This document shows, piece after piece, positions 1 to 64,000 of a stretch of DNA of 64,000 nt; positions within the stretch are counted from its first letter, which is position 1; the number at the start of each line of letters is the position of its first letter. The notes below the pieces were generated by a model. That model made no database searches and was not told the DNA's origin. It saw nothing but the letters and a program-made list of their open reading frames with translations. The stretch comes from Pseudomonas sp. Irchel 3H7 (lineage in GTDB: Bacteria; Pseudomonadota; Gammaproteobacteria; Pseudomonadales; Pseudomonadaceae), in the NCBI RefSeq assembly GCF_900187605.1, contig NZ_FYEA01000005.1:310001-374000 (forward strand), written 5' to 3'. A program made the translations under genes and the position numbers.

Positions 1-154
1 CGAAGCTTTCCTGCAGCCAGAGCACCCCGCGATCATCCCAATGCATGGCAAACGCCAAGGCATAAGCGGCGGCAACCACCAGCAAGAGCCAGACATACCA
101 GCGCAGGGAGAAACGTGAGCGGCGGGTGGGTTTGAGCTGAGTTTGAGATGACAT
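1..154 (-). CDS. N-terminus of a membrane protein, cut by the window edge
   Basis: Reading leftwards from an ATG at 154 the frame stays open to the window edge (51 codons). The peptide has a short basic N-terminus (MSSQTQLKPTRRSRFSLRWY) followed by a hydrophobic stretch of about 20 residues rich in Leu, Val and Ala, so it starts with a membrane anchor or uncleaved signal. This layout is usual for membrane-bound sensors such as histidine kinases or GGDEF/EAL proteins, but no catalytic domain lies inside the window, so the function is not assigned. It is divergent from nothing nearby; the next gene to the right is convergent in layout only through a REP pair. Confidence 0.6.
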   Translation of the reverse strand, partial: MSSQTQLKPTRRSRFSLRWYVWLLLVVAAAYALAFAMHWDDRGVLWLQESF

Positions 155-307
155 CGATGGACGCGTTCCGAAAATTCAGGCTATGGGTAATAGCACAAAG
201 AGGCCGGCTCAGACGCCAGAATGAGAGGAATTATCCGTACAGGATGTGAAAAAAACGGCAAATGGCGGGATTGCCCTGCGCCATTGTGGGAGAGATCACA
301 AATCCCT

Positions 308-395
308 GTAGGAGTGAGCCTGCTCGCGATGGCGTCAGGTCAGTCGAAACAATCGTTGACTGACAGACCGCTATCGCGAGCAGGCTCACTCCTGC
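308..395. repeat. REP pair (REPIN), family A
   Basis: Two copies of a short palindromic unit face each other: GTAGGAGTGAGCCTGCTCGC at 308 and its reverse complement ending at 395, separated by a loop with further self-complementary bases. The same unit recurs at 13599, 35451, 41592 and, as a single copy, 49433. It lies just downstream of the hydrolase stop codon. Confidence 0.9.
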
Positions 396-412
396 AAGGG
401 GACCGCGTTAAA

Positions 413-1078
413 TCAGCGCACGCTGCTGGTGAAGCTGCTCGCGCCGACCAGCTCGAGGACGATGTCGTCGCCCACGTTCAGCGGGCCAACACCCACCGGC
501 GTACCGGTGAGGATCACATCACCGGCCTGCAGCGAGAAGCAGCCGGCCATGTGCTGGATCATCGGCACGATCGGATTGAGCATCGCACTGCTGTTGCCGT
601 CCTGGCGGACTTCGCCGTTGATGGTCAGACGAATACCGATGTCGGTCAGGTCAGCAAAGGTGCTGCCGACCACGAACGGCGCAAGCACCGCCGCGCCGTC
701 GAACGACTTGGCGATTTCCCACGGCAGGCCCTTGGCTTTCAGCTCGGCCTGCTTGTCGCGCAGGGTCAGGTCCAGCGCCGGGGCGAAACCGGAAATGGCG
801 TCGAGCACTTCTTCACGGCTCGGTTTGGTCGACAACGGCTTGCCGATCAACACGGCGATTTCCGCTTCGTAGTGCACCGAACCGCGCTCGGTCGGAATGG
901 CGAAACCGCCTTCCAGCTCGACCACGCAACTGCCTGGTTTGATGAACAGTAACGGCTCGGTAGGCACCGGGTTGTCCAGTTCCTTGGCGTGTTCGGCGTA
1001 ATTACGGCCAATGCACACGACTTTCCCGATCGGGAAGTGGATGCGCGTGCCGTCGACGTACTGGTGCTGATAGCTCAT
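413..1078 (-). CDS. Fumarylacetoacetate hydrolase (FAH) family protein
   Basis: The 221-residue protein has the single-domain FAH fold used by fumarylpyruvate hydrolases, acylpyruvases and oxaloacetate tautomerases/decarboxylases. Visible signs are the GRNYAEHAKEL motif near residue 24, a metal-binding pair Glu71 and Glu73 (YEAEIAVLIGK), an Asp at about 103 in ALDLTLRD, and the C-terminal GDVILTGTPVGVG glycine-rich loop. Length matches YcgM-like short members. It lies 41 bases downstream of the D-2-hydroxyglutarate dehydrogenase on the same strand and is likely co-transcribed with it. The precise substrate cannot be read from sequence; a 2-keto acid such as oxaloacetate or an acylpyruvate is inferred. 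Confidence 0.88.
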   Translation of the reverse strand: MSYQHQYVDGTRIHFPIGKVVCIGRNYAEHAKELDNPVPTEPLLFIKPGSCVVELEGGFAIPTERGSVHYEAEIAVLIGKPLSTKPSREEVLDAISGFAPALDLTLRDKQAELKAKGLPWEIAKSFDGAAVLAPFVVGSTFADLTDIGIRLTINGEVRQDGNSSAMLNPIVPMIQHMAGCFSLQAGDVILTGTPVGVGPLNVGDDIVLELVGASSFTSSVR

Positions 1079-1119
1079 TTACCGACTCCTGCCTTCATTG
1101 ATTCATCAAAGATTGCCGA

Positions 1120-2514
1120 TCAAACCGCAAAAATCTTGCCCGGGTTCATGATGCCGTTCGGGTCGAACACCGCTTTTACCGCTTTCATGTACTCGATCTC
1201 GACCGGGGAACGGCTGTAGGTCAAGTAATCGCGCTTGGTCATGCCCACGCCATGTTCAGCGGAAATCGAACCGTTGTACTTCTCGACGGTTTCGAACACC
1301 CACTTGTTGACGGTCGCGCACTTGGCGAAGAACTCGTCCTTGCTCAGGTTATCCGGCTTGAGAATGTTCAAGTGCAGGTTGCCGTCGCCGATGTGGCCGA
1401 ACCAGACGATTTCGAAGTCCGGATAGTGTTCGCCGACGATCGCGTCGATTTCCTTTAGAAATGCCGGCACTTTCGACACGGTGACCGAGATGTCGTTCTT
1501 GTACGGCGTCCAGTGCGAGATGGTTTCGGAGATGTATTCGCGCAGTTTCCACAAGTTCTGCAACTGCGTTTCGCTCTGGCTCATCACGCCGTCCAGCACC
1601 CAGCCCTGCTCGACGCAATGCTCGAAGGTTTCCAGTGCACTGTTGGCCACTTCTTCGGTGGTCGCTTCGAATTCCAGCAGTGCGTAGAACGGGCAATCGG
1701 TTTCGAAAGGTGCCGGCACGTCACCACGGCCCATGACTTTGGCCAGAGCTTTGTCGGAGAAGAATTCGAACGCGGTCAGGTCAAGCTTGCCCTGGAAGGC
1801 GTGCAACACCGGCATGATCGAGTCGAAATCAGCGGTGCCGAGGACCATCGCGGTGAGGTTTTTCGGCGCACGATCGAGGCGCATGGTCGCTTCGACGACA
1901 AAACCGAGGGTGCCTTCAGCACCGATAAACAGCTGACGCAAGTCGTAGCCGGTGGCGTTCTTGATCAGGTCTTTGTTCAGTTCCAGCACATCACCCTTGC
2001 CGGTGACCACCTTCATGCCGGCGACCCAGTTGCGGGTCATGCCGTAGCGAATCACCTTGATCCCGCCGGCATTGGTGCCAATATTGCCGCCAATCTGGCT
2101 GGAACCTGCCGAAGCGAAATCGACCGGGTAGTACAAGCCTTTCTCTTCGGCGACGTTCTGCAAATGCTCGGTGACCACGCCCGGCTGACAAACGGCGGTG
2201 CGGTCGGTGAGGTTCACGTCGAGAATCTGATTCATGTAATCGAACGACACGACCACTTCGCCATTCGCCGCCACGGCAGCGGCGGAAAGCCCGGTGCGCC
2301 CGCCCGATGGCACCAGTGCGACCTTGTGCGAGTTGGCCCAACGGACCACCGCCTGCACCTGCTCAATGGTCTTGGGAAACACGATGGCACTTGGCGCCGG
2401 GGCGAAGTGTTTGGTCCAATCCTTGCCGTACGCATTCAGGGAGTCGGCGTCGGTCAGGACCTTGCCAGGCTCGACCAGGGTCTTCAGTTCATCAATCAGG
2501 GCAGGATTGGTCAT
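1120..2514 (-). CDS. FAD-linked D-2-hydroxyglutarate dehydrogenase
   Basis: The 464-residue flavoprotein has an N-terminal FAD-binding (PCMH-type) domain, with PSGGRTGLSAAAV near residue 75 and the IGGNIGTNAGG FAD loop near residue 145. A FAD-oxidase C-terminal domain follows, including WFGHIGDGNLHLN and SAEHGVGMTKRDYL. These are family marks of D-lactate/D-2-hydroxyglutarate dehydrogenases. The gene is divergent from serA. In pseudomonads the SerA reaction is known to be coupled to reduction of 2-oxoglutarate to D-2-hydroxyglutarate, and this neighbour re-oxidises that product to 2-oxoglutarate; context therefore favours this substrate over D-lactate or glycolate. The start at 2514 (MTNPALIDELK) is preferred over an in-frame ATG at 2544, because the ten extra residues do not look like the family. 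Confidence 0.9.
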   Translation of the reverse strand: MTNPALIDELKTLVEPGKVLTDADSLNAYGKDWTKHFAPAPSAIVFPKTIEQVQAVVRWANSHKVALVPSGGRTGLSAAAVAANGEVVVSFDYMNQILDVNLTDRTAVCQPGVVTEHLQNVAEEKGLYYPVDFASAGSSQIGGNIGTNAGGIKVIRYGMTRNWVAGMKVVTGKGDVLELNKDLIKNATGYDLRQLFIGAEGTLGFVVEATMRLDRAPKNLTAMVLGTADFDSIMPVLHAFQGKLDLTAFEFFSDKALAKVMGRGDVPAPFETDCPFYALLEFEATTEEVANSALETFEHCVEQGWVLDGVMSQSETQLQNLWKLREYISETISHWTPYKNDISVTVSKVPAFLKEIDAIVGEHYPDFEIVWFGHIGDGNLHLNILKPDNLSKDEFFAKCATVNKWVFETVEKYNGSISAEHGVGMTKRDYLTYSRSPVEIEYMKAVKAVFDPNGIMNPGKIFAV

Positions 2515-2590
2515 CGACAGAACTCTCGAACAATTCATGGTCATCCTGAGAACGCTTCACGTCGCAGGAATGAGTGTTTAGCGGGGAGGC

Positions 2591-2602
2591 TATGCTAGCA
2601 TA
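2591..2602. promoter_or_regulatory. 12-bp palindrome in the divergent serA promoter region
   Basis: TATGCTAGCATA is a perfect palindrome in the 204-bp gap between the two divergent genes. Each strand of it resembles a sigma70 -10 box. On the minus strand a TTGGGC hexamer (2625-2620) lies 17 bp upstream, giving a plausible promoter for the dehydrogenase. A matching -35 on the plus side is not clear. Confidence 0.35.
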
Positions 2603-2718
2603 TCGACCCCGCAGGACAGCGCCCAAGGCCAGATCCGCGGAGACGACATTCTTGTCGTCCGGGTCAGCGTCTGTTGACCATTTCCTGCCATTTTTCTCCG
2701 GGATACAGGTTTACGCAG

Positions 2719-3948
2719 ATGAGCAAGACTTCTCTCGATAAGAGCAAGATCAAGTTCCTTCTTCTCGAAGGCGTCCACCAATCGGCTGTCGACGTCCTCA
2801 AGGCGGCGGGCTACACCAGCATCGAATACCTGACAGGTTCCTTGCCGGAAGCCCAGCTCAAGGAAAAGATCGCTGACGCTCACTTCATCGGCATTCGTTC
2901 GCGCACCCAACTGACCGAAGAGATCTTCGATCACGCGAAGAAGCTGGTCGCGGTCGGCTGTTTCTGCATCGGCACCAACCAGGTTGACCTGAGTGCTGCC
3001 CGTGAGCGCGGTATTGCCGTGTTCAACGCGCCGTACTCCAACACCCGCTCCGTAGCGGAACTGGTGCTGGCCGAAGCGATCCTGCTGCTGCGCGGCATCC
3101 CGGAGAAAAACGCTTCCTGCCACCGTGGCGGCTGGATCAAATCCGCAGCCAACTCCTTCGAGATCCGTGGCAAGAAACTGGGTATCGTCGGCTACGGCTC
3201 GATCGGTACGCAGCTGTCGGTTCTGGCTGAAGGTCTGGGCATGCAGGTGTACTTCTACGACACCGTGACCAAGCTGCCACTGGGCAACGCCACTCAGATC
3301 GGTAGCCTGACCGAGCTGCTGGGCATGTCCGACATCGTCACCCTGCACGTTCCGGAAACCGCTGCGACCCAGTGGATGATCGGCGAGAAGGAAATCCGCG
3401 CCATCAAAAAGGGCGGCATCCTGATCAACGCGGCGCGCGGTACCGTGGTCGAGCTGGACGCCCTGGCGGACGCGATCAAGGACAAGCACCTGATCGGCGC
3501 GGCCATCGACGTGTTCCCGGTGGAGCCACGCTCCAACGACGAAGAGTTCGAAAGCCCGCTGCGTGGCCTCGACAACGTGATCCTGACTCCGCACATCGGT
3601 GGTTCGACCGCCGAAGCGCAAGCCAACATCGGTCTGGAAGTGGCAGAAAAACTGGTCAAGTACAGCGACAACGGTACTTCGGTATCGTCGGTGAACTTCC
3701 CGGAAGTGGCCCTGCCGGCTCACCCTGGCAAGCACCGCCTGCTACACATCCACGAGAACATCCCGGGTGTGATGAGCGAGATCAACAAGGTCTTCGCCGA
3801 AAACGGCATCAACATCTCCGGTCAGTTCCTGCAGACCAACGAGAAGGTTGGCTACGTGGTGATCGACGTCGACGCCGAGTACTCGGACCTGGCGCAAGAG
3901 AAGCTGCAGCACATCAACGGCACTATCCGTAGCCGCGTGTTGTTCTGA
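2719..3948 (+). CDS. serA: D-3-phosphoglycerate dehydrogenase (first step of serine synthesis)
   Basis: The 409-residue SerA oxidises 3-phosphoglycerate to 3-phosphohydroxypyruvate with NAD+. The nucleotide-binding loop GYGSIG is at 158-163, and the catalytic residues Arg240 (NAARGT), Glu269 (FPVEP) and His292 (TPHIGG) are all present. The last about 75 residues form the regulatory ACT domain (HIHENIPGVMSEINKVF) that binds serine in E. coli-type enzymes. Length equals that of E. coli SerA. The start at 2719 (MSKTSLDKSK) is chosen over upstream in-frame ATGs. The divergent neighbour removes D-2-hydroxyglutarate, a by-product of SerA turnover in pseudomonads. The gene is followed by a strong bidirectional terminator. 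Confidence 0.97.
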   Translation: MSKTSLDKSKIKFLLLEGVHQSAVDVLKAAGYTSIEYLTGSLPEAQLKEKIADAHFIGIRSRTQLTEEIFDHAKKLVAVGCFCIGTNQVDLSAARERGIAVFNAPYSNTRSVAELVLAEAILLLRGIPEKNASCHRGGWIKSAANSFEIRGKKLGIVGYGSIGTQLSVLAEGLGMQVYFYDTVTKLPLGNATQIGSLTELLGMSDIVTLHVPETAATQWMIGEKEIRAIKKGGILINAARGTVVELDALADAIKDKHLIGAAIDVFPVEPRSNDEEFESPLRGLDNVILTPHIGGSTAEAQANIGLEVAEKLVKYSDNGTSVSSVNFPEVALPAHPGKHRLLHIHENIPGVMSEINKVFAENGINISGQFLQTNEKVGYVVIDVDAEYSDLAQEKLQHINGTIRSRVLF

Positions 3949-3964
3949 TTTAGCGTTGAGCGAC

Positions 3965-3993
3965 AAAAAAGGGAGCCTTCGGGCTCCCTTTTT
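3965..3993. terminator. Bidirectional intrinsic terminator after serA
   Basis: The hairpin AGGGAGCC-TTCG-GGCTCCCT is flanked by A6 on the left and T5 on the right, so it can end both serA and the convergent DUF4399 gene. Confidence 0.9.
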
Positions 3994-4010
3994 CATGCAC
4001 GGCGAAAAGG

Positions 4011-4436
4011 TTATTCGACGTTGACGGTGATTTTTTTCGAGACGATTGGCGGGTCGAACGCCATGTGACCGCTGTCGCCAAGTTCCAGCTGCAAGGTGTG
4101 TTGGCCCGGGGCGAGCTTGATGTCAGCCTGGGTCTGCGCCTTGCCGAAGTGCATATGATTGGCATCGGTAGGGACGACCGAACCGGCAGGAACGATTTCC
4201 TTGGCGTCGATCAGCAGGTGATGGTGACCGGTGTTTTTGGTGACGTCACCGGCCGGCGCCAGGGCGACGCCCTTGGTACCGAATTTGACGGTAAAGGTCT
4301 GCGAAACCGTGGCCCCGTCCTCGGGAGAAACGATGAACACTTCGGCGCCTTTTGGTGCCGGTGTCGCCGCACTGGCCAGCACCGAAACACCCATCAGCAC
4401 ACCCGCCAACGCTGCACGTGACATAAAGCTTTTCAT
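4011..4436 (-). CDS. Exported DUF4399 protein
   Basis: The 141-residue protein has a clear signal peptide (MKSFMSRAALAGVLMGVSVL, cleavage probably after SAA at about 23). The mature part reads as a small beta-sandwich with conserved GAEVFIVSPEDGATVSQTF, NTGHHHLLID and NHMHFGKAQT segments, characteristic of DUF4399. The His cluster (GHHHLLID and HMHFG) suggests a possible metal or ligand site, but no function is established. A good Shine-Dalgarno (TGGAGAA) precedes the ATG. It is a single gene between terminator and promoter, convergent with serA. Confidence 0.85.
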   Translation of the reverse strand: MKSFMSRAALAGVLMGVSVLASAATPAPKGAEVFIVSPEDGATVSQTFTVKFGTKGVALAPAGDVTKNTGHHHLLIDAKEIVPAGSVVPTDANHMHFGKAQTQADIKLAPGQHTLQLELGDSGHMAFDPPIVSKKITVNVE

Positions 4437-4571
4437 TTTCTTCTCCAGTTTTTCCGTAAAATCCGCACGGTCATGACAACTTCATGACCATTCGTTGTCG
4501 AAGGCACTCGACAACCATAGCAAAGCGAGCCTGAATCAGAGCGTCGCGATAATGATTTCAAAGGAGTGACC

Positions 4572-5135
4572 ATGCGTTTTCTGCCTGGCCTGATCTGCCT
4601 GCTACCCCTTTTGAGCCCTTTGGCTCACGCCGAACTGATTGATGACGTCAACGACCGTGGCGAGCTGCGCATAGCCCTTGAGGCTAATACACCGCCGTTC
4701 AATTACAAGGAAGGCGACACACTCACGGGGTTCGAGGTCGAGCTTGGGCAACTGCTGGCCCGGGAGCTGGATGTACGCGCTGACTTCATCGTCACGGATG
4801 AGGCAGACCTGCTCCAGGGCGTTGAAAGCGGCAAGTACGACGTTGCGCTCAACCACATAGCACTGACATCCGAACTCAAGGATCGTTTCGACTTCAGCGA
4901 GTCTTACGGCAAGGTCGATTCGCAGTTGCTGGCGAAAAAAGACGAGCAGCCACGGCCGATGGTGCTGGTGCAGGCGTTGACGGAAGAGAAGCCGAAAGTG
5001 GCAGAGCCGGTGGAATTGGCGATTCCGTTTCAGAAGGGTAATCCGGCGTTTCAGGCCAGCCTTGCGAGCGCGATGCAGCGGATCAAGGCGGATGGACGTT
5101 TGGCAGCGCTGACTGAGAAGTGGTTGAAACCTTAA
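4572..5135 (+). CDS. Shortened periplasmic amino-acid-type binding protein (SBP_bac_3)
   Basis: A signal peptide (MRFLPGLICLLPLLSPLAHA) is followed by the classic lobe I start of family 3 solute-binding proteins: VNDRGELRIALEANTPPFNYKEG, then LTGFEVELGQLLARELDV and YDVALNHIALTSELKDRFDFSESYG. After residue about 120 the usual second lobe is mostly missing, and the protein jumps to the C-terminal end of the fold (FQKGNPAFQASLASAMQRIK, DGRLAALTEKWL). At 187 residues it is about 60 shorter than transport receptors. No permease or ATPase gene is adjacent. The AAGGAG site at 4561 fits the ATG at 4572 and not the GTG at 4566. It may have a binding or sensing role rather than transport. Confidence 0.75.
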   Translation: MRFLPGLICLLPLLSPLAHAELIDDVNDRGELRIALEANTPPFNYKEGDTLTGFEVELGQLLARELDVRADFIVTDEADLLQGVESGKYDVALNHIALTSELKDRFDFSESYGKVDSQLLAKKDEQPRPMVLVQALTEEKPKVAEPVELAIPFQKGNPAFQASLASAMQRIKADGRLAALTEKWLKP

Positions 5136-5137
5136 AA

Positions 5138-5393
5138 GCCCCTCACCCTAACCCTCCCGAAACGTCGGACCGCCCGTAGGTAGAGGGGACTGATTTGGGG
5201 TTGCTTTAGAGATACGCCGACCTGGGATGGCTATACCGAATCCGAAATCGACTGGTCATGGCTTTGTCGATTCCATAATCGATCGGTCATGGCTGTGTCG
5301 AATCCATAGTCGATAAGGTCTTCCAGGTCGATGCAAGACGTCAGACACCTCGGTCGGCCCCCTCTCCCTCCGGGAGAGGGCTGGGGTGAGGGC
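5138..5393. repeat. Long-spaced inverted repeat, family E (mismatched arms)
   Basis: The left arm begins GCCCCTCACCCTAACCCTCC and carries the extension GAAACGTCGGACCGCCC. The right arm is the short CCCCTCTCCCTCCGGGAGAG form ending GGGTGAGGGC. The outer parts pair, but the inner parts come from two different versions of the element. The about 160 bases between the arms contain near-repeats of TCGA-rich words and no convincing ORF. Related elements lie at 11546 and 48127. Confidence 0.75.
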
Positions 5394-5405
5394 AACGATT
5401 CCGGA

Positions 5406-5891
5406 TCAGCCCAAAGCCGCCAGAGCCACCGCCGCCTCAGGCAATTCAAGCTCACTGAAAACCTGCACACCATGACGCTTGAGCAACGCGGCCGTCACGC
5501 CCTCACCAGAGATTTTGACCCCGCTGAACGTCCCGTCATACGTCAGCAGATTCCCGCAAGAAGGACTGTTGGCCTTAAGCACCGCCACGCGGATGCCATA
5601 TTTCTGCACCAGTTCCAGTGCCTGCCGCGCACCATCGAGAAACTGCGCACTGACATTTTCGCCCTCAGTGGTGATCACCGCCGCGACACCATCGAGCACT
5701 TCACCGCCCTGCCCGCCCGGGATCTCCGCCGCCGCCCGTGGCGTTGGCAAACCACCCGCAACCTCCGGACACAACGGCACCACCCGCCCTTCGGCAATCC
5801 ACTGTTCAAGCAAATCAAACGGCCCGCTCGCACCACCGTCATAACGCACGCGATGACCCAACAGGCAGCGACTGACCAGAATCCTGTGCAT
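5406..5891 (-). CDS. DUF523 family protein
   Basis: The 161-residue protein matches the DUF523 family (E. coli YbbK-like N-terminal part): MHRILVSRCLLGHRVRYDGG at the start, VPLCPEVAGGLPTPR near residue 45 and VLKANSPSCG near residue 115. The conserved cysteines in SRCLLG, LCPEV and SPSCG could form a metal or thiol site, but no reaction is known to me. The start at 5891 is chosen because it lies immediately after the stop of the upstream oxygenase gene (TGA at 5895-5893), implying translational coupling; the seven extra upstream residues of the open frame would overlap that gene. Confidence 0.85.
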   Translation of the reverse strand: MHRILVSRCLLGHRVRYDGGASGPFDLLEQWIAEGRVVPLCPEVAGGLPTPRAAAEIPGGQGGEVLDGVAAVITTEGENVSAQFLDGARQALELVQKYGIRVAVLKANSPSCGNLLTYDGTFSGVKISGEGVTAALLKRHGVQVFSELELPEAAVALAALG

Positions 5892-5892
5892 C

Positions 5893-6525
5893 TCAGAACG
5901 GCTCGTTGCCACGGCGACGAAACCAGCCAGTCAGCGACAGGCGCTCGCGGTTCGCCGGCAGCACTTCATGAGGCACCTCACCAGAGAGAAACACCACCAG
6001 ACACCCGCCAGTAGGCTGCACGTCATGCACGCGCTCATCATTCAGGTACATGCGCAACTGACCGCCATCCTCCGGCAGCCACGCGTCATTGAGATAGACC
6101 ACCACCGACACCATGCGCTTGTCATCGTCGCGAAAACGGTCGACATGCCGGCGATAAAAAGCGCCGGGCGGATACAAGGCGAAATGGCACTCAAAATCCT
6201 CAAGACCGAGAAACAGGCCACGGTTGAGCGCCTCACGCAGGCTTTCCATCAAATTCAGATAGCGGTCGCTGGCCTCGGCCTGACCGGGATCGATCCACTG
6301 AATGTGGTCGCCACGAATCCCTTCGCGGATCTCCGAAAACGGCCCACGCCCCACCGCCGCCGGCGCCAGTTCACCCTCGGCTTCACGTTTGCGGCACTCG
6401 GCCGCCAGCTCGCGGGTCAAACCGGCGGGCAGGAATATGTTCTGCTGCGACCAGCCGTGTTCGGCCAGGTCATCGACAATGCGTAACAGCAGTGGGTGTT
6501 CAGAGGATATTTGCATGGCGCGCAT
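5893..6525 (-). CDS. 2-oxoglutarate/Fe(II)-dependent dioxygenase (SM-20/prolyl hydroxylase-like)
   Basis: The 210-residue protein carries the iron-binding facial triad of 2OG-Fe(II) oxygenases: HVDRFRDDDKR supplies the His-x-Asp pair near residue 135, and GEVPHEVLPANRERLSLTGW supplies the distal His plus the Arg that binds 2-oxoglutarate. FYRRH..R followed by VSVVVYLND is typical of the prolyl 4-hydroxylase subfamily. The target (protein or small molecule) cannot be told. The gene directly abuts the DUF523 gene, so the two are an operon. An internal ATG three codons downstream (MQISSEHP) is an equally plausible start; neither has a strong Shine-Dalgarno. Confidence 0.85.
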   Translation of the reverse strand: MRAMQISSEHPLLLRIVDDLAEHGWSQQNIFLPAGLTRELAAECRKREAEGELAPAAVGRGPFSEIREGIRGDHIQWIDPGQAEASDRYLNLMESLREALNRGLFLGLEDFECHFALYPPGAFYRRHVDRFRDDDKRMVSVVVYLNDAWLPEDGGQLRMYLNDERVHDVQPTGGCLVVFLSGEVPHEVLPANRERLSLTGWFRRRGNEPF

Positions 6526-6633
6526 AGTATGTCGGCGGCAACAAATCCGACAGAGCCACGCGGCGGCTTGCTACGAATTCTCGACAAGTACCGGCACCGC
6601 ACGGAGAATAGTCCGCTGCTGACAGGAGTCCCT

Positions 6634-7365
6634 ATGCGCCGTTTGCTTTTTTCACTGTTGATGTTCTGCGTTTTGCCCGCCTGGGCGGACGGCCACGATC
6701 AGTTGTACAAGGTCGCCGGCTGGCCAGATCAACGTGCGCATTTCAATGACGCCCTGACGGCCGCACAGCAGCGCTATCAGAACAGCCTGCCGCCGGCGGT
6801 GTTTCAAGCATTGGTGAACAACAGTAATCAGCGCTTCGCCCCGCAGGCCGTCGATCAACGCGCCGAAGCGCAACTGCGGCAGAAGCTTGCCGACCCGAAA
6901 CCGGCGCTGACCTTCTTTCAATCACCGCTGGGCAAGAAAATCGTCGCAGCCGAATTGCTGGCGACCCGGCGCGATCAATTGGCGAAAAATGCCAAGGGTC
7001 TGCCAAAGATGCAGGCCAGCGACAGCCGTCTGCTGATCATCGGCCACCTCGCGCAAGCCTTGCCGGCCCGTGAAGCTGGCGCCGAAGTGAGCTTGGCGAT
7101 TGCTGGTGTGGCGGCGGACAGCTTGAGTTCGATGATTCCGGGGCTGCTCGGTGGTGGTCAGGCGCAAGGTATGCTCAACGGTCAGCGCCAGCGTTTGATG
7201 GATCAGATTGGCGCGGACATGAACAACACGCTGCTCTACGTCTATCGCGATTTGTCGGATGAAGAGCTGGAAGAGTTTGCGACGTTTGCCGAGTCGACTG
7301 AAGGCAAGGCCTACTATCAGGCGGCGCTGGCGGCGATTCGCGCAGGGTTGGCGGTCGGGCAATGA
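6634..7365 (+). CDS. Exported DUF2059-type protein
   Basis: The 243-residue protein starts with a signal peptide (MRRLLFSLLMFCVLPAWADG). The mature, helix-rich part contains two related halves, each with the pattern of a DUF2059 domain; the C-terminal LSDEELEEFATFAESTEGKA segment is the most recognisable. The start at 6634 follows GACAGGAG at the right distance; the longer open frame from 6496 is rejected because it places the signal sequence internally. Function is unknown and no partner gene is evident; it stands alone between two divergent neighbours. Confidence 0.8.
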   Translation: MRRLLFSLLMFCVLPAWADGHDQLYKVAGWPDQRAHFNDALTAAQQRYQNSLPPAVFQALVNNSNQRFAPQAVDQRAEAQLRQKLADPKPALTFFQSPLGKKIVAAELLATRRDQLAKNAKGLPKMQASDSRLLIIGHLAQALPAREAGAEVSLAIAGVAADSLSSMIPGLLGGGQAQGMLNGQRQRLMDQIGADMNNTLLYVYRDLSDEELEEFATFAESTEGKAYYQAALAAIRAGLAVGQ

Positions 7366-7407
7366 GCTTCAGCGCCTGACTTGCCAGCGATGGGGCCTTC
7401 AGCTTCA

Positions 7408-8355
7408 CTAGAGATTCCGGCCTCTGATGCGCTTGCTGAGAAACTCGAAATACTCCTCCCGCATCTCCGCCGTCTCATTCGCCAGATGATGCCGCGCCTC
7501 GGCTAACAACAAGATCTGCGGCCGATCAAACTTCCATTTCAACACCTGTAGATTGTGCTGCCAGTCGACGGTCATGTCTGCCTGCCCCTGAATGATCAGT
7601 GGCCGCCGCGGACTCTTCTTCGCGTGCTCGACGCGAATGATCCAGCGCGATAACGCCCCCACCCATTTCGTCGGCAAGCGTCGTGGCTGCAGCGGATCGG
7701 CCTGCAGAAACGGCAGGAAATCCGGGTCGTTGGAATTCTCGCTGAAGCGTCGCGCGACACCCCTGACGAAAGGCCTGAGCAGGTAATAACTCAGCTGCGA
7801 CCAGCCCCACGCCCGTGGCCGCACCAGCGGCGCCATCAAAATCACCTGGCCCTGCGCCGGGCTGTTTTCAGCATGGTTGAGCAGGTGATCGACCACAATC
7901 GCCCCGCCAGTGCTCTGCCCGCACAAATGCCACGGCTGCGGCAGGGCGATCGACTGCGCCTCGGCGAACAACGCTTGCAGGACGTCCTGATACTCGGAGA
8001 AATCGCGAATGCTCGCGCGCGGCCCGCTCGACAGACCATGCCCCGGCAAATCGCAGGCGATCACCGCGAAGTCCTGATCCAGCGCCCACTCGATCACATG
8101 CCGATACAGCCCGGTGTGATCGTAGTAGCCGTGCAGCAGAAACAGCGTCGCCTTGACCTTCTCCGGCCACCAGCAATGGCTGACCACTTCATAACCATCG
8201 ACTTCGAAACGGCCCATGCCACGCCAGACATCGCGATGGGGAAAATCGGTTTGATAAAACTGCTGGTACGCCTTCGCCTCGTCCGACAACGGCTGCCACT
8301 CGGCCAAAGGCTTGAGGCTGGCGCGGATTTGATCGGGGTCGAAAGTGGCAGACAT
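7408..8355 (-). CDS. Alpha/beta hydrolase (lysophospholipase-like)
   Basis: The 315-residue protein is a serine hydrolase of the alpha/beta fold. It has FLLHGYYDHTGLYRHVIEW near residue 75 (oxyanion strand), CDLPGHGLSSGPRASI near 103, and the nucleophile elbow CGQSTGGAIV (G-x-S-x-G) near 145. A late Asp in GQADMTVDWQ and a His in EARHHLANE complete the triad. The closest resemblance is to monoacylglycerol lipase/lysophospholipase (Hydrolase_4) proteins. No signal peptide is seen, so it is probably cytoplasmic. It is a single gene, divergent from the thioredoxin-like gene at 8455. Substrate unknown. Confidence 0.88.
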   Translation of the reverse strand: MSATFDPDQIRASLKPLAEWQPLSDEAKAYQQFYQTDFPHRDVWRGMGRFEVDGYEVVSHCWWPEKVKATLFLLHGYYDHTGLYRHVIEWALDQDFAVIACDLPGHGLSSGPRASIRDFSEYQDVLQALFAEAQSIALPQPWHLCGQSTGGAIVVDHLLNHAENSPAQGQVILMAPLVRPRAWGWSQLSYYLLRPFVRGVARRFSENSNDPDFLPFLQADPLQPRRLPTKWVGALSRWIIRVEHAKKSPRRPLIIQGQADMTVDWQHNLQVLKWKFDRPQILLLAEARHHLANETAEMREEYFEFLSKRIRGRNL

Positions 8356-8454
8356 AAGGCAATTCCAAAGCGGTAAACAGACTTTATCGGCCTGCGATAT
8401 TCATCTGTAGTGACAGACATGGCAAGCTAGCCGACCTTTCGAGGATCGAAAACC

Positions 8455-9033
8455 ATGCGTTCGCCCTACCGCACCGCACTGTTTGCCAGCCTGCTCGCGA
8501 TGATTTGCGCCGGGGTGCTGTGGGCGGCGTATGACTGGTTTCAAGGGCGTTATCTGCGAGCGTTCAGCGAACACACGGCGGTATTTTCCGGTGATCCGCT
8601 GCGCCTGCCGGACAACCTCGCCGGCCCTGGCAAGATTCGCCTGGTGCACTTCTGGGACCCGGCCTGCCCGTGCAACGTCGGCAACCAACAGCACCTGACC
8701 GAGATGGTCGAGCAGTTCAGCGCCAGGGGCGTGGAGTTCTTCGCTGTGCAGAAGGCTGGCAGCCACGGTCAGTTGCCGGCAACCCTCAGCAGCCTGAAAA
8801 CCATCACGATATTGCCCGGCTCCGAACAGGTTCCAGCCAGTCCGGCCGTGGCGATCTGGGACCGCAGCGGCAAACTGGCCTACTTCGGTCCGTACAGCGA
8901 AGGCCTCACCTGCAATTCCAGCAACAGCTTTATCGAACCGATTTTGAATGCCCTGACGGAAGATCGCCCGGTCAATGCCACGCACACCCTGGCGGTCGGG
9001 TGTTACTGCCCGTGGCCGGTGGAGACGCAGTAA
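8455..9033 (+). CDS. Membrane-anchored thioredoxin-fold protein (DUF6436-like)
   Basis: The 192-residue protein begins with an N-terminal membrane segment (about residues 8-25, TALFASLLAMICAGVLWAAY). A thioredoxin-like domain follows: LVHFWDPACPCNVGNQQHL has the position and shape of the redox motif, but reads C-P-C rather than CxxC. Other thioredoxin features (VEFFAVQKAG, SPAVAIWDRSGKLAYFGPYS) follow, and two further Cys lie near the end in GCYCPW. It probably faces the periplasm. The following acylase gene starts 101 bases later on the same strand, so the two may be co-transcribed. Whether it is an active oxidoreductase is unknown. Confidence 0.75.
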   Translation: MRSPYRTALFASLLAMICAGVLWAAYDWFQGRYLRAFSEHTAVFSGDPLRLPDNLAGPGKIRLVHFWDPACPCNVGNQQHLTEMVEQFSARGVEFFAVQKAGSHGQLPATLSSLKTITILPGSEQVPASPAVAIWDRSGKLAYFGPYSEGLTCNSSNSFIEPILNALTEDRPVNATHTLAVGCYCPWPVETQ

Positions 9034-9134
9034 GGCATTCCGGACTTTTCAAGGACAGCGCTGCACGGCACAGAAGGTCTGTGCTAATTGTTTGCAGCCC
9101 GACGGGCGGCATCCCGCCTGCACAAGGAGTCACC

Positions 9135-11543
9135 ATGAAGCGCGTGTTCACCGTACTTGCCCTGCTCATCGTTGTTCTGCTTGTCGGCGTCGGCGGATAT
9201 GTCTACAGCAAACAACCGACGCGCCAGGGTCAGGTCGAGCTGCGCAACCTGCAGGGTTCGGTGACCGTGCGCTACGACGAACGCGGCGTGCCGCACATTC
9301 GCGCCGAGAACGAAACCGACCTCTACCGTGCCCTTGGCTATGTGCATGCCCAGGATCGCCTGTTCCAGATGGAAGCCATGCGCCGCCTCGCTCGCGGCGA
9401 ACTGGCCGAAGTGCTCGGGCCGAAGCTGCTCGACACCGACAAACTGTTCCGCAGCCTGCGCATCCGTGAGCGCGCCGCCAGTTACGTCGCCAGTCTCGAT
9501 AAACAGTCACCGGCGTGGAAGGGCCTGCAAGCCTATCTGGATGGCATCAATCAATATCAGGACAGCCACGCTGCACCGATCGAGTTTGATGTGCTGGGCA
9601 TCCCCAAACGGCCGTTCACGGCGGAAGACAGCATCAGCGTCGCCGGCTACATGGCCTATAGCTTTGCCGCGGCGTTTCGCACCGAACCGCTGCTGACCTA
9701 CGTGCGCGATCAGCTCGGCGCCGATTACCTCAACGTTTTCGACCTCGACTGGCAGCCCAAAGGCGTGCTGGTCAACGGTCACGCCAAGCCTGCGCCGGCC
9801 CTCGCCGCTGGCGACTGGAAGGACCTCAACGCCCTCGCCCGCCTCAGCGAACAGGCGTTGATCGACAACGGTCTGCCGCAGTTCGAAGGAAGTAACGCTT
9901 GGGTCATCGCGGGCAGCCGCAGCCAGAGCGGCAAGCCATTGCTGGCGGGTGATCCGCACATTCGTTTCTCGGTGCCGTCGGTGTGGTACGAAGCGCAATT
10001 GTCGGCGCCCGGCTTCGAGTTGTACGGCCATCATCAGGCGCTGGTGCCGTTTGCGTTTCTCGGTCACAACCTCGATTTCGGCTGGAGCCTGACCATGTTC
10101 CAGAACGACGATCTCGATCTGATCGCCGAGAAGGTCAACCCGGATAATCCGAATCAGGTCTGGTATCGCGGCCAGTGGACCGACATGGTAGTCACGCAAC
10201 AGCAGATCAACGTGAAGGGGCAGTCGCCGGTGACCCTGACCCTGCGCCAATCGCCCCACGGCCCTATCGTCAACGATGCGCTCGGCAACGCTGCCGGCAA
10301 AACGCCGATTGCCATGTGGTGGGCCTTTCTCGAAACACCGAACCCGATCCTCGAAGGCTTCTACCAGCTCAATCGCGCCGACACCCTGGCCAAGGCCCGC
10401 GCCGCTGCCGCAAAAGTCCAGGCGCCGGGGCTGAACCTGGTTTACGCCAACGCCAAGGGCGACATCGCCTGGTGGGCTTCGGCATTGCTGCCCAAGCGCC
10501 CGGCCGGGGTGCGGCCGGAATTCATGCTCGACGGCAGCAGCAATCAGGCCGACAAGGACGGTTTCTACCCGTTCAGCGCCAACCCGCAGGAAGAAAACCC
10601 GGCGCGCGGCTACATCGTCTCGGCCAACTTCCAGCCCGTGTCGCCGACGGGAATGGAGATTCCCGGTTACTACAACCTCGCCGATCGCGGTCAGCAACTG
10701 AACCGGCAGCTCAGCGACAAGAGCGTGAAGTGGACCAACGAGGCCAATCAGAAGCTGCAACTGGGCACCACCACCGGTTACGGCCCGCGCTTGCTCGCGC
10801 CGTTGCTGCCGGTGCTGCGTGAGGTGGTCAGCGATCCGGCGCAACTGAAACTGGTCGAGCAACTGGCGCAGTGGCCAGGCGACTATCCGCTGGATTCGGT
10901 CAGCGCGACGGTATTCAACCAGTTCCTCTACGACCTGGCCGATGCGGCGATGCGTGATGAGTTGGGCAATGACTTCTTCGAGACATTACTGTCGACGCGG
11001 GTGATCGATGCGGCGCTGCCGAAACTGGCGGCGAATGCCGATTCACCGTGGTGGGACAACCGCAGCACGCCGAACAAGGAGACCCGCGCCGATATCGTCC
11101 GCGCGGCGTGGCAGGCGAGCATGCAGCACTTGAAGCTGACCCTCGGCGATAACTCTGCCGAGTGGAAATGGGGCGCTGCGCACACGCTGACTCACGGCCA
11201 TCCGTTGGGACAGCAGAAGCCGCTGGATCGGATTTTCAACGTTGGGCCGTTTGCGGCGCCGGGCAGTCATGAAGTGCCGAACAACCTTTCAGCGAAGATC
11301 GGCCCGGCGCCATGGCCGGTGACGTATGGGCCGTCGACGCGGCGCTTGGTGGATTTTGCCGATCCGGCGCATGGGTTAACGATTAACCCGGTTGGGCAGA
11401 GCGGTGTGCCGTTCGACAGTCACTATGACGATCAGGCTGAGGCGTATGTCGACGGGATGTATGTGCAGGCGCATTTCAATGACGAAGAGGTGACGGCGAA
11501 TACGCGCAGTACCTTGAAGCTGTTGCCGATGCGGGCACCGTAA
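9135..11543 (+). CDS. hacB: Penicillin/acyl-homoserine-lactone acylase family (Ntn hydrolase), HacB-like
   Basis: The 802-residue precursor has an N-terminal export signal or anchor (MKRVFTVLALLIVVLLVGVG), an alpha subunit starting RDERGVPHIRAEN-like (here YDERGVPHIRAENETDLYRA) and a beta subunit. The beta subunit would begin at Ser253 in EGSNAWVIAG, the autocatalytic N-terminal nucleophile of Ntn amidases. GDPHIRFSVPSVWY and the conserved late Asn of the oxyanion hole region are in place. Periplasmic enzymes of this family cleave the amide of acyl-homoserine lactones or beta-lactams. The symbol rests on similarity and on synteny with PAO1, where HacB (PA0305) follows spuH. The start at 9135 has AAGGAGT seven bases upstream. 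Actual AHL activity is not shown by sequence. Confidence 0.85.
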   Translation: MKRVFTVLALLIVVLLVGVGGYVYSKQPTRQGQVELRNLQGSVTVRYDERGVPHIRAENETDLYRALGYVHAQDRLFQMEAMRRLARGELAEVLGPKLLDTDKLFRSLRIRERAASYVASLDKQSPAWKGLQAYLDGINQYQDSHAAPIEFDVLGIPKRPFTAEDSISVAGYMAYSFAAAFRTEPLLTYVRDQLGADYLNVFDLDWQPKGVLVNGHAKPAPALAAGDWKDLNALARLSEQALIDNGLPQFEGSNAWVIAGSRSQSGKPLLAGDPHIRFSVPSVWYEAQLSAPGFELYGHHQALVPFAFLGHNLDFGWSLTMFQNDDLDLIAEKVNPDNPNQVWYRGQWTDMVVTQQQINVKGQSPVTLTLRQSPHGPIVNDALGNAAGKTPIAMWWAFLETPNPILEGFYQLNRADTLAKARAAAAKVQAPGLNLVYANAKGDIAWWASALLPKRPAGVRPEFMLDGSSNQADKDGFYPFSANPQEENPARGYIVSANFQPVSPTGMEIPGYYNLADRGQQLNRQLSDKSVKWTNEANQKLQLGTTTGYGPRLLAPLLPVLREVVSDPAQLKLVEQLAQWPGDYPLDSVSATVFNQFLYDLADAAMRDELGNDFFETLLSTRVIDAALPKLAANADSPWWDNRSTPNKETRADIVRAAWQASMQHLKLTLGDNSAEWKWGAAHTLTHGHPLGQQKPLDRIFNVGPFAAPGSHEVPNNLSAKIGPAPWPVTYGPSTRRLVDFADPAHGLTINPVGQSGVPFDSHYDDQAEAYVDGMYVQAHFNDEEVTANTRSTLKLLPMRAP

Positions 11544-11545
11544 AA

Positions 11546-11753
11546 GCCCCTCACCCTAGCCCTCCCGAAACGTCGGACCGCCCAGAAGGAGAGGGGACTG
11601 ATTGGGGGATGCTCAAGGTTTACAGCGACCTGACACTGCTTTACCGAATCCATAATCGCTAAGGTCTTTCAGGTCGATGTATCACGCCAGACACTGCGGT
11701 CGGCCCCCTCTCCCTCTGGGCGGTCCGACGTTTCGGGAGGGCTGGGGTGAGGG
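11546..11753. repeat. Long-spaced inverted repeat, family E (long arms)
   Basis: The left arm GCCCCTCACCCTAGCCCTCC plus GAAACGTCGGACCGCCC pairs with the right arm GGGCGGTCCGACGTTTCGGG plus AGGGCTGGGGTGAGGG. Both arms carry the long extension, unlike the element at 5138. It begins three bases after the acylase stop and ends just before the convergent regulator stop. Confidence 0.8.
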
Positions 11754-11759
11754 TAAGGG

Positions 11760-12725
11760 TCAAAGCATCACCGCAAAATTCAGCCGAAACTGCTGCGGCG
11801 TAACCCCCAGCCGGCGATTAAACACCGCACGCATATGCTGCGCATCACGAAACCCACACTGATACGCCACAGTCTTCAACGGCGCCGCCGTGCTCTCCAG
11901 CATCACCCGCGCCGCATCCACCCGCGCCCGCTCGACAAACTCCGCCGGCGTCACCTTCGCCTCACGAGCAAACACCCGAGAAAAGTTACGCGCACTCATG
12001 TTCGCCGCATTGGCCAGATCGGCGATCGTCAGATCACCCGTGAGATTGGCCAACACATACAACTGCACCATCGCCACCGCCGACGTCGGCTCTGCATGCG
12101 GCGTGAGGAACGGGCTGAACTGCGACTGGCCACCAGACCGCTGGGTGAACACCACCAGCCGTTTAGCCACGCTCAGCGCCACTTCAGCACCGTGATCACG
12201 CGCCAGCAGGTAGAGCGACAGATCAATCCCCGCCGTGACCCCGGCCGAGGTATAGAGCGTGCCGTCCTCGACATACAAGCGATCAGCCTCGACCTGCGTC
12301 GTCGGACACAACTGCGCCAACGCCTCGGCGTCATTCCAGTGCGTAGTCACGGTGCGCCCCTCCAGCAACCCCGCGCGCGCGAGCGTGAACGCGCCGTTGC
12401 AGATCGAACCAAAACGCTGCGCCCGTGCACAGGCCTCACGCAGCCAACCGTCGAACGTCGCGCCGAAATCCATGAACGGCAATTGTGGCCCACCGGCGAC
12501 CAGCAGCAGATCGTAGGCGTCGAGTGCTTCGCTGAAATGCCGATGGGCATTCAGGTTCAAACCGTTGGAGCAGGCCATCGGGCCGCGTTCGACGCCGATC
12601 ACTTCGAGCCGATAGTGATCCTCGGCCGCCAGGAAGCGATTGGCCTCGGCGAACACATCCATCGGGCCGCTGACATCCAGTGACTGCACTCCGGCGAACA
12701 CGACGATGGCGACGGTTTTGCTCAT
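11760..12725 (-). CDS. GlxA-type AraC regulator (DJ-1/PfpI domain plus AraC DNA-binding domain)
   Basis: The 321-residue protein has an N-terminal DJ-1/PfpI domain (about 1-170; VAIVVFAGVQSLDVSGPMDV at the start, and the elbow Cys in GSICNGAFTLARAGLL). A C-terminal AraC helix-turn-helix pair follows (TIADLANAANMSARNFSRVF, then LKTVAYQCGFRDAQHMRAVF). GlxA-type regulators usually sense small metabolites and act on neighbouring catabolic genes. Here the divergent HD-domain hydrolase is the obvious candidate target. The start at 12725 (MSKTVAIVV) is chosen because upstream in-frame codons run into the REP pair. Effector unknown. Confidence 0.9.
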   Translation of the reverse strand: MSKTVAIVVFAGVQSLDVSGPMDVFAEANRFLAAEDHYRLEVIGVERGPMACSNGLNLNAHRHFSEALDAYDLLLVAGGPQLPFMDFGATFDGWLREACARAQRFGSICNGAFTLARAGLLEGRTVTTHWNDAEALAQLCPTTQVEADRLYVEDGTLYTSAGVTAGIDLSLYLLARDHGAEVALSVAKRLVVFTQRSGGQSQFSPFLTPHAEPTSAVAMVQLYVLANLTGDLTIADLANAANMSARNFSRVFAREAKVTPAEFVERARVDAARVMLESTAAPLKTVAYQCGFRDAQHMRAVFNRRLGVTPQQFRLNFAVML

Positions 12726-12750
12726 GGCTGTGGATTCCCCCTTTAAGAGC

Positions 12751-12826
12751 AAAAGATCGCAGCCTGCGGCAGCTCCTACAGGTGTCCGCGTTCCCATGTA
12801 GGAGCTGCCGAAGGCTGCGATCTTTT
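12751..12826. repeat. REP pair (REPIN), family B
   Basis: AAAAGATCGCAGCCTGCGGC followed by AGCTCCTACA at the left pairs with TGTAGGAGCTGCCGAAGGCT and GCGATCTTTT at the right. It lies between the divergent GlxA-type and HD-domain genes, an unusual position because REP pairs mostly sit downstream of genes. Other copies are at 38247 and 44649. Confidence 0.9.
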
Positions 12827-12949
12827 AGCTTGGCACGATTTGCAGGTCGATTGGCAAGGATCGCAGCCATGCATCGATTGTCCCCTTTCAGCGTCGGGAA
12901 CAGACTTTCCCCAGCAGCGCCACGACGGCGTTCACTGAGGAAACTCCCC

Positions 12950-13591
12950 ATGAGCACGACCATTGCCGGCATCAAAATCCCCGACAGCGCCCTCGTCCGG
13001 GCCACCACCGAGTACATCCGCGACATCGAGTCCGATCTGCTCTACCACCACTCGCGGCGGGTATTTTTGTTCGGCGCACTGAGCGGTGAACGCCAACAAC
13101 TGGCCTACGATCCGGTGCTACTGTACGTCGGCGCGATGTTCCACGACCTCGGTCTGGTCGAAGGTCATCGCAGTGATGACGAGCGTTTCGAAGTGGACGG
13201 TGCCAACGCGGCGGCGGCGTTTCTCAAACCGTACGGGCTCAGCGATGACGATATCGAACAGGTGTGGCTGTCGATTGCCCTGCACACCACGCCGGGCGTA
13301 CCGAAGCATCTGCGTCCGACCGTGGCGCTGGTCACTGCAGGTGTCGAGATGGATGTACTCGGAATGGACTACGCCGCGTTCAGCACTGTGCAGCGCGAAG
13401 CGGTGGTGCATGCGCACCCGCGCGGGGAAGGCTTCAAGGAGTGCATCATCTGCGCGTTTGCCGAGGGTTTGCGCCATCGTCCGCAGACCACGTTCGGAAA
13501 TGTGAAGACCGATGTGCTGAAGGATCAGGAGCCGGGGTTCAAGCCGATGAACTTTGTCGAGGTCATCCGCCACTCACCCTGGACTGCCTAA
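12950..13591 (+). CDS. HD-domain hydrolase, cyanamide-hydratase-like
   Basis: The 213-residue protein is a metal-dependent HD-domain hydrolase. It has HSRRVFLFGAL near residue 28, the HD doublet in AMFHDLGLVEGH near residue 63, and a further His in IALHTTPGVP near residue 110. The HSRRVFLFG start and overall length recall the cyanamide hydratase (DDI2-type) branch rather than nucleotide phosphohydrolases. Divergence from a GlxA-type regulator supports a small-molecule degradation role, though this is inference. The start at 12950 has TGAGGAAA upstream; the longer open frame crosses the REP pair and is rejected. Confidence 0.82.
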   Translation: MSTTIAGIKIPDSALVRATTEYIRDIESDLLYHHSRRVFLFGALSGERQQLAYDPVLLYVGAMFHDLGLVEGHRSDDERFEVDGANAAAAFLKPYGLSDDDIEQVWLSIALHTTPGVPKHLRPTVALVTAGVEMDVLGMDYAAFSTVQREAVVHAHPRGEGFKECIICAFAEGLRHRPQTTFGNVKTDVLKDQEPGFKPMNFVEVIRHSPWTA

Positions 13592-13598
13592 AACCCAT

Positions 13599-13685
13599 GT
13601 AGGAGTGAGCCTGCTCGCGATGGCGTCCTGTCAGTTGGAAATTTCCTGACTGACACTCCGCTATCGCGAGCAGGCTCACTCCTAC
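13599..13685. repeat. REP pair (REPIN), family A
   Basis: GTAGGAGTGAGCCTGCTCGC starts at 13599 and its reverse complement ends at 13685. It fills the convergent gap between the HD-domain gene and spuH. Just right of it, GGGTTGACCTC/GAGGCCAACCC (13697-13724) forms a second hairpin that could end the spu operon, though no T-run follows. Confidence 0.9.
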
Positions 13686-13731
13686 AGTTTGAATTGGGTT
13701 GACCTCGAGAATGAGGCCAACCCATTAGTGC

Positions 13732-14622
13732 TTACGCGGCTTCCGGGCTTGGTGCGCGACGCACGTCCGGCTGCTTCCACGAATCGGCAGCGCTTTCTTC
13801 GATGGCTTGCTGGATGGCTTTCTTGCGCGCTTCTTCGGCACGGCGGCTGAAGAACCAGACCATGAAGGTCACGATCGACACGGCCAACAGAATCAGACTC
13901 GCCACAGCGTTGATCTCAGGCTTCACACCCAGACGCACCGCCGAGAACACTTCCATCGGCAGGGTTGTCGACCCCGGACCGGAGACGAAGCTCGCCAGCA
14001 CCAGGTCATCCAGCGACAGCGCGAACGACATCATGCCGCCCGCCGCCAGCGATGGCGCGATCATCGGGATGGTGATCAGGAAGAACACCTTCCACGGCCG
14101 CGCACCGAGGTCCATCGCCGCTTCTTCGATCGACAGGTCGAGCTCACGCAGACGCGCCGACACCACCACCGCCACATACGCCGCACAGAACGTGGTGTGG
14201 GCGATCCAGATGGTGACGATGCCACGTTCCTGCGGCCAGCCGATCATCTGCGCCATGGCCACGAACAACAGCAACAGCGACAGACCGGTGATCACTTCCG
14301 GCATTACCAATGGCGCCGTCACCAGACCGCCGAACAGCGTACGGCCCTTGAAGCGAGTGATGCGCGTCAGCACGAACGCCGCCAGTGTGCCCAGCGCCAC
14401 CGCAGCAACTGCGGTGTAGCAGGCGATTTCCAGCGAGCGCAGCACCGAGCCCATCAGTTGGGTGTTGTCGAGCAACCCGACGTACCACTTGATCGACCAG
14501 CCGCCCCACACCGTTACCAGTTTCGAGGCGTTGAACGAGTAGATCACCAGGATCAGCATCGGCAGGTAGATGAACAACAAACCGATAACCAGCATCAGGC
14601 TGGAGAAACGGATGCGCTTCAT
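13732..14622 (-). CDS. spuH: Polyamine ABC transporter permease (PotI-type)
   Basis: The 296-residue inner-membrane permease has about six membrane segments and the ABC permease EAA loop (LSIEEAAMDLGARPWKVFFLITIP) near residue 165. It pairs with SpuG to form the channel for putrescine/spermidine import. It is the last gene of the spu operon, and its ATG overlaps the SpuG stop (ATGA), indicating coupled translation. The C-terminal tail (about 35 residues, charged, Ala/Pro-rich) extends beyond the membrane domain. Polarity and length match PotI. Confidence 0.93.
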   Translation of the reverse strand: MKRIRFSSLMLVIGLLFIYLPMLILVIYSFNASKLVTVWGGWSIKWYVGLLDNTQLMGSVLRSLEIACYTAVAAVALGTLAAFVLTRITRFKGRTLFGGLVTAPLVMPEVITGLSLLLLFVAMAQMIGWPQERGIVTIWIAHTTFCAAYVAVVVSARLRELDLSIEEAAMDLGARPWKVFFLITIPMIAPSLAAGGMMSFALSLDDLVLASFVSGPGSTTLPMEVFSAVRLGVKPEINAVASLILLAVSIVTFMVWFFSRRAEEARKKAIQQAIEESAADSWKQPDVRRAPSPEAA

Positions 14623-15539
14623 TCTTTGCCCTCCATTTCTTTGGCCTGACTGCGGTTGAACAGAATGATCGGCACAATCAGGATCGCCAGCATCACCACT
14701 GCCAGCGCGGATGCCACCGGCCAGTCACGGTTATTGAAGAACTCTTGCCAGAGCACTTTACCGATCATCAGGGTTTCCGGACCGCCGAGCAGTTCCGGGA
14801 TCACGAACTCACCGACCACCGGGATGAACACCAGCATGCAGCCGGCAATAATGCCGTTCTTGGACAGCGGGATGGTGATTTTCCAGAAACTGTTGAAGGT
14901 GCTCGAACCCAGGTCCGATGCGGCTTCGAGCAGACTGTTGTCGTGCTTCACCAGGTTGGCGTATAGCGGCAGGATCATGAACGGCAGGTACGAGTAAACG
15001 ACACCGATGTACACCGCAAGGTTGGTGTTGAGGATCTGCAGTGGCTCATCGATGAAACCCATGCTCATCAGGAAACCGTTGAGCAAACCGTTGTTGCTGA
15101 GGATGCCCATCCACGCGTAAACGCGGATCAGGATCGCCGTCCAGGTCGGCATCATGATCAGCAGCACCAGCACCGTTTGCAGCTCTTTACGGGCGGTGGC
15201 GATGGCGTAGGCCATCGGGTAGCCGATCACCAGACAGAGGATGGTGCTGATCAGCGCCATCTTCAGCGAGCCGAGGTAAGCGGCGATGTACAACTCGTCG
15301 CCCGCCAGCATCGCGTAGTTGCCCAGGTTCAGCAGCAGTTGCAGCTTCTGCTCGGCGTACGTGTAGATCTCGGTGTATGGCGGGATGGCCACGTCGGCTT
15401 CGGCGAAGCTGATCTTCAGGACGATGAAGAACGGCAGCATGAAGAACAGGAACAGCCAGATGAACGGGACCCCGATGACCAGTTGGCGGCCATTGGGGAT
15501 TATTCGGTTGATGCGGCGTTTGAATTTGCGCATGTTCAT
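14619..15539 (-). CDS. spuG: Polyamine ABC transporter permease (PotH-type)
   Basis: The 306-residue permease has a basic N-terminus (MNMRKFKRRINRIIPNGRQL), six membrane segments and the EAA loop (LLEAASDLGSSTFNSFWKITIPLSKNG) near residue 205. The start at 15539 overlaps the stop of spuF in an ATGA junction, so the upstream extension in the open frame is rejected. The downstream junction with spuH is also ATGA. It works with SpuH, the ATPase SpuF and the periplasmic receptors SpuD/SpuE. Confidence 0.93.
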   Translation of the reverse strand: MNMRKFKRRINRIIPNGRQLVIGVPFIWLFLFFMLPFFIVLKISFAEADVAIPPYTEIYTYAEQKLQLLLNLGNYAMLAGDELYIAAYLGSLKMALISTILCLVIGYPMAYAIATARKELQTVLVLLIMMPTWTAILIRVYAWMGILSNNGLLNGFLMSMGFIDEPLQILNTNLAVYIGVVYSYLPFMILPLYANLVKHDNSLLEAASDLGSSTFNSFWKITIPLSKNGIIAGCMLVFIPVVGEFVIPELLGGPETLMIGKVLWQEFFNNRDWPVASALAVVMLAILIVPIILFNRSQAKEMEGKE

Positions 15540-16678
15540 GAGCGAAGTACCACGCCGCTGTCGTCTTCCCACCACACGTAAACCTGATCGCCCCAGGTCG
15601 GACGCGCGCCACGGCGCTCGGCGTTGGCGACGAACGACTGCACCAGTTTGCCGCTCGGCAGTTCAACGTAGAACACCGAGTGCCCGCCGAGGTAGGCGAT
15701 GTCGTGCACCTTGCCGCTCGACCAGTTGTATTCGCAAGTCGGTTGATCGGCGGTGACCAGCAATTTCTCCGGACGGATCGCGTAGGTTACGGACTTGTCC
15801 TGCACCGAGGTGCTGATGCCGTGGCCGACGTAGATCTGCCGGTCGAGGTCTTTGCAGGTGATGGTCGCGTGGCCCTCAGCGTCGTCGATCACTTCGCCTT
15901 CGAAGATGTTGACGTTGCCGATGAATTCGCAGACCAGACGGCTGGTCGGGGTTTCGTAGATGTCGATCGGGCTGCCGATCTGGGCGATCCAGCCCAGGTG
16001 CATGATCGCGATGCGCTCGGCCATGGTCATGGCCTCTTCCTGGTCGTGGGTCACCATTACGCAAGTCACACCGACGCGCTCGATGATTTCCACCAGTTCC
16101 AGCTGCATTTGTGAACGCAGTTTCTTGTCCAGTGCGCCCATCGGCTCGTCGAGCAGCAGCAGTTTCGGCCGCTTGGCCAGCGAACGTGCCAGTGCCACAC
16201 GCTGACGCTGACCGCCGGACAGTTGATGCGGCTTGCGCTTGGCGTACTGGCTCATCTGCACAAGCTTGAGCATCTCGGCCACGCGGGCATCGACTTCAGC
16301 GGCCGGGATCTTGTCCTGTTTGAGGCCGAAGGCGATGTTCTGCGCCACGGTCATGTGCGGGAACAAGGCGTACGACTGGAACATCATGTTGATCGGTCGC
16401 TCGTACGGCGGCATGTCGGTGATGTCGACGCCGTCGAGGAAAATGCGCCCCTCCGTGGGCCGTTCGAACCCTGCCAGCATCCGCAGCAGAGTGGATTTGC
16501 CCGATCCCGAACCGCCGAGCAGGGCGAAGATTTCGCCTTTCTTGATTTCCAGGGACACATCGTCCACGGCAATCGTCTCGTCGAACTTCTTCGTGACCCG
16601 GTCGATTTTGACCAACACCTGTTTCGGTGTCTGGTCGCCCTCGAGGGCTTTCTTATAGGCGCCGGAGGCAACTGCCAT
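15536..16678 (-). CDS. spuF: Polyamine ABC transporter ATPase (PotG-type)
   Basis: The 380-residue ATPase has Walker A GGSGSGKST near residue 55, a Q-loop MMFQSYALFPHMTV near 100, the ABC signature LSGGQRQRVALARSL near 150, Walker B LLLLDEPMGALD near 172 and the switch His (VTHDQEEAMTMAERI) near 205. The C-terminal about 110 residues form a TOBE regulatory domain. It energises uptake through SpuG/SpuH. It starts 66 bases after the spuE stop and is translationally coupled to spuG. Confidence 0.95.
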   Translation of the reverse strand: MAVASGAYKKALEGDQTPKQVLVKIDRVTKKFDETIAVDDVSLEIKKGEIFALLGGSGSGKSTLLRMLAGFERPTEGRIFLDGVDITDMPPYERPINMMFQSYALFPHMTVAQNIAFGLKQDKIPAAEVDARVAEMLKLVQMSQYAKRKPHQLSGGQRQRVALARSLAKRPKLLLLDEPMGALDKKLRSQMQLELVEIIERVGVTCVMVTHDQEEAMTMAERIAIMHLGWIAQIGSPIDIYETPTSRLVCEFIGNVNIFEGEVIDDAEGHATITCKDLDRQIYVGHGISTSVQDKSVTYAIRPEKLLVTADQPTCEYNWSSGKVHDIAYLGGHSVFYVELPSGKLVQSFVANAERRGARPTWGDQVYVWWEDDSGVVLRS

Positions 16679-16744
16679 TTACGAAACTCCCAGAAAAAAA
16701 CAATGCAGTTCGCCCCGCAAGGCGAACCCAGGATGGTGTGTGCC

Positions 16745-19143
<2,399 letters not shown>

Positions 19144-19315
19144 GCGTTAATGCTCCAAATTTTTCTTTTTTGAACCACTTTGTTCAGCGGCCGAACCCGG
19201 ACAACTGGAACCGCGGCTAGTCTGGCAAGATCCGAGGCGGTCTTTCAAGAAAAGACCAGCCTTTCTGACAGCTTTAAGCGCGAGCGCCACGGCTCCCCCG
19301 CTCAAAGCCTAGCAC

Positions 19316-20680
19316 TTAGCCCTGCAACGCACTGAGGGTCAGGTCCAGACACTTGCGTGCCTTTGTAACCAGCTCATCGATTTCCGCTTTGCTGATCACC
19401 AGCGGCGGCGCAATGATCATGGTGTCGCCCACAGCGCGCATGATCAGGCCGTTGTCGAAGCAGAACTGGCGGCAGATCATGCCGACGCCCTTGCCTTCGT
19501 AACGCTTGCGCGTGGCCTTGTCCTGCACCAGCTCGATCGCGCCCAACAGACCGACTCCGCGAACTTCACCCACCAACGGGTGATCGTTCAGTTCCCGCAG
19601 ACGTTTCTGCAAATACGGTGCCGTTTCGTTGTGCGCGTTCTCGATAATTTTTTCATCACGCAAGATGCGGATGTTTTCCAGGCCCACCGCTGCTGCCACC
19701 GGGTGACCGGAGTAAGTGAAGCCGTGATTGAAATCGCCGCCTTCATTGAGCACCGCCACCACGGAGTCGCGAACGATCAGGCCACCCATCGGGATGTAGC
19801 CGGAGGTCAGGCCTTTGGCGATGGTCATCATGTCCGGCTTGAGATCGTAAAAATCACTGCCGAACCACTCACCGGTACGGCCGAAACCACAGATCACTTC
19901 ATCCGCGACGAAGAGGATGTCGTACTTGGCGAGGATTTCCTTGATGCGCGGCCAGTAGCTGTCGGGCGGAATGATCACGCCGCCGGCGCCCTGGATCGGC
20001 TCGGCAATAAAGGCACCGACGTTGTCGACGCCGACTTCGAGAATCTTCTCTTCCAGCTGATTGGCCGCCCAGATACCGAACTCTTCCGGGGACATATCGC
20101 CGCCTTCGGCGAACCAGTACGGCTGCGCGATGTGGACGATGCCCGGGATCGGCAAGTCGCCTTGTTCATGCATATACGTCATGCCACCGAGACTCGCGCC
20201 GGCCACGGTCGAACCGTGATAACCGTTCTTGCGGCTGATGATGACTTTCTTGTTCGGCTGGCCTTTGATCGCCCAGTAGTGCCGGACCATGCGCAGCATG
20301 GTGTCGTTGCCTTCGGAGCCGGAACCGGTGAAGAACACGTGGTTCATGCCTTGCGGTGCCACGTCGGCAATGGCCTTGGCCAGTTCCAGCGCCGGCGGGT
20401 GCGCGGTCTGGAAGAACAGGTTGTAGTACGGCAGTTCGCGCATCTGTTTGGCAGCCGCGTCGGCCAGCTCATCGCGACCATAACCGATGGCCACACACCA
20501 CAGACCGGCCATGCCGTCGAGAATCTTGTTGCCTTCGCTGTCCCACAGGTAAACGCCCTTGGCGTTGGTGATGATCCGCGGGCCTTTCTCTTTCAGCTGC
20601 TTGAAGTCGCTGAACGGGGCCAGGTGATGATCATTGCTGAGTGCTTGCCACTCGCGGGTTTGCGGGTTGTTGCTGGTCAT
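19316..20680 (-). CDS. spuC: Polyamine:pyruvate aminotransferase
   Basis: The 454-residue class III PLP aminotransferase contains [21 protein letters not shown] (substrate/PLP phosphate loop), [11 protein letters not shown], and [16 protein letters not shown]. The PLP lysine is Lys289 in [15 protein letters not shown]. It transfers an amino group from putrescine or other polyamines to pyruvate. In P. aeruginosa SpuC belongs to the spuABCDEFGH operon and serves putrescine use. The gene follows spuB by 56 bases. A 172-base gap to spuD contains a small hairpin and probably a secondary promoter. Confidence 0.95.
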
Positions 20681-20736
20681 GCCAATTCTCCTTGTTATCG
20701 GTGAAGGCGCGGCCGGTGAGGACCGCGCCCGGCGTA

Positions 20737-22095
20737 TCAGACGGCGAAGAGCAGGTACTCACGCTCCCAGGAACTGATCACGCGCTTGAAGTTTTCATGC
20801 TCGGCCCGTTTTACCGCGACGTAGCCTGTGATGAAGGTTTTGCCCAAGTACTTCTCGATGGTCGCGCTGTTTTCCATACGCTCCAGCGCATCTTCGATGG
20901 TCAGCGGCAGGCGCAGGTTGCGGCGCTCATAACCACGGCCCACCACCGGCGCGCTCGGGTTGAGGCCTTCAACCATGCCGATGTAACCGCAGAGCAGGCT
21001 CGCGGCAATCGCCAGGTATGGGTTGGCGTCAGCGCCCGGCAGGCGGTTTTCCACACGGCGGTTCTGCGGGCCGGCATCCGGTACGCGCAGGCCGACGGTG
21101 CGGTTTTCTTCGCCCCACTCGACGTTCACCGGTGCCGAGGTGTCCGGCAGGAAGCGGCGGAACGAGTTGACGTTCGGTGCGAACAACGGCAACAGCTCAG
21201 GAATCAGTTTCTGCAAACCACCGATGTGGTGCAGGAACAACTGGCTCATGGTCCCGTCTTCATTAGAGAAGACGTTCTTGCCGGTCTCGATGTCGATGAT
21301 GCTCTGGTGCAAGTGCATCGCACTGCCCGGCTCGCCGGTCATCGGTTTGGCCATAAATGTCGCGGCTACATCGTGCTTGAGCGCGGCTTCGCGCATGGTG
21401 CGTTTGAACACCAGGATCTGGTCGGCCAGCGACAGTGCGTCGCCGTGACGGAAGTTGATTTCCATCTGCGCCGTGCCGTCTTCGTGGATCAGCGTGTCGA
21501 GATCCAGCTCCTGCAGTTCGCACCAGTCGTAGACGTCCTCGAACAGAGGGTCGAATTCGTTCGCCGCTTCGATCGAGAACGACTGACGACCGATTTCCGG
21601 ACGGCCCGAGCGACCAATCGGCGGCTGCAACGGATAGTCAGGGTCGTCGCTGCGCTTGGTCAGGTAGAACTCCATCTCCGGCGCCACGATCGGCTGCCAG
21701 CCTTTGTCAGCATAGAGTTTGAGGACTTTCTTGAGGACGTTGCGCGGCGACAGCTCGATCGGGTTGCCTTGCTTGTCGTAGGTGTCGTGGATCACCTGCG
21801 CGGTCGGCTCGATGGCCCACGGCACCATGTACACGGCGTTCTGGTCGGGGCGGCAGATCATGTCGATGTCGGCCGGGTCGAGCAGTTCGTAATAGATGTC
21901 GTCTTCGACGTAGTCGCCGGTCACGGTCTGCAACAGCACGCTTTCTGGCAGACGCATGCCTTTTTCGGCGATGAACTTGTTGGTCGGCGAGATCTTGCCC
22001 CGGGTGATACCGGTCAAGTCGGCGATCATGCATTCGACTTCTGTGATCTTGTGGTCTTTCAACCAATCGGTGAGCTGGTCGAGGTTGTTACTCAT
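20737..22095 (-). CDS. spuB: Gamma-glutamylpolyamine synthetase (glutamine synthetase-like)
   Basis: The 452-residue protein has the glutamine synthetase fold: a short N-terminal beta-grasp ([21 protein letters not shown]), then [40 protein letters not shown] and [31 protein letters not shown]. These hold the metal and ATP ligands. It lacks the adenylylation region of true GlnA and belongs to the PuuA/SpuB/SpuI group that joins glutamate to polyamines. It is first of the intact spu genes on this strand. A perfect small hairpin CCTGACAGAATGTCAGG (22117-22133) lies just upstream of its ribosome site. Confidence 0.93.
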
Positions 22096-22189
22096 AAATG
22101 CCTCTGGGCTGAGTCTCCTGACAGAATGTCAGGCAAAGTTTGACGCTTGGAGCGTCGCGTTAAAGGGGGCTTGCTCGCGCAGTACCGGC

Positions 22190-22546
22190 TTACGCCCGGC
22201 ACCGCGCATAGACAATGAAAGAGGAGCTTACCTGCCCTTTACGCTGGCGTTGCATTTCCTGTGCACAGTCCAGGCGTGCAGAATCATGAGCACGGCTGGG
22301 CAAGCGGCACAGGCTTTGAGGATGAAAGCGATCTATATTGGAAGGGGACGCCATAAACAGGATGCTTTCCCGTACGTCCAGAATATCGGACCCTGGCGCT
22401 TGAACGGCCATGGACGGGAATATCGTCGGCAACTGGCGAGCCATGCTGGCTGCGCTACGGACGGATTGGTCGCCACTGATGTGATGAGCATGCAGACCGG
22501 ACTGTTGCGAGCAGTCGGTGATGCCGATTAACGGCAGGCGAGACAT
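22190..22546 (-). pseudogene. spuA: Remnant of spuA (gamma-glutamyl-GABA hydrolase), catalytic part deleted
   Basis: The open frame starts MSRLPLIGITDCSQQSGLHA and continues through GSDILDVRESILFMASPSNI and RAHDSARLD. This is the unmistakable N-terminus of class I glutamine-amidotransferase-like PuuD/SpuA proteins up to about residue 90. After that the homology stops: the LGICRGFQEMN nucleophile segment and the catalytic His-Glu (HPEW) are absent and the frame ends after 118 codons. A working SpuA needs about 250 residues, yet only 451 bp separate this start from spuB. An internal deletion is the simplest explanation. Position at the head of the spu operon matches intact spuA in P. aeruginosa. 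A second hydrolase elsewhere must do this step if the pathway works. Confidence 0.85.
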
Positions 22547-22824
22547 GAAGCACCCCGGTATTATTGCTGTTATGGGTTTGATCCGAGCTTAGCCTTGTTC
22601 ATTTTTTTACACAACACCCCCGTAAAAAATACAACACGGCCTGCTCAAGCCCGCGGGTGCACAGTCTTCCAGGGACAAAAAAACGCCCGAAAGTGCCCCA
22701 TAAATGCCCTTGCAGCGCTTTTTTAGGGCAAAAAAGGCCTCGCTTGACTTCGGCAGGCCGTTCGGGTTGACTGAAACCAGAAAAGATCAATGATTGATAT
22801 TTTTAACAACAAAGGTGTTGCATC
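22547..22824. promoter_or_regulatory. Divergent promoter region between the spu operon and spuI
   Basis: This 278-bp, locally AT-rich gap contains a repeated ACAACAC word (22611 and 22631, exactly 20 bp apart, each preceded by an A/T run) and a short palindrome ATCAATGATTGAT at 22786-22798 just ahead of the spuI ribosome site. Either could be a regulator site, but I cannot match them to a known polyamine regulator motif. No ORF is supported here. Confidence 0.45.
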
Positions 22825-24201
22825 ATGTCGGTACCCCCGCGTGCCGTTCAGCTTAACGAAGCGAACGCGTTCCTTAAGGAACATCCTGAGGTTCTGTACG
22901 TTGACCTTCTGATTGCGGATATGAATGGTGTGGTGCGCGGCAAGCGCATCGAACGCACCAGCCTCCACAAGGTTTACGAGAAAGGCATCAACCTGCCGGC
23001 CTCTCTATTTGCTCTGGATATCAATGGCTCTACGGTGGAAAGCACCGGCCTGGGCCTGGACATCGGCGACGCCGATCGTATCTGCTATCCAATCCCCGAT
23101 ACCCTGTGCAACGAGCCATGGCAGAAACGCCCGACCGCGCAACTGTTGATGACCATGCACGAACTCGAAGGCGACCCATTCTTCGCCGATCCGCGCGAAG
23201 TGCTCCGTCAAGTTGTTGCAAAGTTTGACGAGCTGGGCCTGACCATCTGCGCCGCATTCGAACTCGAGTTCTACCTGATCGACCAGGAAAACGTGAACGG
23301 CCGCCCTCAGCCGCCACGCTCGCCGATCTCCGGCAAACGCCCGCACTCGACGCAGGTCTACCTGATCGACGACCTCGACGAATACGTCGACTGCCTCCAG
23401 GACATTCTGGAAGGTGCCAAAGAGCAAGGCATCCCTGCCGACGCCATCGTCAAGGAAAGTGCCCCGGCGCAGTTCGAAGTGAACCTGCACCACGTCGCCG
23501 ACCCGATCAAGGCCTGCGACTACGCGGTACTGCTCAAGCGTCTGATCAAGAACATCGCCTACGACCATGAAATGGACACCACCTTCATGGCCAAGCCTTA
23601 TCCGGGTCAGGCCGGTAATGGTCTGCACGTACACATTTCGATTCTGGATAAAGAAGGCAAAAACATTTTTGCCAGCGAGGATCCCGAGCAGAACGCCGCG
23701 CTGCGTCACGCGATCGGCGGTGTGCTCGAGACCCTGCCCGCGCAGATGGCTTTCCTCTGCCCGAACGTCAACTCGTACCGCCGTTTCGGCGCGCAGTTCT
23801 ATGTACCGAACTCGCCTTGCTGGGGTCTGGACAACCGCACCGTGGCGATTCGCGTACCGACCGGCTCGTCCGATGCCGTGCGTATCGAACACCGCGTCGC
23901 CGGTGCCGACGCCAACCCTTACCTGCTGATGGCTTCGGTACTGGCCGGCGTGCACCACGGTCTGACCAACAAGATCGAGCCGGGCGCGCCAGTCGAAGGC
24001 AACAGCTACGAGCAGAACGAGCAAAGCCTGCCGAACAACTTGCGCGATGCCCTGCGTGAGCTGGACGACAGCGAGGTGATGGCCAAGTACATCGATCCGA
24101 AGTACATCGATATCTTCGTCGCCTGCAAGGAAAGCGAGCTGGAAGAGTTCGAACACTCCATCTCCGACCTTGAGTACAACTGGTATCTGCATACCGTTTA
24201 A
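22825..24201 (+). CDS. spuI: Gamma-glutamylpolyamine synthetase (glutamine synthetase-like)
   Basis: The 458-residue paralogue of SpuB reads LLIADMNGVVRGKRIERTSL near residue 30, AAFELEFYLID near 148, QFEVNLHHVADPIKACD near 215, TFMAKPYPGQAGNGLHVHIS near 253, and [31 protein letters not shown] near 335. It ligates glutamate to polyamines (or ethanolamine-type amines) in the first step of their catabolism. It is divergent from the spu operon, as in PAO1 where spuI precedes spuA. The ribosome site AAAGGTG precedes the ATG. A strong terminator follows, so it is monocistronic. Confidence 0.93.
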   Translation: MSVPPRAVQLNEANAFLKEHPEVLYVDLLIADMNGVVRGKRIERTSLHKVYEKGINLPASLFALDINGSTVESTGLGLDIGDADRICYPIPDTLCNEPWQKRPTAQLLMTMHELEGDPFFADPREVLRQVVAKFDELGLTICAAFELEFYLIDQENVNGRPQPPRSPISGKRPHSTQVYLIDDLDEYVDCLQDILEGAKEQGIPADAIVKESAPAQFEVNLHHVADPIKACDYAVLLKRLIKNIAYDHEMDTTFMAKPYPGQAGNGLHVHISILDKEGKNIFASEDPEQNAALRHAIGGVLETLPAQMAFLCPNVNSYRRFGAQFYVPNSPCWGLDNRTVAIRVPTGSSDAVRIEHRVAGADANPYLLMASVLAGVHHGLTNKIEPGAPVEGNSYEQNEQSLPNNLRDALRELDDSEVMAKYIDPKYIDIFVACKESELEEFEHSISDLEYNWYLHTV

Positions 24202-24221
24202 GCGGTTGCAGCTTCAGGAAA

Positions 24222-24258
24222 GAACGCCGTTGGCTGATTTAGCCAACGGCGTTTTTTT
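24222..24258 (+). terminator. Intrinsic terminator of spuI
   Basis: AACGCCGTTGGCT and AGCCAACGGCGTT form a 13-bp stem with a four-base loop followed by T7. Confidence 0.93.
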
Positions 24259-24276
24259 ATGGCCGCCTGCGGCGGA

Positions 24277-24364
24277 TCGCTGGCAAGCCAGCTCCCACAG
24301 GGATTTTCTGCGCACATAAATCCCGGTTCACTGAAGATCACTGTGGGAGCTGGCTTGCCAGCGA
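24277..24364. repeat. REP pair (REPIN), family D
   Basis: TCGCTGGCAAGCCAGCTCCC at the left pairs with GGGAGCTGGCTTGCCAGCGA at the right. A second copy lies at 56711. It sits directly after the spuI terminator and before the TetR gene. Confidence 0.9.
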
Positions 24365-24429
24365 TGGCGGCCGACAAGACAACACAGGAACCGGCTCGTA
24401 CAATGCCCGCTGCCCCGCAGGAGACTTCC

Positions 24430-25056
24430 ATGACGCGACCCGCCCCCGTCCGCAAACCCCGTGCCCGCAGCCAGGCGCGCATCGATTCGATACTCGACGC
24501 CGCGCGCACATTGCTGGCCGCCGAGGGTGTGGCGAGTCTGTCGATCTATAGCGTCGCCGAGCGCGCGCAGATTCCGCCCTCCTCCGTGTACCACTTCTTC
24601 GCCAGTGTGCCGGCGCTGCTTGAGGCACTGACGGCAGATGTACACGCGGCGTTCCGCGCCTGCCTGCAAGCGCCGATCGATCATGACGCGCTGCGTGACT
24701 GGCGAGATCTGTCGCGACTGGTCGAGCAACGGATGCTGGAGATCTACGACGAAGATGCGGCGGCGCGCCAGTTGATCCTCGCCCAACACGGCTTGACCGA
24801 AGTGACCCAGGCTGACCGTCAGCACGACATAGAACTGGGCGACCTGATGCACAAGCTGTTCGATCATCACTTCGAGTTGCCGAGGCTGCCGGAGGATGTC
24901 GATGTATTCGCCCTGGCGATGGAGTTGGGTGACCGGGTTTATGCGCGCTCGGTGCAGCAACATGGGCAAATCACGCCGCGCATGGCCGAGGAAGGGATGC
25001 GGGTCTTTGATGCCTATATCGGCCTGTATCTGCCGCCGTATCTGCCCAAGCGTTGA
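24430..25056 (+). CDS. TetR/AcrR family transcriptional regulator
   Basis: The 208-residue protein has an N-terminal TetR helix-turn-helix: RIDSILDAARTLLAAEGVAS, then YSVAERAQIPPSSVYHFFAS, with the usual recognition helix. A helical ligand-binding domain follows (about 70-208; LSRLVEQRMLEIYDEDAAARQ, GLTEVTQADRQHDIELGDLM). A basic tail precedes the HTH (RPAPVRKPRARSQAR). The start at 24430 follows GCAGGAGAC. No adjacent efflux gene is present. Spatially it follows spuI but is separated by a terminator and REP pair, so its target genes are unclear. Confidence 0.9.
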   Translation: MTRPAPVRKPRARSQARIDSILDAARTLLAAEGVASLSIYSVAERAQIPPSSVYHFFASVPALLEALTADVHAAFRACLQAPIDHDALRDWRDLSRLVEQRMLEIYDEDAAARQLILAQHGLTEVTQADRQHDIELGDLMHKLFDHHFELPRLPEDVDVFALAMELGDRVYARSVQQHGQITPRMAEEGMRVFDAYIGLYLPPYLPKR

Positions 25057-25061
25057 GCCAT

Positions 25062-25164
25062 GATCGTTCCCACGCTCTGCGTGGGAATGCAGCCCGTGAC
25101 GCTCCGCGCCACTGGACGCGGAGCGTCCCAAGAGGCATTCCCACGCGGAGCATGGGAACGATCG
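25062..25164. repeat. REP pair, family C
   Basis: GATCGTTCCCACGCTCTGCG opens and CATGGGAACGATCG closes the element, with an inner GACGCTCCGC/GCGGAGCGTC pair, giving a nested hairpin. Other copies are at 30087 and 33855. Confidence 0.88.
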
Positions 25165-25172
25165 CCAGGCAC

Positions 25173-25214
25173 AAAAAACCCCGAAGGGCTCACGCCCTTC
25201 GGGGTTGTTTTTTA
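25173..25214. terminator. Bidirectional intrinsic terminator
   Basis: AACCCCGAAGGGC pairs with GCCCTTCGGGGTT around a four-base loop, flanked by A6 on one side and a T-rich tract on the other. It serves the convergent TetR and ssu genes. Confidence 0.92.
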
Positions 25215-25223
25215 CTCACCGGC

Positions 25224-25439
25224 TTACAACTTGGCGATCGACACCTCGGTGGATTTCACAAAGGCGATCACTTCGCTGCCGACCACCAGTTCCAGCTCCT
25301 TTACCGAGCGGGTGGTGATCACCGAAGTGACGATGCCGGAAGCGGTCTGCACGTCGATTTCCGACAGCACGTCGCCGAGGACGATTTCCTTGATCGAGCC
25401 TTTGAACTGGTTACGGACGTTGATGGCTTTGATAGTCAT
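25224..25439 (-). CDS. ssuF: Small molybdopterin-binding (TOBE/Mop) protein SsuF
   Basis: The 71-residue protein is a single Mop/TOBE domain (MTIKAINVRNQFKGSIKEIV, then GIVTSVITTRSVKELELVVG and VIAFVKSTEVSIAKL). Such proteins bind molybdate or oxyanions, usually as oligomers. As last gene of the operon after ssuB it matches ssuF of the ssuEADCBF operon of P. putida, where it is needed for growth on sulfonates for unknown reasons. The gap to ssuB is 27 bases, so co-transcription is expected. Confidence 0.9.
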   Translation of the reverse strand: MTIKAINVRNQFKGSIKEIVLGDVLSEIDVQTASGIVTSVITTRSVKELELVVGSEVIAFVKSTEVSIAKL

Positions 25440-25466
25440 GGCAATGATTCCTGTCGTTTGCTTGAG

Positions 25467-26273
25467 TTATTGAGCCCAACGCAGTTGCGTAGGCAGTGGT
25501 GAAACAGGTTCCGGCGCCGGCGGTTCGCCGGGCAGGGAGAGAACACGGTTAAGCACTTCGGTTTCCAGCGCTGCCAGCCGATGCGAACCACGTACCCGAG
25601 GGCGCGGCAGTTCGACATGCAGGTCGAGGCCGACTTCGCCGTCCTCGATCAGAATCACCCGGTCGGCAATCGCCACCGCTTCGCTGACGTCGTGGGTCAC
25701 CAGCAGCACGGTGAAGCCGTGTTGCTGCCAGAGACGTTCGATCAATTGCTGCATTTCAATGCGGGTCAGCGCGTCCAGTGCGCCGAGCGGTTCGTCGAGC
25801 AATAGCAGACGCGGTTGATGGATCAGCGCACGGGCCAGCGCAACGCGTTGCTTTTGTCCGCCCGACAACGCTGCCGGCCATTCATTGGCGCGATCCGCCA
25901 GCCCCACCGCGTCCAGTGCTTCGAGAGCTTTCGGGCGCCAGTTGCCTTTAAGGCCCAAGCCGACGTTGTCGATGATCTTTTTCCACGGCAGCAGACGCGC
26001 TTCCTGGAACATCAATCGGGTGTCTTCCCGCGCATCGCTCAGCGGCGCAGAGCCGGCCAGCAAGTCACCGCCCGTTGGTTGATCGAGGCCGGCGAGCAAG
26101 CGCAGCAAGGTACTTTTGCCGCAACCACTGCGACCGACCACAGCGACGAATTGCCCTGCCGGAATGTGCAGATCGATGTCACGCAGCACCTGCCGCGTGC
26201 CGAAGGTTTTCTGCAGGTTGCGCACCGCCAGCGGAATCCCGCGCAGCAGGCGTGGAGGTTGTTGAGCAGTCAT
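25467..26273 (-). CDS. ssuB: Aliphatic sulfonate ABC transporter ATPase
   Basis: The 268-residue ATPase has Walker [14 protein letters not shown] near residue 50, Q-loop [14 protein letters not shown] near 88, signature [16 protein letters not shown] near 130, Walker [13 protein letters not shown] near 153 and switch [20 protein letters not shown] after the Q-loop is typical of the SsuB/TauB/NrtD group. The start at 26273 overlaps the ssuC stop (ATGA). It drives sulfonate uptake with SsuA and SsuC under sulfur limitation. Confidence 0.95.
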
Positions 26274-27052
26274 GCCGCACCTCCTTTGGCAACCTGATAG
26301 GCCGGGTGCCAACGCAACCACACACGTTCAAGTCCACGCGCCGCAAGGTCAGCGAGTTTGCCGAGCACCGCGTAAAGCAGGATCGCCAGCACCACCACGT
26401 CGGTCTGCAAAAACTCGCGGGCGTTCATCGCCAGATAGCCAATGCCGGAGCTGGCGGAAATGGTTTCGGCGACGATCAGCGTCAGCCACATAAAGCCCAG
26501 GGCGAAGCGCACACCGACCAGAATCGAAGGCAGTGCACCCGGCAGAATCACCTGCCAGAACAGGCTGAACCCGCTCAAGCCATAACTGCGCGCCATCTCC
26601 ACCAGCGCCGGGTCGACGTTGCGGATGCCGTGATAGGTATTCAGGTAAATCGGGAACAACGTACCCAGCGCCACCAGAAAGATCTTCGCCGACTCGTCGA
26701 TGCCGAACCACAGGATCACCAGCGGAATCAGCGCCAGATGCGGCACGTTGCGGATCATCTGCACCGAGCTGTCGAGCAGGCGTTCGCCCCACTTCGACAG
26801 GCCGGTGATGAAACCCAAGACCAGCCCGATGCTGCCGCCGATGGTGAAACCGAGCGCCGCGCGCCAGCCACTGATCGCCAGGTGCGTCCAGATTTCGCCG
26901 CTGCGCACCAGGCTCACGCCGGCCTCGATCACCGCCACCGGTGCCGGCAGAATCCGCGTCGACAACCAACCGGCCGACACCGACAACTGCCACACCGCCA
27001 GCAACAACACCGGCAACGCCCAGGGCGCGAGGCTGTGGATGATTTTCTTCAT
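26270..27052 (-). CDS. ssuC: Aliphatic sulfonate ABC transporter permease
   Basis: The 260-residue inner-membrane protein has about six membrane segments and the EAA-type loop ([27 protein letters not shown]) near residue 165. The N-terminus [20 protein letters not shown] and the [10 protein letters not shown] motif are typical of SsuC. It overlaps ssuB by four bases and starts eight bases after ssuD stops. Confidence 0.95.
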
Positions 27053-27060
27053 GGCGCGCC

Positions 27061-28209
27061 TCAGCTCTGCGACGCGGCTTTGGGAAGAATATCGTTGGCG
27101 ACCATCTCGCCGAACGGGCTGACATAACCGGCGCTTTTCGGCAGTTCCGGACGCTCGATGTCGAGGTGCGGAAACAGCAGTTCAGCGACGCGATACGATT
27201 CTTCGAGGTGTGGATAACCGGAGAAGATAAAGGTGTCGATGCCCAGATCGGCGTACTCCTTCACGCGCGCTGCGACGGTCGGGCCATCGCCAACCAGTGC
27301 CGTACCGGCACCGCCGCGTACTAGGCCAACACCGGCCCACAGGTTCGGGCTGACTTCGAGATTGTCGCGACTGCCGCCGTGCAGCGCGGCCATGCGTTGC
27401 TGGCCGACCGAATCGAAACGCGCCAGCGAAGCCTGAGCGCGAGCGATGGTGTCGTCGTCCAGGTGCGAGATCAGCCGATCTGCCGCTTGCCATGCTTCTG
27501 CGTTGGTTTCGCGAACGATTACGTGCAGACGAATGCCGAAGCGCACGGTGCGGCCAAGCTTGGCGGCCTTGGCGCGGACCTGTTCGATCTTCTCCGCGAC
27601 CGCTGCGGGCGGTTCGCCCCAGGTCAGGACCATTTCCACTTGTTCAGCAGCCAGATCCTGCGCGGCTTCCGACGAGCCACCGAAGTACAGCGGCGGACGT
27701 GGTTGCTGGATTGGTGGATAGAGCAATTTCGCGCCTTTGACGCTGATGTGTTGTCCGTCGTAATCCACGGTTTCGCCTTCGAGCACACGACGCCAGATGC
27801 GGGTGAATTCCACCGAGGCTTGATAGCGTTCTTCGTGGCTGAGGAACAGACCATCGCCGGCCAATTCTTCCGGGTCACCGCCAGTCACCAGATTGAACAG
27901 CGCACGGCCGCCGGACAGACGATCCAGCGTGGCGGCCTGCCGCGCTGCCACCGTCGGGGAAATGATCCCGGGGCGCAGGGCAACGAGGAATTTCAAACGC
28001 TGGGTCACCGGGATCAGCGACGCTGCCACCAGCCACGAGTCTTCGCAGGAACGGCCGGTGGGGATCAGCACACCGCCGAAGCCCAGACGATCCGCCGCTT
28101 GCGCGACCTGTTGCAGATAACCGTGGTCGACGGCGCGGGCGCCTTCGGCGGTGCCAAGGTAATGGCCGTCGCCGTGGGTGGGCAGGAACCAGAAGATATT
28201 GAGGCTCAT
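27061..28209 (-). CDS. ssuD: FMNH2-dependent alkanesulfonate monooxygenase
   Basis: The 382-residue flavin-dependent monooxygenase cleaves alkanesulfonates to aldehyde and sulfite, using FMNH2 from SsuE. It starts [19 protein letters not shown], with the luciferase-like TIM barrel. Characteristic stretches are [58 protein letters not shown], and the C-terminal [20 protein letters not shown]. The length agrees with E. coli SsuD (381). It lies between ssuA and ssuC in a tight operon. Confidence 0.96.
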
Positions 28210-28234
28210 GGAGTGGTCTCCTTAGGAATTCGAA

Positions 28235-29200
28235 TTACTGCGCTTTAGCCACAGCGGCCGGTGGGGTCCAGATCACATCCTTGATGCTCAATGGCTTGGG
28301 AATCAGCTTGAGCTGGAAGAACGTGTCAGCGATTTTCTGTTGCGCGGCGACCACCTCCGGGGTCAGGAACAACGCGCCGTAGCCCTGGCGTTTCACCGAG
28401 GTCAAGGTGATGTCCGCCGGCAGGCCGAGCAGTGGCGCGACTTGTTGGGTCACGTCTTCAGGATTGGCTTTCGACCACTCGCCGACTGCACGCACTTCCT
28501 CGACGAGGGTCTTGATCACCTCGGGATTTTTCTGTGCGTAAGGCTTGGTCGCGAGATAGAACTGGTGGTTGTCGACGATGCCTTTGCCGTCGCGCAGGGT
28601 GTGTGCTTGCAGTTGTTTCTCGGCGGCAGCCTGGTACGGATCCCAGATAACCCAGGCGTCGACGCTGCCACGTTCGAACGCGGCGCGAGCATCGGCGGGC
28701 GGCAGGAATACGGTCTGGATGTCGCTGTATTTGAGGCCGGCGTCTTCCAGTGCGCGCACCAGCAGGTAATGGACGTTGGAACCTTTGTTCAGGGCGACTT
28801 TCTTGCCTTTGAGATCGGCCACCGATTTGATCGGCGAGTCTTTCGGCACAAGGATCGCTTCGCTGTTGGGCGCTGGTGGTTCATAAGCGACGTAAAGCAA
28901 ATCGGCGCCGGCAGCCTGGGCGAAGACTGGCGGGGTTTCGCCGGTGACACCGAAGTCGATCGAGCCGACGTTCAGGCCTTCGAGCAGTTGCGGGCCACCG
29001 GGGAATTCAGTCCATTGCACGTCGACGCCTTGGGCGGCCAGACGCTTTTCCAAAGTGCCTTTGGCTTTGAGCAGCACCAGCGTGCCGTACTTCTGATAAC
29101 CGATCCGCAATGTCTCGGCTTGAGCTTGAGTGATGGCGCCGAAGGTAACAGCCGCAGCAAACAGAGCGACCAGACCACGACGCAAAAATACAGTGCGCAT
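28235..29200 (-). CDS. ssuA: Aliphatic sulfonate periplasmic binding protein
   Basis: The 321-residue receptor has a signal peptide (MRTVFLRRGLVALFAAAVTF, cleaved at AQA). The family motifs ETLRIGYQKYGTLVLLKAKG, FPGGPQLLEGLNVGSIDFGVTGETPPVF and VALNKGSNVHYLLVRALED follow. It delivers sulfonates to SsuCB. The start at 29200 follows AAAGGAGAGCG; an upstream ATG at 29236 would add a charged leader and is rejected. A 90-base gap separates it from ssuE. Confidence 0.95.
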   Translation of the reverse strand: MRTVFLRRGLVALFAAAVTFGAITQAQAETLRIGYQKYGTLVLLKAKGTLEKRLAAQGVDVQWTEFPGGPQLLEGLNVGSIDFGVTGETPPVFAQAAGADLLYVAYEPPAPNSEAILVPKDSPIKSVADLKGKKVALNKGSNVHYLLVRALEDAGLKYSDIQTVFLPPADARAAFERGSVDAWVIWDPYQAAAEKQLQAHTLRDGKGIVDNHQFYLATKPYAQKNPEVIKTLVEEVRAVGEWSKANPEDVTQQVAPLLGLPADITLTSVKRQGYGALFLTPEVVAAQQKIADTFFQLKLIPKPLSIKDVIWTPPAAVAKAQ

Positions 29201-29290
29201 AGCGCTCTCCTTTTTGCTGTTGGGTTTTGGCTGCACCTGCTTGGCCGTTGTCGGCGAAGTAAGGTGAGTTACATCAAATTCTGGTGAGGC

Positions 29291-29884
29291 TTAAATGCTC
29301 CAGCGAGCACTCAATAAACGTTCATTCAACAGGCCCGGTTCCAGCGGTTTCGGGCGGCGGGCCATGGCACCGACAAACTGATCCAGCGCTTCATGCAGAC
29401 GCTGCTCCAGCGCCGGTGCCAGTTGCGCCGCAGCACTGCCTTCGCCGTAAGCGATCTGGCTGTCCTCGGCGAAAATCCCCTGAAGCATTTCCTGGGCTTT
29501 CAACGCCGACAAAACAGGCTTGAGCGCGTAGTCGACCACCAGCATGTGGGCGATGCTGCCGCCAGTGGCCATCGGCAAGACAATCTTGTGGTTCAGGGCG
29601 CGCTCGGGCAACAGATCCAGCAGGGTTTTCAGGGCACCGGAGAACGACGCTTTGTAAACCGGCGTGGCGATCAGCAGGCCGTCGGCATTTTCAATCTGTT
29701 GCAGCAGGTCGAGCACCTTCGGGCTGTCGAAGCGGGCATGGAGCAAATCCTCGGCCGGGAAATCCCGTACCTGATAACTCACCACTTCCACGCCTTGCTG
29801 CTGCAACCAACGTTGCGAGCGCTCCAGCAGCACTCCGGAACGGGAGCGCAGGCTGGGACTGCCACCGAGTGAGACGACCAGCAT
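29291..29884 (-). CDS. ssuE: NAD(P)H-dependent FMN reductase of the sulfonate system
   Basis: The 197-residue flavodoxin-fold reductase supplies reduced FMN to SsuD. Visible are [20 protein letters not shown] (FMN phosphate loop), [20 protein letters not shown] near residue 75 and the [20 protein letters not shown] segment near 110, all typical of SsuE. The start at 29884 is set by TTAAGGAA nine bases upstream; the ATG three codons earlier would overlap that site. It is first gene of the ssuEADCBF operon. Confidence 0.95.
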
Positions 29885-29979
29885 TGAGACCATTCCTTAA
29901 GTGTTACAGGCGATTCGCGGGTTGCGATCTCGCTTCGATGGAGTGACCTTACCAGCTGATTTATATATCCATAAATCAT

Positions 29980-29998
29980 ATTTATTCATTTGGTTATT
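29980..29998 (+). promoter_or_regulatory. AT-rich motif upstream of ssuE related to the lsfA/tauA site
   Basis: ATTTATTCATT (29980-29990) is identical to the first eleven bases of the tauA upstream site at 32687 and is followed by TGGTTATTC. Reading the other strand it gives two GAATAA words 12 bp apart. It lies about 95 bp upstream of ssuE in an AT-rich pocket. Weak as a match alone; the sulfur-gene context gives it weight. Confidence 0.4.
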
Positions 29999-30086
29999 CG
30001 TTTTGGAGATATGCGATTCAGGTTATTCAAGGCGAAAAAAAAGGCCGTCGAAACGGCCTGAAATCCCCTGCTTAGTAGCTACCACT

Positions 30087-30203
30087 GATCGTTCCCACGC
30101 TCTGCGTGGGAATGAATCCATGGACGCTCCGCGTCCACTGTGACGCGGAGCGTCACGGACGGCATTCCCACGCGGACGGTTCGACGCCTCGACGTGGGAA
30201 CGA
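30087..30203. repeat. REP pair, family C (degenerate right arm)
   Basis: GATCGTTCCCACGCTCTGCG starts the element; the right arm (CATTCCCACGCGGACGGTTC followed by GACGTGGGAACGA) has an insertion compared with the copies at 25062 and 33855. It lies just downstream of lsfA. Confidence 0.8.
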
Positions 30204-30218
30204 GTCTGCCCAAGAAGA

Positions 30219-30857
30219 TCATTTGTTCGGCTGTGGCGTCAGACGCAGATACGGTTTCACCGCGCGATAACCCTTCGGAAAGCGCTGCTTGATCTCTTCT
30301 TCATCTTTCAACGAAGGCACGATCACCACCTCTTCACCGTCCTGCCAGTTGGCCGGGGTGGCCACCTTGTAGTTGTCGGTGAGCTGCAGCGAATCGATCA
30401 CCCGCAAAATCTCGTGGAAGTTACGGCCGGTGCTCGCCGGGTAGGTGATGGTCAGGCGGATCTTTTTGTTCGGGTCGATCACGAACAGCGAACGCACGGT
30501 CAGCGTATCGTTGGCGTTCGGGTGAATGAGGTCATACAGATCAGAGACTTTGCGATCGGCATCGGCCAGGATCGGGAAGTTGACGACGGTGTTCTGGGTT
30601 TCGTTGATGTCTTCGATCCACTTGTGGTGCGAATCCACCGGGTCGACCGACAGCGCGATGGCTTTGACACCGCGTTTGCTGAACTCATCCTTGAGCTTGG
30701 CGGTGAAGCCCAGCTCAGTGGTGCACACCGGGGTGAAGTCCGCCGGGTGGGAGAACAGCACGCCCCAGCTATCGCCCAGCCATTCGTGGAAACGAATCTT
30801 GCCGGCGCTGGAATCCTGTTCGAAATCGGGGGCGATGTCGCCGAGTCTGAGGCTCAT
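30219..30857 (-). CDS. lsfA: 1-Cys peroxiredoxin LsfA
   Basis: The 212-residue Prx6-type peroxiredoxin has its peroxidatic Cys45 in FSHPADFTPVCTTELG and no other cysteine in the protein, so it is a true 1-Cys enzyme. The conserved Arg and the C-terminal domain (VATPANWQDGEEVVIVPSLK, GYRAVKPYLRLTP) are present. It reduces peroxides in the cytoplasm. LsfA is known as a sulfate-starvation-induced protein in pseudomonads, which suits its place beside ssu and tau-type genes. The Shine-Dalgarno AGGAGCAG precedes the ATG. Confidence 0.95.
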   Translation of the reverse strand: MSLRLGDIAPDFEQDSSAGKIRFHEWLGDSWGVLFSHPADFTPVCTTELGFTAKLKDEFSKRGVKAIALSVDPVDSHHKWIEDINETQNTVVNFPILADADRKVSDLYDLIHPNANDTLTVRSLFVIDPNKKIRLTITYPASTGRNFHEILRVIDSLQLTDNYKVATPANWQDGEEVVIVPSLKDEEEIKQRFPKGYRAVKPYLRLTPQPNK

Positions 30858-30914
30858 GGTGCTGCTCCTGATGAGTTGTTCGAGACCTCAACTGTAGCCC
30901 GGGATTTGCCATCG

Positions 30915-30933
30915 TGAAAAAGAATAAATAACT
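30915..30933 (+). promoter_or_regulatory. Putative sulfur-starvation operator upstream of lsfA
   Basis: TGAAAAAGAATAAATAACT lies 58 bp upstream of the lsfA ATG (the gene is on the opposite strand). It agrees at 17 of 19 positions with the complement of the site upstream of the TauA-like gene. It is adjacent to the palindrome AACTAGATATCTAGAT-like sequence (ACTAGATATCTAG, 30931 onward). Candidate binding site for CysB or another sulfur regulator, by inference. Confidence 0.45.
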
Positions 30934-31090
30934 AGATATCTAGATCATTATTGAATATTAAACATCTGTTCACTGGACGCTCGACGGCATCCCGACGAAC
31001 ATCGCTCACAAGGTTCGAGAAGGCCTTGAGTTGCTGTAAAGAGGGGAATTTCGGGGCAGGCTTACGGGGGTGAGCCTGACTCGAAAACGC

Positions 31091-31130
31091 AAAAGCCCCG
31101 TCCGGCGCGATGCCGGACGGGGCTTTTTTT
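31091..31130. terminator. Intrinsic terminator downstream of the porin gene
   Basis: AAAAGCCCCGTCCGGC pairs with GCCGGACGGGGCTTTT around a short loop; the T-run is seven long on the plus strand and four long on the minus strand, on which the porin is transcribed. Confidence 0.88.
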
Positions 31131-31154
31131 ACATCCGCGAATCGAGACGCGCTA

Positions 31155-32498
31155 TTACAGCAGCGGGATCGAGTAGCTGACGATCAGGCGGTTTTCGTCC
31201 TGCGAACGGGTGCTCGGCAGATCGGTGCGCCATACAGCGTTTTTCCACATCAGGCCGACGTTCTTGAACGGACCTTCCGGTACAACGTAACCGATGGTGA
31301 AGTCGCGTTCCCACTCGGAACTGTTCGAACCGTTCTCACGACCGTTGGTGCCAACGGTATCGATCGAATCACCTTTGAGGTAAACGACACCGGCGGTCAG
31401 GCCAGGTACGCCGACTTTAGCGAAGTCATACGAGTAGCGAGCTTGCCAGGTTTTCTCGCCGGCACGGCCGAACTTCTGGATCTGCATGTCGGTGATGGTG
31501 TAGTTCGACGAGCCGTCGCCCTGGTTCAGCCAAGGGAAGTCGCTGCTGCCATTGGAAACCTGGTAACCGCCACCGAAGGTGTGGCCTTCAACGGTGTACA
31601 GGAACAGGCCGCTGTACAGGTTGTTGTCGACTTCACCGCGACCGTTACGCACGCCGGTGTAGTTACCGGTGCTGTAGTAGGCTGGATCGGTACCGTTTTT
31701 GCCGTCATCGGAGCTGTTGAAGTAACGGAAATCGGATTTCAATACGCCGGGGCCGATTGCCCAGTTGTGAACCAGACCCAGGAAGTGCTGCTTGTAGAAG
31801 TCTTCCAGGTTGCCGTAGTAGTACTGGGCAGTCAGGTCTTTGGTGATCTTGTAGTCACCACCGGCGTAGATGAATTTGTTGCTGTCACGGAACGCAGTAC
31901 CACGGGTGTTTGCACCGCTGATGGACAGGTTTTCGTTGTTGCTGGAGTTACGACCTTTCGCAGCTTCGATCTGACCGCCGACCAGAGTCAGGTCCTTGAT
32001 TTCGCCGGAAGTGATCTGGCCACCCTGCCAGGTTTGTGGCAGCAGACGACCGTCGTTGGTCACGATGACCGGGTTCTTCGGCTGCAGAGTACCCAGCTTC
32101 AGTTCAGTCTGGGAGATCTTGGCTTTGGCAGTCAGACCCAGGCTGGAGAAGTTGTCCACCGCTTTGCCGTTGGACTCGCTCGGGAACACAGTGCCGCCGT
32201 AAGCGGTACCGCTGTTGCCGTTAGTGCCGCCGCCCGAATCCAGACGTACGCCCAGCAGGCCGATGGCATCGATACCGAAACCTACGGTGCCTTGGGTATA
32301 ACCGGAGATGAAACGCAGATCGAAGCCTTGGCCCCACTCTTCGTTCTTGTTGGCGCCAGCGCCATCACGGTTATCGGTGTTGATGTAGAAGTTACGCAGC
32401 CCCAAGGTAGCTTTGCTGTCTTCGATGAAACCGGCGGCGCCTGCCTGCTGCGCCATAACCCCTACGGCCACAGCCAGGGCCAAGGTGGACTTGTTCAT
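31155..32498 (-). CDS. OprD-family outer-membrane porin
   Basis: The 447-residue protein has a signal peptide (MNKSTLALAVAVGVMAQQAG, cleaved at AGA or AAG) and the typical OprD start GFIEDSKATLGLRNFYINTD. It ends in alternating aromatic strands with a closing beta-strand (NRLIVSYSIPLL), as in 18-strand OprD/OccD-OccK channels. It would form a substrate-specific pore for small anions or amino-acid-like compounds. Sitting between lsfA and a TauA-like gene, it may admit sulfonates, but this is context only. The gene is divergent from the tauA-like gene across 364 bp and ends at its own terminator. Confidence 0.9.
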   Translation of the reverse strand: MNKSTLALAVAVGVMAQQAGAAGFIEDSKATLGLRNFYINTDNRDGAGANKNEEWGQGFDLRFISGYTQGTVGFGIDAIGLLGVRLDSGGGTNGNSGTAYGGTVFPSESNGKAVDNFSSLGLTAKAKISQTELKLGTLQPKNPVIVTNDGRLLPQTWQGGQITSGEIKDLTLVGGQIEAAKGRNSSNNENLSISGANTRGTAFRDSNKFIYAGGDYKITKDLTAQYYYGNLEDFYKQHFLGLVHNWAIGPGVLKSDFRYFNSSDDGKNGTDPAYYSTGNYTGVRNGRGEVDNNLYSGLFLYTVEGHTFGGGYQVSNGSSDFPWLNQGDGSSNYTITDMQIQKFGRAGEKTWQARYSYDFAKVGVPGLTAGVVYLKGDSIDTVGTNGRENGSNSSEWERDFTIGYVVPEGPFKNVGLMWKNAVWRTDLPSTRSQDENRLIVSYSIPLL

Positions 32499-32862
32499 GT
32501 AAAGCTCCTCTCGTTTCTAATTCTTGTGTTCCTGGCCCGGGGTCTGATGCCCTGGATCCTAAGATGCGCGATTAGCGCCAGACCGTGACCGACAAGTCAA
32601 TCGTAACCTTGTGTGTCTACGACCAAGGTCTAATCGCAGTGATTTGGTCCGTGCAGAGTAAAGATTTCCTGATAAACCCAAAAAGAATTTATTCATTCTT
32701 TTTCATATCATTTCGGAATATGGCCAGTATCTTGCCACCTCCGCCGGGAAACAGCGTATCGGCGACTAAGCTCATTCCTAAATGGTATTTGTTAGCCTTT
32801 TTTTATATCGATTAGCTTTGGCGTAACCCCGAATCGTCAAACCCTATCGAAAAGGCGACGCC
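32499..32862. promoter_or_regulatory. Divergent intergenic region between porin and TauA-like gene
   Basis: This 364-bp gap carries no convincing ORF. The right half (about 32665-32820) is markedly AT-rich for this genome and probably holds the promoter of the plus-strand gene; the left part holds the porin leader with a Shine-Dalgarno (GAGAGGAGC) just upstream of its ATG. One clear palindrome is present (next entry). Confidence 0.6.
32680..32705. promoter_or_regulatory. Palindromic AT-rich site, shared with lsfA upstream region
   Basis: AAAAAGAAT (32680-32688) and ATTCTTTTT (32695-32703) are perfect inverted repeats around six bases. The minus strand at 32705-32687 reads TGAAAAAGAATGAATAAAT, matching 17 of 19 bases of the site upstream of lsfA at 30915. 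It lies about 160 bp upstream of the TauA-like gene. Confidence 0.5.
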
Positions 32863-33852
32863 ATGATGGCCAAACGCGCACTATCTAGTCAATTTGTTAC
32901 AGTTTGTGTGTCAGCGCTGATTTCTTTTTCCGCGCATGCCGCCAACCTCACAGTGGGGTATCAAACCGGTATCGACCCGAGCAAAGTCCCCCAGGCCGAC
33001 GGCGTCTACGAGAAAACCATTGGCGAGAAAATCGACTGGCGTCGCTTCAACAGCGGCCCGGAAGTTGTGACAGCCATTGCTTCGGGTGACGTGCAGATCG
33101 GCAACCTCGGTTCCAGCCCGTTGGCCGCGGCGGCTTCGCGCAATCTGCCGATTGTGGCGTTCATCGTTTCGGCGCAGATCAATGCCGCCGAAGCGCTAGT
33201 GGTGCGCAATGGCAGCGGTATCAACACCCCCCAGGACCTGGTCGGCAAAACCATCGCCACACCTTTCGTTTCGACCTCACACTACAGCCTGCTCGGCGCC
33301 CTCAAGCATTGGGGCCTGGACGCCTCGAAAGTCAAAGTGGTGAACCTGCAACCAGCAGAGATCGCAGCGGCGTGGAAGCGTGGCGATATCGATGGCGCAT
33401 TTGTCTGGTCGCCGGCGCTGGGGGAAATCCGCAAGACCGGCAAGACCCTGACCGATGCCGCGCAGGTCGGCCAGTGGGGCGCGCCGACCTTCGAGGTCTG
33501 GGTCGCGCGCAAGGATTTTGCCGAGAAGCATCCTGAGGTTGTCGCAAAGTTCGCCAAGGTCACGCTCGACTCATTCGCCGATTACGCCGCACACAAAGAC
33601 CGCTGGACGGCTGACTCGGTGCCGGTACAGAAAATCGCCAAACTGACCGGTGCCAATGCCGCTGATGTGCCGGAATTGCTGGCAGGTTCAGCGTTCCCGG
33701 ACGCAAAGGCGCAGCAAACCACGGCGCTGCTGGATGGCGGCACGGCGAAAGCGATTGGCGAGACGGCGAAGTTTTTGAAGGAACAGGGCAAGGTTGAAAC
33801 GGTGCTGCCGGATTATTCACCCTACGTCAGCGCCAAATTCATCACCGAGTAA
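32863..33852 (+). CDS. tauA: Taurine/sulfonate periplasmic binding protein (TauA-like), orphan
   Basis: The 329-residue receptor has a signal peptide (to about residue 26, FSAHAA). TauA-family features follow: NLTVGYQTGIDPSKVPQADG, WRRFNSGPEVVTAIASGDVQ, IGNLGSSPLAAAASRNLPI, KTIATPFVSTSHYSLLGALK and GAFVWSPALGEI. These match taurine receptors better than SsuA. In the usual tauABCD operon the ATPase, permease and dioxygenase follow; here only a REP pair and the convergent argA follow. It either uses a transporter encoded elsewhere or is the remnant of a lost operon. The ATG at 32866 is an equally possible start. The gene itself is intact. Confidence 0.85.
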   Translation: MMAKRALSSQFVTVCVSALISFSAHAANLTVGYQTGIDPSKVPQADGVYEKTIGEKIDWRRFNSGPEVVTAIASGDVQIGNLGSSPLAAAASRNLPIVAFIVSAQINAAEALVVRNGSGINTPQDLVGKTIATPFVSTSHYSLLGALKHWGLDASKVKVVNLQPAEIAAAWKRGDIDGAFVWSPALGEIRKTGKTLTDAAQVGQWGAPTFEVWVARKDFAEKHPEVVAKFAKVTLDSFADYAAHKDRWTADSVPVQKIAKLTGANAADVPELLAGSAFPDAKAQQTTALLDGGTAKAIGETAKFLKEQGKVETVLPDYSPYVSAKFITE

Positions 33853-33854
33853 TT

Positions 33855-33965
33855 GATCGTTCCCGCGCTCTGCGTGGGAATGCAGCCCGGGACGCTCCGC
33901 GTCCCATCAAAAGCCGAACGCGGAGCGTCCGTTGAGGCATTCCCACGCAGAGCGTGGGAACGATC
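33855..33965. repeat. REP pair, family C
   Basis: GATCGTTCCCGCGCTCTGCG at the left and CGCAGAGCGTGGGAACGATC at the right are nearly perfect complements, with an inner GACGCTCCGCG/CGCGGAGCGTC pair. It occupies the gap between the TauA-like gene and argA. Confidence 0.9.
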
Positions 33966-33981
33966 GAATGGACCAACTCGG

Positions 33982-35280
33982 TTAAAGGGTTTTTTCGAAG
34001 ATCTTCGAATTACGCTGAAAGTTGTACAGCGAAGCCCGCGCCGCCGGCAGGCGCTCAACGCTGCTCGGCTCGAAACCACGCTCACGGAACCAGTGCGCGG
34101 TGCGCGTGGTGAGGACGAACAAGGTCTTCAAACCCTGCGCCCGTGCTCGGGTTTCGATGCGCTCCAGCAATTCATCACCGCGACCGCCATGGCGGTACTC
34201 CGGGTTCACTGCCAGGCACGCCAGTTCACCGGCATCCGAATCGGCAATCTGATACAGCGCCGCACAGGCGATGATCATGCCTTCACGCTCGACCACGCTG
34301 AACTGCTCGATCTCGCGCTCCAGCACTTCGCGCGAACGACGCACCAGAATCCCCTGCTCTTCCAGCGGACTGATCAAGTCGAGCAAGCCGCCGACGTCTT
34401 CAATCGCCGCCTCGCGGACCAGTTCGAATTGCTCCTGCGCGACCAGCGTGCCGCCACCGTCACGGGTGAACAGCTCGGTCAGCAGCGCGCCGTCTTCGGC
34501 GTAGCTGACGATATGGCTGCGCGCCACGCCGCCACGGCAAGCCTCGGCGGCAGCATCGAGCAGTTCTGCCTGATAGTTGCTGCCCAAACGCTGCAAGTGT
34601 GCCGGCACTTGCTGTGGACGCAGCTCGCGCACGAGTTTGCCGTTCTCGTCGATCAGACCGAGGTCAGCACCGAACAGCAGCAACTTGTCCGCGCCCAGGT
34701 CGATGGCGGCGCGGGTCGCGACGTCTTCGCAGGCGAGGTTGAAGATTTCACCGGTCGGCGAGTAGCCCAACGGCGACAGCAACACGATCGAGCGCTCATC
34801 GAGTAGACGGTTGATGCCTTTGCGGTCGACCCGGCGCACTTCGCCGGTGTGGTGATAGTCGACGCCTTCCAGCACGCCGATCGGCCGCGCGGTAACAAGG
34901 TTGCCGCTAGCCACGCGCAAACGCGAGCCCTGCATCGGCGACGAAGCCATGTCCATCGACAGCCGCGCTTCGATGGCGATGCGCAACTGGCCGACCGCGT
35001 CGATCACACATTCCAGGGTCGCGGCATCGGTGATGCGCATGCCGTGGTGGTAATGCGGGGTCAGGCCACGCGCGGCGAGGCGGGTTTCGATCTGTGGACG
35101 CGAACCGTGCACCAGCACCAGACGCACGCCAAGGCTATGCAGCAGAACAATGTCGTGGACGATGTTGCCGAAGTTCGGATGCTCCACGCCATCGCCGGGC
35201 AGCATGACGACGAAGGTGCAGTCGCGGTGGGCATTGATGTAAGGGGACGCGTGACGAAGCCAGTTAACGTATTCGGGCAT
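33982..35280 (-). CDS. argA: N-acetylglutamate synthase (first step of arginine synthesis)
   Basis: The 432-residue enzyme has an N-terminal amino-acid-kinase-like domain (FVVMLPGDGVEHPNFGNIVH, GVRLVLVHGSRPQIETRLAA). This domain is the arginine feedback site. A C-terminal GNAT acetyltransferase domain follows (AALYQIADSDAGELACLAVN, then GGRGDELLERIETRARAQG, the acetyl-CoA loop). It makes N-acetylglutamate from glutamate and acetyl-CoA. The length matches classical ArgA. argE follows upstream in the same orientation, separated by 263 bp and a REP pair, so each probably has its own promoter. Confidence 0.95.
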   Translation of the reverse strand: MPEYVNWLRHASPYINAHRDCTFVVMLPGDGVEHPNFGNIVHDIVLLHSLGVRLVLVHGSRPQIETRLAARGLTPHYHHGMRITDAATLECVIDAVGQLRIAIEARLSMDMASSPMQGSRLRVASGNLVTARPIGVLEGVDYHHTGEVRRVDRKGINRLLDERSIVLLSPLGYSPTGEIFNLACEDVATRAAIDLGADKLLLFGADLGLIDENGKLVRELRPQQVPAHLQRLGSNYQAELLDAAAEACRGGVARSHIVSYAEDGALLTELFTRDGGGTLVAQEQFELVREAAIEDVGGLLDLISPLEEQGILVRRSREVLEREIEQFSVVEREGMIIACAALYQIADSDAGELACLAVNPEYRHGGRGDELLERIETRARAQGLKTLFVLTTRTAHWFRERGFEPSSVERLPAARASLYNFQRNSKIFEKTL

Positions 35281-35450
35281 GAACCTGGGCCTGTAATAAA
35301 TAGCAGCCTAAAAAGGGGCGAAACGGAAAACGCACAGCGGGCTGATGGTTATCGTCGGAACAGGCTTGGCGACACGCGCGCTCTCCTCATGAATACGGGT
35401 TGGAATGCTGGCAATTTACAGCGATTGGTCAGACAAAACATAGATCCCTT

Positions 35451-35537
35451 GTAGGAGTGAGCCTGCTCGCGATAGCGGAGTTTCAGTCAATACCTCCGGG
35501 ACTGTCTCACCGCTATCGCGAGCAGGCTCACTCCTAC
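35451..35537. repeat. REP pair (REPIN), family A
   Basis: GTAGGAGTGAGCCTGCTCGC begins at 35451 and its reverse complement ends at 35537. It lies just downstream of the argE stop. Confidence 0.92.
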
Positions 35538-35543
35538 AAAGGG

Positions 35544-36713
35544 TCACTTGGGATCCTTTGACGTTGGTGCACCTGTCAGACAGTAATGTTCAATCAGTTG
35601 CCGTAATAGATGCACGGTAGGCTGCAAACGTGACATTTCAAGGTACTCGCCCGGCTGATGCGCACAGGCGATGTCGCCAGGGCCGAGCACAATGGTTTCG
35701 CAGCCAAGGCGCTGAAGATAAGGCGCTTCGGTGCCGAACGCCACTGCTTCGGCACTGTGACCGGTGAGCTTTTCAGCGATGCGCACCAGTTCGGCGTCTT
35801 CAGACTGCTCGAACGACGGCACTTCCGGGAACAGCGGTTTGTAATCAATCTTCACCTGATGCCGTTCGGCCACCGGGTTGAGCTTGCGCAGAATCTCCGC
35901 GCGCAGGACTTTCGGGTCCATGCCCGGCAATGGCCGCAGATCGAACTCCAGCGAACACTGGCCGCAGATGCGGTTGGGATTGTCGCCGCCATGAATGCAG
36001 CCGAAATTCATCGTCGGCTGCGGCACGCTGAACTGCGGATTGTTGAATTCGCGCTGCCACAACAGGCGCAAACCGCGCAGTTCGCCGATGGCATCGTGCA
36101 TCGCTTCGAGTGCGCTGTGGCCCAAGCGTGGATCCGACGAATGGCCGCTCTGCCCAAGGATATCGATGCGTTCCATCATGATGCCTTTGTGCATGCGGAT
36201 CGGTTTCAGCCCGGTCGGCTCACCGATTACCGCTGCGCGGCCCAACGGACGCCCGGCCTCGGCCAGCGCACGGGCGCCGGACATCGAGCTTTCTTCATCG
36301 CAGGTGGCGAGGATCAGCAACGGCTGCTTGAACGGCTGATCGAGCAGCGGCAGCACCGCTTCGATGATCAGCGCGAAGAAACCTTTCATGTCGCAACTGC
36401 CCAGCCCGACCCAACGGCCATCGACCTCGGTGAGCTTCAGCGGATCGGTCTGCCACAACGCATCGTCGTACGGCACCGTGTCGCTGTGCCCGGCCAGCAC
36501 CAGCCCGCCGGGGCCGCTGCCGAAACTGGCGAGCAGGTTGAATTTGCCGGGGCTGACCTGCTGGATATCGCAGCTGAAACCCAGATCACCCAGCCAGCCG
36601 GCGAGCAAATCGATCACCGCGCGGTTGGATTGATCGAGGTTCGGTTGGGTACAGCTGACCGATGGCGCGGCGATCAGCGCAGCGAACTGGTCTTGCATGG
36701 ACGGCAAAGGCAT
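35544..36713 (-). CDS. argE: N-acetylornithine deacetylase
   Basis: The 389-residue M20 metallopeptidase-family enzyme removes the acetyl group from N2-acetylornithine. Metal ligands are visible in LVLAGHSDTVPYDD (His, Asp), GLGSCDMKGFFALI (Asp), ATCDEESSMSGA (Glu) and near the C-terminus in DIACAHQPGEYLE (His). The start at 36713 follows GGAG six bases upstream; the four-residue longer frame is rejected. In PAO1 argE (PA5206) lies beside argA (PA5204), so synteny agrees. Cells that also carry ArgJ need this enzyme only partly. Confidence 0.93.
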   Translation of the reverse strand: MPLPSMQDQFAALIAAPSVSCTQPNLDQSNRAVIDLLAGWLGDLGFSCDIQQVSPGKFNLLASFGSGPGGLVLAGHSDTVPYDDALWQTDPLKLTEVDGRWVGLGSCDMKGFFALIIEAVLPLLDQPFKQPLLILATCDEESSMSGARALAEAGRPLGRAAVIGEPTGLKPIRMHKGIMMERIDILGQSGHSSDPRLGHSALEAMHDAIGELRGLRLLWQREFNNPQFSVPQPTMNFGCIHGGDNPNRICGQCSLEFDLRPLPGMDPKVLRAEILRKLNPVAERHQVKIDYKPLFPEVPSFEQSEDAELVRIAEKLTGHSAEAVAFGTEAPYLQRLGCETIVLGPGDIACAHQPGEYLEMSRLQPTVHLLRQLIEHYCLTGAPTSKDPK

Positions 36714-36868
36714 CGCTGACTCCAACTCCCGAATTGAAGTCCATCATAGAACCATCCGGCGTCAGGAATAAACCGCCGCAGGGCGTAGGACGAATCAGTC
36801 CTGTACACTGCACGGCCTTGGCAGCCACATATTCCCCGGCTGCGCTCCCGATCCTGGATTTTCCGGCC

Positions 36869-38239
36869 ATGCAGAAAGAAACCGAAATCAAACTCCGCGT
36901 CAGCCGCGAAACCCTCGCCGCCCTGCGCGAGCACCCGTTACTGAAAAAACGCAACAAAAGTGGCTGGGAACGCCGTGAGTTGATGAACCAGTATTTCGAC
37001 ACCCCCGAGCGCGATCTGGCTCAGGCCAAAGTCGCCCTGCGCCTGCGCAAGGACGGTGACGAAGTGATTCAGACCCTCAAGACCCGTGGCCAAAGCGTTG
37101 CCGGTCTGTCCGAACGCAATGAATACGACTGGAAGTTGCCGAAAGCCAAGCTCGACGTGAAGAAACTCGACGGCGAATGCTGGCCCGAGTCGCTGGCCGA
37201 GCTGGACAAGAAAACCCTCAAGCCGATCTTCACCACCGACTTCGTTCGCGAACGCGCCGAAATAGCCTGGGGCCGTGGCAAGAGCAAAGTGGTCATCGAA
37301 GCCGCGCTGGATCTCGGCCACGTAGTGGTCGGCAAACAGAAAGAAGAAATCTGCGAGCTGGAACTGGAACTACGCGAAGGCGAGCCTGCCGCGCTGCTGG
37401 AACTGGCTGCCGAGCTGGCGGAAACCCTAGCGTTGATGCCGTGTGACATCAGCAAGGCTGAGCGTGGCTATCGCCTGTACGACGCCAACAGTTACTCGCT
37501 GAGCCTGCCGGCGCCGGAGCTGACCCCGGAAACCCAACTCGACGACGCCTTCGCTGCGCTGAGCTGGCACTTGCTCGGCAGCAGCCAGCGTCTGGCTGAA
37601 CAGTACCGTTTCAACGGCCACTGGCGCCTGTTGCTCGACTGGGTCGAGAACCTCGCGGAAATGCGTGCCCTGCTCAGCAGCCTCGGCCAGGCCGCGCCGC
37701 GTCAGTCGACCCACGACTTGCGCGTTGCCCTGGATGCGTTGCTGGAAGACTGGCGCCCGCTGGTGCAGGCCGGTATCGAAGACGAAGACGTGCGCAAAGC
37801 CGCGCCGGAGCAGTTCCTCGAAGAACTGGAAGATCCGCGCTGGGGCCTGTTCTCGCTGAGCACGTCACGCTGGTTGCTGGCCCGCACCTGGACCGCCGAC
37901 CGCAACGTTCGTGGTAACCGTCAGGGCGGCGCGCAGTTGCACAGCTGGTTGCCACGCCTGTTGGGCGAAGAGGCCACGGCCCTGCAATTGCAGCGTTATC
38001 AGCAGCAGCCGGAAGATCTGGCTGAACAACTGCCGCGTATCGAGCGCATTCAGGTCTGGCTGCACCACGCACGCAACGTGCTGGAGATCCCGGAAATGGA
38101 TCGCCTGTACGGCGAGCTGAACAAGCTGGCGCAACTGGCCAACGAGCCGACGATCACTGACGAACTGCTCGACGCACGCAAGCAACAGGCGATTGCGGTT
38201 TACCAGAATCGCGCGTGGAAAATGCTCCTGCGCATGTAA
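36869..38239 (+). CDS. CYTH-CHAD inorganic triphosphatase (YgiF-like)
   Basis: The 456-residue protein starts with a CYTH domain (about 1-205): the ExExK motif is ETEIKL at the start, with RLRKDGDEVIQTLKTRG and EICELELELREG farther on, supplying the tunnel of acidic and basic residues that bind triphosphate and Mg2+. The helical C-terminal half (about 215-456; THDLRVALDALLEDW, RIQVWLHHARNVLEIPEMDR) is a CHAD-like domain with scattered His/Arg. YgiF of E. coli hydrolyses tripolyphosphate. Gene divergent from argE; no operon partner. The start at 36869 is chosen because the extended frame runs through the argE promoter. Confidence 0.9.
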   Translation: MQKETEIKLRVSRETLAALREHPLLKKRNKSGWERRELMNQYFDTPERDLAQAKVALRLRKDGDEVIQTLKTRGQSVAGLSERNEYDWKLPKAKLDVKKLDGECWPESLAELDKKTLKPIFTTDFVRERAEIAWGRGKSKVVIEAALDLGHVVVGKQKEEICELELELREGEPAALLELAAELAETLALMPCDISKAERGYRLYDANSYSLSLPAPELTPETQLDDAFAALSWHLLGSSQRLAEQYRFNGHWRLLLDWVENLAEMRALLSSLGQAAPRQSTHDLRVALDALLEDWRPLVQAGIEDEDVRKAAPEQFLEELEDPRWGLFSLSTSRWLLARTWTADRNVRGNRQGGAQLHSWLPRLLGEEATALQLQRYQQQPEDLAEQLPRIERIQVWLHHARNVLEIPEMDRLYGELNKLAQLANEPTITDELLDARKQQAIAVYQNRAWKMLLRM

Positions 38240-38246
38240 CACCGCT

Positions 38247-38324
38247 AAAAGATCGCAGCCTTCGGCAGCTCCTACAGGGTGTACACCCGCCCCATGGAGG
38301 AGCTGCCGCAGGCTGCGATCTTTT
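38247..38324. repeat. REP pair (REPIN), family B
   Basis: AAAAGATCGCAGCCTTCGGC plus AGCTCCTACA pairs with the GGAGCTGCCGCAGGCTGCGA plus TCTTTT arm. It fills the convergent gap between the CYTH gene and the Lrp-type gene. Confidence 0.92.
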
Positions 38325-38327
38325 GCT

Positions 38328-38798
38328 TTATCGCAACACAGGCAAGCTGGTGGTGGACTTGATCTCCGATAACGCCACAATCGAATTCACTTCCTGTATC
38401 CCCGGCACCAGCGACAGCTTCTCGAAGAAGAACCGCTCATACGCCTCGATGTCCGCCGCAACAATGCGCAGTAAAAAATCCACCGCCCCCATCAATACAT
38501 AACACTCCAGCACCTCCGGAAACCCGCGAATCGCTTCGGTGAACTCAGTGAAGTTCGAACGCCCGTGTGCGTTGAGTTTGATCTCGGCAAAGATCTGCGT
38601 ATTCAGGCCAATTTTCTTGCGATCGAGCAAAGTCACCTGCCCGCGAATGATCCCCTCTTCTTTCATCCGCTGAATCCGCCGCCAGCACGGCGATTGCGAC
38701 AGGCCGACCTGCTCGGCGATCTGCGCGCTCGAGAGCGATGCGTCCTCTTGCAGCAGGGCGAGAATCTTGCGGTCGTAACTGTCCAGCTCGCTGTGCAT
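38328..38798 (-). CDS. Lrp/AsnC family transcriptional regulator
   Basis: The 156-residue protein has an N-terminal helix-turn-helix (LDSYDRKILALLQEDASLSS, then IAEQVGLSQSPCWRRIQRM). A C-terminal RAM/AsnC ligand domain follows (FAEIKLNAHGRSNFTEFTEA, VLECYVLMGAVDFLLRIVAA). Such proteins sense amino acids and often control a divergent gene; here that gene encodes a small ACT-like protein at 38925. Neighbouring amino-acid genes (argA/argE, gcv) fit an amino-acid-responsive role but do not identify the effector. Confidence 0.92.
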   Translation of the reverse strand: MHSELDSYDRKILALLQEDASLSSAQIAEQVGLSQSPCWRRIQRMKEEGIIRGQVTLLDRKKIGLNTQIFAEIKLNAHGRSNFTEFTEAIRGFPEVLECYVLMGAVDFLLRIVAADIEAYERFFFEKLSLVPGIQEVNSIVALSEIKSTTSLPVLR

Positions 38799-38924
38799 AG
38801 AAAAACCTCAATAACCGGATTATGCGAATTGATCTTTTCGATCAACCGTCATTAACGCCGATCATAGCCAAGAAATACCCCGCGCCGAATGTAAAAATTC
38901 CTCCAGAGATTTTGGAGACTTGTC

Positions 38925-39263
38925 ATGCCGCACCTCGAAGCCGTCACCTCCCCGCCAACCCGCGCCGATGTCTGGAACGTCAGCAACGCCCATTGCCTGG
39001 CGCAGTATCAAATCCTTGCCGAGGCTGAACCGGATCTGCTGGTGCGGGTGTTGAATCTGTTCGCGTTGCAGTTCCTCACGCCCGAGCAGGTCAACGTGCA
39101 GCGCATGGACGATCTGCTGTCGATCGACCTGGTCATGGGCGGTCTCAGTTGGCATCGCGCGCAAGTGATCGCGGAAAAACTTCGTAACCTGATCAGCGTT
39201 TGCTCGGTGAATCTGCAAAACGCCGACAGCGCTTGGGATGCGCGGACGCAAGCGGCCGGCTGA
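38925..39263 (+). CDS. Small ACT-like protein, function unknown
   Basis: The 112-residue protein has no signal peptide or membrane segment. The middle (about 37-92) has beta-alpha-beta-beta-alpha-beta spacing: LLVRVLNLFALQFLTPEQVN, RMDDLLSIDLVMGGLSWHRA, VIAEKLRNLISVCSVNL. This resembles the small-subunit ACT domain of acetohydroxyacid synthase (IlvH-type), but without its catalytic partner nearby. It is divergent from the Lrp-type gene; a ligand-binding or regulatory role is inferred only from fold-like pattern. It ends 92 bases before the GspE-type gene. Confidence 0.7.
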   Translation: MPHLEAVTSPPTRADVWNVSNAHCLAQYQILAEAEPDLLVRVLNLFALQFLTPEQVNVQRMDDLLSIDLVMGGLSWHRAQVIAEKLRNLISVCSVNLQNADSAWDARTQAAG

Positions 39264-39355
39264 CAAATCCGGCAACGCCTTCGTCGGGTAGTGGCCCAAC
39301 GGTCTACCGGGCCGCGACTATCCTTTTGCGCACTGTCGTTCAAAAGGAAGCCCGC

Positions 39356-41140
39356 ATGTCCGTTCAATTCGCCACTCAGGACCGCTGGCTGGAGCTCAAT
39401 GATGTGCTGCGTGAACTGGTCGCCCAGGGTTTTATCTGCCAGGACTCGGCGGAGCAGGCGCTGAATGCGCGCCGCCGTCACGCCGCGAATGGCCAGATGC
39501 ACCCGCTGGAATTCATCGCCAGCCAGCAACTGGACGACCTCAGCCGTCCGGGCAAACACCTCGACCTGGAAAGCCTGACCCTCTGGCTGGCGCAACAGGC
39601 CGGCCAGCCTTATCTGCGTATCGATCCGCTGAAGATCAACGTCGCCGCCATTACACCGTTGATGTCTTACGCCTTCGCGCAACGACACAAGATCCTCGCC
39701 GTGGCGGTCGACCGTGATGCGGTAACCGTGGCCAGCGCTCAGCCTTACGTCACCGGTTGGGAAGCGGATCTGACTCACGTGTTGAAGCTGCCGATCAAAC
39801 GAGTGGTGGCCAACCCGGCGGATATCCAGCGCTTCAGCGTCGAGTTCTTCCGCCTGGCGAAATCGGTCAGCGGCGCCAGCAATGCCGATCAGCAGAGCGG
39901 TAACCTCGGCAACTTCGAACAACTGCTCAACCTCGGCGCCAGCGATCAGGAGCCGGACGCCAACGACGCGCACATCGTCAACATTGTCGACTGGCTGTTC
40001 CAGTACGCCTTCCAGCAGCGCGCCAGCGATATCCACATCGAACCGCGGCGCGAGCAAGGAACGGTGCGGTTTCGCATCGACGGCGTGTTGCACAACGTCT
40101 ATCAATTTCCGCCGCAGGTGACCATGGCGATCGTCAGTCGCCTGAAAAGCCTCGGGCGGATGAACGTCGCCGAAAAGCGCAAACCGCAGGACGGCCGGGT
40201 CAAGACCAAGACCCCGGATGGCGGCGAAGTCGAACTGCGGCTTTCGACCCTGCCTACAGCGTTCGGTGAAAAAATGGTCATGCGGATCTTCGATCCGGAA
40301 GTGCTGCTCAAGGATTTCGATCAGTTGGGTTTCAGCGCCGATGACCTGAGGCGCTGGCAGGACATGACCCGTCAGCCCAACGGCATCATTCTGGTTACCG
40401 GGCCGACTGGTTCGGGCAAGACCACCACGCTGTACACCACGCTGAAAAAACTGGCGACGCCGGAAGTGAACCTTTGCACCATCGAAGACCCGATCGAAAT
40501 GGTCGAGCCGGCGTTCAACCAGATGCAGGTGCAGCACAACATCGACCTGAGCTTCGCCGCCGGCGTGCGTGCGCTGATGCGACAAGACCCGGACATCATC
40601 ATGATTGGCGAGATCCGTGATCTGGAAACCGCTGAAATGGCGATTCAGGCGGCGCTCACCGGGCACCTGGTGCTGTCGACGCTGCACACCAACGACGCAC
40701 CCAGCGCGATCAGTCGTTTGCTCGAACTCGGCGTGCCGCACTACCTGATCAAAGCCACCGTGCTCGGCGTCATGGCCCAGCGTTTGGTGCGCACCTTGTG
40801 TCCGCATTGCAAGGCGCCACTAACGCTGGAAGACGAGGATTGGCAAACCCTGACACGCCCGTGGCAAGCGCCGCTGCCGGGCAACGCGCAACGTGCGATC
40901 GGTTGTGTGGAATGCCGCGACACCGGCTATCGCGGCCGCGCCGGTGTCTACGAAATCATGCAACTGAGCGATAGCCTCAAGGCTTTTATCACCCCGGACA
41001 CCGACCTCACGGCGATTCGCCGGCAGGCGTTCAAGGAAGGCATGCGCAGTTTGCGTTTGTCCGGTGCGCAAAAAGTCGCGGCAGGGCTGACGACGGTTGA
41101 GGAAGTGCTCCGGGTGACGCCGCAGAGCGAGCAGAAATAG
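39356..41140 (+). CDS. GspE/PilB-type secretion ATPase, orphan
   Basis: The 594-residue ATPase has an N-terminal MshE-like region (about 20-150). The catalytic domain follows: ASDIHIEPRREQGTVRFRID, Walker A GPTGSGKTT at 349-357, the Asp box (TIEDPIEMVEPAFNQMQVQH), Walker B (DPDIIMIGEIRDLETAEMAI) and the His box HLVLSTLHTNDAPSAISRLL. A zinc-binding four-cysteine element (CPHC and CVEC) is near residues 482 and 519. Such enzymes power type II secretion or type IV pilus assembly, but no pilin, inner-membrane platform or secretin gene is adjacent. The start at 39356 follows AAAAGGAAG. Confidence 0.92.
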   Translation: MSVQFATQDRWLELNDVLRELVAQGFICQDSAEQALNARRRHAANGQMHPLEFIASQQLDDLSRPGKHLDLESLTLWLAQQAGQPYLRIDPLKINVAAITPLMSYAFAQRHKILAVAVDRDAVTVASAQPYVTGWEADLTHVLKLPIKRVVANPADIQRFSVEFFRLAKSVSGASNADQQSGNLGNFEQLLNLGASDQEPDANDAHIVNIVDWLFQYAFQQRASDIHIEPRREQGTVRFRIDGVLHNVYQFPPQVTMAIVSRLKSLGRMNVAEKRKPQDGRVKTKTPDGGEVELRLSTLPTAFGEKMVMRIFDPEVLLKDFDQLGFSADDLRRWQDMTRQPNGIILVTGPTGSGKTTTLYTTLKKLATPEVNLCTIEDPIEMVEPAFNQMQVQHNIDLSFAAGVRALMRQDPDIIMIGEIRDLETAEMAIQAALTGHLVLSTLHTNDAPSAISRLLELGVPHYLIKATVLGVMAQRLVRTLCPHCKAPLTLEDEDWQTLTRPWQAPLPGNAQRAIGCVECRDTGYRGRAGVYEIMQLSDSLKAFITPDTDLTAIRRQAFKEGMRSLRLSGAQKVAAGLTTVEEVLRVTPQSEQK

Positions 41141-41209
41141 CCCGTCACGGAACTGGATCGGGGGAATGGCAATCCAACGCCCTAGTTAACCCCCAGGAGT
41201 CACCTCATC

Positions 41210-41527
41210 ATGCGTCTCAAACTTGCTGTTGCCACACTGGCCTTGCTGTCCCTTCCCGTTGGTTCGGCCATGGCGGACAGCTTTTGGCGTAACGTCATCT
41301 CGTCCGGCGCCACCACCGGTTCGACCTACCTGACCTTCAAGGATCACAAGCTGATCATCGCCGCGCAGGACGATGCCGGCAGCTTCGTTGCCAGCGACGG
41401 CGGTATTCGTGGGCCGTATCTGGAAGCAGCGATGCAGAAAGTCCGCGCCGACAATCCGGGCCTGCAGGCGTCGGACATGGAACTGGCGAACGCGATTCTG
41501 GCGAAAAACGCCGTGGCGTCCGAGTAA
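41210..41527 (+). CDS. Exported DUF2388 protein
   Basis: The 105-residue protein has a signal peptide (MRLKLAVATLALLSLPVGSA, cleaved at AMA-DS). The mature sequence (SFWRNVISSGATTGSTYLTF, IIAAQDDAGSFVASDGGIRG, LQASDMELANAILA) is the DUF2388 pattern, common in Pseudomonas as short periplasmic proteins of unknown function. A good Shine-Dalgarno (CCAGGAGT) and a terminator directly after the stop indicate a single-gene transcript. Confidence 0.85.
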   Translation: MRLKLAVATLALLSLPVGSAMADSFWRNVISSGATTGSTYLTFKDHKLIIAAQDDAGSFVASDGGIRGPYLEAAMQKVRADNPGLQASDMELANAILAKNAVASE

Positions 41528-41561
41528 CAAAAAATGCCGCTCAATCGAGCGGCATTTTTTT
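41528..41561 (+). terminator. Intrinsic terminator after the DUF2388 gene
   Basis: AATGCCGCTC-AATC-GAGCGGCATT forms a 10-bp stem, with A6 before and T7 after, so it can work both ways. Confidence 0.92.
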
Positions 41562-41591
41562 GCCCGGATTTCAGATTCACCACAATCCCTT

Positions 41592-41679
41592 GTAGGAGTG
41601 AGCCTGCTCGCGATAGCGGTGTATCAGGCAAATTTTCCGGTGACTGATCCACCGCTATCGCGAGCAGGCTCACTCCTAC
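41592..41679. repeat. REP pair (REPIN), family A
   Basis: GTAGGAGTGAGCCTGCTCGC begins at 41592 and its reverse complement ends at 41679, between the DUF2388 gene and the gcvP stop. Confidence 0.92.
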
Positions 41680-41703
41680 AGGGGAACTGAGTGGACCTAA
41701 GTA

Positions 41704-44577
41704 TCAGCGGTAGTCGTCCACCGGGACGCAGGCGCAGAACAGATTGCGATCGCCGTAGACATTGTCGACCCGATTCACCGCCGGCCAATACTTGTGCGCC
41801 TTGGTATGCGCATCCGGGGTAATTCCTTGCTCGATGCTGTACGGCCGCTCCCACACCCCGGTGACATCCGCCAGGGTATGCGGCGCGCGTTTCAGCGGGT
41901 TGTCCTCGGTCGGCCAGTTGCCGTTCTGCACCTCAGTGATTTCCGCGCGAATACTCAACATTGCACCAATAAATCGGTCCAGCTCTGCTTTGGATTCACT
42001 CTCGGTCGGCTCGACCATCAAAGTCCCCGGTACCGGGAATGACATGGTCGGTGCATGGAAGCCGTAATCCATCAGACGCTTGGCTACGTCTTCCTCACTG
42101 ATGCCGGTCTGCGTTTTCAACGGTCGCAGGTCGAGAATGCATTCATGAGCCACACGCCCGTTGCGTCCTGTGTACAACACCGGGAACGCGCCGGATAAAT
42201 GCTGCGCCAGGTAATTCGCCGCCAGGATCGCCACTTCACTGGCATCGGCCAACTGCGGCCCCATCATGGCGATGTACATCCAGCTGATCGGCAAAATGCT
42301 CGCGCTGCCCCACGGTGCTGCGCTGACGGCGCCGTTCTGCGCCAACGGCCCATCGATTGGCACCACCGGATGATTGGCGACGAACGGCGCCAGGTGCGCA
42401 CGAATACCGATCGGCCCCATGCCCGGCCCACCGCCGCCATGGGGAATGCAAAAAGTCTTGTGCAAATTCATGTGCGACACGTCGGCGCCGATGTCCGCCG
42501 GCCGCGCCAACCCGACCTGCGCATTGAGATTGGCGCCGTCCATGTACACCTGACCACCGTGTTTGTGGATAACTTCGCAGATCTCGCTGATGCCCTCCTC
42601 GTACACACCATGGGTCGACGGATAAGTCGCCATCAGGCACGACAACTTATCCCCAGCCTCGGCGGCTTTCGCTTTCAGATCCTGCAGATCGACGTTGCCC
42701 GCCTCGTCGCACTCGACGATCACCACACGCATCCCGGCCATTTGCGCCGAGGCCGGGTTGGTGCCATGGGCCGAGGACGGAATCAGGCAGATATCCCGCG
42801 CGCCCTGCTGACGGCTCTCGTGATATTTGCGGATCGCCAGCAACCCGGCGTACTCGCCTTGGGCGCCGGAGTTGGGTTGCATGCAAATAGCATCGAACCC
42901 GGTGATTGCGCAGAGCCAGCGCTCCAGTTCTTCGATCATCAACGTATAACCGACCGCCTGCTCACGCGGCACGAACGGATGCAGGTTAGCGAACTGCGGC
43001 CAGGTGATCGGGATCATTTCGCTGGTGGCGTTGAGTTTCATGGTGCAGGAGCCCAGCGGGATCATTGACTGGTTGAGCGCCAGATCCTTGTTTTCCAGTT
43101 GCTTGAGGTAGCGCAGCATCTCGGTTTCGCTGTGATGCGCGTTGAACACCGGATGACGCAGATACGGTGTTTGGCGTTGCAGGTTGTCGGGAATGCCTGA
43201 GGTCAGCGCCTCGGCGTCGAGATCGACGACGGTCAACCCATGATCAGCCCCGAGCAATACATCGAAAAGTCTGGCGACGGTGGCTTCATCGCAGGTTTCG
43301 TCGAGGCTCAGCCCTACCCGCCCACGGCCGAGAATTCTCAGGTTGATCTGCGCAGCCTGAGCACTCTCGATGATCGCCGTTTGCGCACCGCCGACGTCCA
43401 GCGTCAGCGTGTCGAAGAATTGCGCATTGATCCGGTTGATCCCTTTGCGCTCAAGTCCTGCGGCCAGAATGCAGGTCAGCCGATGGACGCGCTGGGCGAT
43501 ACGCTTCAAGCCTTCCGGCCCGTGATAGACCGCGTAAAAACTGGCGATGTTGGCCAGCAATACCTGCGCCGTACAGATGTTCGAATTGGCCTTCTCACGA
43601 CGAATATGTTGCTCACGGGTTTGCAATGCCATGCGCAACGCGACGTTGCCCCGGGCATCTTTCGACACACCGATGATCCGCCCGGGAATCGCCCTTTTGT
43701 ATTCCTCGCGGCTGGCAAAGAACGCCGCGTGCGGGCCGCCATAACCCATTGGCACGCCAAAACGCTGCGAGGAACCGAACACCACATCTGCGCCCAACTC
43801 TCCCGGGGGTGTCAGCAGTAGCAAGCTCAATAAATCAGTAGCGACACAAGCCAATGCCTGTTGCGCATGCAAGTGATCGATCAGCGGACGCAGGTCGCGA
43901 ACCTCGCCATGAGTGTCCGGATATTGCAGAAGCGCGCCAAACACCTGATGCTGCTTCAAGTTATCCACAGCGTCGATGATCAGCTCGAAACCGAAGCCTT
44001 CGGCACGGGTCTGCACCACGGAAATGGTTTGCGGGTGGCAGTTCTCATCGACGAAAAACAGATTGCTCTTCGACTTCGCCACACGCTTGGCCAGTGCCAT
44101 GGCTTCCGCCGCTGCCGTGGCTTCATCGAGCAGCGAGGCATTGGCCAATTCGAGGCCGGTGAGGTCGATGGTCAGCTGCTGAAAGTTCAGCAGCGCTTCG
44201 AGTCTGCCCTGCGCGATCTCGGGCTGATACGGCGTGTACGCGGTGTACCAACCGGGATTTTCCAGCACGTTGCGCAGGATGACGGTTGGCGTCAGGGTAC
44301 CGTGGTAGCCCATACCGATCAGGCTGGTCCAGACCTGATTCTGCTCGGCGTAACTGCGCAGCTTGGCCAGCGCGGCTTGTTCATCCAGCGCCGCCGGCAG
44401 GTCGAGCGCGCGATTGAAGCGAATGCCTGGCGGCACCGTTTGCTCGATCAGTTCGATTCGACTACCGAGGCCGAGGCTGTCGAGCATCGCCTGCTGTTCG
44501 GCAGCATCGGGGCCGAGGTGACGGCGCAGAAAAGCGTCGGGGTCGCGTAACTGGCTCAGGGACGGCAACTGGGACAT
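41704..44577 (-). CDS. gcvP: Glycine dehydrogenase (decarboxylating), P-protein
   Basis: The 957-residue homodimer-type P-protein decarboxylates glycine and passes the aminomethyl group to lipoyl-GcvH. The N-terminal half ([40 protein letters not shown]) and the C-terminal catalytic half are both present. The PLP lysine is Lys707 in [20 protein letters not shown], and the glycine-rich GGGGPG loop follows. Full length, no frameshift. It is the last gene of the gcvT-gcvH-gcvP block but lies behind a terminator, so its expression may be partly independent. Confidence 0.96.
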
Positions 44578-44648
44578 GACGGGCTCTCTCTTGGCTGGCG
44601 CTCGGCGTCAATGCAACACGGTCAAACCAGCATAGCAGTGCCCTTGAA

Positions 44649-44734
44649 GATCAAAAGATCGCAGCCTTCGGCAGCTCCTACAAGATGTACACCATCCTCC
44701 TGTAGGAGCTGCCGAAGGCTGCGATCTTTTGATC
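44649..44734. repeat. REP pair (REPIN), family B
   Basis: GATCAAAAGATCGCAGCCTT with CGGCAGCTCCTACA pairs with TGTAGGAGCTGCCGAAGGCT with GCGATCTTTTGATC, an extended perfect complement. It sits between the gcvH terminator and gcvP. Confidence 0.92.
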
Positions 44735-44737
44735 CTA

Positions 44738-44764
44738 AAAAAAAGCCCCGACAAGTCGGGGCTT
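44738..44764 (-). terminator. Intrinsic terminator between gcvH and gcvP
   Basis: On the transcribed minus strand, AGCCCCGACTTGTCGGGGCT is followed by eight U residues, 18 bases after the gcvH stop. It is a textbook intrinsic terminator located inside the gcv gene block. Confidence 0.9.
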
Positions 44765-44782
44765 TGGGGTGTTGCTTAACGC

Positions 44783-45166
44783 TTACTCGCCGATGGCAGC
44801 CTTGTACGCTGCAGCATCCAGCAGCTTGTCCAGCTCAGCCTTGTCGCTTGGCTTGAGCTTGAAGATCCACGCGCCATACGGGTCGGAGTTCAGCAGCTCG
44901 GGCGAGGCGCCCAGTTCTTCGTTGATCGCGATGACTTCACCGCTGACCGGCGAATAGATATCGGAAGCGGCTTTCACCGACTCGACCACACCGGATTGAT
45001 CACCGGCAGCGAACACCTTGCCCACTTCGGTCAGTTCGACGAACACCACATCGCCCAGCGCTTCCTGCGCGTGATCGCTGATGCCCACAGTTACGGTGCC
45101 GTCGCCTTCCAGACGGGCCCATTCGTGACTTTCGGCAAAACGCAGTTCGGCAGGGATATCGCTCAT
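44783..45166 (-). CDS. gcvH: Glycine cleavage system H protein
   Basis: The 127-residue lipoyl carrier has [20 protein letters not shown] at the start and the lipoylation lysine Lys65 in [20 protein letters not shown]. Length is typical. It shuttles the aminomethyl group between P- and T-proteins. The start at 45166 (MSDIP) is chosen; the longer open frame extends over the gcvT gap. The gap to gcvT is 47 bases. Confidence 0.96.
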
Positions 45167-45213
45167 CTTCGGTGTCCTCAAGAAATTGTCAGCGGGCTGC
45201 CCGCCGGAAAAGG

Positions 45214-46296
45214 TTAGATCAAAGTTTTGCCATGGCGTACGAAGGTCGGTTTGACCACTCGTACCGGGTACCACTTGCCACGGATTTCCACTTCGGCGCG
45301 GTCGGCGGTGGCCATCGGCACACGCGCCAGGGCAATCGATTTGCTTAGCGTAGGAGAGAAACTACCACTGGTGATCTCCCCTTCGCCAACATCAGCGATG
45401 CGAACCACTTGATGAGCGCGCAAAACACCGCGCTCTTCCAGCACCAGGCCGACCAGTTTGTGTGCAACACCGGCGGCTTTTTCCGCTTCCAGCGCGGCGC
45501 GGCCGATGAACTGGCGCGTAGTCGGTTCCCAGGCAATGCTCCAGGCCATGTTCGAGGCCAGCGGCGAAACGTCCTGATGAATGTCCTGACCGTAAAGGTT
45601 CATACCGGCTTCAACCCGCAGAGTGTCACGGGCACCGAGGCCGATCGGGGAAATGCCGGCACCGACCAGATCGTTGAAGAACCCCGGCGCCTGACTGGCC
45701 GGCAGACAGATTTCCAGACCATCCTCACCGGTATAACCGGTCCGGGCGATAAACCAGTCGCCATCGGTATAGCCTTCGAAGGGTTTGAGGTGCTGGATCA
45801 GCGTGGCGCGCGACTGGGTCACCAGTTCGGCAATCTTGTGCCGGGCCTGCGGACCTTGAATGGCGAGCATCGCCAGTTCGGCGCGTTCGTGCAGTTGCAC
45901 GTCGTAATCGCCGCGCTGCGCGTTCATCCAGGCCAGATCCTGATCGCGAGTGGAGGCATTGAACACCAGGCGATAACAGTCATCGAGACGATAGACGATC
46001 ATGTCATCGACGATGCCGCCGCGCTCGTTGAGCATGGTGCTGTACAACGCACGGCCGGGGCGGTGCAGGCGGTCGACATCATTGGCCAGCAGATGCTGAA
46101 GCCAGGCCTTGGCCTGACTGCCGGTGACATCGATCACGGTCATGTGGGATACATCGAACACCCCGCAATCGCGGCGCACTTCGTGGTGCTCCTCGACCTG
46201 CGAGCCGTAATGCAGTGGCATGTCCCAACCGCCAAAATCGACCATCTTCGCGCCTAAGGCGAGATGCAGGTCATACAGAGGCGTACGCTGTCCCAT
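45214..46296 (-). CDS. gcvT: Aminomethyltransferase (glycine cleavage T protein)
   Basis: The 360-residue folate enzyme transfers the methylene group from GcvH to tetrahydrofolate, releasing ammonia. Features are [37 protein letters not shown] (catalytic Asp/His region), [15 protein letters not shown] and the C-terminal barrel ([19 protein letters not shown]). AAGGAGAAA precedes the ATG. First gene of the block; its 155-bp upstream region shows no clear glycine riboswitch. Confidence 0.95.
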
Positions 46297-46451
46297 GGGT
46301 TTCTCCTTCCGGGCGTGGCGAAGGTGCGGACAGCCGCTGCACGGGTGAAAGCCTTGAAATAGAAGGCTCTCAGCCGATTCCAGCGAACAGGTCTGTCAGA
46401 CTAACCGCACCGAATGCCGCGCATTGTAGCCGCATGATTCAGGACTGACGA

Positions 46452-48068
46452 CTAAGTGTTTCTGTGCGCAGAACGGCGAATCAGTCCGATGACCGGCAAT
46501 AAGCCGACCAGAACCAGCGTCAACGCCGGCAATGACGCCCGTGCCCATTCGCCTTCGCTGGTCATTTCAAAGATCCGCACCGCCAGCGTGTCCCAGCCAA
46601 ACGGGCGCATCAGCAGGGTCGCGGGCATTTCCTTGAGCACATCGACGAACACCAGCAACGCGGCGCTCAGCGTGCCGGGCAGCAACAGTGGCAGATACAC
46701 TTTGAAAAACAGTCGCGGCCCACTGACACCGAGGCTACGTGCTGCTTCGGGCAAAGATGGCCGTATACGCGCCAAGCTGTTTTCCAGCGGGCCGTACGCG
46801 ACAGCGATGAAGCGCACCAGATAGGCCATCAGCAGAGCGGCCAGACTGCCGAGCAGCAGCGGTTTGGCAGCGCCGCCGAACCAGCCTGACAGTGGGATCA
46901 CCAGCTCACGGTCCAGATAACTGAACGCCAGCATGATCGACACCGCCAGCACCGAACCCGGCAAGGCGTAACCGAGGTTGGCCAGACCAACCCCGGAGTT
47001 GATCGCTGGCGTCGGCGCCAGTCGCCGAGCGAACGCTAGCAGTAGGGCAACACTGACCGTAATCAGCGCCGCCATGCCGCCCAGATACAGGGTGTGCAGG
47101 ATCAGCCCGGCGTAACGCTCATCCAGATCGAAACGTCCACGCTGCCAGAACCAGACGATCAGTTGCAGCATCGGGATGACAAAAGCGCAGGCGAAGACCA
47201 ATCCGCACCAGCTCATCGCCGCGAGCGCCTTGAATCCACGCAGGTGGTACAGCGCCTTGACCCGTGGCCGCTCGTTGCTTGCCCGATTAGCCCCGCGCGC
47301 ACGGCGTTCACCGTAGAGCACCAGCATCACCACCAGCAGCAACAGGCTGGCCAGTTGCGCCGCGCTCGACAGGCTGAAGAAGCCGTACCAGGTTTTGTAG
47401 ATCGCCGTGGTGAAGGTGTCGAAGTTGAACACCGACACCGCGCCGAAATCCGCCAGGGTTTCCATCAGCGCCAGCGCCACACCCGCACCGATGGCTGGCC
47501 GCGCCATCGGCAATGCCACGCGCCAGAAGGCTTGCCACGGCGATTGCCCGAGCACCCGCGCCGCTTCCATCAAGCCCTTGCCCTGCGCGAGGAACGCGGT
47601 GCGCGCCAGCAGGTAAACATAGGGATAGAAGACCAGCACCAGCACGATGATCACCCCGCTGGTGGAGCGCACCCGTGGCAGGCGCAGACCGGTGCCGAAC
47701 CATTCGCGCAGCAAGGTCTGCACAGGGCCGGCGAAGTCGAGCAGGCCGACGAAAACGAAGGCCAACACATAGGCGGGAATGGCGAAAGGCAGCATCAGTG
47801 CCCAGTCGAGCCAGCGCCGCCCGGGGAATTCGCAGAGGCTGGTGAGCCAGGCGAGGCTGACACCGAGCAGCGTCACACCGACACCGACGCCGACGACCAG
47901 CGTCAGGGTGTTGCCCAGCAGGCGTGGCATCTGGGTTTGCCACAAGTGCGACCAGATCTGCTGATCGATGGTTTGCCAGGAGATCAGCAGGACACTCAGG
48001 GGCAACAGCACCAGCGCGGCGATGGCGAAGACGATGGGGTACCAGCGGCGTTGGGCGGGGTGGGCCAC
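46452..48068 (-). CDS. Iron-type ABC transporter permease (fused double domain)
   Basis: The 538-residue inner-membrane protein contains two permease domains in one chain, about 12 membrane segments, as in FbpB/AfuB/ThiP proteins. Two EAA-type loops are visible: GLMEAARVLGQSPWQAFWRVALPMARPA near residue 175 and LPEAARSLGVSGPRLFFKVYLPLL near residue 450. It pairs with the periplasmic ferric-binding-type protein encoded just upstream. No ATPase gene is in the window. A family E repeat lies between the two genes, which are otherwise in operon order. Confidence 0.9.
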   Translation of the reverse strand: MAHPAQRRWYPIVFAIAALVLLPLSVLLISWQTIDQQIWSHLWQTQMPRLLGNTLTLVVGVGVGVTLLGVSLAWLTSLCEFPGRRWLDWALMLPFAIPAYVLAFVFVGLLDFAGPVQTLLREWFGTGLRLPRVRSTSGVIIVLVLVFYPYVYLLARTAFLAQGKGLMEAARVLGQSPWQAFWRVALPMARPAIGAGVALALMETLADFGAVSVFNFDTFTTAIYKTWYGFFSLSSAAQLASLLLLVVMLVLYGERRARGANRASNERPRVKALYHLRGFKALAAMSWCGLVFACAFVIPMLQLIVWFWQRGRFDLDERYAGLILHTLYLGGMAALITVSVALLLAFARRLAPTPAINSGVGLANLGYALPGSVLAVSIMLAFSYLDRELVIPLSGWFGGAAKPLLLGSLAALLMAYLVRFIAVAYGPLENSLARIRPSLPEAARSLGVSGPRLFFKVYLPLLLPGTLSAALLVFVDVLKEMPATLLMRPFGWDTLAVRIFEMTSEGEWARASLPALTLVLVGLLPVIGLIRRSAHRNT

Positions 48069-48126
48069 TTTTGGGTCTCTGGGGGATTGGGTGTTCTTGG
48101 ATTGAGTATTTCAGGTTGGGATTGCT

Positions 48127-48276
48127 GCCCTCACCCTAGCCCTCTCCCGGAGGGAGAGGGGACTGACCGCGTAGTTTATGAGAATTACGCCGACCTGAGA
48201 TATCGAGTCGAACTCAAGTTTCGAAAACAACACAGATCGGCTCCCTCTCCCTCCGGGAGAGGGCTGGGGTGAGGGC
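48127..48276. repeat. Long-spaced inverted repeat, family E (short arms)
   Basis: GCCCTCACCCTAGCCCTCTC with CCGGAGGGAGAGGGG at the left and CTCCCTCTCCCTCCGGGAGA with GGGCTGGGGTGAGGGC at the right are complementary, and each arm is itself a short hairpin. It lacks the GAAACGTCGGACCGCCC extension seen at 11546. Confidence 0.85.
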
Positions 48277-48311
48277 AGCGATCTAAAGTGAACAGTGTTA
48301 TCGGAAAAGCC

Positions 48312-49316
48312 TCAGTTCCAACCCGCCCGATCCATCATCCGGATCGCTTCAGCCTGACGCTTGCCCGCCACTTCCACCGGCAACGTATCGGCAATGAACT
48401 TGCCCCACGCCGCCACTTCTTCCGAAGGCGCCACCGCCGGGTTGGCCGGGAATTCCTGGTTCACATCAGCAAAAATCTTCTGCGCCTCAGGCGTGGTCAT
48501 CCACTCAACCAAAGCCTTGGCGGCCTCCGGGTGCGGCGCGTGTTTGGTCAGGCCAATGCCCGACAGGTTCACGTGCACACCACGATCGGCCTGGTTCGGC
48601 CAGAACAGTTTCACCGGCAACTCCGGCTTCTGCTTGTGCAGGCGGCCGTAGTAGTACGTGTTGACGATGCCGACATCGCACTGACCGGCGTTGATCGCTT
48701 CGAGCACCGCAACATCATCGGAGAACACGTCGGTGGACAGGTTGTTGACCCAGCCCTTGAGGATTTTTTCGGTCTTCTCGGCGCCATGGACTTCGATCAT
48801 GGTCGCGGTCAGCGACTGGTTGTAGACCTTCTTCGCCGTACGCAGACACAGGCGCCCTTCCCAGTTCTTGTCGGCCAGCGCTTCGTAAGTGGTCAGTTCG
48901 CCCGGTTTCACGCGTTCGGTGGAATAGGCGATGGTCCGCGCGCGCAGGCTCAGGCCAGTCCAGGCGTGAGTGGACGAGCGATATTGCAGGGGAATATTGG
49001 CGTCGATGGTTTTCGAGGTGAACGGCTGCAAGATGCCCATCTGCTCGGCCTGCCAGAGGTTACCAGCGTCGACGGTGAGCAGCAGGTCGGCGGTGGCGTT
49101 TTCACCTTCGGCCTTGATGCGCTGCATCAGCGGCGCTTCCTTGTCAGTAATGAACTTGATCTTCACCCCGGTCTTGGCGGTGTAGGCATCGAAGACCGGT
49201 TTGATCAGTTCATCGATGCGCGACGAGTAAACCACCACCTCATCAGCGGCCTGGGCCGTGGTGCTGCCGATCAGGGTCAAGGCCAGTGCGGTCAGAAGAC
49301 GCTTGGGTGCCAACAT
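48312..49316 (-). CDS. Periplasmic ferric-iron-type binding protein (FbpA-like)
   Basis: The 334-residue protein has a signal peptide ([20 protein letters not shown], cleaved after QAA). The family I/Fe-binding signature ([20 protein letters not shown]) follows, then [19 protein letters not shown]. The tyrosine pair used to hold Fe3+ in FbpA ([11 protein letters not shown]) is present near residue 225. It is co-oriented with the double permease. A weak Fur-like sequence lies upstream. Iron is the likely but unproven cargo. Confidence 0.88.
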
Positions 49317-49349
49317 GGGAGTGGTCTCTCGGTCGGGAAATGTGGGCCA

Positions 49350-49369
49350 AATGATAAGGACTCACATTT
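49350..49369 (-). promoter_or_regulatory. Weak Fur-box-like sequence upstream of the FbpA-like gene
   Basis: AATGATAAGGACTCACATTT, about 35-55 bp upstream of the ATG, resembles one half of a Fur box (AATGATAA) with a poor second half. It is suggested by the gene's iron-type product; the match alone is not convincing. Confidence 0.25.
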
Positions 49370-49432
49370 ACCACCTCAATCGAACTCTTTTTGAAGGAGT
49401 TACCAGATGTTGCATGATTGACCGCCACCCCT

Positions 49433-49455
49433 GTAGGAGTGAGCCTGCTCGCGAT
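49433..49455. repeat. Single REP unit, family A
   Basis: GTAGGAGTGAGCCTGCTCGC plus GAT stands alone here without its inverted partner, 26 bases downstream of the ubiI stop. Confidence 0.85.
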
Positions 49456-49480
49456 GAGGCCATCAGCAGCAACGAAAAGA

Positions 49481-50704
49481 TCAAGGCTTTGCGAGCGCCG
49501 GAAGATCACCCGTCAACCCGAGGGCCTCCCGCACAAATAACGCCTTCGCCTCCGGCATCTGCTCAACCAGCTTCAACCCGGCATTCCTTAACCAACGCAC
49601 CGGCAACGGATCAGCCTGAAACAACCGCTCAAACCCTTCCATCGCCGCCATCAACGCCAGGTTATGCGGCATGCGCCGACGCTCGTAACGGCTCAACACC
49701 TTCACATCGGCCAAACGCTCACCGCGTTCCGCCGCCTGCAACAGCACTTCAGCGAGCACCGCCGCATCAAGGAAACCCAGATTCACACCCTGCCCCGCCA
49801 ACGGGTGAATGGTGTGCGCCGCATCGCCGATCAACGCCAAGCCTTCAGCCACATAGCGTTTGGCGTGGCGCTGACGCAGCGGCACGCACAGTCGCGGGTC
49901 AGCACTGATTACCTCACCAAGACGCCCCTCAAAGGCGCGCTCCAGCTCACGGCAGAAATCCGCTTCATCCAGCGCCATCAAACGCTCGGCCTCGCTCGGC
50001 GTGGTCGACCAGACGATCGAACACCAATCCTGCTGCCCGTCACGTTCCAATGGCAAAAACGCCAACGGCCCGTGATCGGTAAAACGCTGCCACGCGGTCA
50101 TCTGGTGTGGTTTGCTGCTGCGCACACTGGTGACGATGGCGTGGTGCAGATAATCCCACTCACGCGTCGCCACACCGGTCAGACGTCGCACTGCCGAATT
50201 GGCGCCGTCAGCGGCAATCACCAGCGGCGCGCGTAACTGTCGACCATCGGCCAGCGTCAGCAGCCAGTCATCGCCCGAGCGGCGCATCTGTTCCAGCCGC
50301 GCATTGGCCAGCATGCCCAGATCGCAATCGTGCAAACGGTCGAGCAAGGCATCCTGCACCACGCGGTTCTCGACGATATGACCGAGTACCTCGGCATGCA
50401 CGCTGCTCGCCGAGAAATGAATCTGCCCGGTGCCGCTGCCGTCCCAGACGTGCATGTCGGTGTACGGGCTGCTGCGGCGTTTGGCGATGCCGTCCCACAC
50501 GCCAAGGCGTTCGAGAATCCGCTGACTGGCGGCAGACAAGGCGCTCACGCGCGGTTCAAACGCCGCGTCGGCATCGAACGGTTTGACGCTCAACGGGCTG
50601 CCGTCGAGCAGCAGGACTTCCAGGCCGCTGTCCTGCAACGCCAGCGCCAAGGCACTGCCGACCATTCCGGCTCCGACAATCAGCAGATCTGCGCGCATTT
50701 CCAT
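49481..50704 (-). CDS. ubiI: Ubiquinone-pathway FAD monooxygenase (UbiI/VisC)
   Basis: The 407-residue UbiH-family flavoprotein hydroxylates the ubiquinone precursor ring. It has RADLLIVGAGMVGSALALAL (FAD Rossmann loop) at the start, PLVIAADGANSAVRRLTGV near residue 163, and VAEGLALIGDAAHTIHPLAG near residue 285. These are the three family motifs. The ATG two codons downstream (MRADLL) is an alternative start. It is the last gene of the ygfB-pepP-ubiH-thioesterase-ubiI operon, starting three bases after the preceding stop. Confidence 0.9.
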   Translation of the reverse strand: MEMRADLLIVGAGMVGSALALALQDSGLEVLLLDGSPLSVKPFDADAAFEPRVSALSAASQRILERLGVWDGIAKRRSSPYTDMHVWDGSGTGQIHFSASSVHAEVLGHIVENRVVQDALLDRLHDCDLGMLANARLEQMRRSGDDWLLTLADGRQLRAPLVIAADGANSAVRRLTGVATREWDYLHHAIVTSVRSSKPHQMTAWQRFTDHGPLAFLPLERDGQQDWCSIVWSTTPSEAERLMALDEADFCRELERAFEGRLGEVISADPRLCVPLRQRHAKRYVAEGLALIGDAAHTIHPLAGQGVNLGFLDAAVLAEVLLQAAERGERLADVKVLSRYERRRMPHNLALMAAMEGFERLFQADPLPVRWLRNAGLKLVEQMPEAKALFVREALGLTGDLPALAKP

Positions 50705-50707
50705 GCT

Positions 50708-51193
50708 TTAAGCCTGTCTCGCTTGCGGCTTGAGCCGCACGTAAAGGGTTTTACCGACCCGCGCCACCAGATTGCCGGCGCCGTCATGAATGTCGACCTG
50801 CAACTGCGGCAGGTACTTTTCGCCATTGGCGGTCTGCCGGCGAACCTCGGCGAGCAAGGTCTCGTCGATCGTGAACCGGGCGAACACCGGGCCTTTGCCC
50901 GGCGCAATGAAATCGATGTCGGCAGCCTTGTCCCAGACGATGTACTTCGATCCGAGGTTTTCCATGAGCATCAGCATGAAGAACGGATCGACCATCGAAT
51001 ACAGACTGCCGCCAAACTGCGTGCCGACGTAGTTGCGGTTGTACCAGCCCAGCCCCATCGACACCTGCACGTCGCGAAAATCATCGCTGATGTGCCGAAC
51101 CCGAACACCGGCGCCTAGATACGGTGGGTAGAACGTCATGATCCAGCGCATCAACCGCGCCTTGCCGAACGAACGGATCAACCAGTTACGCAT
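50708..51193 (-). CDS. DUF4442 hotdog-fold protein (thioesterase-like)
   Basis: The 161-residue protein starts MRNWLIRSFGKARLMRWIMT and continues with the hotdog signature: GWYNRNYVGTQFGGSLYSMV near residue 57, then KAADIDFIAPGKGPVFARF and LVARVGKTLYVRLK. DUF4442 proteins belong to the thioesterase superfamily. The longer open frame (to 51454) overlaps ubiH in another reading frame; the start at 51193 overlaps the ubiH stop by only eight bases and is typical of a coupled gene. Role in quinone synthesis is suggested only by operon position. Confidence 0.85.
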   Translation of the reverse strand: MRNWLIRSFGKARLMRWIMTFYPPYLGAGVRVRHISDDFRDVQVSMGLGWYNRNYVGTQFGGSLYSMVDPFFMLMLMENLGSKYIVWDKAADIDFIAPGKGPVFARFTIDETLLAEVRRQTANGEKYLPQLQVDIHDGAGNLVARVGKTLYVRLKPQARQA

Positions 51194-52373
51194 CCGGACG
51201 CGTTCCCAAACCCATGGCCTGACGCGCAAACCAGCGCTTGGCCGGCGGCAACAGATCGAGACCGAGCAAACCGATGTTGCGGCCCAGCGACACCAATGGC
51301 TGCGTGCTGCCAAACAGGCGCGTGACCTGATCGGAAAAACCGACGGTGAGGTCCTGATCGAGACGCTGCCGCTCGCGATAAGCCTGCAACGTGGCGAAGT
51401 CGCCCAGCGGCTTTTCACTGGACAACAACGCGGCGGCCAAGGCATCGGCATCACGCAGCGAGAGGTTGAAACCCTGCCCGGCTATCGGGTGCAGGCTATG
51501 CGCGGCATTACCGAGCACGGCCAGATGCGAACGCACCTGCTCTTCGGCTTCGACCAGCATCAGCGGATACAAATGCCGTGCGCCAACCTGCTTCAAAGTT
51601 CCGAGGCGATAACCGAACACACCCTGCAATTCGCTGAGGAAATCGCGCTCGCTCAAATCGGCCAAGCGCTGCGCGTCCATGCCCAGACGCGTCCAGACCA
51701 GTGCGCAGCGGTTGTCCGGCAGCGGCAGCAGCGCCATCGGCCCTTCGTCAGTGAAGCGCTCGAAGGCCATGCCGTTGTGCGCTTCGCTCGGGGTGATGTT
51801 GGCGATCAGCGCACTCTGGTTGTACGGACGCTTGCGCACGTTGATACCCAACTGCTCGCGCAGACCGGAGCGACCGCCATCGGCGAGCACCGCAAGGTCG
51901 CATTCCAGCGTGGTTTCATCGTTGAGGGTCAGGCGATAGCCATCGGGCAGCGGCTCCATGCGCGTGACTTCCGCCGGGCAGCGCCAACTGATCACGTCTT
52001 TATCGATGTGCTGCCACAGGCACTGGCCGAGCCAGGCGTTTTCCACCACGTAACCGAGCGCTGGCACGCCCTCTTCCATCGCCGACAAGCGCGCGGTAGA
52101 GAAACGGCCACGGTCGGACACGTGAATCTGTTTGATCGGCTCGGCGCGACGGGAGATTTCCTGCCACACGCCCAAGCGTTGATAAATCTGCCGGGAGCCG
52201 AAGGACAACGCCGACGAACGTGCGTCGTAGCTCGGCTGCCAGCTGTCGCCGGGAGCGAACGGCTCGATCAGCACGATCTTCCAGCCTCGCGCCTTGGCGC
52301 CGGCCTGTAAGGCCAACGCCAGACTGGCGCCGACCAGACCGCCACCGATGATTGCCAGATTGACTCGACTCAT
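51186..52373 (-). CDS. ubiH: Ubiquinone-pathway FAD monooxygenase (UbiH)
   Basis: The 395-residue flavoprotein has RVNLAIIGGGLVGASLALAL (FAD loop), DLAVLADGGRSGLREQLG near residue 162 and HLAVLGNAAHSLHPIAGQGF near residue 285. It is a paralogue of the ubiI product encoded downstream and hydroxylates another ring position of the ubiquinone precursor. Its ATG overlaps the pepP stop (ATGA), and its end overlaps the DUF4442 gene. Confidence 0.92.
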   Translation of the reverse strand: MSRVNLAIIGGGLVGASLALALQAGAKARGWKIVLIEPFAPGDSWQPSYDARSSALSFGSRQIYQRLGVWQEISRRAEPIKQIHVSDRGRFSTARLSAMEEGVPALGYVVENAWLGQCLWQHIDKDVISWRCPAEVTRMEPLPDGYRLTLNDETTLECDLAVLADGGRSGLREQLGINVRKRPYNQSALIANITPSEAHNGMAFERFTDEGPMALLPLPDNRCALVWTRLGMDAQRLADLSERDFLSELQGVFGYRLGTLKQVGARHLYPLMLVEAEEQVRSHLAVLGNAAHSLHPIAGQGFNLSLRDADALAAALLSSEKPLGDFATLQAYRERQRLDQDLTVGFSDQVTRLFGSTQPLVSLGRNIGLLGLDLLPPAKRWFARQAMGLGTRPDA

Positions 52374-53704
52374 GCCGCGTGTGTCCTTGCTTGCGCCATC
52401 AGCGCTTCGATGTCGGCGACGGTTTTCGGCACGCCGCTGGTGAGGATTTCACAACCGGTTTTGGTCACCACCACGTCGTCCTCGATGCGCACGCCGATGC
52501 CGCGCCATTTCTTCGCAACGTTCTGATTGTCCGGAGCGATGTAGATGCCCGGTTCCACGGTCAGCGCCATGCCGACTTCCAGCACGCGCCATTCGCCGCC
52601 GACCTTGTACTCGCCGACGTCGTGTACATCCATGCCCAGCCAGTGACCGGCGCGGTGCATATAGAAAGCTTTGTAGGCTTCACTGGCGATCAATTCATCG
52701 ACCTCGCCTTGCAGCAATCCGAGCTTCACCAGCCCCGTGGTAATCACTCGAACCGTGGCTTCGTGCGCCTGATTCCAGTGCTTGTTCGGGGCGATTTCAG
52801 CGAACGCGGCTTCCTGCGAGGCCAGTACCAATTCGTAGATCGCTTTCTGCTCGGGCGAAAACTTGCCGTTGACCGGCCAGGTGCGGGTGATGTCGCTGGC
52901 GTAGCAATCGATCTCGCAGCCAGCGTCGATCAACACCAGATCGCCGTCCTTGAGCACTGCGTCATTCTGCTGGTAATGCAGGATGCAGCTGTTGCGCCCG
53001 GCGGCGACGATGGAACCGTACGCGGGCATTTTCGCCCCGCCCTTGCGGAATTCGTAGTCGAGTTCGGCTTCGAGGCTGTACTCGTGGAGCCCGGCCCGAC
53101 TGGCTTGCATCGCGCGGATGTGGGCTTGCGCCGAGATCCGTGCGGCTTCGCGCATCACCTTCACTTCCGCCGCCGATTTATACAGGCGCATGTCGTGCAG
53201 CAGATGATCCAGGGCAACGAATTCGTTCGGCGGCTGGGCGCCAAGATGCGCCTTGGAGCGGATGACGTTGATCCAGTCCATCAAGTGGCGATCGAATTCG
53301 GGGTTGCTGCCCATCGCCGAATACACCCGGTCACGGCCTTCGATCAGGCCCGGGAGGATGTCGTCGATGTCGGTGATCGGGAAAGCGTCGTCGGCGCCGA
53401 AGTCGCGGATCGCTCCCTCCTGGCCTGCGCGCAAGCCGTCCCACAATTCGCGTTCGGCGTTGCGCTCACGGCAGAACAGCAGGTATTCGCCGTGCTCGCG
53501 GCCGGGCATCAAAACGATGACGGCTTGCGGCTCGGGAAACCCGCTGAGGTACTGGAAGTCGCTATCCTGGCGGTAGACGTGCTCGACGTCGCGGTTGCGG
53601 ATGGCCACCGCGGCGGCGGGCAAAATCGCAATGCTGTTGGGTTCCATCTGCGCCATCAGGGCCTTGCGGCGACGGCTGTATTCCGCTTTCGGGATATGGG
53701 TCAT
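52370..53704 (-). CDS. pepP: Xaa-Pro aminopeptidase P
   Basis: The 444-residue M24 metallopeptidase removes an N-terminal residue ahead of proline. The two Mn2+ ligands' motifs are in order: LVLIDAGCEIDCYASDITRT (two Asp), FYMHRAGHWLGMDVHDVGE (His), GMALTVEPGIYIA (Glu) and GIGVRIEDDVVVT (Glu). An N-terminal creatinase-type domain (about 1-170) precedes them. Co-transcribed between ygfB and ubiH, the same order as in E. coli. Confidence 0.95.
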   Translation of the reverse strand: MTHIPKAEYSRRRKALMAQMEPNSIAILPAAAVAIRNRDVEHVYRQDSDFQYLSGFPEPQAVIVLMPGREHGEYLLFCRERNAERELWDGLRAGQEGAIRDFGADDAFPITDIDDILPGLIEGRDRVYSAMGSNPEFDRHLMDWINVIRSKAHLGAQPPNEFVALDHLLHDMRLYKSAAEVKVMREAARISAQAHIRAMQASRAGLHEYSLEAELDYEFRKGGAKMPAYGSIVAAGRNSCILHYQQNDAVLKDGDLVLIDAGCEIDCYASDITRTWPVNGKFSPEQKAIYELVLASQEAAFAEIAPNKHWNQAHEATVRVITTGLVKLGLLQGEVDELIASEAYKAFYMHRAGHWLGMDVHDVGEYKVGGEWRVLEVGMALTVEPGIYIAPDNQNVAKKWRGIGVRIEDDVVVTKTGCEILTSGVPKTVADIEALMAQARTHAA

Positions 53705-53731
53705 GGGCAGATGGCTTTCCCTGGCACGCGA

Positions 53732-54292
53732 TTAATGCAGCGACGGCTTGGCGGCTGGCGGCACGTCGGCTTTCTTGGTTTCCGAGAACAGCAGCAGCGG
53801 CGCGACGCGCAGGTACTCCATGACTTCCATGTAGTCGGTCTCGCCGTCTTCGGATTCTTCGAGGGCGTCTTGCACCTGAGAAATGGCGGCCAGATCCTGC
53901 AGCACTTCGGTGGCTTCCGTGCTGAGCATGCTGCTGTCGCGGCAGTTCAGGCCGAAACCGCTGAGGAAGCCCTGGCACCATTCGCCCAGTGCAGCGGCGC
54001 GGTCGGCCAGTGGCGCATCATCGGTCGGCAGCAGCAGGACGACAGTGACGTCGTCGCCGGTCAGTTCACCTTTGACCATCTCTTGCAGGCCGATCAAGGC
54101 GTTACGGACGTTGTCCTGGATATCGCCTTCGAGCAGTTCGGCGGCGTCGATCAACCAGCCTTCGTTATCGAAGCCGGCACCGGCGCAGCTGCGTCCGAGC
54201 AGCACGCCGTGCAGTTCGGCAGGCGAGACGTTGTGGCCGCTGGAAGTCAGCAGGGTGGCAAAGGCTTGGTACGGGGAATTCGCAATGGTCAT
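53732..54292 (-). CDS. ygfB: YgfB/UPF0149 family protein
   Basis: The 186-residue helical protein starts [20 protein letters not shown] and contains [40 protein letters not shown] and the acidic [20 protein letters not shown]. These are the UPF0149 pattern, including the conserved GFLSGFG. Its molecular role in core metabolism is not settled. It is the first gene of the pepP-ubiH operon and is divergent from zapB-like/zapA. Confidence 0.9.
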
Positions 54293-54422
54293 GGGCAGCT
54301 AGGCGCCAGACGGCGCTATGTCTAGAATGAAGGCCTTGTATCCTACATCGACAGACTCGCCAAGACTATTAAAGGCTGTCCGCCAGCTACCCCATCAGAC
54401 AGACTCCGACCCAGTGGACACA

Positions 54423-54632
54423 ATGGAAGACACCGACCTGCAAGCGCTGATGGCCAGACTCGAATTGCTGATTGGCCGAGTCGAGCAACTTAAGAGCCAA
54501 AACGCACTCTTACTAGCTCAGGAAAAGACCTGGCGCGAGGAACGCGCTCACCTCATTGAAAAAAACGAAATCGCCCGGCGTAAGGTCGAATCGATGATTT
54601 CGCGCCTCAAGGCCCTGGAGCAAGACTCATGA
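54423..54632 (+). CDS. ZapB-like small coiled-coil protein (TIGR02449 family)
   Basis: The 69-residue protein is one continuous coiled coil: MEDTDLQALMARLELLIGRV, EQLKSQNALLLAQEKTWREE, RAHLIEKNEIARRKVESMIS, with heptad leucines. It belongs to the ZapB-like group found upstream of zapA in gammaproteobacteria and probably helps organise the division ring with ZapA. The start at 54423 is preferred to the longer frame from 54318, which adds a non-coiled leader. It overlaps zapA by four bases. Confidence 0.85.
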   Translation: MEDTDLQALMARLELLIGRVEQLKSQNALLLAQEKTWREERAHLIEKNEIARRKVESMISRLKALEQDS

Positions 54633-54946
54633 GTTCAAGCAATAGCGTCACCGTGCAGATCCTCGATAAAGAGTATTCGATCATCTGTCCGCAGGAAGAA
54701 CGCAGCAATCTGGTCAGCGCCGCGCGCTACCTGGATGGCAAGATGCGCGAAATCCGCAGCAGCGGCAAAGTCATCGGCGCCGATCGCATTGCTGTGATGG
54801 CCGCGCTGAACATCACCCACGACCTCTTGCACAAAGAAGAGCGCCCGGACATCCAGGCCAGCGGTTCGACCCGTGAACAGGTGCGCGACTTGCTTGATCG
54901 TGTCGATCTGGTGCTCGCCGACGATCAGACCACCACCAAGGGCTGA
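54629..54946 (+). CDS. zapA: Cell division protein ZapA
   Basis: The 105-residue FtsZ-ring stabiliser starts with the beta region SVTVQILDKEYSIICPQEER, followed by LVSAARYLDGKMREIRSSGK and a long C-terminal coiled coil (DRIAVMAALNITHDLLHKEE). Length and pattern match ZapA. It lies directly upstream of the 6S RNA gene, the classic zapA-ssrS-ygfA order. Confidence 0.94.
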   Translation: MSSSNSVTVQILDKEYSIICPQEERSNLVSAARYLDGKMREIRSSGKVIGADRIAVMAALNITHDLLHKEERPDIQASGSTREQVRDLLDRVDLVLADDQTTTKG

Positions 54947-54977
54947 TTCGACTGGCCGCTTGCGGTATACTCGCGGC

Positions 54978-55156
54978 ACTCCCTGGGGTGCTTGCCAGTT
55001 GACGATGTCCCTGAGCCGATTCGCACTACCCTGGAAGTTGCACGTTGGGCTGGTGTGCATGTCCGCTAGACGGAAAGCCTTAAAGTCTACTGCATCTTCC
55101 ACCTTGAACTTTCGGGTTCAAGGGCTAAGTTGACAGCGGTTCATCCGGGGAGCCTG
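54978..55156 (+). ncRNA. ssrS: 6S RNA
   Basis: The segment starting CACTCCCTGGGGTGCTTGCC and ending near CGGTTCATCCGGGGAGCCTG has the conserved Pseudomonas 6S features: complementary ends (CTCCCTGGGG with CCGGGGAGCC), the central CATGTCCGCTAGACGGAAAG bubble, and CACCTTGAACTTTCGGGTTC stem near the 3' half. It mimics an open promoter and holds sigma70 RNA polymerase. A -10 TATACT is at 54966-54971. Position between zapA and the formyl-THF cyclo-ligase is the conserved locus. Exact ends are approximate. Confidence 0.93.
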
Positions 55157-55162
55157 ATTCGA

Positions 55163-55197
55163 ATCCGATGTCGGTGAAAACCGACATCGGATTTTTT
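55163..55197 (+). terminator. Intrinsic terminator after 6S RNA
   Basis: AATCCGATGTCGGT-GAAA-ACCGACATCGGATT is a 14-bp perfect stem with a GAAA loop, followed by T5. Some read-through is needed for ygfA if it has no own promoter. Confidence 0.9.
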
Positions 55198-55236
55198 ATG
55201 CGTACGTTTTTGCACCCATCCTGCCGAAGCCGAACC

Positions 55237-55842
55237 ATGACCGAACCCGCGCTGCTGCCCCGCCCGCAACTCCGCCGCCTGCTGCGCAAGGCGCGCCGTG
55301 CGCTGAGCAAGAGCGAACAACGCCAGGCTGCCAAGGGCCTGTACCGGCAATTGGCGCAAGATCCGCACTTTCGCCGGGCCAGACACATCTCTTTGTATTT
55401 GCCCACCGACGGTGAAATCGATCCGCGCCTGCTGCTGCGTGAAGCGCAGCGTCGGGGCAAAGCGACCTACCTGCCGGTGCTCAGCGCCTGGCCGCGGACC
55501 AAGATGGTTTTCCAGCGCATTCGTCCCGGGGAAAAACTCAAACCCAATCGCTTCCGCATTCTCGAGCCGCGCGCCAATCTGGCGCAGCAACGCAAAGTCT
55601 GGGCGCTGGATCTGGTGTTGTTGCCGTTGGTAGGGTTTGACGATGTCGGCGGGCGCCTGGGCATGGGCGGCGGTTTCTATGATCGCAGTCTGGGGTATCT
55701 GGCTCGACGCAAAAGCTGGCGCAAGCCGACGTTGCTGGGGCTGGCCCATGAATGTCAGAAGGTCGAGAGGTTGGCGCAGGCGAGTTGGGATGTACCGTTA
55801 CAGGGCACAGTCAGCGACAAGGCGTGGTATTTCGCAGGATAG
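55237..55842 (+). CDS. ygfA: 5-formyltetrahydrofolate cyclo-ligase
   Basis: The 201-residue enzyme converts 5-formyl-THF to 5,10-methenyl-THF with ATP. Visible are ISLYLPTDGEIDPRLLLREA near residue 50, LDLVLLPLVGFDDVGGRLGM and GGGFYDRSLGYL near 130 (the conserved GxGGGFYD ATP motif), and LLGLAHECQKV near 170. The start at 55237 (MTEPALLPRP) is chosen over two upstream ATGs that lie within the terminator. The Shine-Dalgarno is weak. Downstream of 6S RNA as in E. coli. Confidence 0.93.
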   Translation: MTEPALLPRPQLRRLLRKARRALSKSEQRQAAKGLYRQLAQDPHFRRARHISLYLPTDGEIDPRLLLREAQRRGKATYLPVLSAWPRTKMVFQRIRPGEKLKPNRFRILEPRANLAQQRKVWALDLVLLPLVGFDDVGGRLGMGGGFYDRSLGYLARRKSWRKPTLLGLAHECQKVERLAQASWDVPLQGTVSDKAWYFAG

Positions 55843-55878
55843 GACGCCGCGCAGATCAGCGGCGTCGAAAAAGCCGTT

Positions 55879-56034
55879 TCAGCGCTTGAAGGCTGTCGAC
55901 TGTTGAACCTGTTGCGCGACTTCGATCGGCGCATCGGCCTTATTGGCCCACAGGCTCTGCGCGTAACCGGTGGTCACGACGCCCAGGCCGAACAAAATTA
56001 CCAAAGTCCATAGTAAATCCGGTTTGCGTTTCAT
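55879..56034 (-). CDS. 51-residue single-pass membrane peptide, conserved-type hypothetical
   Basis: Reading the minus strand from an ATG at 56034 gives 51 codons: a basic start (MKRKPDLLWTLVILFGLGVV), one hydrophobic segment, then a polar tail (QSLWANKADAPIEVAQQVQQ) ending in STAFKR before TGA. A strong Shine-Dalgarno (GAGGGGGG) lies upstream. Similar short peptides are familiar from Pseudomonas next to ygfA, as I recall, but no function is known. It is too short for routine ORF calling and is convergent with ygfA. Confidence 0.75.
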   Translation of the reverse strand: MKRKPDLLWTLVILFGLGVVTTGYAQSLWANKADAPIEVAQQVQQSTAFKR

Positions 56035-56232
56035 CGATTGCCCCCCTCAAGGCACATCATCACGATGACAGCAGCGGTTTCCGTTTGCAGGCCGTGCAGC
56101 AGCGTCAAGCTTTAAAGGCCGGCATTTTGCGACAACGTGAACCTGCGCGCAAACGCTGACGTCAACCGACTGTCGGTTTGTCATAAAATTGCCCGACAAC
56201 CTGCCCAATGACCGTTTCAGGAGCACAAAACC

Positions 56233-56685
56233 ATGGCCTATTGGCTGATGAAGTCCGAGCCCGACGAACTCTCGATCAAAGGTCTGGAAAAACTCGGCAA
56301 AGCGCGCTGGGACGGGGTTCGCAACTATCAGGCGCGCAACTTCCTGCGTGCGATGGCGGTGGGCGATGAGTTCTTTTTTTACCATTCCAGTTGCCCGGAG
56401 CCGGGAATTGCCGGAATCGGCAAAATAATCGCAGCGGCGTACCCGGATCCCACCGCACTGGAGCCGGAAAGTCATTACTTCGACCCGAAGGCTACAGCGG
56501 AGAAAAATGCCTGGAGCGCGATTGACGTTGAACACGTCGAGACGTTTGCGCGGGTGTTGAAGCTGGATTATTTGAAGCAGCAGACCGCGTTGGCCGAGAT
56601 GCCGTTGGTGCAGAAGGGTTCGCGGTTGTCGGTGATGCCGGTGACGCCAGAGCAGTGGGCGGCGGTGATCACCCTCAAACCCTGA
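56233..56685 (+). CDS. EVE domain protein
   Basis: The 150-residue protein is a full EVE (PUA-like) domain: MAYWLMKSEPDELSIKGLEK, then WDGVRNYQARNFLRAMAVGD, EFFFYHSSCPEPGIAGIGKI and YFDPKA. The W-x-G-V-R-N-Y-x-A-R motif is the family hallmark. EVE domains bind modified bases in nucleic acids; this stand-alone type is widespread and its ligand is not known. TCAGGAGC precedes the ATG. Single gene. Confidence 0.92.
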   Translation: MAYWLMKSEPDELSIKGLEKLGKARWDGVRNYQARNFLRAMAVGDEFFFYHSSCPEPGIAGIGKIIAAAYPDPTALEPESHYFDPKATAEKNAWSAIDVEHVETFARVLKLDYLKQQTALAEMPLVQKGSRLSVMPVTPEQWAAVITLKP

Positions 56686-56710
56686 TTTATTTGGCGCCTG
56701 CCATAATGCA

Positions 56711-56799
56711 ATCGCTGGCAAGCCAGCTCCCACAGGATTTGCGATGGAACACAATATTGTGATCGCCGCAGAACCTTGTGGGAGCTGGCTGCCAGCGAT
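56711..56799. repeat. REP pair (REPIN), family D
   Basis: ATCGCTGGCAAGCCAGCTCC at the left and GGGAGCTGGCTGCCAGCGAT at the right; the right arm lacks one T compared with the copy at 24277. Lies between the EVE gene and the FliL-like gene, which are convergent. Confidence 0.88.
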
Positions 56800-56824
56800 G
56801 AGGCCGGCCCGGACAACAGAAGAT

Positions 56825-57232
56825 TTATTGAATGATCAGGTTGTTGAACAACAGATCTTCAACCACCGGCTTGCCGGTCTCGTCATTCATCACTTGCTGG
56901 GTCTGTTTCAGCGCTTCCTGACGCAGCTTCTCTTTACCTTCGATGCTGCCCATCGCCTCGGTGGTCTGCTGCGTAAACAACGCCACCAGTTGATTACGGA
57001 TCAGCGGCTCGTTGGCCTTGACCAGTTTGGTCGCTTCTTCACCAGTCACGCGCAATGCCACATCGGCCTTGTAGACCTTGAGCTTCGGCGTGCCGTCCAG
57101 CCCGTAGTTGCCCACAAATGGCGGGCTCAGGGTGATGTAGTTGACCTTCGGCGCCTCGCCTTCTTTGGCTTCTTCGGCCAGCGCTGCCACAGGCAGAGAC
57201 AGGGCCAGCAACAACATGATCCACGCTTTCAC
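56825..57232 (-). CDS. Exported FliL-like protein, GTG start
   Basis: The 135-residue protein starts at GTG 57232, with AAGGAGCG seven bases upstream; upstream ATGs give no signal sequence and no ribosome site. It has a signal peptide (VKAWIMLLLALSLPVAALAE, initiating residue read as Met). The FliL pattern follows: VNYITLSPPFVGNYGLDGTP, LKVYKADVALRV, NEPLIRNQLVALFTQQTTEA and the closing VVEDLLFNNLIIQ. True FliL has a membrane anchor and lies with flagellar genes. This one is cleavable and isolated, so a role at the flagellar stator is doubtful. Confidence 0.82.
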   Translation of the reverse strand: MKAWIMLLLALSLPVAALAEEAKEGEAPKVNYITLSPPFVGNYGLDGTPKLKVYKADVALRVTGEEATKLVKANEPLIRNQLVALFTQQTTEAMGSIEGKEKLRQEALKQTQQVMNDETGKPVVEDLLFNNLIIQ

Positions 57233-57382
57233 AATTCGCTCCTTATCCGGTTTGCGGCCTAGCATAACGACCCGCCGCGCAAGCACAAGCTTATGGCTGA
57301 CTATCAGGGCCGGGCATGCTCGTTGACCCGTTGACTGACACACCTACACTTATCGGCCATCACTCCCAAAGGAATAGCCCTG

Positions 57383-58360
57383 ATGAAAGCCGTGCTGTGC
57401 AAAGCCTTCGGCCCTGCCGAATCGCTGGTGCTGGAAGACGTCGCCAGTCCCGCCCTGAAGAAGAACGAAATCCTGCTGGACGTGCACGCCGCCGGGGTCA
57501 ACTTCCCGGACACGCTGATCATCGAGGGCAAATACCAGTTCAAGCCGCCCTTCCCGTTCTCACCGGGCGGAGAAGCCGCAGGCGTGGTCCGCGAAGTCGG
57601 GGAAAAGGTCAGCCACCTCAAGGTTGGTGACCGGGTCATGGCGCTGACCGGTTGGGGCAGCTTCGCCGAACAGGTCGCGGTGCCAGGCTATAACGTGCTG
57701 CCGATCCCGCCGTCGATGGACTTCAATATCGCTGCCGCCTTCAGCATGACCTACGGCACCTCGATGCATGCGCTCAAGCAACGCGCCAACCTGCAACCGG
57801 GCGAAACCCTGCTGGTGCTCGGCGCTTCCGGCGGTGTCGGCCTGGCGGCTGTGGAAATCGGCAAAGCCATGGGCGCGCGGGTCATCGCCGCCGCCAGCAG
57901 TGCAGAAAAACTTGCGGTGGCCAAAGCGGCAGGCGCCGATGAGCTGATCAACTACAGCGAAACCAGCCTCAAGGACGAAATCAAACGCCTCACCGACGGC
58001 CAGGGCGCCGATGTGATTTACGACCCGGTCGGCGGCGACCTGTTCGACCAGGCCATCCGCGCCATCGCCTGGAATGGCCGCCTGCTGGTGGTCGGCTTCG
58101 CCAGCGGGCGCATTCCGGAGTTGCCAGTCAATCTCGCCCTGCTCAAAGGCGCGGCGGTACTCGGCGTGTTCTGGGGCTCCTTCGCCCAGCGCCAGCCGCA
58201 AGACAATGCGGCGAACTTCCAGCAATTGTTCGATTGGTTTGCCGAGGGCAAGTTGAAACCGCTGGTGTCGCAGGTCTATCCGCTGAGCAATGCCGCACAG
58301 GCGATCAATGACCTTGGCCAGCGCAAGGCTGTAGGCAAGGTTGTGGTGCAGGTTCGCTGA
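57383..58360 (+). CDS. NADPH:quinone oxidoreductase-like MDR protein
   Basis: The 325-residue zinc-free medium-chain dehydrogenase has a GroES-like N-terminal part (MKAVLCKAFGPAESLVLEDV, GGEAAGVVREVGEKVSHLKV). The NADPH-binding Rossmann loop LLVLGASGGVGLAAVEIGKA follows near residue 145. The GADELINYSETSLKDEIKRL and GADVIYDPVGGDLFDQAIRA stretches are typical of quinone/enone reductases of the acryloyl-CoA reductase-like branch. No zinc-binding Cys cluster is seen. Single gene; substrate unknown. Confidence 0.9.
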   Translation: MKAVLCKAFGPAESLVLEDVASPALKKNEILLDVHAAGVNFPDTLIIEGKYQFKPPFPFSPGGEAAGVVREVGEKVSHLKVGDRVMALTGWGSFAEQVAVPGYNVLPIPPSMDFNIAAAFSMTYGTSMHALKQRANLQPGETLLVLGASGGVGLAAVEIGKAMGARVIAAASSAEKLAVAKAAGADELINYSETSLKDEIKRLTDGQGADVIYDPVGGDLFDQAIRAIAWNGRLLVVGFASGRIPELPVNLALLKGAAVLGVFWGSFAQRQPQDNAANFQQLFDWFAEGKLKPLVSQVYPLSNAAQAINDLGQRKAVGKVVVQVR

Positions 58361-58414
58361 GTGACCTTTCGATAAAGGCCAGAATGTCCGGTTCGGTTGT
58401 ACTGGCCTTTGCTA

Positions 58415-59029
58415 TCAAAGCAACTCACGAATATCCGCCGGCAACAGGCTCATGAATTTGCGCGCAGGGCTCTCTCGACAAGCCCTGACGATCTTTTCAA
58501 CCTGCCGATTCATCCTGGCAATCATCGCCAGACGCTGTGCCTCCGGTAGCTGAGTTTTATGGAAGACGTTCGATAGATAGGCGCGGGTTTGTGCGAACAC
58601 CGTCGAATCGATCCATGAGTACTCTGCAATGTTGGCGAGGTTGTCGTTAACTGCACGGCATCGCAAGGCTTTCAGTTGCTGGTTGACGTGAATGGATTGA
58701 TCCAGATCGAGCCGAAAGACTATCGGCGCGACGACTTCCTGCTTTTCGGGTTTGTCCTCCTCTACAGCCCAAGGCTTGAAACGCCACTGCACCAGCGCAA
58801 CTCTGACCGCTTCAGCCAGATCGGGGTGGTCGCTTTTCAGAATGCTGATTTCGCTGACCGAGCCATCCGCCCTGACGATGAAACGAGCCTTAACCTCTCC
58901 CGTAATCCCGGCCCTGGACAATGCCAGTGGATAAATTGGTCGGGGGTTGTCTTCGGGAATCAACAGCGCTCCTGCCGCTTGCACGACACCGCCGACCAGC
59001 AACAAAAGCAACGCCACAATCCACCGCAT
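58415..59029 (-). CDS. Exported protein with a TonB C-terminal domain
   Basis: The 204-residue protein has a signal peptide (MRWIVALLLLLVGGVVQAAG). A TonB-type C-terminal domain (about 25-110) follows directly: RPIYPLALSRAGITGEVKAR, FIVRADGSVSEISILKSDHP, VRVALVQWRFKPW. It lacks the proline-rich spacer and the permanent membrane anchor of real TonB. The last about 90 residues (CRAVNDNLANIAEYSWIDST, QVEKIVRACRESPARKFMSL) match nothing I recognise. Periplasmic; not a working energy transducer by itself. Confidence 0.8.
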   Translation of the reverse strand: MRWIVALLLLLVGGVVQAAGALLIPEDNPRPIYPLALSRAGITGEVKARFIVRADGSVSEISILKSDHPDLAEAVRVALVQWRFKPWAVEEDKPEKQEVVAPIVFRLDLDQSIHVNQQLKALRCRAVNDNLANIAEYSWIDSTVFAQTRAYLSNVFHKTQLPEAQRLAMIARMNRQVEKIVRACRESPARKFMSLLPADIRELL

Positions 59030-59216
59030 GATCCGCCCCCTGAGCACCCGAATGCCGATCCCGGCAACAGCACAAAGGTTACGGAGCTATGACGTTTAAC
59101 TGAATGGCGCAACTTCTGCTTTGGACGCAGGACGTTTCCCAAGACACGACGGTAAATCGGGCGAGCGCACCACGCGAATGCTCAAAGGTAACTTTTCTGA
59201 CGGACCCTATACCGTT

Positions 59217-59834
59217 TCAGCCTGCAATATCGCCTGGCATCAGATGTTCCTGAACCTTCTCGCTACGCGACTTGATCAACTGCCCCTTGTCATCGAAACG
59301 CAAAACAATCAGCCAGTCATAAACATCCACCGGCCATTTCGGCTGACCGATCAGTGCCGGGCCGTCTCCGCCGAACGCCGCAATCAGTTTGTTGATGTGG
59401 CTGTGGTGCCAGGCGATCAGCACGGTTTTCGCCTGATTATTCTTGCGCAGCGAGCTGACCAGTTTGTCAACGTCGTTATTGGCGTAGGGCTGCTCGATCG
59501 GCAGTTGCAGGCGCTGGGACAGTGCAATCAGCGTCTGTCGCGGGCGGATGCTTTCCGGGCTGTCGGCGGTAGCGATCAGACGTTGGGGTGTGAGTGTCTG
59601 GTCGTCCAACTGCAACGAGGTGAAATAGTCCGCGTAAGCCGCGGCGCGCTGTTCGCCCCGGGCATTGAGTTCTCGGCCGACATCAGGCTTTTCTGCATGG
59701 CGGATGATCAATACGGTGACATTGCGCAGGCCTGGTGCTGCAGAACCTTGGGCGAAGCTCAGTGCCAACACTGAAACAGTCACCGCTGCGACCATCAACA
59801 GTCTGGGCAATAGCCTGCGAACTTTCGGGGTCAT
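59217..59834 (-). CDS. Exported histidine phosphatase family protein
   Basis: The 205-residue protein has a signal peptide (about 1-33, LLMVAAVTVSVLALSFAQGS). The phosphatase core follows: VTVLIIRHAEKPDVGREL holds the catalytic RHxEKP, and a second His lies in TVLIAWHHSHINKLIAAF near residue 145. This is branch 1-type (SixA/PhoE-like) but periplasmic. Substrate unknown; context gives no partner. Confidence 0.85.
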   Translation of the reverse strand: MTPKVRRLLPRLLMVAAVTVSVLALSFAQGSAAPGLRNVTVLIIRHAEKPDVGRELNARGEQRAAAYADYFTSLQLDDQTLTPQRLIATADSPESIRPRQTLIALSQRLQLPIEQPYANNDVDKLVSSLRKNNQAKTVLIAWHHSHINKLIAAFGGDGPALIGQPKWPVDVYDWLIVLRFDDKGQLIKSRSEKVQEHLMPGDIAG

Positions 59835-59996
59835 CGCTTATCTCGAGATATCAGTCGATCTGTAGATCGCGAGTCTAAGTCACAACTTCCCGAGCGCGAC
59901 AAAAACGCCCTGTTCTTACAGCTGAGCGACAGGTTCGTAAAAGAACATGCGACTTCCAACATTTTCCGCTATTTGCTCGATGCGAACCGGTGCTAT

Positions 59997-60010
59997 TTTC
60001 GGTAACGAAA
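59997..60010. promoter_or_regulatory. Candidate regulator half-site pair upstream of glpT
   Basis: TTTCG-GTAA-CGAAA is a perfect 5-4-5 inverted repeat 49 bp before the glpT ATG. The TTTCG/CGAAA halves recall GlpR-type operators, but I cannot verify the match without a known P. fluorescens set. Confidence 0.35.
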
Positions 60011-60058
60011 CTGTAACATTCGCATCCGCAGTCAAAACAAGAAATCTGGAGCTCTTGA

Positions 60059-61408
60059 ATGTTTGCTTTCTTTCGTCCTGCCGCACATCAGGCTCCATTG
60101 CCTGAAGAAAAAATAGACAGCACCTACCGACGCCTGCGCTGGCAGATCTTCGCCGGTATTTTCTTTGGCTACGCGGGTTACTACCTGCTGCGCAAAAACT
60201 TTTCCCTGGCCATGCCGTACCTGATCGACGAAGGCTACAGCCGTGGCGATCTGGGTCTGGCCATGTCGGCGATTGCCATCGCTTATGGTTTGTCGAAGTT
60301 CCTCATGGGCCTGGTGTCCGACCGCTCCAACCCGCGCTACTTCCTGCCGTTCGGCCTGCTGGTCTCGGCCGGGGTAATGTTCATTTTCGGTTTCGCGCCT
60401 TGGGCAACGTCCAGCGTGACCATGATGTTCATTCTGCTGTTCATCAACGGCTGGGCCCAGGGCATGGGCTGGCCGCCAAGTGGCCGGACCATGGTGCACT
60501 GGTGGTCGCAGAAGGAGCGTGGCGGCGTGGTGTCCGTATGGAACGTGGCGCATAACGTCGGCGGCGGCCTGATCGGCCCGCTGTTCCTGCTCGGCATGGG
60601 CTTGTTCAACGACTGGCATGCAGCGTTCTACGTACCGGCAGCGGTAGCGCTGGGCGTCGCGGTGTTCGCGTTCATCACCATGCGTGACACCCCGCAATCG
60701 GTTGGCCTGCCGCCGATCGAGAAGTACAAGAACGATTACCCGGAAGGCTACGACGCCAGCCACGAAGACGAATTCAGCGCGAAAGAGATCTTCGTCAAAT
60801 ACGTGCTGCGCAACAAAATGCTCTGGTACATCGCCATGGCCAACGTCTTCGTCTATCTACTGCGCTACGGCGTACTGGACTGGGCACCGACGTACCTGAA
60901 GGAAGCCAAGGGTTTCACCGTGGATAAAACCTCGTGGGCCTATTTCTTCTACGAATGGGCGGGTATCCCGGGCACGCTGCTGTGCGGCTGGATGTCGGAC
61001 AAGATCTTCCGTGGCAACCGTGGCTTGACCGGCATGGTGTTCATGGCACTGGTGACCGTGGCAACGCTGGTCTATTGGCTGAACCCGGCCGGCAACCCGA
61101 CCGTCGACATGATCGCGCTGTTCTCGATCGGCTTCCTGATCTACGGCCCGGTGATGCTGATCGGCCTGCAAGCGCTGGAGCTGGCACCGAAGAAAGCCGC
61201 TGGCACCGCTGCGGGTTTCACTGGCCTGTTCGGTTATCTGGGTGGCTCGGTCGCGGCCAGTGCGGCGATGGGCTACACCGTGGACCATTTCGGCTGGGAC
61301 GGTGGTTTTGTCCTGCTGGTGGGCGCTTGCCTGCTGTCGATGGCCTTCCTGGCCCCGACGCTGTGGCACAAGCAAGTCGCCAGTCAGAGCCGTGAAGCAG
61401 TCGCTTGA
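60059..61408 (+). CDS. glpT: Glycerol-3-phosphate transporter
   Basis: The 449-residue MFS antiporter exchanges glycerol-3-phosphate for inorganic phosphate. Twelve membrane segments can be followed. [20 protein letters not shown] and [20 protein letters not shown] near the start, [20 protein letters not shown] near 85 and [12 protein letters not shown] near 135 are hallmarks of the OPA family, including the phosphate-binding arginines. Its last 25 bases overlap the convergent chaC gene. Confidence 0.95.
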
Positions 61409-62052
61409 TCGACCTGTGACTGACAGCGCTTGAGCCGCGCCTCCAGATTGCGATCTGGCATGGCGTGGCTGCGCAGGGCGTGCGCGGTCTGCTCGACATA
61501 ATCGCGAGTAGTGCCGTAACGCCCGCTGGCGCTTTCGAACACCTGGCTCAGCACGTGATCCGGCAAGTTGCCGGCATAGCTGGGCAGGTGTCGCTCCAAC
61601 ACAAATCCCAAGGCCTGAACCTGACTGCCATCTTCAAGACGGCAGTTGAGCCAGTGTGGCCGATAGGACGGCACCGGCATCTCGCGTTTCCACAGCGCAT
61701 AGAGTGCGGTATCGAGATTGTCTTCCGGCAAGCGGTAGGCAAAGCCACTGCACGAACCGCCACGATCCAGACCAAACACCAGACCAGGCATTTCCGGCGT
61801 ACCGCGGTGCTCGTGCGACCACAGGTACAGGCCGCGATGGTAGCCATGCACACGTCCGCGCACCCGCTCCACCGCCGAACACTCCGGCCGCCAGATCAGC
61901 GAACCATAGGCGAACAGCCACACCGGCCCGCCCTTGTGGCGCGCCATGGTCGATTGCATGGAAGCGAGAAGTTGTTCGTGCGTCAGCTGCGGCCCAAGAT
62001 CGAGCCGCGGAGGGTAATTCAAATTCAGAAAAGCGTTTTCAATGGCGCTCAT
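61384..62052 (-). CDS. chaC: Glutathione-specific gamma-glutamylcyclotransferase
   Basis: The 222-residue ChaC starts [20 protein letters not shown] and holds the family loop [14 protein letters not shown] near residue 45, then [40 protein letters not shown] and [16 protein letters not shown], with the catalytic Glu in the KREMP segment. It cleaves glutathione to 5-oxoproline and Cys-Gly. It converges on glpT with a 25-base overlap of coding sequence. Confidence 0.92.
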
Positions 62053-62193
62053 GGCGAATAGCGTTCAGCTCCCCGCGGGTGAAGAATTACTTAATAGAAC
62101 GCACCGCTGTAACAATAAGGCACATATGTTTTAAGGCAATTTGAGTGCCATGGCACAGTTCTTAATTGATTGCCTGATTGATATATAACCTAG

Positions 62194-62221
62194 CGGTATT
62201 TATGCAATTACATAAATACCG
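62194..62221. other. Perfect 11-bp inverted repeat in an AT-rich gap
   Basis: CGGTATTTATG-caatta-CATAAATACCG is a perfect inverted repeat in the 222-bp AT-rich gap (62053-62274) between the flavin-reductase-like gene and chaC. Short TATATA words flank both sides. No U-run follows on either strand, so it is either an operator or a 3' stabilising hairpin of the ubiD transcript. The rest of the gap shows no ORF. Confidence 0.7.
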
Positions 62222-62274
62222 ATCGGCTATATAGGGAGTTATAACGGATTCAGCACGAGGCTCAAGAGCGCGGC

Positions 62275-63243
62275 TCAAGAGCGCGGGGCGTAAGCGAACA
62301 CATCGGCACGCATTTGATGGGCATCCATCCCGGCTTCGACCAAGGCGTCGAGGGTGCCGTAGACCATGGCCGGCGAGCCGCTGGCGTAGACGTGCAGCGG
62401 TTTCAGGTCAGGGAAGTCTTCACAGACTGCCTCGTGCAGCATGCCGCAGCGCCCTTCCCAGCCGCATTGATCACTGACGACTTTGTGCAGGAACAGGTTA
62501 GGCAACTTCAGCCATTCGTCCCAATGTTCGATCTCATAAAAATCTTCTGGGCGGCGCACGCCCCAGTACAGATGCACCGGGTGTTTGAAGCCGTTGGCGC
62601 GGCAATGCTCGATCAGCGCATGAATCTGGCCCATGCCGGTGCCGGCGGCGACCAGCACCAACGGCCCGTCGGGCAGCTCGGCCAGATGCGTATCGCCAAA
62701 CGGCAGCTCGACACGCACCATGGCGTTGCGTTGCAGCTGTTCGATCAGGCTCAGTGCACTGGCTTCGCGCGCCAGCACGTGGATTTCCAGATCACGCCCG
62801 CCATGCGGTGCCGAGGCCATGGAGAACGCCGACTTCTCGCCGTTCTCGCGCTCGATCATCAAGTATTGCCCGGCGTGATAACGCGGTGGCTTGCCCGCCG
62901 GCGCACGCAGACGCACGCGCCAAGTGTCGCCGCCCACATCGCGGCATTCGATGACCTGACACGACAGGCTGCGCACCGGCAGTTCTCCCAGCGCGAGCAC
63001 GCCATCCCACAGCAGGATGCAGTCTTCCAGCGGCTCGGCTATGCAAGTGTAGAACTCGCCGTGGTCGTGCACCTTGCCGTCCTGCGCAACGCGGCCTTCA
63101 ACCAGCAGCGCCGCACACACATGACAATTGCCGTTGCGGCAGCTTTGCGGGCATTCGTAGCCCAGGCGCCGCGCACCATCGAGAATCCGCTCGCCGGGCT
63201 GTATCTCAAGCACTGCTCCGGAGGGCTGCAAGGTTACACGCAT
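62275..63243 (-). CDS. 2Fe-2S ferredoxin-reductase fusion (CDP-6-deoxy-glucoseen reductase-like)
   Basis: The 322-residue protein has an N-terminal plant-type ferredoxin domain (about 1-90; YECPQSCRNGNCHVCAALLV holds three of the four Cys ligands and ILLWDG lies near the fourth, IAEPLEDCIL). FAD- and NAD-binding reductase domains follow (YHAGQYLMIERENGEKSAFS, VLVAAGTGMGQIHALIE, HVYASGSPAMVYGTLDALVE). Proteins with this layout are often annotated as CDP-6-deoxy-glucoseen reductase. Here it is joined to ubiD (TGATG junction), so its role more likely concerns flavin or electron supply. The start at 63243 gives [11 protein letters not shown]. Confidence 0.88.
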   Translation of the reverse strand: MRVTLQPSGAVLEIQPGERILDGARRLGYECPQSCRNGNCHVCAALLVEGRVAQDGKVHDHGEFYTCIAEPLEDCILLWDGVLALGELPVRSLSCQVIECRDVGGDTWRVRLRAPAGKPPRYHAGQYLMIERENGEKSAFSMASAPHGGRDLEIHVLAREASALSLIEQLQRNAMVRVELPFGDTHLAELPDGPLVLVAAGTGMGQIHALIEHCRANGFKHPVHLYWGVRRPEDFYEIEHWDEWLKLPNLFLHKVVSDQCGWEGRCGMLHEAVCEDFPDLKPLHVYASGSPAMVYGTLDALVEAGMDAHQMRADVFAYAPRS

Positions 63244-64000
63244 CAATCTATTCCTAACTGATTCCAGATGGCATCGATCCGTTGGGTGACGGCGTCGTCC
63301 TTGACGATCACGCGGCCCCACTCGCGAGTGGTTTCGCCCGGCCACTTGTGGGTGGCATCGAGGCCCATTTTCGAGCCCAGGCCGGAGATCGGCGAGGCGA
63401 AATCGAGGTAGTCGATCGGCGTGTTATCGATCATCACCGTGTCGCGCTTGGGATCCATGCGCGTGGTGATGGCCCAGATCACGTCGTTCCAGTCGCGGGC
63501 ATTGATATCGTCGTCGGTGACGATAACGAACTTGGTGTACATGAACTGTCGCAAAAACGACCAGACACCGAGCATCACGCGCTTGGCATGCCCCGGATAC
63601 GACTTCTTCATGGTCACGATGGCAATGCGGTAAGAGCAGCCTTCGGGCGGCAGGTAGAAGTCGGTGATCTCCGGGAACTGCTTTTGCAGGATCGGCACGA
63701 ACACTTCGTTCAGCGCCACGCCGAGGATTGCCGGCTCATCCGGCGGACGGCCGGTGTAGGTGCTGTGGTAGATCGGTTTGATCCGGTGGGTGATGCGCTC
63801 GACGGTGAACACCGGGAAGCTGTCGACTTCGTTGTAGTAACCGGTGTGGTCGCCGTACGGGCCTTCATCGGCCATTTCGCCCGGATGGATCACGCCTTCG
63901 AGGATGATTTCGGCGGTGGCCGGCACTTGCAGGTCGTTGCCACGGCACTTGACCAGTTCGGTACGGTTACCGCGCAAGAGCCCTGCGAAAGCGTATTCGG
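63243..64000 (-). CDS. ubiD: UbiD-type decarboxylase of ubiquinone synthesis, 5' part outside window
   Basis: The C-terminal about 250 residues are visible, running from the window edge ([20 protein letters not shown]) to LGID. Family marks include [59 protein letters not shown] and [20 protein letters not shown], which hold the prenylated-FMN site and acidic residues. It decarboxylates 3-octaprenyl-4-hydroxybenzoate, needing prFMN from UbiX. The true start lies beyond 64000. Its stop overlaps the next gene by one base. Confidence 0.94.

Follow-up and report, generated by a model that had tools for sequence, protein, structure and literature searches.

We think, with a probability of roughly 0.6, that what is left of spuA at the head of the spuBCDEFGH operon is a translated leader cistron, which would be selected for the openness of its frame and not for the peptide it encodes. 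The remnant lies in a window of 64,000 nucleotides (the whole stretch of DNA that we analysed) from a Pseudomonas-type genome of 6.49 Mb. It has a conserved start region, a frame that is open beyond neutral expectation and a dN/dS not different from 1, and in this leader frame missense change looks neutral while nonsense change is counter-selected.

What is left of spuA in the window?

The remnant appears in the list of the window's open reading frames as a frame of 118 codons that begins with ATG and is situated between spuI and spuB (Table 1). The preliminary description of this DNA had noted that upstream synteny and the start codon are preserved, and indeed the order spuI, spuA, spuB is retained, as is the ATG, 279 nt away from spuI; the distance of 451 nt that it gave from the start of the remnant to spuB is also what we measure, compared with 793–841 nt in 27 intact spuA loci. 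Its claim that some 90 residues match the N-terminus of SpuA holds in that the alignment with intact SpuA extends to about codon 91, with the rider that the Pfam profile Peptidase_C26 is matched weakly, since residues 5–75 align with profile positions 1–74 of 219 at 14.5 bits and the curated cut-off is 20.5 bits. The reported loss of the nucleophile and of the catalytic His-Glu is likewise real, because alignment with intact genes finds in the remnant neither GICRGF nor GVQWHPEW, which we take to be the nucleophile Cys segment and the catalytic His-Glu segment, respectively, of intact SpuA. SpuA/PauD1 is, on our understanding, the gamma-glutamyl-GABA hydrolase of the Peptidase_C26 family (PF07722), and by Pfam score, catalytic segments and purifying selection alike the remnant falls outside the SpuA/PauD/PuuD hydrolases.

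The N-terminus has been kept, as the earlier wording of an N-terminal remnant implied, but it is not all that survives. In the alignment with intact genes the deletion starts at about codon 91 and is followed by a short stretch without clear origin and then by what is left of the former 3' end, which lies beyond the present stop and includes the position of the former spuA stop codon (22131–22129). In a related genome, G383, the remnant frame still continues into the old SpuA C-terminus. The remnant therefore resembles SpuA/PauD1 in its locus, its start region, its first 91 or so codons and its 3' relic, and differs from it in having neither a catalytic core nor detectable purifying selection.

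Table 1. Features at the spuA locus of the window, with positions counted from the first nucleotide of the window
Feature	Position	Strand	Details
spuB ribosome-binding site and start codon, CAGAGGCATTTATG	22093..22106	-	
spuB, glutamine-synthetase-like, 452 aa	20737..22095	-	
3' relic of the old spuA, beyond the present stop	22128..22159	-	DNA alignment to the intact spuA of genome G363
Stem-loop at frame end, UAA stop in loop	22177..22207	-	Pair count in 36 sequences
spuA remnant (candidate leader frame), 118 codons	22190..22546	-	ATG 279 nt from spuI start; open in 36 of 37 cluster members
Island CCGATATTCTGGACG (DILD box)	22375..22389	-	0.99 identical within a variable stretch; window-cluster alignment
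Rfam RF00623, 'Pseudomonas sRNA P1'	22552..22731	+	175 bits, cut-off 100
A-rich AACAGCAATAATA, putative Hfq/Crc-type (ARN)4 site	22559..22571	-	Just 5' of the GGGG ribosome site
Possible promoter TTGTGT-17 nt-TAAGCT, ahead of leader	22586..22614	-	Read by eye; 100% conserved in 36 aligned genomes
spuI, divergent, glutamine-synthetase-like, 458 aa	22825..24201	+	

How widespread is the loss of spuA?

We examined the home locus in 181 genomes, which were chosen and are not a random sample: 36 came from a broad draw, 80 were the next most similar to the window and 65 came from a putida-like query (the upper part of its list, with fluorescens-type rows left out). Intact spuA genes of 250–264 aa occupy 27 of these loci and remnants the other 154, and within the broad draw the corresponding numbers are 9 and 27. 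In the window's own DNA cluster the gene is short in 37 of 37 genomes, one of them (G034) frameshifted; end-to-end matches to the remnant at 89–96% are found in six genomes, and relatives of the remnant turn up at 39 loci, with P. koreensis, P. baetica, P. crudilactis and P. neuropathica among the named records. The proposal of a recent internal deletion is thus right about the internal deletion of the catalytic core and wrong about its age, and a recent strain-specific event is ruled out by remnants throughout the window cluster and at 154 of the 181 loci.

Loss-only parsimony on a short-gene tree built from fragments of spuI and spuB (720 nt) indicates that spuA was lost at least eight times at a support of 95, and 19 times if branches are not collapsed, while three sister pairs of an intact gene and a remnant carry a support of 99–100 on the same tree. 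Two genomes deserve a separate word. G034, which is 95% complete, has frameshifts in the leader and also in spuB that are probably assembly errors, and G220 carries a 119-aa spuA remnant that retains parts around the nucleophile (CRGF), apparently the product of a younger, separate deletion.

Is the frame kept open by selection?

The ATG of spuA has been kept in all 154 remnants, 276–280 nt from spuI, with the same spacing in the 27 intact genes. The remnants are 58–150 codons long, and the distance from their first in-frame stop to spuB ranges from −5 to 144 nt. We clustered the leaders by DNA alone, regardless of frame, and ran simulations of neutral evolution along the tree of each cluster, which gave a stop test on six DNA clusters with 137 genomes (the frameshifted G034 was left out of this test and of the dN/dS estimates). 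Between codon 28 and 100 nt before spuB, a stop is present in 7 of 137 genomes, when 64.8 would be expected under uniform rates (combined P 2e-8) and 67.0 under gamma rates (combined P 3e-7); over the same region the other two frames have stops in 137 of 137 genomes. If the region ends 150 nt before spuB, stops are found in 0 of 137 genomes against 47.4 expected (P 1e-6; three of the clusters fall under 0.05). The depletion is significant singly in five of the six clusters (P 0.0003 to 0.037, both models). The exception is cl4, in which 6 of 16 genomes are interrupted 144 nt ahead of spuB and stops are not depleted (P 0.75–0.76), a result that counts against the leader reading.

Carrying the test to 60 nt before spuB yields stops in 35 of 36 genomes of the window cluster, cl0 (P 0.99), whose stop is at about 94 nt, in none of cl1 (P 0.001), in seven of cl2 (P 0.06) and in none of cl3 (P 0.0003). 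Among the 13 remnants that fall into no cluster, 11 frames exceed 95% of base-shuffled leaders in length (combined P 4e-10, the shuffles preserving base composition only). A first pass of the stop test had given P 0.0005 for group A and 0.10, 0.06 and 0.12 for groups B, C and D, but a peptide motif or a length had served to select these last three, so that openness was partly built in, and they were replaced by the DNA clusters for that reason. Insertions and deletions in the window cluster are multiples of three in 5 of 5 cases within the frame and in 2 of 12 between the frame and spuB (P 0.003). Elsewhere they show no clear frame preference (0 of 5 in cl1, 7 of 12 in cl2, 1 of 1 in cl3, 0 of 1 in cl4 and 2 of 4 in cl5), and in five cl1 genomes a length change of 1 nt has removed the frame end and left a gap of 54 nt.

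Does the peptide matter?

In the window cluster dN/dS is 0.88 (2dlnL against 1 = 1.96), and over its codons 28–100 it is 0.995; the values for cl1, cl2, cl3 and cl5 are 1.04, 0.94, 0.88 and 0.90, none of them significantly different from 1, and that for intact SpuA is 0.14. Purifying selection on the remnant peptide is therefore not detectable in the five clusters tested in this way, with 24 of 29 genomes used in cl1 and 17 of 18 in cl3 so as to have a single frame length. From cl4 only the ten members with 79 codons (group D) were taken, and these give the lowest value of any remnant, 0.76 (2dlnL 2.96), with a borderline 0.71 (2dlnL 3.79) in the middle part of the frame. A search for a conserved arrest or sensor peptide of the TnaC or CruR kind found no long peptide common to different clusters; the clusters have little sequence in common and their C-termini differ, while ILD/IID and the start residues RLP recur in many of them.

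The most serious competitor is of course an ordinary decaying pseudogene, that is, a redundant spuA that is rotting while its frame stays open by inheritance and high G+C. A dN/dS near 1, several losses and the behaviour of cl4 all speak for it, as does the finding that, by hand tally, 128 of the 154 genomes with a remnant but only 10 of the 27 with an intact gene own another SpuA-family copy (Fisher P 2e-6, a test that ignores phylogeny). We nevertheless think it unlikely, because the shortfall of stops persists after composition, tree and rate variation are allowed for, because the other two frames are interrupted in every genome, and because the 75 nt upstream of the leader ATG are near-invariant in the window cluster (examples from other clusters look alike). 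Stops and frameshifts that pile up freely are the mark of a pseudogene, and they are seen in cl4 alone and not overall (7 of 137 against about 65), whereas a frame that is open beyond chance with unconstrained residues, the mark of a leader cistron, is seen in the five other clusters.

Could an RNA or DNA element explain the openness?

Several observations at the nucleotide level bear on this question. The match to the P1 sRNA spans most of the spuI–spuA intergenic region and recurs at 11 of the 13 further loci tested, whether intact or remnant; as it lies on the strand of spuI, the RNA would be antisense to the 5' end of spuA. Inside the otherwise neutral frame, islands at 22375–22389, 22330–22344 and 22195–22254 have a nucleotide identity of 0.91–1.00 in 36 genomes, and the ILD/IID of the first island is found again in many other clusters. 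Such islands hint at a role for the DNA or RNA as well. Ten of the 12 pairs tested in the stem-loop at the frame end form in all 36 sequences, one forms in 29 and one in 7, and the UAA is in the loop in 35 of the 36; two-sided compensation is absent from these 36 sequences, the one pair that varies doing so as G-U/G-C. Consensus folds are more stable than those of column-shuffled alignments, with z of −7.5 in cl0, −5.7 in cl2, −3.3 in cl3, −3.1 in cl5 and −2.0 in cl1 (20 shuffles each, dinucleotides not preserved). A REP element at the 3' end was considered and set aside; GCGAGCAAGCCC occurs three times in the window (at most one mismatch) against 1.0 expected, and 6 of 100 shuffles reach three.

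It could be argued that a cis-acting element of this kind (leader structure, P1 sRNA or binding sites) is what has been kept and that openness is a side effect. The near-total identity of the islands, the stem-loop of the window cluster, the stability of the folds and the cover of the upstream region by P1 are consistent with this, but most of the frame evolves fast and yet without stops, and an RNA element would not shun stops in a single frame, so we consider it decidedly improbable as the whole explanation; the islands and the stop-codon stem-loop may add an RNA-level role to that of a translated leader. Least probable is a short protein that functions under relaxed constraint on its sequence, for although the frame is open in 154 of 154 remnants, ILD/IID and the RLP start recur and dN/dS falls to 0.76 in part of cl4, lengths vary from 58 to 150 aa, the clusters share little sequence and end differently, and a dN/dS near 1 in the clusters tested led us to judge function at the level of the protein unlikely. 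The preliminary description had conceded that a functional protein of this length in close relatives would tell against a deletion remnant, and the same short frame is indeed there, but its dN/dS of about 1 speaks against function.

How might a translated leader serve the operon?

On the leader-cistron reading, the catalytic core of spuA would have been deleted while the upstream control region, the ribosome site and the start codon stayed because the whole operon is driven by them. The frame would then be free of early stops because ribosomes must pass through the leader to, or near, spuB, and the leader peptide would be free to drift. We infer that the leader frame is translated and that the benefit would be coupling to spuB and/or shielding of the leader from Rho polarity. 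What we can see of the architecture is that the leader is the first frame of the operon, behind a ribosome site, and that the start region and the order spuI, leader, spuB are conserved; TTGTGT-17-TAAGCT, which agrees with only 6 of 12 sigma-70 consensus positions and is absent from the promoter-scan output, is at best weakly indicated as the promoter of the leader.

The junction with spuB offers further clues. The leader stop lies at most 10 nt from spuB, or overlaps it, in 56 of 154 remnants, while the gap is about 94 nt in the window and 92–97 nt in 35 of the 37 genomes of its cluster. In the 50 genomes with a gap of 7 nt, the leader stop forms part of the spuB ribosome site CCTGAGG without exception (50 of 50), which, as far as sequence can tell, is the geometry of coupled genes. 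As spuB possesses a ribosome site of its own, it could in principle do without coupling, and this, together with the gap of about 94 nt in the window clade, weighs against the leader reading. An excess of C over G is a hallmark of Rho, and the ratio is 1.28 in the leader against 1.02 in intact spuA and 1.20 in spuB, with a leader peak equal to that of intact spuA; this is mildly raised at most, so we do not claim a Rho site, and a strong Rho (rut) signature was dropped as a candidate on account of this weak signal.

Runs of the (ARN)4 type, which we take to be an Hfq/Crc-type motif, are of particular interest at the start of the leader. A run of at least four ARN is found within 35 nt of the spuA ATG at 111 of 181 loci, the other 70 having only two or three, which is a point against the leader reading, and upstream of spuB the run never exceeds two at any of the 181 loci. 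Hfq/Crc bound at the A-rich start region might use leader translation to hand catabolite repression to the operon. In P. aeruginosa, spuA, B, C and D are listed under post-transcriptional Crc influence in the accessible part of PMC6235884. A more ambitious and quite tentative idea, which we would not yet favour, is that the gene of a defunct enzyme was repeatedly (at least eight losses) turned into a sequence-free translational gate, of which selection would preserve just the start site and the openness, and in which ribosome traffic would pass Hfq/Crc repression on to the polyamine uptake operon.

Are there precedents, and why would it matter?

By analogy, the closest proven case is cbrX-cbrA of P. 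putida, whose leader bears a potential Hfq/Crc site and has to be translated, though its sequence is replaceable (PMC6591292, accessible text). In both, a leader frame would stand behind a promoter with an Hfq/Crc-type site, promoter and site being putative in spu, in the same genus and with the same catabolite-repression logic, translation of the spu leader being presumed. They differ in that cbrX, described as highly conserved in the same text, overlaps cbrA, whereas the spu leader derives from the gene of an enzyme, drifts in sequence and ends 94 nt before spuB in the window. The CruR uORF of Bordetella (accessible part of PMC9426467) and the speF leader (PMC6386406) are alike in that the first frame of an operon controls what follows, in CruR together with Rho; CruR acts via conserved peptide motifs and arrest, unlike the spu leader, which has no conserved peptide. 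The relic of spuA is not mentioned in the accessible parts of PMC6235884, PMC10606097 and PMC11879879, nor is it described in the titles and abstract openings of the spuA literature, a scope that most subscription titles fall outside.

Pseudogenes at the head of operons are usually dismissed, and here missense and nonsense constraint, which are usually confounded, come apart. Confirmed translation of the relic would give annotators a simple signature of a leader cistron, namely a dN/dS near 1 together with an absence of stops, and would make the spu operon a case on which to test how operons persist once their first gene has been lost. Should the gate idea also prove true, openness without sequence constraint would define a recognisable class of bacterial leaders, one that would have been overlooked because its members look like pseudogenes.

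Where has the hydrolase gone?

A search of the genome for a PauD/PuuD homologue, as had been suggested, finds one intact SpuA paralogue (G000:C16:61695-62453, 253 aa), which is 64–73% identical to nine intact home-locus SpuA proteins. It belongs to a second polyamine cluster (L231 2941-13001, on G000:C16), whose further genes are, presumably and by resemblance, putrescine-oxidase-, aldehyde-dehydrogenase-, spuI- and spuF/G/H/D-like and include ABC-transporter genes. The expectation that a hydrolase must be encoded elsewhere is therefore satisfied in the window genome but is not general, since a hand tally with this paralogue as query leaves 26 of the 154 genomes with a remnant without any SpuA-family protein at E<=1e-60. 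One of the 26, G003, has a full-length Peptidase_C26 by Pfam, and among 13 genomes checked by Pfam family six have none at E<=1e-8, with G008 giving a weak partial match only. In view of these 26 genomes and of the six without a Pfam match, some species may use SpuC-type transamination alone.

The arrangement in the window genome is like that of the spu2 cluster of P. putida U/G7, where spuA is missing from the spuBCDEFGH locus and is located in a second cluster; a rearrangement is described there, and the accessible part of that account (PMC10606097) makes no mention of a frame left over at the original place. In the putida-like genomes, which we grouped by DNA similarity to G007, a relic also remains at the old place of spuA, and this adds to the published view that in P. 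putida the gene merely moved.
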